A stretch of DNA of 42,472 nt, taken from the NCBI GenBank assembly GCA_002863065.1, contig PKDL01000144.1, positions 1 through 42,472 on the forward strand, given 5' to 3'. A program made the position numbers and the translations under genes. Positions 1-42,472 of this stretch are shown in pieces. The stretch is from Pseudomonadota bacterium (lineage in GTDB: Bacteria > Myxococcota_A > UBA9042 > GCA-2863065). Positions within the stretch are counted from its first letter, which is position 1. Each line of letters opens with the position of its first letter. Below the pieces are notes generated by a model. That model did not search any database. It was given only the letters and a program-made list of their open reading frames with translations, and was not told where the DNA came from.

Positions 1-1045
1 GTGTAAGGTTATGATGGGCATTTCCTAGACAGGCCTTCCGTTTACAAACATGTTCAGATGCAGGAACATGCACAATAATGCGAGAACAATGCACAAGCCG
101 AAATGCAACGGAAATCGAACATAATGCAAACTCACGGCAAACAGTGCGCAGGGCATCGATTGCATCGATAACTCCGGCATGTGCCCCGTCCATTAGTGTT
201 CTGTCTTCGGCAGAGAGCGAGCTCCCAGGAGCACGTAGGATGTCTAAAGTTCGTGCAACACCTCTCAACGGTGCTTTTAAATCGTGCGTTATTTGATGCA
301 ATCGGCCCGGAGTCATAGACGACCTAGTATTCCGACTTGTTCCCGTTTCGGACGGAAGGAAGATACCCACTAGGATGCGTTGTCCATGTTCATCAAGCGA
401 TCGCGTGAGTACTATTTGTCCCTGAATTGCTCGGCCTTCCGAGTCTTGCAACGTCACATTATCCCACCGGTGAGGTTGCCCCTCGCTCGGTAGCCAGTGG
501 TCGACAGACTCTGACTGGAGACGAGTTAGAAGAGCAGACTGTAGGCTCGCGGCATACATATTCGTCGATAGAGGCCCCGATACTCGTATAAGGGTCCCAC
601 TGGTATTCATTACGAACACCAGCCCGCCGAGAGCGTGGACAACTGCCTCCGGAATACCGCCACCGGTAAGAGTATCGGTTTCACCTTCGAATACATCGAT
701 TACCGTCTGCGGTAGTGAGAGGTATCCACTTGGATTTTTAGTAATGCGTCGGTGGATCGCATGTTGGTCGAGGTTGTCTGCTAATTCTAGCTCATGTTCA
801 GCTACAAGAAGAATGACTGGGATAGAGTTAGAGAACAGAGCCCGCAACAATTCAGGGGCGCTGCAAAAGCCAGGTTGTAGACCTATGATCGCGATATCTA
901 CCGACCGCTCTCCGACGATTCCAAGATAGTCGAGAGAGTTTTGTACTTCTCGAACGTGTAAGTCGAATCCGGACATCTCAAGAAGGCGCGCGCAGAGGGT
1001 GCGTTCCTCAACATTAGAATCTGCAATGAGTACTCGATACGCCAT
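1..1045 (-). CDS. Partial sensor histidine kinase: N-terminal receiver-like domain, PAS-like middle, HisKA H-box; truncated at window start
   Basis: Own translation of the minus strand from ATG at 1045 (MAYRVLIADSNVEERTLCARLLEMSGF...) stays open to the window edge and contains LHQITHDLKAPLRGVARTLDIL (H-box). Absent from the ORF track because it has no stop in the window. Confidence 0.75.
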   Translation of the reverse strand, partial: MAYRVLIADSNVEERTLCARLLEMSGFDLHVREVQNSLDYLGIVGERSVDIAIIGLQPGFCSAPELLRALFSNSIPVILLVAEHELELADNLDQHAIHRRITKNPSGYLSLPQTVIDVFEGETDTLTGGGIPEAVVHALGGLVFVMNTSGTLIRVSGPLSTNMYAASLQSALLTRLQSESVDHWLPSEGQPHRWDNVTLQDSEGRAIQGQIVLTRSLDEHGQRILVGIFLPSETGTSRNTRSSMTPGRLHQITHDLKAPLRGVARTLDILRAPGSSLSAEDRTLMDGAHAGVIDAIDALRTVCREFALCSISVAFRLVHCSRIIVHVPASEHVCKRKACLGNAHHNLT

Positions 1046-1191
1046 GTCTCTTATATGTATCGCACTGTTCGCGCACTCATAAAAGGCAAAGTGACACGAA
1101 GCACAGAAAGCGTGGTTTGCAGCGGCATCTAACCGCCTAACCTGGTGCGGTCAGGCGCATCCCGTTTCTTCATGTTATTTGGGGTGGGGTA

Positions 1192-1264
<73 letters not shown>

Positions 1265-1427
1265 ACCCGAGTAGAGCGCAGTGCGCTCAAGTGGCCGGAG
1301 GTTAGGGAAGGCGAACCGACGCGTCAAGAGCGAAATAGTACGCATCTCGTCGATTCGTGAGCACGCGGTAATTTGGAACTGTTTTTTCCGGCTCTACCGC
1401 CGTAAGTGGACGCCATTACCCGTGTTG

Positions 1428-2894
1428 TTAGAAGCTGTAGCCCAGCGCTAGCTCTCCATTGAAAGGAAAGTTGACGACGGTGTTTTCGCTCAGGGGAACA
1501 ATATAGGCTGATGTTGAGGTGCGGACCGTCAGGTAGATATGCTTCGAGACGAAAAACTGCACTCCGAAGGCACCATGGACGCCCATCGTCACTTCTCCGG
1601 TCCCGAGATCAGTAAAGTTGGAATCGGCACACCGCGAGTCCCCCTTACCGGCAAATTTACACCACGGATCAGTGGTGGTTACGTAAGAACCTAGAAAATG
1701 TACGTCGAAGCCGAATCGCACATATACCCTCCACCAATGGCCCCTGAAGGCGTAACTGAGTCCCAGACTTGTGCGGACCGATGTGAAGCTATCTAAGAGG
1801 TCCCTGTCAGCATCCAGGGTCGATGTGAAGAGGTTCACTTGGGCAAATACGCCCAGTCCACGGAGAAATTGATACTCTGCCGAGATGCCCATCCCCAAGT
1901 TATGAAAGGGGCGCCTCGTAGTGAACTGACCATAGATGCTGTAGGCGAACCCAGTATCAATAAAGAACCGATTTTGGGGTAATGACGGAGTCGCGCTGGC
2001 GACTGGCTCACCCGTAGGTAGGCAGGTGAGCCATGCTGAAATAAATCGGTCGAGCCGCTCTTTGCTATTGGCCATTTCTTCTGAATCGAGTGTGCTCTCG
2101 AATCGAGCGGTTGCAACTTCACGGTCAAATATTGATATCCGTACGTGTACGTCTTGACCTTCGCGTTCAATGTACGGAAGTAGAACCGTTTCCGCACCGA
2201 TGTCGTCTTGAAATTGTCGCAACCGCGTCTTCACACCGACACGATTTTCTCTACGGAGGCTACTCGTGCGAAAATCGGAAAGGCCATCTTCCAAGAGCTC
2301 TTCGAATGCTGGTGGATAAAAGTCTTTTGTTAATTTTTGAAAGGGATCCAAGAAGAACATCTCTGCGAGCTCTCGACTCGCTTGACTACGTTCTTCTGTC
2401 ATCAGCTCGGTATCGGGTCCTGTACGTTCGGAGCGTGCATGGGCGAGGATGAGGAGCAAGTCCGCCATATCCTCAGGCTCAATCACGTCATAATAGCTCT
2501 CGCGGTAGGTCTTGAGCGACTTTTCCAACGAGCGAACAGCGCGTCTTAAATCGCCTTTCTCGTAATACCGTTCTCCCTCCAGGCGTAGGCGTTTCGCTTC
2601 ACGTATTTTTCCTGCGTGCAGTTGCTTGAGCCGCTTAGTGAAATCCGTTCTTGCAACAAGACGCAGCTGAGGCTCAACCTGAAGTCGGGTGAGAAGGTAC
2701 TGCTCTAATTTGCTTGCTGGGTCATTTTCTAGGACCGTCGCTTCCCAAAGGCTGGAACGCAAATACGTACTAACAGGCAATACTGCGATGCACTTTATGC
2801 CGGGCTCATCGCATATATCCGGCTCCGCTGCTGCAGCGGCATGAGCCGCACACATGGCAATACCAATGACAAGATATAGTCGCTGACGCTTCAC
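1428..2894 (-). CDS. Secreted protein with TPR-like N-terminal half and C-terminal outer-membrane beta-barrel-like region
   Basis: 488 aa; signal peptide-like MKRQRLYLVIGIAMCAAHAAAAAEP; alternating aromatic C-terminus ending in ELALGYSF. Confidence 0.7.
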   Translation of the reverse strand: MKRQRLYLVIGIAMCAAHAAAAAEPDICDEPGIKCIAVLPVSTYLRSSLWEATVLENDPASKLEQYLLTRLQVEPQLRLVARTDFTKRLKQLHAGKIREAKRLRLEGERYYEKGDLRRAVRSLEKSLKTYRESYYDVIEPEDMADLLLILAHARSERTGPDTELMTEERSQASRELAEMFFLDPFQKLTKDFYPPAFEELLEDGLSDFRTSSLRRENRVGVKTRLRQFQDDIGAETVLLPYIEREGQDVHVRISIFDREVATARFESTLDSEEMANSKERLDRFISAWLTCLPTGEPVASATPSLPQNRFFIDTGFAYSIYGQFTTRRPFHNLGMGISAEYQFLRGLGVFAQVNLFTSTLDADRDLLDSFTSVRTSLGLSYAFRGHWWRVYVRFGFDVHFLGSYVTTTDPWCKFAGKGDSRCADSNFTDLGTGEVTMGVHGAFGVQFFVSKHIYLTVRTSTSAYIVPLSENTVVNFPFNGELALGYSF

Positions 2895-3460
2895 GGCGTA
2901 TCAGTGCACTCGTCGCAGGCTTTGTCGGACACGGTCAGCTGCGACTCTTCGCTCAGTCTCACCATGGCAAAGTCGACGCTCATTGCCTCGGTGTCCGTGC
3001 TTGAATTGCCGCAGCCCGTACCCCCCCGCTTCTCATAGTCGTTTGTGCTGATAGTCCATACGAGTCGGTCATCTGTGTCTCGAACAATTTCCGCCATATG
3101 CGTGCAGCCATTGCAATCGAGAAAGTTGAATCGAAAGACATCGTCACCTCGATATGCTCCACGTATTGAGCGGCAACTACAGCCCTCGACCTCGCAGGTT
3201 GCGGGAGATACTCGGTTTTCGTCCCGATATAGCCGCAGTACGCCGACGACATCTTGGCCATAATGTCCCAGATTCATTTCAATAAAGAGTTCACAATTCT
3301 CGGTCTTACAGCCAAGAATTTGCGCTAGAGCGGCTGCATCGCCAGTGTTTTCTTGTAGAGTGAGTTCGTCACTGAACCACTTCCCTGACAGGAAACTGTC
3401 TGGGTCATGGCATCCGCTCAGAGTGGCGAGCCCCCACACAATCACGAGGAACCGAGTCAT
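2891..3460 (-). CDS. Putative lipoprotein, unknown function
   Basis: 189 aa; signal plus lipobox-like MTRFLVIVWGLATLSGC; Cys-rich; 4-bp overlap with the next gene. Confidence 0.75.
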   Translation of the reverse strand: MTRFLVIVWGLATLSGCHDPDSFLSGKWFSDELTLQENTGDAAALAQILGCKTENCELFIEMNLGHYGQDVVGVLRLYRDENRVSPATCEVEGCSCRSIRGAYRGDDVFRFNFLDCNGCTHMAEIVRDTDDRLVWTISTNDYEKRGGTGCGNSSTDTEAMSVDFAMVRLSEESQLTVSDKACDECTDTP

Positions 3461-4110
3461 TACTCACCTGCGCGGATCTGAGATTCTGAAAATACTTCTG
3501 CCGTAAATACGTACACAAAGCAGTCATCATCCTGATAGGCATCCTCAGGTAGCCCAGCTTTCACGCAAGTTTGGCGCAGGAATTGTTCACGGTCCCACTC
3601 CATTTGCGTCGCTACTTGAGGAAGTAACACGCCACGACTACGTCCTCGCACGATAAAAAGGCCGTGCACACCAAGTTCTACCTGTTCTGGGTAGGCTCCC
3701 TTTAGCGGGCTCACAACACTGAGTTCGATATCGGTGTGTGGGAGGTCTTGGACGGCCAGTCTTGGGAAACCGGATTCTTCGGACGCCGCTCGGATCGACA
3801 AATCAACGACTGTATTTATGAGCGGACCGTCGCCGTCAAACGTACCGACGCAGCCACGGTCGGTTCCACGTGTCGTCAGCGTAATAAATACGCCCTGTTT
3901 TTCCTCTAATCGAGAGTCATCTGTTTCGGGTTGTAGCTCTCGACCCCGGTGGATGGAGTTAAAAATTGCCTGCCTCGCAACCTGAAGCAGTACGATTTTC
4001 TGTTCCCGATTCAACGGCTGGATGTTCGACATGGCGCGCCCCGTACTTCCCTTCAGATCAATCATTTCCGAAGACGGGTCACTCTCGCAGCCACACCGCG
4101 CCGCTGTCAA
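3460..4110 (-). CDS. AMMECR1-domain protein (AmmeMemoRadiSam system protein A-like)
   Basis: 216 aa with the AMMECR1 pattern: GVFITLTTRGTDRGCVGTFDGDGPL...IELSVVSPLKG...GLFIVRGRSRGVLLPQVATQMEWDREQFLRQTCVKAGLPEDAY. Start could be internal (MSNIQPL...). Confidence 0.85.
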   Translation of the reverse strand: MTAARCGCESDPSSEMIDLKGSTGRAMSNIQPLNREQKIVLLQVARQAIFNSIHRGRELQPETDDSRLEEKQGVFITLTTRGTDRGCVGTFDGDGPLINTVVDLSIRAASEESGFPRLAVQDLPHTDIELSVVSPLKGAYPEQVELGVHGLFIVRGRSRGVLLPQVATQMEWDREQFLRQTCVKAGLPEDAYQDDDCFVYVFTAEVFSESQIRAGE

Positions 4111-4361
4111 ACCGGTGCGTTAGCGAGTACCAGTGTATCCTGTCGAGAGTAATGATGGCGAAGGCGCAGTTCCCATTGCTTGGAGTTCTCTGCACTCTGG
4201 GCAACATGAAAATCATACCGCCCGAACCACCGGATTCGAAGCAATTCTGCAGTCCGTTTCAGTGCTGCGCAGTCACCATGTTGGCCAACTGTTATCCAGG
4301 AATCATCGCCTGTAGACTTCGGTCCCGGAGGGGGAGCTGTGCATGCTATCTCGTCATCCAA
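4107..4361 (-). CDS. Small hypothetical protein at the head of the AMMECR1 operon; start uncertain
   Basis: 84 aa ORF from TTG; overlaps the AMMECR1 start by 4 bp, as do the other junctions in this operon; no ATG start in frame. Confidence 0.4.
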   Translation of the reverse strand: MDDEIACTAPPPGPKSTGDDSWITVGQHGDCAALKRTAELLRIRWFGRYDFHVAQSAENSKQWELRLRHHYSRQDTLVLANAPV

Positions 4362-4701
4362 AGTGTGCTCAGCGCAATCGCTGCCTTCGTAGATGCCATG
4401 TCCTAACTTTCACCAATGACGCATTTTTTGCTTTGCATGGCTTAGCCTCCTAAGGTTTGTTCAGCCACGAGGAACCGAATTTTTAGGGGCTGAAAGCACA
4501 ATAACAATAGTGCCGATTCTTGTAGTTACACCAGCGTAGAACGTGCGTTCATCCCCAGAGAATGGCATCAGAGTCTGCAGTAATCTATCCGTTGCCGTCG
4601 TTGCTTCAATAAGTACAGGAGACGTACGTCAAGCTGGTGCCGATGTTTGAAACGATTGAACTGCTTGACTTGTGCGACGTTCTCACCTACCTGCCTCCTG
4701 C

Positions 4702-5424
4702 GTGAAAGACGGACTCCTATCGGTCATTGTTCCTGCCTACAACGAAGCAGAACGTTTGGGACCAACGCTAGAAAAGATCCTTGCATGGGCAAACTTGCAG
4801 CAGTTCGCCACCGAAGTGCTGGTCGTTGATGACGGTAGTACAGATGATACGTTGAATGTAGCGCAGCTGCCCGATCCGCGAATACGGGTGCTCTCGAATG
4901 GTACGAACCGAGGTAAGGGATACTCGGTCAGGCACGGGGTTCTTGAGAGCCGGGGCGACTACATCCTGTTTAGCGACGCCGATTTGTCTACGCCGATTGG
5001 CGAGTACTCGAGATTGGCGTCTGCCTTGGCGTTTTCAAATATTGCGATTGGGTCGCGAGCGGTTGACCGGAGTAAAGTAACGCAACGCCAGCCTCTATAC
5101 CGAGAAGCGATGGGTCGTACATTCAATCGCATTGTGCAAGTTTTAGCTGTCGGGGGCATCAGCGATACGCAATGTGGCTTCAAGCTTTTTGAAGGTTCAG
5201 TGGCGCGGGAGCTTTTTGCGGATGTGACCGTCGAGGGCTTTGCATTCGATGTAGAAGTACTCTTTCTTGCTCGAAAACGGGGCTTTAAAGTAGTGGAAGT
5301 CCCCGTACTGTGGGCGAACGATGAGCGAACGCATGTCCATGCTGTATATCATTCGCTTGCTATGTTGAGGGACGTTGCGTTATTGCGCTGGAGGCACTCG
5401 CGCTTTCAGAACGGGAGAACCTGA
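4702..5424 (+). CDS. Family 2 glycosyltransferase (polyprenyl-phosphate glycosyltransferase-like)
   Basis: [23 protein letters not shown]...[13 protein letters not shown]...[30 protein letters not shown]. Likely start is the GTG at 4702 (ORF track gives 4672). Confidence 0.9.
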
Positions 5425-6179
5425 TGAAGCTCAGTATTATTATTCCGTGTTACAATGAAGAAACGACCGTCGAGGAAATTGTCGCCGTGGTAAAAGCTAC
5501 TCCGTACGACAAGGAAATTATCATTGTCGACGATGGCTCTACTGACGATACACGAGAAGTACTGAAGCAGTACGAGCATGATCCCGTGGTCAAGGTGTAT
5601 CTTCAACCACAAAATATGGGTAAGGGTGCGGCTCTACGGCGAGGATTTTCTGAAGCAATTGGGGATGTCGTCATTATCCAGGACGCTGACCTTGAGTATA
5701 CTCCGGACGACTACCCCAAGTTACTAGCGCCCATCGAGGCGGGACGTGCGGATGTTGTTTATGGGTCACGGTTCCAGGGAGGCGCGGGACGCGTGCTCTA
5801 TTATCGACACACGATGGGTAATAAATTCCTGACCTTCTTATCGAATCTGGCCACCGACCTGAATCTTACGGACATGGAAACCTGCTACAAAGTCTTCAAG
5901 CGCGAAGTCATCCAAAATATCGTGCTGGAGTCGGACCGCTTTGGTTTTGAGCCCGAGGTGACTGCCAAACTTGCAAAGATGAGAGATGTGGTGGTCTACG
6001 AAGTACCGATTAGCTATCACGGGCGTACCTATGAAGAAGGTAAAAAGATCACCTGGCGCGACGGCGTATCAGCCCTCTGGTGTATTTTTAAGTACAATTC
6101 GAACGTTGCGGGCGCGAAGTACTTTCGTCGAGACAGCTCTCAATTGAAGTCGCTAGTTGCCAATCAGGACCGACAATAA
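5424..6179 (+). CDS. Family 2 glycosyltransferase (DPM1/GtrB-like)
   Basis: [20 protein letters not shown]...[17 protein letters not shown]...[27 protein letters not shown]...VVYGSRF. Confidence 0.93.
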
Positions 6180-6191
6180 CTTCGCCTCACC

Positions 6192-7640
6192 TTACAATTT
6201 TATTAGCTGATAGCGGTCCACTCCGTCGATGACCTCTGTTTCTACTTCGCCTCTCAAGTCGTCGATTAGCTCTGAGATGTTGCTAGTAGGTGTGCTTGGT
6301 ACGACAATAAACTGACTTTCATACAACGGTTTGATTTGGATATCGGGGCGAAGAATTTGTCGCGCCACCAATGACGCTACTAGCTCGCGATAATCGCTGT
6401 TCTGCTCTAGTACATGTAACGTGGCAGATGGCGGTAGACTCTCATTTAGCTGTCCAATGAATTCCGCCGGCAAAGACTGGTCACCAGGTAGTTGCCATTT
6501 CCCGAGCTGACGTGGTCCTGACGTGCTGCGCATCGGTAGAAGGCTCAAACTGCCGCTCAGTGCGAACATGAATACGACGGCAACCAGTATTCGGATAGCT
6601 GTATTACGTTGTGCCCGAATATATCGGCCTACGCGAACCATACCGATTCCAGCGAAGAAGATGATTGGCGGCGTGAGACATACCATTCCTGAGTATCGCA
6701 GTCCCCAGGGTCCGCCGTTGATTGCGACTAGGGTGACAAGTGCAAAAGACAAAATGACAGTTCCACGGCGTACTGGATGGTCGGTACGGGTGTACGCCTT
6801 CGCTTGAGCGAATGCCATTATGGTCCAGAGCAGTGGGAATGCGGCGGCGGATAAGGCGAGTCCAGTTACAATGCCAGGCGTACGGGCTAGTCCCGAGACG
6901 AGCAGTACTCCATCAGCTCGGATATTTGGGTATGGGACGCGCATAGGGTGGCCGATGGCGGTTGTCAGTAACGCACCTAGTTCCATTGGGTCGTGAGGCC
7001 AAAGGGCGATGGCTATGAGCGGGGCGAGAATAAGCGCCAGCAGTGTTCTTATATGAACCGGTCGGAGTTCCACGACGCTGGAAGCCGTATTCCGTACTGT
7101 ACGATGGCGGTGTATTTCCAGCACGAACCAGGCTATCCAGATGATAGCGCCATATGACCAAGTGAGTATCGTCACTATCAGAGCAGAAGTCGTCATCCAG
7201 GCACCCAAGATCGTACCTGAGTCGACCGTATTGACGAGAAAGAGCAAACATATCGAGAAAAATATAAATGCCTCAGGACCAGGTCTCCCAGCCAAGCCCC
7301 ATGTAACCGGGAGCGTCAACGTCACTACGGCTGCCATGAGTGCTGCCGAGCGCCCTGCAAGGCGCCAAGTCGTGGCTAAAACGAGCATTATTCCCAAAGA
7401 GGTCGCTAAGCCCGCCGCAAACGACAGCGCCAATGATGCATCTTCAAATATCAGCCTACCTAGCGAAGTCCATAGTGCTTGCCCGGGCATCAGGCCATCC
7501 CGCATTGCTGCACTTAGGTCGGGTTGAAGTAGCGATTGTGCAGCGACTCGTTCGACATCTAATGGAAAGAGCCAGCCGACGATAGAGGGCATAAGGCAAC
7601 AGACCGTCAGCGTCACGGTCGGGAAAAGACGTCGAGTCAA
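6192..7640 (-). CDS. Polytopic membrane protein, GT-C/PMT (GT39-like) glycosyltransferase candidate
   Basis: 482 aa with many hydrophobic helices; adjacent to GT2 genes. Confidence 0.6.
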   Translation of the reverse strand: MTRRLFPTVTLTVCCLMPSIVGWLFPLDVERVAAQSLLQPDLSAAMRDGLMPGQALWTSLGRLIFEDASLALSFAAGLATSLGIMLVLATTWRLAGRSAALMAAVVTLTLPVTWGLAGRPGPEAFIFFSICLLFLVNTVDSGTILGAWMTTSALIVTILTWSYGAIIWIAWFVLEIHRHRTVRNTASSVVELRPVHIRTLLALILAPLIAIALWPHDPMELGALLTTAIGHPMRVPYPNIRADGVLLVSGLARTPGIVTGLALSAAAFPLLWTIMAFAQAKAYTRTDHPVRRGTVILSFALVTLVAINGGPWGLRYSGMVCLTPPIIFFAGIGMVRVGRYIRAQRNTAIRILVAVVFMFALSGSLSLLPMRSTSGPRQLGKWQLPGDQSLPAEFIGQLNESLPPSATLHVLEQNSDYRELVASLVARQILRPDIQIKPLYESQFIVVPSTPTSNISELIDDLRGEVETEVIDGVDRYQLIKL

Positions 7641-8248
7641 AGCGTCTCTCCGTGCGAGGAAGCGCTCAACTTGTCAACGGTGAGTTGGAAGCACACATGA
7701 CGCCACGCCGGATTTGGTGTGGTGAGCTCAATTGAGATATTCATCGGTCCAAGACTCGCACGAGGTGCTTTGATATCGAAGGTATGCCAGCCACGATACT
7801 CATCCGTCATCCGAACATTCCAGACTCGATTGCCATTTATCTTGAGTGTTGCCGAGATATGCGCTCCGTTGCGGGCGGAATCTAGTAATCCGATGTATCC
7901 AGACACTCGAGAGGCAGCAGATACTTTACGGTAGGTGATTTGGTTCGCCCCTCCTTGGCGCGGATGAATCCAAGTACACACACGCTTATCGCTTACTCCC
8001 TCTGACTGCACACTTCCGATGTATGCGCCGGCCCATTCCCAAGGGCGCTCTCCACATTGATAGCGTGTACCGACCCAGGCTGAGCAACGCTTACCTCCGC
8101 TCAGGATGCTAGCGTTCGGAAGCCCCGTTGTTGCAGTCCATTCGGGTTGCGCTTTTGAGAGTGGCGGTCTTGGCGGAACTGTTAGCACATACCACTGCAT
8201 AGCGCCGACAAGCGTTACAGCAATCAAGACCGGACCAACCGTTTGCAT
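7637..8248 (-). CDS. Membrane-anchored extracytoplasmic protein, unknown
   Basis: 203 aa; N-terminal TM helix; 4-bp overlap with the downstream GT-C-like gene; beta-rich C-terminus. Confidence 0.6.
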   Translation of the reverse strand: MQTVGPVLIAVTLVGAMQWYVLTVPPRPPLSKAQPEWTATTGLPNASILSGGKRCSAWVGTRYQCGERPWEWAGAYIGSVQSEGVSDKRVCTWIHPRQGGANQITYRKVSAASRVSGYIGLLDSARNGAHISATLKINGNRVWNVRMTDEYRGWHTFDIKAPRASLGPMNISIELTTPNPAWRHVCFQLTVDKLSASSHGETL

Positions 8249-8495
8249 GAGCCCGGAGTATCTATTGCCGTTGTCAAACTGTCATCACAAAGTATGCTCA
8301 GCAGCTCGTCTCATCCAATTCTTCAATCATCTGCTCGATAGTCTGCTCGGAGAGTACCTCTAGAATTGACTATGACGGTGTCTGAGGTTAGTGTTCGCGC
8401 CGTTGTGAGACCGGCGATATGCGCCCCACACGGGAGGCTCTCCAATCCTTTTCGAATCCCTACATCCCCAACGGATTATTATCGGACTAGGGCTG

Positions 8496-8861
8496 TTGAC
8501 GTGTTTCAGCGCCGCATGTGTGCCCGATGAGATTTGCCCGCGGGGGGCTGTGAAGGAGAGCGGTGTATGCTTTCCAGAGCAACGAGATGCAGAGTTTCCT
8601 GCGATGGGTGAGGATATTCGGGTGAGTCTCGTCGATGTCGGGGCAGCTGGCTCAGACATAATATCGGACACGGATGATTCGAACGCTGAAACAGATACTA
8701 CCAGCGCTTCGGACGCGGACATCGCCAGCCTCGATGCTGACGACGAATCAGACACGCAAGCCGCTAGTGAGGACTCTTCTTCTGCAGACAACGCAGATGG
8801 ATTGTCGCCCGATGGAGAGACCCCATCGGCAGACACTAGCGACTCGGACAGTGGTATCTGA
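8496..8861 (+). CDS. Putative acidic Ser/Asp-rich lipoprotein; start uncertain
   Basis: In-frame upstream IIIGLGLLTCFSAAC resembles a lipobox; Asp/Ser/Ala-rich tail. No good ATG upstream, so the start codon is unclear. Confidence 0.45.
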   Translation: MTCFSAACVPDEICPRGAVKESGVCFPEQRDAEFPAMGEDIRVSLVDVGAAGSDIISDTDDSNAETDTTSASDADIASLDADDESDTQAASEDSSSADNADGLSPDGETPSADTSDSDSGI

Positions 8862-8884
8862 CACGAGCCGCGCGAAGCCCAAAA

Positions 8885-8962
8885 ACACCGCAGCCTCTGT
8901 TCATCAGAGAGACCTGCTCGAAACTACTAGAGCCTACGCTCTGGTGTTTGAGGCCGCGGTGT
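8885..8962 (+). promoter_or_regulatory. Structured 5' UTR of the RNase E/G gene
   Basis: ACACCGCAGCCTC (8885-8897) pairs with GAGGCCGCGGTGT (8950-8962), 12 of 13 positions; encloses AGAGC-CTAC-GCTCT (8929-8942); sits directly upstream of AGGAG and the ATG at 8979. Confidence 0.6.
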
Positions 8963-8978
8963 ACTCAAGGAGCAAGCC

Positions 8979-11537
8979 ATGACCAAGCGGATGTTAATCT
9001 CGGTCGATGAGGAAGAAAGCCGGGTTGCAATTATCGACTCTCGGCGACTCGAAAATTTAGAAATTGAAGCCAAAGGCGGTGAAGGCCGCCGCGGAAATAT
9101 CTACAAAGGGGTGGTTCATAAAGTAGAGCCTAGCCTTCAAGCGGCATTCATTGACTTCGGGGAAGAAAAACAGGGGTTCCTGCCACTTTCAGAGGTGCAT
9201 CGCCGTTTGTGGCCAAAAGGTATTACTGACAAACGACCAGACATCAGCTTGCTTCTCAAGGAAAAGCAGGAGCTGATGGTGCAGGTTGTGAAGGACGAAA
9301 TCGGTACGAAGGGTGCGACCCTTACTACCTTCGTGTCGTTGCCGTCGCGTTACCTCATCCTCATGCCTGAGAGCGACAAATCGGGCATCAGCCGGCGTCT
9401 CGGCGATACTGAACGCCGCCGACTCAAGGAAGTCATAGCTGCTATTAGTGTGCCTGATGGCTTTGGGGTCATTATTCGAACTGCGGGTCAGCAGCAGCGT
9501 CCGATGGAGCTAAAAAAAGATCTGCTGTATCTGACGAAACTTTATGAGTCGATTGAGTCCAACTTCTCTCGTCGGCAGGGTGCTGGTCTCATTTACAAAG
9601 ACCGGTCTCACGCTGTGCGATTCATTCGGGATTATTTTACGGATGATGTTGATGAGATCTGGTGCAACAACCGTAGCACGCTCAAAGAGATAGGTGACTT
9701 CATGAGTGTTCTCATGCCGGTCGCGCGTCAGACCTTGCGCCTATACGAGGGCACTGCACCACTCTTTGTAAAATTCGCAGTGGAAGACCAGGTTGAAAGC
9801 GTGTTTGCTCGCGAGGTGCCGTTACCAAACGGTGGATCGATCGTGATCGATCAAACCGAGGCGCTCGTTGCGGTTGATGTCAACTCAGGAAAGGTCAAGG
9901 GACAAGATATTGAGGAAACCGCCCTCAAAACTAACCTTGAAGCAGCACATGAAGTGGCCCGCCAGGTGAAAATTCGCGACATGGGTGGATTGATAGTGGT
10001 GGACTTCATCGACATGCGTGAACGAAAGAATGTTCGCCACGTCGAGACTGAGTTGCGGAAAGCTTTCACGGACGACAAGTCGAAAATCAAATTCGGCCGA
10101 ATCAGCCAATTTGGCTTGATGGAGCTTTCGCGACAGCGCCTTCGAAAAAGTTTGATGACCCAGATCACTCGGCGTTGTGAAGCCTGCGATGGCACTGGAC
10201 AAGTACGAGCGCCCGCATCTGCCGGTCTATCCTTGTTACGTCGTATCGAGGAAGCATGTCTGCGTGGGAACGTGAAGTATATTCGCGCGACAACATCGGT
10301 AGGAATAGCAAACCTTCTGCTCAACCGTCGTCGCGGCGAGCTGAGCGCAGTTGAGCAAAAGATGGGAACAATCGTAGAGGTTGTAGGCCACAAAGACATG
10401 CCAGCAAACTTGGTAGCTCTTGATGTGGTCGTACTGCGGGGTGGCCGCTCTGCGCCACAGCGCATATATCAGCTTCTGGACTTGATTCGGAATAAAGTCA
10501 TCCGGAAGGATACGAGCCCGCTACCCCGACCGGAAGAAGGCCTCGAGAAGCTAGAGCTAGACCACGGTGCTATCTATCGCATGATTGCCGCACGTGATGA
10601 AGAGATGGCGAAAGCAGAGGAGCTTTCGACGGACTTCGAATTTTCGCCTCAGGAACCGGACTTGGAATCGGATGAAGCATCTGAAGAGTCAGACGCTACT
10701 AATAAGCGGCGTAGGCGTCGCCGCCGGCGTCGAAAAAAGTCAGACGCCGACTATGGAGATGGTGGCGACAGTCAAGTGTCCGTGAGGGGGGCTGATGCTG
10801 GCGATGATAATGATGCGGCCACCGATGATGAGGACGGCGACTCTGAACATGAGCTATCTCCTGAAGAAAAAGAGGAGATGGCGCGCCAAGACGAGCGCCG
10901 ACGAGGTGGCTTTGTCGGTTGGATGAAGCGGATCTTTGGTGGTGAGGGTGACGATGCGCAGCCGGACTACACCGACGTCTCTGATGCTGCTATTGGCGCA
11001 ATAGAGCCTCCTGCGACTTCATCGGACGACAGCGATGTCGCAAGTACTGAGGTGGAATCCGTATCAACAAAGGCGTCAGCTGAGGAGGGTACACCGTCGG
11101 AAGACTCATCGGCGAATAGCGGGGAGGAACAGGTTGATGGAGAAAAGCGCCGTCGCCGTCGCCGTCGTCGTCGCCGTAAGCCAGCGGGCCCGAAAACTTC
11201 CGCTGACACCGATGCAGACAATGCATCGGATACTGACATCGCAGCAGCAGACTCTGCTGAGGCGAGCTCAGTCGAAGACAATGTTCGGAGGCCAGCGGAA
11301 GGTAAATCAACGGATGCTGCGCAAGAATCGAAGGCAGCTCGCCCGCGACGTAAACCACGTCGTACGCCGAAGTCGAGGGCTGTCAAACCCGCAGAATCGG
11401 AGGCAGATGCGTTGGCTCGTGACGCTGCGCGGGCAGTAGCTGCGTTGGAGTCGGCCGCAAGCGCATCGGGGAAAAGTCAACCGTCTGAACCGGCTGCCGC
11501 CGAACCACCTCCGATCCCGACAGACTCAGAGGGGTAG
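8979..11537 (+). CDS. rne/rng: Ribonuclease E/G family protein with long acidic, Arg-tract C-terminal tail
   Basis: MTKRMLISVDEEESRVAIID...GNIYKGVVHKVEPSLQAAFIDFGEEKQGFLPLSEV (S1); VAVDVNSGK; CEACDGTGQVR (Zn-link-like). Confidence 0.95.
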   Translation: MTKRMLISVDEEESRVAIIDSRRLENLEIEAKGGEGRRGNIYKGVVHKVEPSLQAAFIDFGEEKQGFLPLSEVHRRLWPKGITDKRPDISLLLKEKQELMVQVVKDEIGTKGATLTTFVSLPSRYLILMPESDKSGISRRLGDTERRRLKEVIAAISVPDGFGVIIRTAGQQQRPMELKKDLLYLTKLYESIESNFSRRQGAGLIYKDRSHAVRFIRDYFTDDVDEIWCNNRSTLKEIGDFMSVLMPVARQTLRLYEGTAPLFVKFAVEDQVESVFAREVPLPNGGSIVIDQTEALVAVDVNSGKVKGQDIEETALKTNLEAAHEVARQVKIRDMGGLIVVDFIDMRERKNVRHVETELRKAFTDDKSKIKFGRISQFGLMELSRQRLRKSLMTQITRRCEACDGTGQVRAPASAGLSLLRRIEEACLRGNVKYIRATTSVGIANLLLNRRRGELSAVEQKMGTIVEVVGHKDMPANLVALDVVVLRGGRSAPQRIYQLLDLIRNKVIRKDTSPLPRPEEGLEKLELDHGAIYRMIAARDEEMAKAEELSTDFEFSPQEPDLESDEASEESDATNKRRRRRRRRRKKSDADYGDGGDSQVSVRGADAGDDNDAATDDEDGDSEHELSPEEKEEMARQDERRRGGFVGWMKRIFGGEGDDAQPDYTDVSDAAIGAIEPPATSSDDSDVASTEVESVSTKASAEEGTPSEDSSANSGEEQVDGEKRRRRRRRRRRKPAGPKTSADTDADNASDTDIAAADSAEASSVEDNVRRPAEGKSTDAAQESKAARPRRKPRRTPKSRAVKPAESEADALARDAARAVAALESAASASGKSQPSEPAAAEPPPIPTDSEG

Positions 11538-11630
11538 GAAGAATTGGCGCTAATGGAGTCGCACCGGCGTTGACGGTACTGGGTGATGCTCCTAACATCC
11601 CCCAGCGGGTGGAGTTCGGCAGGAGGAGAT

Positions 11631-12383
11631 ATGGGACGTTTATTTCGAATCATCAAAGGCTGGTTTCTGCGACTGATTGGTAGTGCGGAAGACGCTAATC
11701 CTCGCGCGATACTCGAGGCTGAAATCGCCGATTTTCATAAGGCGAGCGCGCAGTATAATCAGAATCTTGCAAAGCAAGCTGGCATGATCGAACGCCTGAA
11801 AGGGCAGATTGCGTCAGAGGGCAAGAAGCTTGAGATGCTAACTGCACGTGCTACGGCGGCGTTCAAGGCCGGTAATACGGAGAAGGCTGGGCAAATGGCG
11901 TTGCAGATAAAAGAGGTCACTCGAGAGCTGGAGGAAAATAAGAGCCAGCTTCTCGAGGCCGAAGATATCTACCAAAACCTGATGCGCCAGCGTGAGGTGT
12001 ATACCAAGGAAGCTCGGGCGCGCATCGACAAGATCAAATCGAAAATATCCCGTGTGGAGATGGCGGAAGCACAGGCTAAGCTGACCGAAGCAATGACTGA
12101 TGCGAATTTCAACTCAGACGGGACGGGACTCTCCAGCTTGGAAGATAAGTTGGATGAGCGAATCGCAAATGCTCAGGGTAAGGTGCGTGTCGCTACTGAG
12201 ATGTCTGAGCTTTCGGACTTTAGTGTGACGGAGGCAGAGCAAAGCGCCCTCGAACAGCAAGCACTGGCCGAGTTTGCAGCCCAGATGGGCTTGGCCGCTG
12301 CTTCACCGCCGGTAGATGCGGCGCCACCCGCCCGGGAATTGGGACCTGCTGAGCCAGAGCAAGCCGACGAGGTTGGTGCGTAG
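11631..12383 (+). CDS. PspA/IM30 (Vipp1) family protein
   Basis: MGRLFRIIKGWFLRLIGSAEDANPRAILEAEIADFHKASAQYNQNLAKQAGMIERLKGQI, long coiled-coil. ORF track starts at 11583; the internal ATG is preferred. Confidence 0.8.
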   Translation: MGRLFRIIKGWFLRLIGSAEDANPRAILEAEIADFHKASAQYNQNLAKQAGMIERLKGQIASEGKKLEMLTARATAAFKAGNTEKAGQMALQIKEVTRELEENKSQLLEAEDIYQNLMRQREVYTKEARARIDKIKSKISRVEMAEAQAKLTEAMTDANFNSDGTGLSSLEDKLDERIANAQGKVRVATEMSELSDFSVTEAEQSALEQQALAEFAAQMGLAAASPPVDAAPPARELGPAEPEQADEVGA

Positions 12384-12469
12384 TCGTCAGAGGTTGGGTT
12401 ACCCCGCAAACGTTGCAGCTACCGCAGAACATTGGGCTTGTTCCTTACATTTTCTGCTCACGGAGTCCC

Positions 12470-14230
12470 ATGGCAAACCTTAACCTCCCTGCGTGGGCTG
12501 CTGAAATGCGGTCCAACTTCCGTGCGGGTTCTGTATCTCAATTCATTCTTCATGGCGCAGTTCGCGACCTCGTACCGTACATAACGCATAAGGATGGAAC
12601 ACGGTTTTTGGGGCTCGAGTCGTTTCTCGACGAGGTAATGTTGGGGCGCTTTGACCTCGTTGTACATTACGACCGGGGTAAGGGGATCCGCGCCTCGCGC
12701 GGTCACGATATACTGCTGCGATTTTTGAAGAGTTATGATGTGTGGAACGGGACGCAGTACGGAAAGTCTCCCGCTGCTATTCCGCGACAGCCCGATGTTG
12801 CTCTTGGGCTATTGGGTCGGCTAGTTGATTGGTGTTTGGCACAGACACAGGTGGTCGATAATGAAGCGATTCGAAGGCCCATTTCAGTGGCTCTCGTTCT
12901 CGACTATGCACAATTCTTAGCACCTCGTGGAGATAGCCTGCGGGTATCTAGTCAGCATGCGGAGGCAGTCATACGACTTCAGGACTGGTCGTCTGATCCC
13001 CGGTTGCTATCGGCCCATGCACTCACGGTGCTGCTGACAGAGAGTCTCTCCGACCTACACCCCACGGTGTCTTCGAACCCGTATTCAGCAAAGATTGAAT
13101 TGCGGCTCCCTTCAGAGTCAGAGCTCACTCACTTTGTTCGGTCCCTACTGGAGAACGAGCCAGAGCTCAGATCCTGTCTTGGGCTTGAGCCTGAATTACT
13201 TGCTCGGCGATGCTCTGGCTTATCCCGGGTCAACGTTCGTAATGCGATTTATTTTGCTGCCCGCAACGACCTACGTGTTGATCCGGAATATCTGGCCGCC
13301 CAGCGGCGGGAGTTGATTGAGAAGGAATGTCGAGGCTTACTCGATTTCATTGAGTCGGATTTCACACTCGATTCAGTGGCGGGTCATACGCAGGCGACGG
13401 GTTGGCTTCGAGAAGACGCTAGACTTCTGAAAAAAGGTGCACTTCGATCGATTCCGATGGGATATCTTCTCTGTGGTCGGATAGGCACCGGTAAGACCTT
13501 TCTTACGACATGCTGGGCGGGAGAGATCGGTATCCCATGTGTCGTGTTGAAAAACTTTCGCGATAAGTGGCAAGGGTCAACCGAAGGGAATCTAGAGAAG
13601 ATTTTCGCAATACTGAAGGCGCTAGGTCAGGTTCTGGTATTCGTTGATGAAGCGGACCAGGCGACAGGACAGCGCGATGGTGGTGGAAGCGATAATGGTG
13701 TGTCTGGCCGTGTGTACGGCATGCTCGCAAAGCAGATGTCCGATACGCGGAATCGGGGGCGCATCATATGGGTCTTCGCTACCAGTCGGCCGGATCTCGT
13801 GGAGGTGGATCTGAAGCGACCTGGGCGCTTGGATGTACACATCCCCTTATTTCCACCACAAGGATCAGAGGAGAGACAGGCGTTATTTCGCGCGATGGCG
13901 AAAAAAGTCGGGGTCGATCACCGTAGTCTTCCGGAATTACCCGATCATCTCGACGTCGGTGGAAATGAGATGGAAGCCATCTTGGTACGTGGTCGCCGGC
14001 TTTTTGACTTACAGACCGGGCGTACGAAAAAGCATAGCCAGAAACGAATACTTGAGGACGTTATTGCCGAATTTCGCCCCATGGCTCATACAGACCGCCT
14101 CGACTTCATGGACCTGCTTGCGGTGAAGGAATGTACTGATTCACGCTTCTTGCCTGAGCGATTCCGTGAGCTAACGCTCGATGAGGTCAACCAGCGTTTA
14201 GATACCCTGAAGCTCACCATTGGCGAGTAG
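12470..14230 (+). CDS. AAA+ family ATPase
   Basis: Walker A GRIGTGKT, Walker B VLVFVDEADQ, FATSRPDLVEVDLKRPGRLD; internal start MANLNLPAWAAEMRSNF preferred. Confidence 0.9.
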   Translation: MANLNLPAWAAEMRSNFRAGSVSQFILHGAVRDLVPYITHKDGTRFLGLESFLDEVMLGRFDLVVHYDRGKGIRASRGHDILLRFLKSYDVWNGTQYGKSPAAIPRQPDVALGLLGRLVDWCLAQTQVVDNEAIRRPISVALVLDYAQFLAPRGDSLRVSSQHAEAVIRLQDWSSDPRLLSAHALTVLLTESLSDLHPTVSSNPYSAKIELRLPSESELTHFVRSLLENEPELRSCLGLEPELLARRCSGLSRVNVRNAIYFAARNDLRVDPEYLAAQRRELIEKECRGLLDFIESDFTLDSVAGHTQATGWLREDARLLKKGALRSIPMGYLLCGRIGTGKTFLTTCWAGEIGIPCVVLKNFRDKWQGSTEGNLEKIFAILKALGQVLVFVDEADQATGQRDGGGSDNGVSGRVYGMLAKQMSDTRNRGRIIWVFATSRPDLVEVDLKRPGRLDVHIPLFPPQGSEERQALFRAMAKKVGVDHRSLPELPDHLDVGGNEMEAILVRGRRLFDLQTGRTKKHSQKRILEDVIAEFRPMAHTDRLDFMDLLAVKECTDSRFLPERFRELTLDEVNQRLDTLKLTIGE

Positions 14231-14265
14231 AGCACGCACCATAATGCGATCTGTGACCTATTTGT

Positions 14266-15978
14266 TCATGTGTCTGATGCTTTCTGTCGCACGAAGTACG
14301 GTCCTAAAATTAAATGGTCCAGACCGCTAGCTGTGAAGGCGCGGAGCGCATCATCTGGGGTACATACGATGGGCTCACCATGCATGTTGAAGCTTGTGTT
14401 TATGACGGTCGGGGTTCCGGTTAGCTCATGGTATCTGCGGATGATGTCGTAATACCCAGGGTTATCTTCTCGATGGATCACCTGCGGTCTCGCCGTACCG
14501 TCGAGATGCACAATCCCTGGTGACCGCTTTCTCACCGCTTCCGTTACCTCAAATGTGACTGTCATATATCGCCAGGCAAGTTCTCCGCCTTCGTAGTTCC
14601 GGTAGCATTCGGCAGCGTGTTCGCTAAGGGTGACCGGTGCGAAAGGCATGAACTCCGTCCGCCTTAGCCGCTTATTTAGCCAGTCGTTTACCGAACGGTC
14701 GTCTGTGGGGTACATAATCGTCCGATTTCCAAGGGCACGTGGCCCGTACTCAAGTCGTCCATCATATCGTGCGATTACTTTGCGTTCAGCAAGGGCCTTC
14801 GCCGCCGTATCCGGCATGCTTTCCGGCCTTTCATACGGGAGTCCATGGGCTTCAAGCGCCAATCCTATTTCTTCTTCCGTATAGCTCGGGCCGAGAAAGA
14901 CCGTGTGTAGTGGTTCGTTTGTGACGCCGCCTTCTCGTTCAGCAAGGTGTGCCAAGCCTGCTCCCATGCTGATGCCCTGGTCGTTCATCGCTGGGTGAAC
15001 GTAAATGCGCGACACCTCGGGAAGCTGTAGGATTTTTTGATTGAGAACGACGTTTGCGAAGCAACCGCCAGCCATGACTACGGTCGACCGACCCGTTTCG
15101 CGAACTGCGTGCCGCACGTAATCAACGAGAACATCTTCAAATCGCTTCTGAGCTGCTGCTGCTACATCCGCGGGCTTCATTTTGGACAAGGTATCGAACG
15201 GTGCACGTCGTCGGTTTCGCCACATGAGGTCGGGACAGCGAAACTTCGTTTTTGACTCATCCAGCGAAAAGATCTGCTCCATGTATGGGTAGGCGAGATT
15301 GGGGTCGCCATACGCGGCTAACCCGGTGACTTTTCCAGCGTTCAGGTTATGAAAACCAAGTAATTGTGCCACCTCACCGTAGAATTGACCGGGCGAGTGA
15401 CGTGCGGAACTCCCGTATTGAAAGATGCACCGGCCATTCACGCAGTCGAACACCTTAGAGGACCAGCCATCTCCCATATTATCGGCAGTTACGGCCACGG
15501 CATCTGAATATCCGGACGTGAGATAGGCGGAGTATGCATGCGCGGTGTGGTGGTCGACAAAATCTGCTAGCTGCGGAAACTTACGCTTGAGCATCGCTCG
15601 GGAGAGCCCACGTGCCGCTTTGTGCATCGCGCCGCCCTGGCTCAAGGTATGTTGAAAGTAGAGCCAAGCCTTGTGGCGTGCACCGAAATAGTCGTGTTCT
15701 CCGTCCGGTAGTAACGTCCCAGCGATTCGTGGCAAGAAGTGGGTTTCATTCGCGGGTAGAACGGTAGTGATATCCTTAAGCTGAATTCCGGCCCATTCGA
15801 GCGCGGCATCGATAGCCATGCGTGGAAACCCGCCGGCATACTTAACACGACTAAGTCGTCCTTCAGCCACTGCGAAAACCGGCACCCCATCGCGAAATAA
15901 GGTCGCGTTGGCATTCGAGTCTTCATGAATGCTTAGGAGCCAGTTGTGGCGTCCAGCTTCGTGCGTCTGCGTTTCCAT
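14266..15978 (-). CDS. Carbamoyltransferase, NodU/CmcH family (copy 1)
   Basis: WLLSIHEDSNANATLFRDGVPVFAVAEGRLSRVKYAGGFP; VDHHTAHAYSAYLTSGY; YEGRxxYGPRALGNR-type motif RLEYGPRALGNRTI; VINTSFNMHGEPIVCTPDDAL. Start METQTHEAG at 15978 preferred. Confidence 0.93.
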   Translation of the reverse strand: METQTHEAGRHNWLLSIHEDSNANATLFRDGVPVFAVAEGRLSRVKYAGGFPRMAIDAALEWAGIQLKDITTVLPANETHFLPRIAGTLLPDGEHDYFGARHKAWLYFQHTLSQGGAMHKAARGLSRAMLKRKFPQLADFVDHHTAHAYSAYLTSGYSDAVAVTADNMGDGWSSKVFDCVNGRCIFQYGSSARHSPGQFYGEVAQLLGFHNLNAGKVTGLAAYGDPNLAYPYMEQIFSLDESKTKFRCPDLMWRNRRRAPFDTLSKMKPADVAAAAQKRFEDVLVDYVRHAVRETGRSTVVMAGGCFANVVLNQKILQLPEVSRIYVHPAMNDQGISMGAGLAHLAEREGGVTNEPLHTVFLGPSYTEEEIGLALEAHGLPYERPESMPDTAAKALAERKVIARYDGRLEYGPRALGNRTIMYPTDDRSVNDWLNKRLRRTEFMPFAPVTLSEHAAECYRNYEGGELAWRYMTVTFEVTEAVRKRSPGIVHLDGTARPQVIHREDNPGYYDIIRRYHELTGTPTVINTSFNMHGEPIVCTPDDALRAFTASGLDHLILGPYFVRQKASDT

Positions 15979-16226
15979 AAGATGCCTCCCGCAATCGCGA
16001 GCACCACAGTTCCCTGAATTAAGATGAAGGTCGCACTGATATGGGTTCGGACTAAAACAGCCAATGAAAATGCAAGCAGGGGAAGGGTAAAGACCCCTAT
16101 CGCGGTGCCTAACGTCACTGTTAGCAGCCATTCATCTGACTGAAGCCAAACGCACGCGAGCGCTATGCCGGGTAGCACAATGGCGTAGAGGAACAGCGCA
16201 ATATCGGCGATTAGTATTCCAGTCAC
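15933..16226 (-). CDS. Small 3-TM membrane protein overlapping the carbamoyltransferase start
   Basis: 97 aa: MTGILIADIALFLYAIVLPGIALACVWLQ...LLAFSLAVLV...VVLAIAGGILWKRRR. Confidence 0.65.
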   Translation of the reverse strand: MTGILIADIALFLYAIVLPGIALACVWLQSDEWLLTVTLGTAIGVFTLPLLAFSLAVLVRTHISATFILIQGTVVLAIAGGILWKRRRTKLDATTGS

Positions 16227-16320
16227 GGGTCAATCCTAGCAGGATGCAACGTCGCCGTCAGTCGATGTACGCCAGCATTTGGTTGAGTTGACGTGAGCCA
16301 TAAACCATCGGCAACCTCCC

Positions 16321-17025
16321 GTGGTAGTCTCCCATTTTGAGGAGTGCGTCTTGCAAGTGTCAGTTGTTATCGCAGCCCATAATGAGGCTCAGACCATCGG
16401 CGGTGTCATTGAAGGGTGCATTGCGGTGCTTGGAGAACAGCTGCATGAACTGATTGTAGTGGACGATGGGTCTACAGACGAAACGTACCTCGAGGCACGC
16501 TGCCGTGGAGCCCGTGTCATACGCTTGGTTCCTAATCGAGGCAAGGGAGTGGCCCTTCGCCGCGGTATCGAACAATCCACAGGCGATTGGCTCGTATTTC
16601 TGGATGCCGATGGCCAAGATGATCCGGCAGAGATTCCCAAATTACTGGATCAAGCGGGTCCTGACGTTGCCTTAGTCAACGGGTCGCGCTTTACTGGGAC
16701 ACTGAATCAGGGGGCGATTAGTCGGCCGAATTATATCGGTAACCTGCTTATGACGGGATTACTCGACCTAGCCTTCCGTGCTCGAATTACGGATAGCCAG
16801 GCGGGGTTCCGAGCGATACGGGGAGACATCGCTCGGAACCTGAAATTGGTGTCTAAAGAGTATGAGATAGAGACGGAAATGCTTGCGCAAATTCTTCGTG
16901 CTGGTCATCGGATAGTCGAAGTGCCAGTGAATCGATATGCACGTGCAGCGGGTCGAACGGACTTTCGTCGCATCCGAAATGGCATGAGGATTCTGTGGAC
17001 CATCGGTCGTCAGAGGATGTTGTGA
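16321..17025 (+). CDS. Family 2 glycosyltransferase
   Basis: VSVVIAAHNEAQTIGGVIEGC...[12 protein letters not shown]...NRGKGVALRRGIEQSTGDWLVFLDADGQDDP. Confidence 0.92.
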   Translation: MVVSHFEECVLQVSVVIAAHNEAQTIGGVIEGCIAVLGEQLHELIVVDDGSTDETYLEARCRGARVIRLVPNRGKGVALRRGIEQSTGDWLVFLDADGQDDPAEIPKLLDQAGPDVALVNGSRFTGTLNQGAISRPNYIGNLLMTGLLDLAFRARITDSQAGFRAIRGDIARNLKLVSKEYEIETEMLAQILRAGHRIVEVPVNRYARAAGRTDFRRIRNGMRILWTIGRQRML

Positions 17026-18638
17026 GAGCTGACCGTCGATTTACTTGGGTCTTTTCCGTTGTACTGGTCGTGACCAGCCTTGCTGCACTGTTTCGTTATG
17101 ACGGTCCGGCGGAAGGTTACTGGGATACATATATTACCGCCCCAGCAATGCACATGAATAAGCAGCTGGTCGACTTTCGAACAAAGAACGGTGAGTCTGC
17201 ATACTTGGACGTGGAGCTTCGTGGAGTGTTACCGGATGACTTGATTGACATTCGGGATGGTGATGCAGCAGCAAAAGCGAAGACAACGAAAGATAATCAA
17301 GGTGCACATGTGCCGCGAGGGTTCGGTGTAATTACCAAAGATCAGCGCCTTATTCCCGGTGTAGTGGCGAGCGCAGAGTACGCTTTTTTTGGGCAGCTAG
17401 GATTCCGAATACTCTTCGCGATTACGGTCGGATTACTGATCCCATTGTGCGTGTTACTGTACCGAGAGGTGGTGCCAGGTCATGACTGGGCAGGGCTATT
17501 TGGTGGAGTAGTACTCGCCTGGAATCCCTATATGCTCAGCGTCGATCGTATGAATGCGAATCTCTTCGTATTTCCCCTAATGCTTGGCACCCTTCTATTG
17601 ATGTTTCGCTTAGATCGGCGGAGCAACGCGACATGGCGAGATATTGTTCCGTTAGGTATTGCCTTCGGAACGGTCGCTGCGCTTCGAAATGAAGCAATAT
17701 GCTTTGTCCCGGCAGTAAGTTATTACATGCTCTACGGTCGGCGAAACGGACCGAACTTTTCACGCCGATTTGTCGAATTGGTGGCGGTTGGTGCGCTCAC
17801 AGTATTCGTGATGCTCCCGGATTTTGCTTGGAAGCAATGGGCTTTCGGTAACGCTCTTATGCATCCGAGTCAGTTCAATCATTTTCATGGGTGGCGTCCG
17901 ACGTTTCCTCACCGAGTTCTAGGGGACTTCAACGGTCTGTTCAACTGGCCTTTCCATACCGATTTCATCCGTACGCCGCATTTTGGATACCCCACGTATT
18001 TCCTGTTCTTCATGGTTACGGCACGCGCTCTCGGTACCGGCCTGTCGGCGCTATCGCTCATCGGTCTTGTATGGCTCGGTAAACACAAGCGGACGATAGC
18101 CGTTACGTCAGTTCTCTGGTCAACCCCAGTCTATCTATTATTTGGGCCTCAAGAGAATTGGGAAGAGGTCAAAATGACCTTCATGTTGTTGGCTTGGGCC
18201 CCAATACCATTGCTGCTGTCTGCAGGCTTCACCTGGGCGACTAGTACAAAGTGGACTCTTCCTCGGAAGGTCCTCGTCTGGGCTGCTGTAGTGTTGACAG
18301 TTGTGGTCTTTATCAGAGCTCTAGGCGCTATTGATGTACCACAGGACGCTCGCTGGTATCATCGGTTCCCCAAAGCGGACAAAACACTAAATAGTGAAGC
18401 GCGTGCTGGTTTAGATGAGAGTGAACGCAACGATTGGACCTATTTTCAAAGTTACGAGACGCCCGAGGAGATCACCCGGGAGCGCAACAAGCTCACGGCG
18501 ACATTGCCGTGGCCTGCGCAATACCTTCCCTTATCTTGGGACGCGGTTCGCGAGTGGTCGGAAATGCAAGAGGAGTACGGAAAACGAGAGCTCGTCGTAC
18601 TCGAGATATGGGGATACATCTATGGTTCACGGAAATAG
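16995..18638 (+). CDS. Polytopic membrane glycosyltransferase-like protein (GT-C/GT39-like)
   Basis: 547 aa, multiple TM helices, overlaps the preceding GT2 gene; true start may be the GTG near 17022 (VRADRRFTWVF). Confidence 0.65.
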   Translation: MDHRSSEDVVRADRRFTWVFSVVLVVTSLAALFRYDGPAEGYWDTYITAPAMHMNKQLVDFRTKNGESAYLDVELRGVLPDDLIDIRDGDAAAKAKTTKDNQGAHVPRGFGVITKDQRLIPGVVASAEYAFFGQLGFRILFAITVGLLIPLCVLLYREVVPGHDWAGLFGGVVLAWNPYMLSVDRMNANLFVFPLMLGTLLLMFRLDRRSNATWRDIVPLGIAFGTVAALRNEAICFVPAVSYYMLYGRRNGPNFSRRFVELVAVGALTVFVMLPDFAWKQWAFGNALMHPSQFNHFHGWRPTFPHRVLGDFNGLFNWPFHTDFIRTPHFGYPTYFLFFMVTARALGTGLSALSLIGLVWLGKHKRTIAVTSVLWSTPVYLLFGPQENWEEVKMTFMLLAWAPIPLLLSAGFTWATSTKWTLPRKVLVWAAVVLTVVVFIRALGAIDVPQDARWYHRFPKADKTLNSEARAGLDESERNDWTYFQSYETPEEITRERNKLTATLPWPAQYLPLSWDAVREWSEMQEEYGKRELVVLEIWGYIYGSRK

Positions 18639-18647
18639 TATGCTTGT

Positions 18648-19463
18648 GTGTCTCGCCTCGCCGGTGCCCGTCGTATGAGTGAGTTGTCGCTGACATACTT
18701 AAGGACCTCATCTGTCCTCATCGAGTACGACGGTTATACGCTGTTGACGGACCCTTGGTTTTCTATGGTGATGCGCATTGTTCCTGTCTTCCGCGCTCCT
18801 GGTATTCCGCTGCATCGACTACCGAAGCTGGATGCGATTGTCGCGTCGCACCTACATCCTGACCATTTCGAGGTTCACTCGGTGGAGAAACTGGCCCACC
18901 CTGGACTTGAGATTGTGGGCACACGCGGTGTTTCCGCGGTATGCGACCGCATGTCGCTCAAGAAAGTACATGACTTATGGCACTGGGAGTCAGCCACTGT
19001 CGGGCCATTTACTCTAACCGCAACCCCAGCGGTGCACACGGGGCCTGCACCGCTTGAAGTGAATTTCATTATCGATGCCGGGCCATATCGACTGTTTTTC
19101 GGAGGGGATGCGCGTTGGAGTGACTCATACCGTCAGGTTGCCGATCGCTTTGATCGGATTGACATCGCTTTACTGCCTATTGGCGGGACCCTCATTTTTG
19201 GTCATAGGACGACAATGGGTCCAGCGGATGCAGTCCGGGCTTGTAATTATCTTCGGCCGCGATTCGCGGTACCGATACACGAGGGTGGAGAGTGGATGCC
19301 GGTTCCACCAGCGAGCTGGCACCCGGGTCGGAACCGTCACTTTGTCAAACGGCTGCGGCGGTCGGGACTGCCGGTTGAACCGTGTGTGATCGCACCTGGT
19401 GAGCGAGCATCCTTTACTGCACATGGGCTTGTACGTCGCCAACCTTACGACCTCGCCGCATAG
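18648..19463 (+). CDS. MBL-fold metallo-hydrolase (UlaG/NAPE-PLD-like)
   Basis: TYLRTSSVLIEYDGYTLLTDPWF, HLHPDHFE, LFFGGDARWSD, FAVPIHEGGEW. Confidence 0.88.
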   Translation: MSRLAGARRMSELSLTYLRTSSVLIEYDGYTLLTDPWFSMVMRIVPVFRAPGIPLHRLPKLDAIVASHLHPDHFEVHSVEKLAHPGLEIVGTRGVSAVCDRMSLKKVHDLWHWESATVGPFTLTATPAVHTGPAPLEVNFIIDAGPYRLFFGGDARWSDSYRQVADRFDRIDIALLPIGGTLIFGHRTTMGPADAVRACNYLRPRFAVPIHEGGEWMPVPPASWHPGRNRHFVKRLRRSGLPVEPCVIAPGERASFTAHGLVRRQPYDLAA

Positions 19464-19511
19464 CAATGGACGCTGGGTTATCAGCGCATTCGTGGGTCCG
19501 TTAGGGTTCAC

Positions 19512-19868
19512 TCAGCCAGCGGCTGCAGTCATTGCGTCGTCCGTGGCTGTAAACGGAATGGTCACCACCGGTTCGTCGTCCACACTTACGGTTTCGATGT
19601 CGTCAAGTGAATACGGAATGTCGCACGGCGTGGTGTCGAGACGTCCATTCAGATTGATATCTTCGAAGGCGAGGATTTCTTTAAGATCGGTTTCGAAGCA
19701 CTCTTTATGAAAGTCCCTCACCTTCTTGAGCGCAGGTACGGGTACACTCGCCGCCGTTAGAAGGGCTCGCATCGCGCCATGGTAGCCGATGAAGACGGTT
19801 AGGCCGGCAGCATAGCGTCCCCAACCAATTTTTTTCCCGGCATTTTTACCGCCGCAACAGTTTGCCAT
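19512..19868 (-). CDS. Small protein with N-terminal MANCCGG motif and one TM-like helix, unknown
   Basis: 118 aa, directly downstream (11 bp) of the PP-loop ATPase gene and co-directional. Confidence 0.65.
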   Translation of the reverse strand: MANCCGGKNAGKKIGWGRYAAGLTVFIGYHGAMRALLTAASVPVPALKKVRDFHKECFETDLKEILAFEDINLNGRLDTTPCDIPYSLDDIETVSVDDEPVVTIPFTATDDAMTAAAG

Positions 19869-19879
19869 GGTGTCTCTCC

Positions 19880-20752
19880 TCAGCTCGCTTCTTGGTACTG
19901 GTTACGAGGTCCTGCTTCTTCCAATTGTTGCTTTCGGTCTTGAAGCAATTCGTCCAAGTCTACGCCCTTCTGGGCAAAATACTCGTTGACGATAGCTCTG
20001 GCGACCTCAGACTTCTCTTTTATAAAGCGTGCAACGTCGTACTCATCGTGTTTCACTCGCTTGTTAAACAGCAGGTAGGGCATGTAGTAGAGTTCGCCCG
20101 CTAGGCATGTCGGCTGAATACACAGATGTCGGTCCAGGACCTCGATACCCATATTGAGGTTTAGTTCACGAATGAGATTTTTACTGTCGGAACGTTTCAC
20201 GTCGTACACCGGCGTGCCGAACTCCACGGTCAGATCTTCATAGAAGTGTTGGATCATGCTCAATGACATCAGGGACTGCTCTACCATCTCTTCAGTGTCC
20301 ATATTGGAACCGTCCGTCATGAACCGGACACCGTTTTCAAGACAGTAGATGGCGGAGCGCATGTGCATGGCCATTTTGCAGCCCATAAACCATATGAACC
20401 CTGATCGGTATTTTTTGTAGTCGCGCAAAACATTGTTCACGAGGATCTGGTCAAAGTATGATTTCGTGGAGATCAGCGTGTATCGAAAGCGGTTACCTAA
20501 CTTGTCGTTGAGTTCTTCTACGCGCTTTGTTGTGCGGTCAAAATGGTAGTGACCGTATCCATTTTTGTACGTGACAAGGTGTACGCGGTCGTAGTGGTCC
20601 GACATTTTTATGGCGGATGCAGTTGAATCGATACCGCCGCTAAACATGAGGGTGATTTCTTTTGATTTCAATCTAGGATACCGACCGGGACCCATAAGCT
20701 CTGACGGCGGCTCGGACTCAGTCAACACATCTGAATGCTGCGTCTTTAGCAT
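19880..20752 (-). CDS. PP-loop (adenine nucleotide alpha-hydrolase/ATP pyrophosphatase) family protein
   Basis: EITLMFSGGIDSTASAIKM (SGGxDS PP-loop); conserved-looking Cys in FMGCKMAMH and CIQPTCLAGEL. Preferred start MLKTQHSDV at 20752, preceded by a GGAGAGATACAT Shine-Dalgarno-like sequence. Confidence 0.85.
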   Translation of the reverse strand: MLKTQHSDVLTESEPPSELMGPGRYPRLKSKEITLMFSGGIDSTASAIKMSDHYDRVHLVTYKNGYGHYHFDRTTKRVEELNDKLGNRFRYTLISTKSYFDQILVNNVLRDYKKYRSGFIWFMGCKMAMHMRSAIYCLENGVRFMTDGSNMDTEEMVEQSLMSLSMIQHFYEDLTVEFGTPVYDVKRSDSKNLIRELNLNMGIEVLDRHLCIQPTCLAGELYYMPYLLFNKRVKHDEYDVARFIKEKSEVARAIVNEYFAQKGVDLDELLQDRKQQLEEAGPRNQYQEAS

Positions 20753-20781
20753 ATGTATCTCTCCTCTCTCTCCATTGTGAC

Positions 20782-21804
20782 GTGTCTGGGCCCTTGGAAT
20801 CAAACGAGAACTTCACAGAAACCCTGACAGGGCGGCATCACATTGATGCACCGCACATCCCGTGGCATGCTCTCCGAGTGTCGACTGCCCTCCAATGTGA
20901 TGATGGGCTAGACGCTCAAGCGTTGCTGAACTTTGTCATTTCACCCGAAATTTTCGGTTCAGACAGGCGTGTGTTGAGTTGGCTAGACCCAGACCGAACC
21001 GGTTATGCGTACGACGAATGTACGGCGCTTTACGGTCGTCTCTATACCTGGTTGGGGAGAGCGCAAGACGCAATTGCAATGTCTAATGTTTTGGAAAGGC
21101 AATTGTCAGAGCAGGGGTGGCTTGGACGGAACGACATTGGTTACGCATTTGATACCGCACTCGGCATCGATGCTGTGCGCGAACCGTCTCTCCCGTTGAA
21201 TCAGGTAATACATTGGCTTACTTCTGGTGTTGCCTGCTCACGCGTCACACGACCTGGCTGGTGGTCGCAATCCTATGGTGCCCATTTACTGAAATGCTTA
21301 CCCCCATTGGCAAGGCATGGTCGACGAACATACGCCATTGCCATTGCGGATGACATTATCGAAAAATGCTACGATGGCGGCCGCTTTCGAATACATGCGG
21401 ATAGCCAGGCGACTTATATCCACAGTCATTGCTATGCAATGGAGGGAATGCTCGGGTTACAGGCCCATCCTGATGTTTTGCTGTCTGCGGCAGATTGGTT
21501 GTCTGCTCAGATGCTGCCAAGTGGCGCATTACCAGCCTGGGTTGGTGCTCAGAATGAAAGATATCCCAGTGACGTTGTTGCTCAGGCAGTGCGCCTTTTT
21601 TCCGCTGTGGATCCGTCTCGGTATAGCACCGAGATAGAGAAAGGCTTACAACGACTGGCTGAATTACAAGACCCCAGCACTGGCGGTATTCGCTATACCC
21701 TTTCGTCAAGACATGTGAACACGTGGGCGTCCGCATTTGCATTACAAGCCGTCTACTGGGCTGCTAGACCACCCGTAAAATCTGAGTTGCAGTGGTTGGT
21801 ATGA
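20782..21804 (+). CDS. Alpha/alpha-toroid-like protein (terpenoid-cyclase/six-hairpin type fold), function unknown
   Basis: 340 aa with repeated helical-hairpin motifs: WWSQSYGAHLLKCLP, YIHSHCYAMEGMLGL, LPSGALPAWV, GGIRYTLSSRHVNTWASAFALQA. Confidence 0.55.
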   Translation: MSGPLESNENFTETLTGRHHIDAPHIPWHALRVSTALQCDDGLDAQALLNFVISPEIFGSDRRVLSWLDPDRTGYAYDECTALYGRLYTWLGRAQDAIAMSNVLERQLSEQGWLGRNDIGYAFDTALGIDAVREPSLPLNQVIHWLTSGVACSRVTRPGWWSQSYGAHLLKCLPPLARHGRRTYAIAIADDIIEKCYDGGRFRIHADSQATYIHSHCYAMEGMLGLQAHPDVLLSAADWLSAQMLPSGALPAWVGAQNERYPSDVVAQAVRLFSAVDPSRYSTEIEKGLQRLAELQDPSTGGIRYTLSSRHVNTWASAFALQAVYWAARPPVKSELQWLV

Positions 21805-21828
21805 GAGACCAGGGGGGCGCTTAGTTTT

Positions 21829-23412
21829 ATGGACGTCCTTGGCGTATGGGATGGTCATGATGCCGGCGTTGCTTGGTGGCGTGATGGTAAATACCTCTGT
21901 TGCTTGAACGAAGAGCGAATATCCCGAGAAAAACGACAAGCGGGGTTTCCTTCTCTTGCACTGGAAACATTAATTGCAAAGGAAGGCTTGGATCCGAGTC
22001 GGATTGATCTAGTCGCTGTTCCCGGGCGATATGGTCGCTCGATAATGCGCTTTGCAGATTCGAGATATCGAGCTGAAACAGCCGGTCAAGATCCGCTTTC
22101 GGTTGCTTCTGCTTTGGTTCGTAACGCAGACAATGCGATCTCGAAAGTACCTATGTTGCGTCGATTTGAAAGCGAAGCAGGTATTTCTCGCGTTCGATCT
22201 CGCCTACGTAGGCAAGGCATATATGCACCGCTTGCGTCGGTTCAACACCATGATGCACATGCACATACGGCGGCCTGCACGAGGAACGGGAATTCTCTGA
22301 TCGTTACACTCGATGGTTATGGAGATGGGGAGTGTGGGCGTTTGGCGTATCAGACTGCGCGGGAGCGGACGCTTCATGTTCCTGGGGATAGTATTGCCCT
22401 CGTGTATGGAGCCGTGACGAATCTCTTGGGTTTTAGTGAAGGTGATGAAGGAAAAGTCATGGGGTTGGCGGCACATGGTGACCCTACTGTCTTACGCAAT
22501 ATATTTCAGCATCTCCTCACGCCTGGCAGTTGTTGTATCGATTTACGAGACTCGGCAATGCGCCGCCTTTTGATGACTGCGAGGCGCGAGGATGTGGCAG
22601 CAGCACTACAAGAGCAAACGGAAAAGGTTGCTTTACACTGGATCCGCTCCGTTCGCCGCGATGAAACCTCGCTGGCGGTTTCGGGTGGGCTGTTCGCCAA
22701 TGTGGCCCTCAACGGTAAGCTTCAAGAAGAATTCAAAGATGTTTATGTGTTTCCGCATATGGGAGATGGCGGTCTGTGCGTAGGGGCGGTTGAAGCCGTG
22801 GTTCAGTGTCATGCCTTTCCGGATGTTCCATTTCTTGGTCCGACGTGGACAAAAAAAGATATTCTCAATGCACTGGAAGCCGCATCATTATCTTTTCATG
22901 AATCTCGCTGTCCCGAGTTGGAGCTTGCGCAGACCATTATATCCGGTGAGATGGCCGCTCGATGGTGTGGGAGGTCCGCATTTGGGCCGCGTGCCCTCGG
23001 GCATCGCTCTATCTTCATCCGTCCAGACAAGCAGGAATTGGTAGACCAATTAAACACGCGTCTGGGCAGGGATGAGTTTATGCCTTTTGCTCCGATGCGT
23101 CGCACAGGCCTGGGGTCAAAGACCATGACTAGTGTCTTTCGAGCCGATGCTATGCTGCGAGAACATGCATCGGCTGCAGTGCACGTCGACGGTACATGCA
23201 GAACTCAAATTGTTTGTGAGTCGGCCGACCGGGGACTTTGGGACATGCTGGAGCGCACGGAAGCAGCTGGCTTACCTGCAGTTATTAATACAAGTTTCAA
23301 TCAACACGGTGAACCGATTGTTGAATCACCGGAAGATGCTGTGCGAACATTCATCGCAGCCGGGCTCGATCGGATGCAACTGGGACCGTTCATCGTCGAG
23401 ATTCCCCGTTAG
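21829..23412 (+). CDS. Carbamoyltransferase, NodU/CmcH family (copy 2)
   Basis: LGVWDGHDAGVAWWRDGKYLCCLNEERISREKRQAGFP; VQHHDAHAHTAACT; ARWCGRSAFGPRALGHRSI; PAVINTSFNQHGEPIVESPEDAV. Confidence 0.92.
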   Translation: MDVLGVWDGHDAGVAWWRDGKYLCCLNEERISREKRQAGFPSLALETLIAKEGLDPSRIDLVAVPGRYGRSIMRFADSRYRAETAGQDPLSVASALVRNADNAISKVPMLRRFESEAGISRVRSRLRRQGIYAPLASVQHHDAHAHTAACTRNGNSLIVTLDGYGDGECGRLAYQTARERTLHVPGDSIALVYGAVTNLLGFSEGDEGKVMGLAAHGDPTVLRNIFQHLLTPGSCCIDLRDSAMRRLLMTARREDVAAALQEQTEKVALHWIRSVRRDETSLAVSGGLFANVALNGKLQEEFKDVYVFPHMGDGGLCVGAVEAVVQCHAFPDVPFLGPTWTKKDILNALEAASLSFHESRCPELELAQTIISGEMAARWCGRSAFGPRALGHRSIFIRPDKQELVDQLNTRLGRDEFMPFAPMRRTGLGSKTMTSVFRADAMLREHASAAVHVDGTCRTQIVCESADRGLWDMLERTEAAGLPAVINTSFNQHGEPIVESPEDAVRTFIAAGLDRMQLGPFIVEIPR

Positions 23413-23526
23413 GTTACTGCGAGCTGCGATCTGCATCTGATGAATAGCAACGGCGATGCAGCCTTCGTTGTTGGTGTGGCATAAGGTCTGCTCAAGAATG
23501 CTACGGGCCTTGGAGGATTAACCGCG

Positions 23527-24663
23527 GTGGCGACAGACCTTACCCAACGACCTCCTAGAGCTGCTCCGGCCGAAGCTACGATGGTAGGTAATCGCGGTAA
23601 AATCATCGGTCTGAATGATCTGATGTTCGTCTCAAAGACTGCGATGCACCGGGGCAATGGCCCGTTCAAGCTGACGATAGCGCTCACTTGGGTTTGTGAC
23701 CAGCAATGTAAGCACTGCTCTATATGGTCTCGCCCACGGTCGCCGGAGCTCAATCCAGGGCAATGGCGACAAGTATTTCGAAGTGCTAGACGGACACTCA
23801 ACTGGCTAGATCTTACCGGCGGAGAGGTGACGACTCGCCCTGATTTTGCTGAAATTGCATTGGCCGCTATCGAAGAGTTACCCAATCTCGCAATGCTTCA
23901 TTTTCCAACTAATGGCAGGCGGCCTACGCGATTGGAGTCCGTGGTTAAAGCCATTATGACCGGTGGTCCACGTCGGTTGGTGGTCAGTCTTAGTCTCGAT
24001 GGTCCGCCAGACGTTCACGCGGAGGTGAGAGGTGATGAACGCGGCTTTGAGCAAACGGTTGAGAGCTTTCAGCGGCTGAGGAAGCTCGGCATAGAAACGT
24101 ATTTTGGGCTGACGGTTTCGTCCCTGAATATTCAGTACGTGGATGCAGCATACGATGCATTGCAAGAGCGTATTCCCAACCTCAGTTGGTCTGATCTTCA
24201 CGTGAATATTCTGCACGAGTCTGCGCACTACTTTGGTAATACTGGGATCGGCCGCCCCGACTCTCAAAAAGTCCATGCATTGATTCGCTCGCTAATTCAT
24301 AAACGAGGACTTCCCACACACCCCACACACTTGATGGAAAGATTGTATCTACGCCGAGTCGGTGACTACCTGAAGAGCGGCCGTTCTCCTGTGCCGTGTA
24401 CATCCTTGCGGGGCAATGCCTTTATTGACCCAACAGGGCAGGTGTACCCGTGCCATATTTGGGATGAACCCATCGGTGATCTTAACAATTACAACCTGTC
24501 GCTACCTCTCCTATGGTCGAGTCACCGGCGTATTGAGCTACGAGACCGAGTAAAGGCAGAGAAATGTCCCGGGTGCTGGACGCCGTGCGAAGCGTACCCA
24601 TCAATCATGAATAGCCTGCCATCGTCTCTTTGGAGTACATCAGGAGCAGATACAAGCCCGTAG
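23527..24663 (+). CDS. Radical SAM protein with SPASM/twitch-like C-terminus
   Basis: CX3CX2C in TWVCDQQCKHCSIW; LTGGE; C-terminal CTSLRGNAFIDPTGQVYPCHIWDEPIGDLN...CPGCWTPCEAY. GTG start after GGAGG. Confidence 0.92.
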   Translation: MATDLTQRPPRAAPAEATMVGNRGKIIGLNDLMFVSKTAMHRGNGPFKLTIALTWVCDQQCKHCSIWSRPRSPELNPGQWRQVFRSARRTLNWLDLTGGEVTTRPDFAEIALAAIEELPNLAMLHFPTNGRRPTRLESVVKAIMTGGPRRLVVSLSLDGPPDVHAEVRGDERGFEQTVESFQRLRKLGIETYFGLTVSSLNIQYVDAAYDALQERIPNLSWSDLHVNILHESAHYFGNTGIGRPDSQKVHALIRSLIHKRGLPTHPTHLMERLYLRRVGDYLKSGRSPVPCTSLRGNAFIDPTGQVYPCHIWDEPIGDLNNYNLSLPLLWSSHRRIELRDRVKAEKCPGCWTPCEAYPSIMNSLPSSLWSTSGADTSP

Positions 24664-24667
24664 CGGC

Positions 24668-26062
24668 TTAGTCCTTCAGAGCAAGAATTGCCCGGGCGAG
24701 AATATGATCACAAAGGACATGGTTTACGAAGCCACCACGCACGATTGCTCTGGCAGAACGCGCTTTTCGTGCTCCTGTCGCGAGTAGGAGTACCAACTTG
24801 TTCTTATCAACGAGACTCATGCGCCGTAATTGATCTGGGTCAATCCCAATAAGCTGGTCGATATTCTTGCTGGTTTGTCGAAGTGATAGCCGCTCGCCAT
24901 TCTCATCTATTGGGTTTAGGCAGACGTCCGCAACAGCTCGTTCTGGATTCGCTAATTTATATCCCTGCATGGCTAGAACACGCTGAAGGCTACCGTTCGG
25001 AGTGAGGCTATCACCTACTCCTAAAACGGCTACATCCACATCGGTAATCTGGTCGAGTACGCTCGTAACAGAGCGGCTTCTCAACACGACATCACCGTCG
25101 TCAGTAAGATATCCGAAGGCTCTCAAGCTGTGTCCGTGGACGGATTCGCTTCCTAGAAGCGCACCTACCCGATGACACAGTTCTCCAACGAGGGCATCTG
25201 CAAGTGCATTCTGCTTGCTGAAGGGTTCTATTGTGAGAGGGTAGATGCGGTAGATACGTTCGGGCCAGAGTAGTTCTCCTAGGCCAACCTGGTGGACCAG
25301 AGAAGCTACATGGAAGCCACCTGCTAAGCCGATATGGCTGACATGCGCATTAGCCTGTAGGTAATCGGCTAAGACCTCAAGACCGTAATTGCCTACTAGT
25401 AGTGGGCCGATATGTCCGCCATCACGGAAGCTGCTGTGTACCGGGCTACGAAGGACAGTAACTTTCAGACGATTGGACAGGTGTTGCGGAGTAAAGGGGT
25501 CCTCCACCAATACCTTACGGACTTGCTCGCTTAGCTCATGGTCAACCGCCTGGCGCCCAACATTTAGTTGAGCTACGCCGAGGAACACTGCTGACTGTGC
25601 TAGTCGACCAAGTTCCCACTCCAGCTTTTCGCGGCCATCTTCAGTGTCGAAACGGTCGGTTACTAAGCCTAGTTCGGTGCAAAGTTCGCTATCGAATTCT
25701 GCCCCGCCTAATAGGCGCTCAAGTGCAACCGCAAATCGTGTCCGAGATGGACTCAATGCAGGGGTACGTCGTGCCCATCGGACCCCACCAGCCCCCTCGA
25801 GGCTCATTTCTCCGAGGAGAAATTCAGGCGAAACCTCAAAAATACGAGCTAAGGCGACCAGCTGTTGGACTGTCGGTGACCGGCGATCCGAACGAAGTAG
25901 GCTGTAAGTAGAAGGAGATAATGGAACATCAAAACGTTCGCGTACAAGTGCGCAAATTTCGCGGGCAGCGATTGTTCGTCCCATTCGTTGACTGAGTGAG
26001 GGCTCCGCTTGCTGAAGTCGGGCCCCGATTTTTATATCTACCGCACTTGTGCCTTCATCCAT
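24668..26062 (-). CDS. XRE-type HTH fused to SorC/DeoR-family sugar-binding domain
   Basis: N-terminus ICALVRERFDVPLSPSTYSLLRSDRRSPTVQQLVALARIFEVSPEFLLGE (XRE-like); C-terminus HIGLAGGFHVASLV, DVAVLGVGDSL, CLNPIDENGERL, GARKARSARAIVRGGFVNHVLCDHILARAIL (SorC C-terminal pattern). Confidence 0.8.
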   Translation of the reverse strand: MDEGTSAVDIKIGARLQQAEPSLSQRMGRTIAAREICALVRERFDVPLSPSTYSLLRSDRRSPTVQQLVALARIFEVSPEFLLGEMSLEGAGGVRWARRTPALSPSRTRFAVALERLLGGAEFDSELCTELGLVTDRFDTEDGREKLEWELGRLAQSAVFLGVAQLNVGRQAVDHELSEQVRKVLVEDPFTPQHLSNRLKVTVLRSPVHSSFRDGGHIGPLLVGNYGLEVLADYLQANAHVSHIGLAGGFHVASLVHQVGLGELLWPERIYRIYPLTIEPFSKQNALADALVGELCHRVGALLGSESVHGHSLRAFGYLTDDGDVVLRSRSVTSVLDQITDVDVAVLGVGDSLTPNGSLQRVLAMQGYKLANPERAVADVCLNPIDENGERLSLRQTSKNIDQLIGIDPDQLRRMSLVDKNKLVLLLATGARKARSARAIVRGGFVNHVLCDHILARAILALKD

Positions 26063-26185
26063 CCCGGGATTGTAAAGCGCTTATACTGAAAGTACCAGTG
26101 CCTGTTAATTTCGCGATGCCAGCTTGTCTGAGAGGATAGTAGTAGTGTCTTCGGTCTGACTCCAAGCGTCTGTTCGACCGAAATG

Positions 26186-26608
26186 CTACTGAGATGAGGG
26201 ATCTAGAAGTTCTACCAGTACCCCATTGCAGGATTTCGGGTGTAAGAATGCTACTGGAAAACCCTCAGCTCCAACGCTCGGAGTCGTGTTTATTACTCGC
26301 ACCCCGTTTTCGCTCAGAGTCGACAAGCTCGAAAGAATATCCGGAACTTCGAAACAGATATGGTGAATACCCTCGCCTCGCGTTTCTAGAAATCGGCTTA
26401 TTTCACTGTCCTCTCGTAGCGGTGCCAATAGTTCGACGAGCACGTCACCGGCTTTCAGAAACGCCACGCGCAGCCCCCGGTCCTCGATATCTACAATCGA
26501 GTCAAGCGGTAGTCCGAGCTGGTCACGATAGAAGGCGAGCGCTGGCTCAAGTTTATGTACCGCTATCCCAAGATGATTTATTTTTTTGGCGCTGGCTGAC
26601 ATCAGCAC
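26186..26608 (-). CDS. mce: Methylmalonyl-CoA epimerase (VOC superfamily)
   Basis: KINHLGIAVHKLEPALAFYRDQLGL...EGIHHICFEVPDI...FLHPKSCNGVLVELLDP. Confidence 0.9.
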   Translation of the reverse strand: MLMSASAKKINHLGIAVHKLEPALAFYRDQLGLPLDSIVDIEDRGLRVAFLKAGDVLVELLAPLREDSEISRFLETRGEGIHHICFEVPDILSSLSTLSENGVRVINTTPSVGAEGFPVAFLHPKSCNGVLVELLDPSSQ

Positions 26609-26633
26609 TCCGTCACGTAGTCCGAGAGCCTGG

Positions 26634-26681
26634 CAGGTCTATCGGCCGACCTGACAGAGTGGGTTGGTGTATCCAACCCAC
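26634..26681 (-). terminator. Tandem hairpins between groEL and mce (possible terminator/attenuator)
   Basis: GTGGGTTGG-TGTAT-CCAACCCAC (26659-26681), a perfect 9-bp stem, plus CAGGTC...GACCTG just beyond; no clear U-tract. Confidence 0.4.
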
Positions 26682-26752
26682 CCGTACAGTGTACTCGCCG
26701 ATGAGCTGCTGGCGATAGTACTATACACCTTGCAGCCCATTGACGAAGCGGC

Positions 26753-28471
<1,719 letters not shown>

Positions 28472-28500
28472 TCAGTGGTTGTGTGTTGGTTTCGGGGCAG

Positions 28501-28788
28501 TTACTCGACGATACCGATGATGTCGTCTTCGCGTAAAATGAGGTGCTCTTCACCTTCGATTTTGACCTCTGTGCCTGCGTATTTGCTGAAGAGGATGGTG
28601 TCTCCCACCTTGACCTCTAGGGGCAAAACGTTGCCGTCATCGAGTCGCTTACCATTTCCAACGGCAACCACAAGAGCCTCTTGGGGCTTTTCTTTTGCAG
28701 TGTCCGGAATGATAATTCCGCCAGCGGTGGTTTGCTCTTTCTCTACTCGCTTTACAAGTAGGCGGTCATGCAGGGGTCGGATGTTCAT
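28501..28788 (-). CDS. groS: Co-chaperonin GroES
   Basis: [52 protein letters not shown]. Confidence 0.98.
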
Positions 28789-28813
28789 GTGTTTTTCTCC
28801 TGGTTTCGGTGCC

Positions 28814-28840
28814 TTAGCACTCAGGCATACAGAGTGCTAA
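28814..28840 (-). promoter_or_regulatory. CIRCE element (HrcA operator) upstream of groES
   Basis: Exact TTAGCACTC-N9-GAGTGCTAA (spacer aggcataca). Confidence 0.95.
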
Positions 28841-29108
28841 CGTGTTCATCGGCCCGAACAGTAACCGCGCTATTGAAGTGCGCAACCCCTAAGCGAAAAA
28901 TTTTTATTTATGAAGCACAACATAGACTTCTCAATGCTTTGCCTCGAAGTACCGTCGCCAATATACTACGGCCGTTGAATCGTGGGCTGTAGTTCATCTA
29001 TCGCGTCGCGCTACGTGCGACTTGCAAGATGGGCTTACCCGTTATTGACGTATCTTAGATTTTTCAGGCATTGCCACAGCGAACGCTCGTAGAATCGGAA
29101 GGCAACGC

Positions 29109-32100
29109 GTGAATAGCGCGCTCTTGGATCCGCAAAGCGCATCGGAAGGGATACCACTTGTGAACGCTGCCCGTTCATTGGCACTCATGCTCGTCTTAGC
29201 TTCCTTGAGCTCGTGTCCAGATGACACCGTGGTTTACCAGGACTTTTACCTGTCGGTTACAAGCGAAGTACCTGCCGATGGCCTATCGATCGACCGGCTA
29301 GTACTCACTTTTCGGAACCACGATTCTGGAGTCTTAGGCCTCTTTGGGCAGTTCGACAGTGACGTTCTTAGATACGAGGTAAGTCTACCCACCGTGGCTG
29401 ATATTACGAACTCAGCGTACGTTGTGCAGATCAATTCTGGCGAAATTATACGGGGAGATGTACTCGCAGTTATATGGGGACTTCATGCCAATGAAGATCG
29501 CCCCCTTGTCTCCTGGAGTGGAAGCCTCGATCTCGATAGTAATGGCGTAATCTCGGTGCGCTTGGACGCTATTGCACCGACTTGTGACGTCGATGGCGAT
29601 GGCCTTTTAGATTGCAGTATCGAGGGGTGTTGTTCGTCGGCGGATACCATACTTGAAGATTGTGATGACAGTAACGCGGCATCTCATCCCCTTGCAGCAG
29701 TACCAGCCTGTATTCCTTGCGAGCCACAGACGGATTACAATTGTGACGGTCAGATCGATCGTTGTCCCGATCGAGATGGTGACAATGCTGCCGATTGTGA
29801 TGCCACGGTTGATTGTGACCCAGACGATAGCTCTGTCCATACCTCGGCCGAGGAAATCTGTGATGGTAAGGACAACGACTGCAATGGTGTAACCGATGAA
29901 AAATTTACTGACACAGACGCAGATGGGACCAAAGATTGCGTTGACGATGATATTGATGGCGATGGTGTCGCCAACGATATGGACTGTGCTCCGTTGGACG
30001 GCGCGACATATCCCGGGGCGACCGAGTTGTGTGATGGTGTAGATAACGACTGTAATGATGCCACGGACGACAGCCCAGGGTGCGTGGAGTGGGAGAATGA
30101 CTGGGACGGTGACGGTATCCTTCCCGGGCAAGATTGTAACAACTACGATTCCAAAACTTTTCCCGGGTCTACCTACGCCGGATGTTGCATTCCTGATACG
30201 TCACTCAGCCCCGAAGCGGTGTTGCTGGCGTGCGATTTTGACTGTGATGGGAATGCCAATCTGTGCTCCGACGACGATGATGATGGGGATGGCTATTCGA
30301 ACACTGTCGACTGCCCTGGAGGCCAGCAGGACCCAACCATATACCCAGGCGCACCAGAAAAATGTGGTGATGGTATTGACCAGGACTGTCTCTTTGGAGA
30401 CCAAGACTGCGAGTCAATTGTTGATGTAGATGGTGACCAATACGGTGCGGAGGTGGACTGTGATGATAGCGATCCGACCGTTTATCCGAATGCTCCAGAG
30501 TTGTGTGACGGCAAAGATAATAACTGCAATTCATTCATCGATGATGGAAATCCAGAAGCCAGTATTGATTGTTTGAATCCAGATCCTGAACGACAGTTTG
30601 GCTTATGCGCCTTGGCTGAGAACCTGGGTACGACAGTTTGCGCCCAGAATACTGATAATCCCGCTCTACCGGTGTGGGCATCCGAGCAGGTAAACGGCGA
30701 AGGGCAAGCCGTTATCTGTATTGGTTACTACCCGCCACCGTTAGCAGAGACCCTTTGCGATAATCAGGATGAAGATTGTGATGGTCAGGTTGATGAAGAC
30801 TTTGAGTGGGTGGAGATACACTCTGCATCCGACGGGTCTAATATTGTTTTGGCGAAGGGAGACAGTTGCGGCACGGGTGCATGCCTCGGTGGCAATGTCG
30901 TGTGCCATCCTGCTGCGCTAAGTCGAGATATCTCTGGGCAACTTACCTGCGACAGTCTGTCCAACCAATCAAGTGAAAATAGCGGCGGCGGTCCGGGGGT
31001 ATCGTTCTGTGATGGTATCGATAATGACTGTGATGGTGTTGTAGATGGACACTCACTGCCCTTAGCTCAGACGACTTGCAAGCAGCTAGGTGTCTGTGGC
31101 GCCGAACCGGAACTAGTTCAGACTGCATGCGTGGATGGTGTATGGCAATGCGGATACACCATGGATGCATACGACGGCGAAACGGAGCTGCGTTGCGATG
31201 GGCTGGATAATGACTGCGATGGGAATGTTGATGAGGACTTGTCATGGGAGAACGTGCCGTTCGGCGCTCCTTGCGATGGGACTGGGGAATGTGGTCCGGG
31301 CATCGTAACGTGTAATAGCGAGCAGCAAGCGGTCTGCTCGACCAATCCGTCGGGTCCGCAAGCGGAGGCGCAGTCTGAGTTATGTGACGAAAAAGACAAT
31401 GACTGCGATGGGCTTACAGACGAAGGGCAATACTGGGAATGGAATGGAATTCAATATCCCTTGAATAGCCTGTGTGAAGGAATCGGAGAATGCGGGGTTG
31501 GTGTTGTCGAATGTTCGGACTCTACGCTTCTACCAGTATGTTCCACAAACCTAGACGGTACCGCGTCAGAGTCGTCCTCCGAGGTATGCGATGGCAAAGA
31601 CAACGACTGTGACGGCCTGACGGATGACGATCTTTTCTACGGAGCGCAGCCCGTGGGTGCGCTTTGCGATGGCATTGGTGAATGTGGTGCTGGAATCGTT
31701 GAATGCGCGGTGGATGGGAGCCTATCAGCCACGTGTTCTACGAATGTCAATGGAGCTTCGTCCTCCGATACTGTGGAACTTTGCGATGGACTAGACAATG
31801 ACTGCGATGGAGTCACCGACGAAGGGTTCGCTTGGACCGACCCAGTAAGTAATACGCAGATACCGTTGAGCTCGCCTTGTGATGGAATCGGTGAATGCGA
31901 CCTTGGAGTGGTGGTTTGCGCACCCGGCGACAGCACCATTGCGGTGTGCAGTACGAACACAGATGGTACCCAGCCTCAAAGCGATGCGGAGGTATGCGAT
32001 GGCCTGGACAATGACTGCGACGGTCAAACAGATAATGGATTAGGATGGTTTGATCCGGAGCTAAATGCGGTTGTTCCATTAGGATCACCTTGTGATGGTA

Positions 32101-35100
32101 TTGGGCAATGCGGTACGGGCATCGTCGAGTGTGCGAATGACGGCTCCAATGTCGCGACCTGTTCTACCAATCCAAATGGGAGTGACTACATATTTCAGGT
32201 TGAGATTTGTAATAACCTCGATGACGACTGCGATGGGCTCACTGATGATGTAGTCGGTACGGCAACGCCAGGAGTGACGTGCACACTAAGTGGCGCTTGC
32301 AATCCTGCCAATGTGACAGCGACTTGCATAGCAGGTAACTGGTCTTGCGATTACAGCATAGTCGTAGGCTACGAGGTATCGGAGCAAAGCTGCGATGGCA
32401 TAGATAACGACTGCGATGGACTTACCGACGAAGCCGGCTTGGTGGTGCCGACTGAATGCGACAAGCCAGGGGTTTGCTCAGGAGCCTCGCCTCAGTGCAA
32501 TGGCGTTTCTGGCTGGTCATGTGGCTTTGATGCGCTTCCAAACTATGCCCCCAGCGAGCAAGGAGCAGCGTTCTGCGATGGCGTAGATAACGACTGCGAC
32601 GGTTTTACCGATGAACATTTCCCGTCACTCGGGCAGGTGTGCACTTCAGGGCAGTCCGGGTGTACTGCCTCTGGCGTCACGATTTGTACGGCAGACGCGA
32701 CCAGTACTGTTTGCGATGCAGAAGGACAACCAGCGGGTACGCCCTGTAATGATGGACAGCTTTGCACATTCGGAGATGTGTGTTCGGGGGGATATAACTC
32801 CACATGTAATGGCACCGACTACTCGTGTGTTAGTGATGAACTTAGTTGCACGACTGACACATGTCTGGGTGATGGCAGTTGCGAGTATATTTTACAGCCT
32901 GATGCCTGTCTGATCGGCGGGGTATGTCGAAGTCCTGGTAGCTTGAATCCTCTCAACGACTGCCAGTTATGCGACCCAGAAAATCCTGAAGTATGGTCTG
33001 ATGTCGTAACAACGACAGCGTGTAATGACGGGAATGCTTGCACGACAGGCGACAATTGTGACGGAGCTGGACAGTGTCTTGGCACTGGAGGAATTGATTG
33101 CAGCGATGGTTTGCAATGCACTCAGGACAGTTGCGTGGAAGCAGGTGTTGGTTTTGAGTGCGAAAATACGCTGAAGGTTGGAGCGTGTCTTATCGATGGT
33201 GAGTGTTATGCGACTGGCGTGCAAAATCCTAGCAATCCTTGCCAAGTCTGCGACGCAAGCACCCAGACCGGTGCTTGGGTTGACCGTACGGATGGAACGG
33301 CATGTACGGACAATAACAAATGTACTCTCAACGACTCTTGCCAATCTGGTGTCTGCGCTGGGATCACGAATCCGTGTGATGACAACAACACATGTACAGA
33401 CGATAGCTGCGACCCGGGTGCAGCGTCACTCAATGGTTGTGTCCAAACAGATAATTCAGCCACCTGCGCTGATGACGGACTTCCGTGTACCGATGATATA
33501 TGCAGTTCGGGGGGATGTACTCATCCGCTCAAAAATAACCGGTGTTTGATCGAGGGCACTTGCTACGTCAAAGATGCGGGTAATCCCGACAATGTGTGTC
33601 AGACGTGCGACGCCGACAGTCCTCTTTCCTGGAGTCCGACCAGTCAGGGACAGGGATGTGATGATGGACTCGTATGCACCTCGGTTACTGAATGTGACGG
33701 CAGTGGATTGTGTGAAGCCATCACTACCCTCAACTGCGATGATGGAAATGAGTGCACGGCAGATTCATGTTCTGAACCCAGCGGATGCGTGAATGCGCCG
33801 CTAGATGGAACGCAATGTCAGGATGATGGACTGTTGTGTACTGCTGACCAGTGTTCTGAAGGTTCATGTGAGCACATTCCCACCTTCGGCACGTGCGCTA
33901 TCGATGGACAATGTTATTTGTTAGGGGCTGGGAACCCTACCAACGTTTGCCAGCGCTGCACTCCAGCACAATCTCAGTCGGATTGGTCGCCCGTAGGAAA
34001 TGGACTCATGTGTGATGCTGATAGCGATGGCTGCACCCCTGACGCGTGCCAGGACGGTCTTTGTGTTGCGGGTCCAACCCTCGATTGCAGCGCCCTAGAT
34101 ACGGAATGCACTCTTGGGGTGTGTATCTCTCAGTCAACTTTTAATGGTGAATGCAGCCTGGAAAATCGACCGAACGGTACGGCGTGTTCTGACGACGGCT
34201 TGGGATGTACCGCTGACCAGTGTCTAGAAGGGGTGTGCGACAGCTCTGAAGTGAGTTCAGGTTGCTTAATTGGCGGTGCATGCGTTCCTGAAGACACTGC
34301 CTCTCCAACGAATGCCTGTAAGTCATGTCAGAATTCCGTCGACCCGGCGGCGTACGCAAATAGTCCGATTGGTACGGACTGCAGTGACGATACCTTTCAG
34401 TGCACCTCAGATACCTGTGATGGCTCGGGCAATTGCACTGAATCAATCAATCCTGGGACCTGTCTCATTGATAGCAGCTGCTACGCACAAGGTGCAGTGA
34501 GTCCCTCAGGTTGCTCATCATGCCAGCCTAGTATCAGCGAAACTGCGTGGACCCTGTTACCCAATGCTACCGCATGTACCGATTCGGACGGTTTGAGTTG
34601 CACGGACGGTCAGTGCAATGGGACAGACCAATGCATCCCTACCTTAGCACCCGATGCATGCCTTATTGGAGGAATATGCTTTAGCGAGAATGCCATTTCT
34701 TCATCGAACCCATGTCAAGCGTGTCAACCCAGCCTTAGTATAAATACATTCACCGACGTACCTGATAATACGACCTGTCCATCAGATGGAAACGAATGCA
34801 CGCTGGATGTTTGCATATCCGGTGTGTGTAATACTCCTGCTGCCGATGGTTCATCATGCGGTGACGGGAGTGACTGTCTAACGAATACGTGCCAAACGGG
34901 CTTTTGTGACCTGTCTTCTCTTCCGGATGGCAGCTCATGTACAGATGACGGTAACGTCTGTACCAGCGATGCGTGCCAGGCCGGCGCATGTACCCACCCT
35001 ATAGTGGCCAATGGTACGGCGTGTCCAGATGACGGAGATTTGTGCACCAACGACCAATGTGAGTCGGGCGTTTGCCAACATCCTGCGAAATGTGTAGACG

Positions 35101-35366
35101 ACGGCTTAGCCTGTACGCTTGAGTCCTGCGACGCAGGGTCCTGCAGCACTATACTGGAATCAGATACTTGCCTGATTGACGGACTCTGTACCAACGATGG
35201 TACGGAGGATCCGGGTCCAGCATGTCAGTATTGCATTGCCGCAGTATCCAATTCGTCTTGGACAAGCTGGACGGGCGAGTCGAGCTCAGACAGCAATTGT
35301 GGAGACGGGATAGATAATGACTGTGATGGACTAACTGATGTTGAGGATGCCGAGTGTAACCCTTGA
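29109..35366 (+). CDS. Giant Cys/Asp-rich repeat lipoprotein with MopE-type metal-binding motif repeats
   Basis: 2085 aa; signal/lipobox-like SLALMLVLASLSSC; about 15 copies of a CDGxDNDCDGxTDE-like motif; second Cys-rich repeat class in the C-terminal half. True start probably internal, near 29160 (GTG). Confidence 0.88.
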   Translation: MNSALLDPQSASEGIPLVNAARSLALMLVLASLSSCPDDTVVYQDFYLSVTSEVPADGLSIDRLVLTFRNHDSGVLGLFGQFDSDVLRYEVSLPTVADITNSAYVVQINSGEIIRGDVLAVIWGLHANEDRPLVSWSGSLDLDSNGVISVRLDAIAPTCDVDGDGLLDCSIEGCCSSADTILEDCDDSNAASHPLAAVPACIPCEPQTDYNCDGQIDRCPDRDGDNAADCDATVDCDPDDSSVHTSAEEICDGKDNDCNGVTDEKFTDTDADGTKDCVDDDIDGDGVANDMDCAPLDGATYPGATELCDGVDNDCNDATDDSPGCVEWENDWDGDGILPGQDCNNYDSKTFPGSTYAGCCIPDTSLSPEAVLLACDFDCDGNANLCSDDDDDGDGYSNTVDCPGGQQDPTIYPGAPEKCGDGIDQDCLFGDQDCESIVDVDGDQYGAEVDCDDSDPTVYPNAPELCDGKDNNCNSFIDDGNPEASIDCLNPDPERQFGLCALAENLGTTVCAQNTDNPALPVWASEQVNGEGQAVICIGYYPPPLAETLCDNQDEDCDGQVDEDFEWVEIHSASDGSNIVLAKGDSCGTGACLGGNVVCHPAALSRDISGQLTCDSLSNQSSENSGGGPGVSFCDGIDNDCDGVVDGHSLPLAQTTCKQLGVCGAEPELVQTACVDGVWQCGYTMDAYDGETELRCDGLDNDCDGNVDEDLSWENVPFGAPCDGTGECGPGIVTCNSEQQAVCSTNPSGPQAEAQSELCDEKDNDCDGLTDEGQYWEWNGIQYPLNSLCEGIGECGVGVVECSDSTLLPVCSTNLDGTASESSSEVCDGKDNDCDGLTDDDLFYGAQPVGALCDGIGECGAGIVECAVDGSLSATCSTNVNGASSSDTVELCDGLDNDCDGVTDEGFAWTDPVSNTQIPLSSPCDGIGECDLGVVVCAPGDSTIAVCSTNTDGTQPQSDAEVCDGLDNDCDGQTDNGLGWFDPELNAVVPLGSPCDGIGQCGTGIVECANDGSNVATCSTNPNGSDYIFQVEICNNLDDDCDGLTDDVVGTATPGVTCTLSGACNPANVTATCIAGNWSCDYSIVVGYEVSEQSCDGIDNDCDGLTDEAGLVVPTECDKPGVCSGASPQCNGVSGWSCGFDALPNYAPSEQGAAFCDGVDNDCDGFTDEHFPSLGQVCTSGQSGCTASGVTICTADATSTVCDAEGQPAGTPCNDGQLCTFGDVCSGGYNSTCNGTDYSCVSDELSCTTDTCLGDGSCEYILQPDACLIGGVCRSPGSLNPLNDCQLCDPENPEVWSDVVTTTACNDGNACTTGDNCDGAGQCLGTGGIDCSDGLQCTQDSCVEAGVGFECENTLKVGACLIDGECYATGVQNPSNPCQVCDASTQTGAWVDRTDGTACTDNNKCTLNDSCQSGVCAGITNPCDDNNTCTDDSCDPGAASLNGCVQTDNSATCADDGLPCTDDICSSGGCTHPLKNNRCLIEGTCYVKDAGNPDNVCQTCDADSPLSWSPTSQGQGCDDGLVCTSVTECDGSGLCEAITTLNCDDGNECTADSCSEPSGCVNAPLDGTQCQDDGLLCTADQCSEGSCEHIPTFGTCAIDGQCYLLGAGNPTNVCQRCTPAQSQSDWSPVGNGLMCDADSDGCTPDACQDGLCVAGPTLDCSALDTECTLGVCISQSTFNGECSLENRPNGTACSDDGLGCTADQCLEGVCDSSEVSSGCLIGGACVPEDTASPTNACKSCQNSVDPAAYANSPIGTDCSDDTFQCTSDTCDGSGNCTESINPGTCLIDSSCYAQGAVSPSGCSSCQPSISETAWTLLPNATACTDSDGLSCTDGQCNGTDQCIPTLAPDACLIGGICFSENAISSSNPCQACQPSLSINTFTDVPDNTTCPSDGNECTLDVCISGVCNTPAADGSSCGDGSDCLTNTCQTGFCDLSSLPDGSSCTDDGNVCTSDACQAGACTHPIVANGTACPDDGDLCTNDQCESGVCQHPAKCVDDGLACTLESCDAGSCSTILESDTCLIDGLCTNDGTEDPGPACQYCIAAVSNSSWTSWTGESSSDSNCGDGIDNDCDGLTDVEDAECNP
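29850..32620 (+). repeat. Coding repeat array, MopE-type CDG(I/L/K)DNDCDGxTDE units
   Basis: Recurrent tgcgatgg...gataatgactgcgatgg DNA units; about 14 copies, plus one isolated copy at the C-terminus (about 35300). Confidence 0.9.
32730..35250 (+). repeat. Coding repeat array, second Cys-rich class (xxCLIxGxCYxxGxxNPxNxCQxC / CxDDGLxCTxDxC)
   Basis: About eight CLIxGxC units (e.g. DACLIGGVCRSPGSLNPLNDCQLC, GACLIDGECYATGVQNPSNPCQVC) interleaved with DDGLxCTxDxC units. Confidence 0.85.
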
Positions 35367-35460
35367 ACTCGCCGCATCCGGGCGTGCTGACCGATCTGGC
35401 CAGGGTTGCTTGGACACCTTTAGACGGTACGGCCGCTCGTTCAGCGAGACCAAACAGGTA

Positions 35461-36981
35461 TCACCCGAGCTTCTCTTTCAGCGCAGCAACGTCGACATCA
35501 TATTTTTTCATGAGCTTGCGAAAGTATTTCCGATCGATCTCGGCTTCCTTTGCTGCATGGGAAATATTTGAGTTGTTACGCCGGAGTAGATTCAACACAT
35601 AATCGCGTTCGAACGTACCGATCCATTCTTCTTTCGCTTCCTTGAACGTCTTTGCAAGACCCAGCGGCATGGCCGTCGACTCTCCGGATGCTTCATCGAT
35701 CTGAAGTGGCACGCCGTGGGGGGTGGGAGGACTAACAGAGCTCGCTTCAAGGTTCGCTGAGACCTCCGTCGTTGCTTGTTCGTTCACCGCGCGCGTTGTT
35801 ATGAAACCAATACCTGAAATGTGTTCCGGTAGGTCTTCAGGTTGTATGTACTCCGTTTCGGCGAAGCTGCAGGCTCTCTCCACGACATTGACCAACTCAC
35901 GGACATTGCCTGGCCACCGGTAATTCATCATGCAGTCGAGTGCATCTCGTGAGATACCTTTGACTCGAACACGCCCAGTACTCTCTTGGTTGAAGCTACT
36001 CTTTCTCAGGAAGTGCTTCACGAGCAGCGGTATATCTTCCTTGCGGTCGCGCAGTGGCGCGAGCACCAGTCGAACCACGCTAAGGCGGTAAAACAAGTCC
36101 TCTCGAAAGCGGCCATGCTTGACCTCTTCCTCAAGGTTGCGGTTCGTTGCAGCCACAACCCGAACGTCGATGCGGATCGGCTTGTTTGCACCGACGCGGC
36201 GTACCTCGCGTTGTTCAAGTGCGCGCAGTAACTTGGGTTGCAGGTCTAGGTTTAGTTCGCCCAATTCATCCAGAAAAATGGTACCGCCTTGGGCCATTTC
36301 AAATAGCCCTTGGCGAGCCATTATAGCTCCAGTAAAGCTACCTTTTTCGTGCCCGAATAGCTCAGACTCGATGAGGTTCTCTGGAACTGCACCGCAATCG
36401 AAGACTACGAAGGGGCCACGGTTGCGTTTACTGAACTGGTGGATTGCGCGGGCTACGACTTCTTTACCCGTTCCAGTCTCACCTTCGATAACTACGGTTA
36501 CTCCGGTGGGCGCAATCTTTTCCAAAATGCCGAAAATTTCACGCATCCGGACTGACTTACCCACAATGCTGCCGAAAGCTTCACGGTTGGAGGGCAGTAC
36601 CTCAACACGCTCATCTAATGACTGGAATCGGATGTCGGTCTTGCCCACGGTAACGGTACAGCCTGGCTTCAAGAAGGCTTCTTTGATGCGCACTCGATTT
36701 ACGAAGGTACCATTTGTGGAGTCTAAGTCTTGAAGCAGATAGTGGTCGTCATCTTGGTATATTCGGCAGTGGTAGCGAGACGCAGTGTCATCATCGATGA
36801 CGAGGTCGTTATCCTCCATAGCCCCTACGGCAATATTATTCTGGTCGAAAATGTATTCGGAGCTTTTGCCGTCATCCTTCTCGATAACGAGCTTACACTT
36901 TCGGAGGTGTATTGCGGTGGGTCGCCCGGAAATATAGGCGATCTTGGTCGGGGGGATATAGTCCGGAAACTTGCTACTCAC
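35461..36981 (-). CDS. FHA-domain sigma54-dependent transcriptional activator (AAA+ and Fis-type HTH)
   Basis: FHA: DNDLVIDDDTASRYHCRIYQDDDHYLLQDLDSTNGTFVNRVRI; GETGTGKEVVARAIH; GSFTGA; C-terminal NNSNISHAAKEAEIDRKYFRKLMKKY. Confidence 0.95.
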   Translation of the reverse strand: MSSKFPDYIPPTKIAYISGRPTAIHLRKCKLVIEKDDGKSSEYIFDQNNIAVGAMEDNDLVIDDDTASRYHCRIYQDDDHYLLQDLDSTNGTFVNRVRIKEAFLKPGCTVTVGKTDIRFQSLDERVEVLPSNREAFGSIVGKSVRMREIFGILEKIAPTGVTVVIEGETGTGKEVVARAIHQFSKRNRGPFVVFDCGAVPENLIESELFGHEKGSFTGAIMARQGLFEMAQGGTIFLDELGELNLDLQPKLLRALEQREVRRVGANKPIRIDVRVVAATNRNLEEEVKHGRFREDLFYRLSVVRLVLAPLRDRKEDIPLLVKHFLRKSSFNQESTGRVRVKGISRDALDCMMNYRWPGNVRELVNVVERACSFAETEYIQPEDLPEHISGIGFITTRAVNEQATTEVSANLEASSVSPPTPHGVPLQIDEASGESTAMPLGLAKTFKEAKEEWIGTFERDYVLNLLRRNNSNISHAAKEAEIDRKYFRKLMKKYDVDVAALKEKLG

Positions 36982-37035
36982 GTGGTGGAATCTATCTGGT
37001 GCTGTACGTATGCGTCAACTAGCCCCGGCTACCTA

Positions 37036-37086
37036 AAATATTTGTGCCGATGAAGGCGGCCTTCTGTGGGTGGTCTACAAATATTT
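37036..37086. promoter_or_regulatory. Inverted repeat pair in a divergent intergenic region
   Basis: AAATATTTGT (37036-37045) and exact reverse complement ACAAATATTT (37077-37086), 31-bp spacer containing GAAGG-CGG-CCTTC. Confidence 0.55.
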
Positions 37087-37128
37087 CGCTATCGCGGTAC
37101 TATGAGACGACAACACGGCGGAGAGTGG

Positions 37129-37599
37129 ATGTCAGGCGACGTAGTACAGCGAACGGTTATGTTGAGTGCGGGAGCCCTCAATGAAGATAAGGTCCTTTCA
37201 TGGCTCGCCAGTTTAGTGAGGGAGCTTCGGAGGACATTTGAAGTTCCTATCGGTACTGCAGGTACTCTGCTCGTGTCGTCAGATAGTGGTACCGTTGAAA
37301 TAGACCCTCGTACGAAACGTCCCGTGGCAGCTAATACATCCCGTTCCCTTGGTTTCACTGCTAGTGATGCGCTCCTTTCAGTGGTGAAAGGCGGTGTTTT
37401 GAACGATGAGCGATTAGCTCGGTTGGAGGGACCGGATGCAATCGGCAGTCTGTTCGCGAAAGCCTTAGCTGCCGAGTTGGTCGAAAACCGACGCGCAGCA
37501 ATCGGTAACTTTGGAGTATGGACCATAGGTCGTCTCCCGGACCTGACGGTGTTTGTTCGATTCCGCTCTCGGCCCGCCATAAACCGGATGTTGGCCTAG
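37129..37599 (+). CDS. Hypothetical protein with possible HU/IHF-like C-terminal segment
   Basis: MSGDVVQRTVMLSAG...; C-terminus ENRRAAIGNFGVWTIGRLPDLTVFVRFRSRPAINRML resembles the HU beta-arm (GFGTF...FKPGKALK). Weak similarity by eye. Confidence 0.5.
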   Translation: MSGDVVQRTVMLSAGALNEDKVLSWLASLVRELRRTFEVPIGTAGTLLVSSDSGTVEIDPRTKRPVAANTSRSLGFTASDALLSVVKGGVLNDERLARLEGPDAIGSLFAKALAAELVENRRAAIGNFGVWTIGRLPDLTVFVRFRSRPAINRMLA

Positions 37600-37611
37600 T
37601 GCTCCATGCTC

Positions 37612-38979
37612 TCATGTGATCCTGTGCCTCAACCAGCCATCGCCCTTCCACGCCCAAACCATCGCAGCGCCGAAAATTAACCGATAAATTGCAAATCCGA
37701 TCCAGAGCGCGATCAGTCCATGCCCGGCCTGAAGTCCAAAATACCAGGCGACTGGTAGGAAGACCCCCCACTGCGTGGCTAGGGACCAGACCATGACTTG
37801 TTTAGCAGCCCCCGCGCCTATTAGCGTATTCGAAAGCACTACGCCGCTTGCATCAATGATCATGACTAACCCAATGATGCGCAGAGGCATTGTGGCGAGC
37901 GCGACTGTCTCTGGATCACCACCGATAAACATTGACAATAAGCCAGGTGCCACGAAAATAGCTAAAAGCCCTGTCGCGAGACCAAATGCGGTGCCTGCCA
38001 TGAGAGCCAACCAGCCCCATGTTCGGGCATCGGTCGGTCTCCCTGCTCCCAAGCTTTGACCAACAAGACTGGCGGCACCCAAACCAATGCCCACCGACGG
38101 GAGTATGCTCACAAGGGCAAATGTAACTAGGACATGACTGGCACCGAGGGCTTCTGGACCCAGCTTGTCGGTTATCCAAAAAAACGCCAGAAATCCCAAG
38201 CTGAATAGCATCGACTGTAATCCAGCAGGGGCTCCCAATCGTAGCAATGATCTGAGTGCTGTTTTGCGTCCGCCGTTATAAAAACGTTGGCTTGGTCCAC
38301 GGGACATAGCTAAACGCACGTAGTAAATCGTGCCAACAGCTTGTGCGATCGTGCTACCTACGCCCGCTCCGAATACGCCCAGGGGTGGTATGGGGCCTGC
38401 ACCAAAAACCAGAATCATTGAACACATTACGTTGACGATATGAATGACAATAATGGTCTCTAGGTAAATGCGCGCTAGACCGAGACCATTCCAATAACCG
38501 CGGAAGGCGAAGTTGGCGGCGAGAAACGGAAGACCGGCCAATCTTGCCGCCAGATACGATGTACCGAGTATTTCCGTATCCGCCCGATTCGTCAGCAGAG
38601 TCATCGCGAAGTCAGATAAATACGCGCAAAGTAGAGCGAATGGAATCACTGTTTGTACCGTGAACACTAAGCTGCGTCGGAGTGCGCCAACAGCGCCATC
38701 AAGGTCGTCTTCGCCAACTTTTCGAGAGACGTATGCCTGTACCCCGGAACCAAGCCCGATAAAGAAGCTACTGAGGACCCAGTTCACGTTTCCAGCCAGA
38801 GCGACCGCTCCGAGGCGGAGGGTGCCGAGCTGTCCGACAATCCATGTATCAATAATATTCAGCAGGTTCTGTGAGGTGAGTGCAAGGATGATGGGAAGTG
38901 AGAACGCCGCAAGCTGACGACCGCGCTCGCGCTTATTCAGTTCGGATAGGGGCGCGACCTTCTTGATGTTAGCTTGCAT
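37612..38979 (-). CDS. MATE family efflux transporter
   Basis: 455 aa, 12-TM-like; SLPIILALTSQNLLNIIDTWIVGQLG; repeated GVGSTIAQ / GLGAASLVGQSLGAG motifs. Confidence 0.9.
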   Translation of the reverse strand: MQANIKKVAPLSELNKRERGRQLAAFSLPIILALTSQNLLNIIDTWIVGQLGTLRLGAVALAGNVNWVLSSFFIGLGSGVQAYVSRKVGEDDLDGAVGALRRSLVFTVQTVIPFALLCAYLSDFAMTLLTNRADTEILGTSYLAARLAGLPFLAANFAFRGYWNGLGLARIYLETIIVIHIVNVMCSMILVFGAGPIPPLGVFGAGVGSTIAQAVGTIYYVRLAMSRGPSQRFYNGGRKTALRSLLRLGAPAGLQSMLFSLGFLAFFWITDKLGPEALGASHVLVTFALVSILPSVGIGLGAASLVGQSLGAGRPTDARTWGWLALMAGTAFGLATGLLAIFVAPGLLSMFIGGDPETVALATMPLRIIGLVMIIDASGVVLSNTLIGAGAAKQVMVWSLATQWGVFLPVAWYFGLQAGHGLIALWIGFAIYRLIFGAAMVWAWKGDGWLRHRIT

Positions 38980-39062
38980 CGACGGGGTCTTGATGGCGCA
39001 CTTTGAGGAGAGAATCAGGTGTAAGAGACGCCATCAGGTTCGGCTCACGGCACGTGGGAGGC

Positions 39063-39500
39063 TCAGAATGTGAAGGTTTCTTCGCGCAAGTGACGCTTTT
39101 TCAGGAAGCCCTTCTCTCTCTGTTCCTGCTCTTCTTTGCACATAATACAGAGCGTGGCCTCGGGACGCGCAAAGAGCCGCCGTTTTGAGATGATGGAACC
39201 ACATGATTCGCACTCATCGTACTCACCGTCTTCAATCCGGCGGAGTGCTTTGTCGATCTTACCCAAGAGATACTTGTCACGGTCTCGAAGCCGATTCTCG
39301 AAGGCCGCTTCATACTCTAGCGTTGCGAGGTCCACCTCATCGGGCGTTTTTGCCGTTGACGCCGCTAGGTTTTTACGCGCCTCTTCCGTGGCGCCAAGCA
39401 GGGTCGCGCGCTTGTCTTGGAGCAGTACTTTGAACTCCTCCAGTTCCTCCGGTGTGAGCGGAGCGTTTTCTTCGGCGCGCTCAGGTCGTTTTCGAGCCAT
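39063..39500 (-). CDS. DksA/TraR family C4 zinc-finger protein
   Basis: 145 aa; coiled-coil N-terminus; CESCGSIISKRRLFARPEATLCIMC. Confidence 0.9.
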   Translation of the reverse strand: MARKRPERAEENAPLTPEELEEFKVLLQDKRATLLGATEEARKNLAASTAKTPDEVDLATLEYEAAFENRLRDRDKYLLGKIDKALRRIEDGEYDECESCGSIISKRRLFARPEATLCIMCKEEQEQREKGFLKKRHLREETFTF

Positions 39501-39722
39501 TACGAACTCCTATTTCGTCTATGGTTCACCGTAACACCATATCGTGTACCGATGCCGCACGTATTTCAAGTACGAAAGCGCTGTTCACGGATAACCCAAT
39601 AAACATTCGGGCATATTTTGCTCGAAGAAGATAGCGTACGTGTCGCCAATGGCAAGTCTCTGCCCTGTACTGTTTACTTGTCCGCTTAGGAAATAGGGCT
39701 TAGCACCATGTTGTGTATTGGG

Positions 39723-40433
39723 TTAGCTCAGCAAGGAAATGAAATCCATCGCCAAGGCTACGGTGACATGTAGCAGGATACCTGGCCATATGGACCGTGT
39801 TCGGAGGCTGAGATACGCGAGGCCGACTCCGGCGAAAATAGCTCCGGCAGTCTCTAGCCACGGCTTTTGAAAGTGAATCATGACGTAGGGTAGTGTGGTA
39901 ATCCATACGCTTGTCTCTCCAATCTGCCGCTCCAGCAAATGAAGCATTGCGCCACGAAAGAAGAACTCTAGTGCTATAAATTGGCCTAGATAAACCCATT
40001 CGAACACGACCCAATCCGGCCAAATGACGTCTGATTTGAAGAATGGATACGTAGCCCGAAAGTCTGGGAGGTCTTTCACTGCGAGGATAAAGACGAGTAG
40101 CCCGACCGTGCAGCTACCTAAAACTTGCCAAGGCGTATTTTGTGGTTTGCGCCAACCCAAATCTGAAAAAGAAATGCCGTATGCAGACCGCAGGGCCACC
40201 GCAGGAAGGATCCCCCAGATCAATATGCTCGCTACGGCCCATCCCAAATTCGAGATCAGATCGGGTCGCGAATGGACCCATTCACTTGCTTCAAATGGCA
40301 GTGGCCGTAGCCAGACGTGTAACTGCGTTACGAGCGTATAACTCACCCATCCACTGGTTACGAGGTAGTGGTGCATGCAAATCAGGGCGGTAGCTCCGAG
40401 CAGGACCATTCGTGGTGAGGGGCTTTTGTGCAT
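39723..40433 (-). CDS. CPBP (Abi/CAAX-like) family membrane protein with degenerate motif 1
   Basis: 236 aa, multi-TM; FIALEFFFRGAMLHLLE; YVMIH; GILLHVTVALAMD. Confidence 0.65.
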   Translation of the reverse strand: MHKSPSPRMVLLGATALICMHHYLVTSGWVSYTLVTQLHVWLRPLPFEASEWVHSRPDLISNLGWAVASILIWGILPAVALRSAYGISFSDLGWRKPQNTPWQVLGSCTVGLLVFILAVKDLPDFRATYPFFKSDVIWPDWVVFEWVYLGQFIALEFFFRGAMLHLLERQIGETSVWITTLPYVMIHFQKPWLETAGAIFAGVGLAYLSLRTRSIWPGILLHVTVALAMDFISLLS

Positions 40434-40584
40434 ATCCGGTGGTGTCGCACAAATCTGCTGGGTTTAGCCAGCTTTGCTTTACGGCGGTTTATTATGAATA
40501 GGCGCTCTCGCCGCACGTCTCTAGTTACGTCCGAGGACCTGATTTCCAGAGTCAGTTCGTGCAGAGGTACGGGAGCAAGCCACT

Positions 40585-41406
40585 ATGATCGCAGTTAATT
40601 TCGTCGCGAGTAAACTTCGTTTTGGATTACTTATTTTTATGTCATGCCTAGTCGCTGCACCGGCCGTGCTTGCCGAAACACCATCATCAGAGACGATGCT
40701 TATTCAAGATGAGGAACGTCATCCGCGACGTTATAGAGTAGTACGTCGTCGACGCGTGGTTACCGTGAGAACTCCTCCTGCTAGGCGTGTACGCCCGGTA
40801 GCATTCGTTGCGCAAAGCGATACGGGGCCAACACCGTTATTGGGTGTCGGTATTCGTATAAGCGGGATTGCGCTTGATGGTGAGAAGTTGAGTCTGGACG
40901 ACTTCGAGAATCCCGTCATGGGTGGAGTTGGCGTGCACTTTAGGACCAAGCTGACACGTCGCTGGGGGCTCGAGCTTAGCTTTGATTATCTCCGCCGAGA
41001 TGGTGACCAATCACGATACGTACAGGAGACGATGCCGCTGATGCTCAGTGGTATGTTCCATGTATTTCCCGACAGTCCTATTGATTTATATGCACTCGCC
41101 GGCGTGGGCGTCCACTTCACAAATTTATCATATGCAGAAGGTCTCTTTGAACATCATGCGTTGGAATTTGCCGGGCAGCTTGGTGCAGGTGTACAGGTTC
41201 GCTTTGGGGACCACTTTGCTATTTACGCTGACGTGCGCTTTGTAACTGTCTACAAAAACCTAGGGTCTGTTGATCGGGTGGCTAACGACTGCCTATCGAG
41301 TCGTGCAGGCGCTACAGGGTTTTGTGGAGGTCTCAACAATCTAGACCCGACAGATAAATGGAACATTGGGGCGCAGTTTCAAGCGGGTGCTACCTATTAC
41401 TTCTAG
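40585..41406 (+). CDS. Outer-membrane beta-barrel protein (OmpA/Omp_b-brl-like)
   Basis: 273 aa; signal peptide LLIFMSCLVAAPAVLAE; Arg-rich linker RRYRVVRRRRVVTVRTPPARR; C-terminus QFQAGATYYF. Confidence 0.8.
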   Translation: MIAVNFVASKLRFGLLIFMSCLVAAPAVLAETPSSETMLIQDEERHPRRYRVVRRRRVVTVRTPPARRVRPVAFVAQSDTGPTPLLGVGIRISGIALDGEKLSLDDFENPVMGGVGVHFRTKLTRRWGLELSFDYLRRDGDQSRYVQETMPLMLSGMFHVFPDSPIDLYALAGVGVHFTNLSYAEGLFEHHALEFAGQLGAGVQVRFGDHFAIYADVRFVTVYKNLGSVDRVANDCLSSRAGATGFCGGLNNLDPTDKWNIGAQFQAGATYYF

Positions 41407-41703
41407 GGTGCGATGTCGCGCCATGAAAGCGAATGCGGCACGCAACCATCCCGCGCAGATGGGCAATCTGGGCGCTGGTATTCGCTCGGATACGCGCGCT
41501 GGTAATTATGTATATAGTGATCTATCCGGTTGGCGATTCTGGTGAGTTTTGCGTTGGCGACAGCTACTCAGAGGCCGTTCGAATCTTTCATTTCTTCATT
41601 GTACGCTGTGGCATATCGCGGTGCGCATTTTTACGATCGGAAACTGTGGCAAGCCACTGCGGGGTGTACACAAGCTAGACACCCGCCGAAGTGCTGTTCA
41701 ATT

Positions 41704-41720
41704 AATGAACGATGTTCATT
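41704..41720. promoter_or_regulatory. Operator-like palindrome
   Basis: AATGAAC-GAT-GTTCATT, perfect 7-bp arms with a 3-bp spacer in non-coding DNA. Confidence 0.4.
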
Positions 41721-41853
41721 TTTCATCACATTCACAAGGACTTAGGCTTTTGTTCTCACCGCTTGTGCACAGGATGTGGACAAAAAAAAAGAAAGTGCAC
41801 ACAGATACGACAGGTGCGGTATCAAATGATTTCAATGGGTTATGTTTTGGCAC

Positions 41854-42472
41854 GGTCCATGTAAAGGGAAGTGGCCGAGCGCTGCAACGGCAGCCGGCGA
41901 GCGGACTAGCTCGCCTAACGCAGATTTTTCTGCTGACAAGCGAGTATCTAGTGAAAAAACGCTGCAAGGCGACATTCAACTAGATCAAATAGTCCAGGAA
42001 TCGACGAAGGGCGCTAGGTCTGAGAAGACAGTAGCTCTAGACACAATGACAAACCCTGAGGTCCAATCGCGACTAAGACGCCCGCACGCGGAGACGCTGC
42101 GGTTGAGTTGGTCGGAGAAAAAGGGCGAGAGTGGTGGTTAGGAGACTAACCTAATTATGCTCTGTAAACCTTCGTCGGAGCACGGCGCTCAAGGCGCTCG
42201 CGCTGTTGAAATACACAGTGCACGCGACTGAGTGACGTGTTTGTCTCAGAGAGCAGGCCGCAACCGTAAGGATACGGGCTGTGAATCTGAGAAATCCCAT
42301 GAGTGGGAGCGGTCTGAAAAACGACCGCATAGGCGGCACAGAAACCCCGCGAGGGTGTGAGAAACACCGAGGCGGGTGCCTTCGAGACTGGTAATCTCGA
42401 AGCGAGTCCAGCGCAAGCGAGACAGACTGTGCCGATGCACGACGCGCCAACGAGCTTGCCTCGAAGGCGACG
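41854..42472 (+). ncRNA. Candidate large structured non-coding RNA, truncated at window end
   Basis: At least 14 perfect or near-perfect helices read by eye, including GNRA-capped hairpins on the + strand (GGTTAG-GAGA-CTAACC 42136-42151; GTCT-GAGA-AGAC 42018-42029) and long-range pairings CTCAGA/TCTGAG (42245/42286) and CGGCACAG/CTGTGCCG (42334/42427). No convincing ORF. Confidence 0.65.

Follow-up and report, generated by a model that had tools for sequence, protein, structure and literature searches.

Introduction

To our knowledge, few bacterial RNAs longer than 500 nt with an elaborate conserved structure are known. Those large ornate RNAs have turned out to be cages or membrane ribonucleoproteins of unknown function. 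GOLLD, which phages and prophages carry, often close to tRNA islands, is a giant non-coding RNA with an elaborate fold; its function is unknown, and many members exceed 800 nt (PMC12286853). ROOL is a large ornate RNA of unknown function (PMC12286853). OLE, with a length of ~600 nt, is a large ornate non-coding RNA encoded on the chromosomes of Gram-positive extremophiles; it is membrane-associated, has known protein partners, and acts as a ribonucleoprotein in stress adaptation (PMC9723947, PMC10898510). The raiA motif, or ModT RNA, is a structured RNA that occurs widely in bacteria and adopts a conserved tertiary fold of its own (PMC11706538).

Here, we analyzed a stretch of 42,472 nt, hereafter the window, which is contig C4 of a 5.4-Mb genome (G000), probably of Myxococcota judging from its named relatives, and ends inside an RNA. 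This RNA is longer than 500 nt, has extensive conserved structure, and contains no ORF, and thus fits the description of a large ornate non-coding RNA. A preliminary description of the same DNA had proposed that the + strand encodes a large, structured RNA without coding content, and covariation in independent alignments agreed with this proposal.

Results

A large structured RNA at the end of the window

We analyzed the folding of the 599 nt from the predicted transcription start to the window end (41874–42472). The fold energy was −256 kcal/mol, compared with a mean of −204.7 (sd 7.2) for 100 dinucleotide shuffles, none of which was as low, resulting in a strongly negative z-score of −7.18. 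In 200-nt sliding windows on the + strand, z ranged from −2.3 to −5.3 across 41800–42500, while just upstream of 41800 it was ~0 to −1.7. The z-score, an overlap with another contig end, and a homologue at the same locus of a related genome supported the assignment of 41874–42472 (~599 nt) as the 5′ part of a giant structured non-coding RNA on the + strand. No conserved protein was evident in this region, as judged from ORF lengths together with strand and motif evidence, in line with the earlier remark that it lacks credible coding content.

All 14 stem arms listed in the preliminary description were found in place, and two of the stems needed reinterpretation. The first stem (41854–41876) was present, but its 5′ arm is probably promoter and not RNA because it overlaps a sigma-54-like −24/−12 element (41847–41863). 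The TCCCA-TGAG-TGGGA stem (42295–42308) was likewise present, but it competes with the family consensus structure, which places the same bases on the 3′ side of an internal-loop module.

Promoter and upstream region

The sigma-54-like element TTGGCACGGTCCATGTA (41847–41863, + strand) reads GG-N10-GT. In the BLAST alignment, it matched in position a better site, TGGCACGGGGCCTGC, of a homologous locus (L010) in G001, a genome of the same family as the window genome. The G001 homologues carry near-consensus −24/−12 elements, whereas the −12 of the window is imperfect, with T in place of C (GT, not GC). Sequence reading revealed an inverted repeat, GTTCAATTAATGAAC (41696–41710), which precedes the −24 element by ~140 bp and is a candidate site for an enhancer-binding protein (upstream activator), and similar GTTCA-N5-TGAAC repeats were observed upstream of the L010 homologue. 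The gene upstream of the RNA (40585–41406, + strand) encodes an outer-membrane beta-barrel protein (Pfam PF13505). It is syntenic in G001, where its orthologue (52% identical) lies directly upstream of the G001 RNA.

Several other features were observed around these promoters. A gene for an FHA-domain sigma-54 enhancer-binding protein (PF00158 and PF00498; 35461–36981, − strand) is located ~5 kb from the sigma-54-like promoter of the RNA, and its product is a possible regulator of the RNA; genes of this kind are numerous in Myxococcota. A DksA-type protein gene (39063–39500, − strand) also lies near the RNA. The segment 29109–35366 (+ strand) encodes a 2085-aa protein with six stretches of the Cu-binding_MopE motif, and the MopE motif also adjoins the L106 homologue. 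Furthermore, L075 of G082 contains the sigma-54-like promoter of an unrelated protein gene (~2971–3018, − strand). A AATGATTTCAAT block upstream of the −24 element is common to this promoter and the RNA promoters of the window genome and G001, which suggests a shared activator or IHF-type site. L075 was rejected as an RNA homologue, as the promoter region alone was in common and it precedes a different gene.

Homologues and distribution

The G001 homologue at L010 is an RNA of ~1 kb, located directly downstream of the same outer-membrane gene as in the window. The BLAST anchors between the two comprised the promoter (41822–41893), the core (42278–42396), and then the 3′ domain; the window segment 42278–42396 matched a homologue by BLASTN, independently of any covariance model, with an E-value of 2e-9. 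Another contig of G001 carries a paralogue, L068, with 73% identity across 1.02 kb, and similar core segments were found in G049, G051, G241, and G260. When the first 673 nt were compared with 53 relatives by BLASTN, the window genome itself was the only match. A 35-nt match in G041 (L007/L009) fell within coding sequence and was discarded as chance.

The RNA family is widespread in Myxococcota and Planctomycetota, with more than 100 genomes in the two phyla. This distribution was obtained with a 148-position covariance model of the core (R1) and a refined model (R2). Matches below ~25 bits were counted as noise because the control, 247 genomes of the high-GC phylum Actinomycetota, reached 23.7 bits and gave no match above this value. 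R1 matched 77 of 379 Myxococcota genomes at E ≤ 0.01 and 68 at E ≤ 1e-5; genomes often contained several copies, with a maximum of six in G055. R2 matched 32 of 343 Planctomycetota genomes and gave one clear case (63.6 bits) in 289 genomes of a Verrucomicrobiota-type phylum. Most genomes recovered in an exact-pattern scan of named genomes were Myxococcota/'Deltaproteobacteria' MAGs, Kofleriaceae among them; the scan also recovered five Planctomycetota MAGs, which the model confirmed at 68–94 bits. Exact-pattern matches in Caulobacter, Algoriphagus, Pedobacter, Streptomyces, and others received no confirmation from the model and were regarded as chance; four of these genomes that were rechecked gave no match.

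Conserved core and covariation

The conserved family core was located at 42270–42412 (+ strand), where R1 scored 115.6 bits (E 7.6e-33), the window sequence itself being part of R1. Core helix 3 is the hairpin GCGGTC-TGAAAAAC-GACCGC (42309–42328, + strand) with the family loop UGAAAC; in 59 sequences, 100% of its cells were paired and 5/5 pairs showed two-sided changes. Core helices 4 and 5, nested in CCCCGCGAGGGTGTGAGAAACACCGAGGCGGG (42345–42376, + strand) with the conserved loop UGAGAAA, were 100% and 95.6% paired in the same 59 sequences, both with two-sided changes. In core helix 6, CTTCGAG-ACTGGTAAT-CTCGAAG (42380–42402, + strand), 95% of cells were paired and two-sided changes occurred in 6/6 pairs. 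Covariation thus supports these stems of the 3′ part. Near-invariant nucleotides were observed in loops and internal loops of the family, and the hairpin loops UGAAAC and UGAGAAA bear a resemblance to T-loops.

In the core alignments of 51 and 59 model-aligned sequences, 92% of cells were paired, and covariation was 0.64 and 0.62, respectively, versus 0.18 in shuffled and ≤0.10 in slid controls. Because these alignments were fitted to the model, MAFFT alignments were taken as the independent test, and covariation among the homologues was again strong. A plain MAFFT alignment of seven core sequences yielded 26 pairs with RNAalifold, 14 of them with two-sided compensatory changes. When 18 full-length copies (~1 kb) were aligned with MAFFT without structure, RNAalifold predicted 258 pairs; 84.8% of cells were paired, compared with 70.3% in shuffled and ~40% in slid alignments, and two-sided changes were found in 190 pairs against a shuffle maximum of 132.

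The orientation read earlier from the sequence was borne out as well. The RNAalifold energy of the 18-copy alignment was −396 for sense and −288 for antisense, and the recurrent module CUCUGAAGGG...AACCCCAUGAGAGG occurred 66 times in sense, 0 times in antisense, and 2.2 times in shuffles. A structure derived from Kofleriaceae-type copies only was then applied to held-out Planctomycetota copies. It scored 62.7% at full length (58.4% shuffled) and 80.4% in the core plus 3′ half (74.2% shuffled). Thus, the transfer was weak over the full length and clear in the core and 3′ half, indicating that the 5′ domain differs between the phyla.

Gene anatomy and neighbours

A near-consensus sigma-54 −24/−12 element, defined as a match of at least 14.5/16 upstream of the core, was found in 30/68 copies. 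When 1.1 kb of upstream sequence was scanned in a comparable way, such sites were found in 27/68 copies in sense and 1/68 in antisense. The predicted sigma-54 control is not universal, because a near-consensus site was absent from over half of the copies, among them those of Planctomycetota and those of most relatives in the class to which the window belongs. An intrinsic terminator followed the core in 19 of the 30 sigma-54-site loci, and the predicted promoter-to-terminator transcripts were 959–997 nt (11 loci), 1.5–1.7 kb (5 loci), and 2.66–2.71 kb (3 loci).

The gene downstream of the RNA had the same orientation in 35 cases and the opposite one in 29. RNA neighbours differed between lineages, and among the neighbours examined no partner gene recurred across lineages. 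The random orientation together with the lack of a recurrent partner indicates that the RNA is most likely free-standing and trans-acting, and the random orientation together with the differing neighbours makes it unlikely that the RNA is a leader acting in cis or a guide RNA linked to a gene. The outer-membrane gene, which is present in 14 genomes of the window's class, was rejected as an obligatory neighbour; its link with the RNA is local to the window's family because the RNA cores of G005 and G010 are on other contigs.

Some neighbours are worth recording by lineage. In L116, a glutamine synthetase gene (2728–4143, + strand) lies directly upstream of a copy with its own sigma-54 site, which is suggestive of nitrogen control in that lineage. 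In the Planctomycetota loci L153, L156, L165, and L177, a divergent amidase-like gene lies on one side of the RNA and a PTS EIIA-like gene on the other; MoxR-like and VWA-like genes follow at a greater distance (families judged by eye). This synteny was kept in most of five copies.

Continuation beyond the window

The preliminary description had the RNA running off the window end, and no end was indeed found near 42472. The last 123 bases of the window (42350–42472) mark the assembly break point: their single other exact occurrence in the genome is at the very end of contig C152, whose minus strand therefore carries the sequence onward. The RNA continuation extends there (L003) from ~11269 to 8192, adding ~3.1 kb of non-coding sequence up to a predicted terminator, a perfect 9-bp hairpin followed by a T-run (CAGCACCGC-ACAC-GCGGTGCTG-TTTTT; ~8218 to 8192, minus strand). 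The C4–C152 junction is supported by 3′-domain elements of this RNA family, which are correctly ordered and oriented in the continuation. The distance from the predicted start to this terminator is ~3.68 kb, and most relatives have an RNA of ~1 kb. Given the exact overlap and the continuation to a terminator, the transcript in the window genome is probably ~3.7 kb long, a figure that depends on the 123-nt contig join and on a single transcript across a tandem duplication.

A second, diverged core was detected in C152 at 8982–9133 with 27 bits, and the 3′-domain elements occur twice, at virtual coordinates 43238–43612 and 44802–45048 (window numbering extended into C152). The RNA unit seems to be tandemly duplicated in the window genome, and this apparent duplication accounts for the extra length of its RNA. 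Inspection by eye revealed neither a promoter nor a terminator between the units, which makes a single RNA of 3.7 kb likelier than two genes. At another locus, L188, two full-strength cores are arranged in tandem (6055–6200 and 7814–7960), 1.76 kb apart.

Search for known RNA classes

At the gathering threshold, Rfam identified tRNA elsewhere in the window and gave no match to the RNA region. With permissive thresholds, Rfam 15 gave no match in the C152 continuation, and the window part and six homologous loci gave only chance-level matches to unrelated sRNA families. Among the classes that had been named for exclusion, GOLLD, ROOL, OLE, HEARO/omega-RNA, and group II introns were all without an Rfam match. 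The neighbours examined contained neither of the associated genes suggested earlier, IscB/HNH or group II RT. Pfam identified no IscB/HNH gene in the window, in C152, or near several homologues, and no group II intron domain V (Rfam) or RT gene was found in the window part, C152, the homologues, or the scanned neighbours. The loci examined lie among chromosomal genes; one exact family pattern had 0 matches in viral contigs, and BLASTN of one copy had no match in phage records. The open-access journal papers searched, which included work on GOLLD, ROOL, OLE, and raiA/ModT and genome-wide discovery studies, contained no description of such a Myxococcota/Planctomycetota RNA family. Having neither an Rfam match nor a description that we could find, the RNA family is apparently new.

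Discussion

The family has a conserved secondary structure on a defined strand, an established membership and distribution, frequent promoter-like (sigma-54-type) and terminator-like ends, and no fixed partner gene. We propose, with a probability of roughly 0.6, that the RNA is a free-standing giant non-coding RNA of a conserved family that acts in trans as a structural scaffold. Sigma-54 together with an enhancer-binding protein would drive transcription from a start near 41874, so that the RNA would be produced in response to a particular nutrient, stress, or developmental signal. The transcript would end at the hairpin and T-run ~3.7 kb downstream. Repeated internal-loop modules (CUC-UGAA-GGG ... 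AACCC-CAN-GAG) and T-loop-like hairpins may then fold it into a compact particle. From the analogy with GOLLD, ROOL, and OLE, we infer that this particle would act in trans as a scaffold, in the form of either a homo-oligomer or a ribonucleoprotein. Catalysis or the binding of protein or RNA would fit equally well, and the scaffold, regulatory-sponge, and ribozyme readings are inseparable by sequence alone. Somewhat better than even, in our estimate, are the odds that the family constitutes a new class of giant (1 to ~3.7 kb), sigma-54-controlled, trans-acting structured RNAs in Myxococcota and Planctomycetota, with several paralogues per genome, which would form a large RNA-based particle or catalyst.

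The strongest competitor, which we hold to be possible but clearly less probable than a scaffold, is a trans-acting regulatory RNA that belongs to the sigma-54 regulon. As a very large analogue of 6S, CsrB, or ModT, it would pair with a protein or mRNA or keep it sequestered. The internal-loop modules would then be many copies of one binding site, in keeping with the strand-specific recurrence of the module, with the presence of several copies in many genomes, and with sigma-54 promoters, which suggest condition-dependent expression. However, sponge RNAs such as CsrB consist of a simple repeated hairpin and evolve fast, whereas the architecture of this family is conserved over its whole length, across 1 kb.

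It is unlikely that the RNA is a large ribozyme, whether self-cleaving, self-splicing, or trans-acting, in place of a scaffold. Neither a ribozyme nor an intron was matched in Rfam, no maturase, RT, or homing-endonuclease gene recurred, and free-standing, terminator-bounded genes are ill-suited to an intron, although the size, the near-invariant loop nucleotides, and the T-loop-like hairpins do resemble large ribozymes, e.g., RNase P.

A cis-acting role on the neighbouring genes, as a long 5′ leader or 3′ UTR of the riboswitch or attenuator type, would explain why the copies of the window genome and G001 are both downstream of the same outer-membrane gene and why five Planctomycetota copies have neighbours in common. 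We nevertheless consider it very improbable, since the downstream orientation is random, the neighbours vary by lineage, many copies have their own terminator, and in many a dedicated promoter separates the RNA from the gene upstream. Finally, the reading that there is no RNA, but chance stems, a decayed gene, or an artefact of the assembly break at which the window stops, can practically be dismissed in view of the covariation across independent alignments, the homologues in more than 100 genomes of two phyla, and the null result in the high-GC control phylum.

If the proposed class of giant RNAs is real, it would be among the longest structured bacterial RNAs outside ribosomal RNA. The family would be a new entry among the few large structured RNAs known, with lengths of 1 to ~3.7 kb, an occurrence in two phyla with complex life cycles, and sigma-54 as the likely regulator class. 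With a ready-made covariance model, tests by RNA-seq, Grad-seq, and cryo-EM are feasible at once.

In comparison with known systems, the family is, similarly to GOLLD, giant, elaborately folded, and non-coding, but it often has a sigma-54 promoter, reaches at least 2.7 kb, and had no match in viral contigs for one exact pattern, in phage records for one BLASTN query, or to the GOLLD family in Rfam. ROOL differs in its hosts and in being unmatched in Rfam by our family, most copies of which are longer than ROOL. As with OLE, the RNA is large, chromosomal, and ornate; in contrast to OLE, it has no recurrent linked partner gene, and no Rfam match connects the two. The raiA motif/ModT RNA shares with it the character of a widespread structured bacterial RNA, but is found in other phyla, is much smaller, and is not matched through Rfam. 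The family could titrate a partner, as 6S and CsrB do, and CsrB has repeated binding modules; however, RNAs of the 6S/CsrB type are far smaller, lack a kilobase-long conserved architecture, and gave no Rfam match to the family. By homology, the RNA is a member of none of these classes, and its behaviour places it nearest to the large ornate RNAs.
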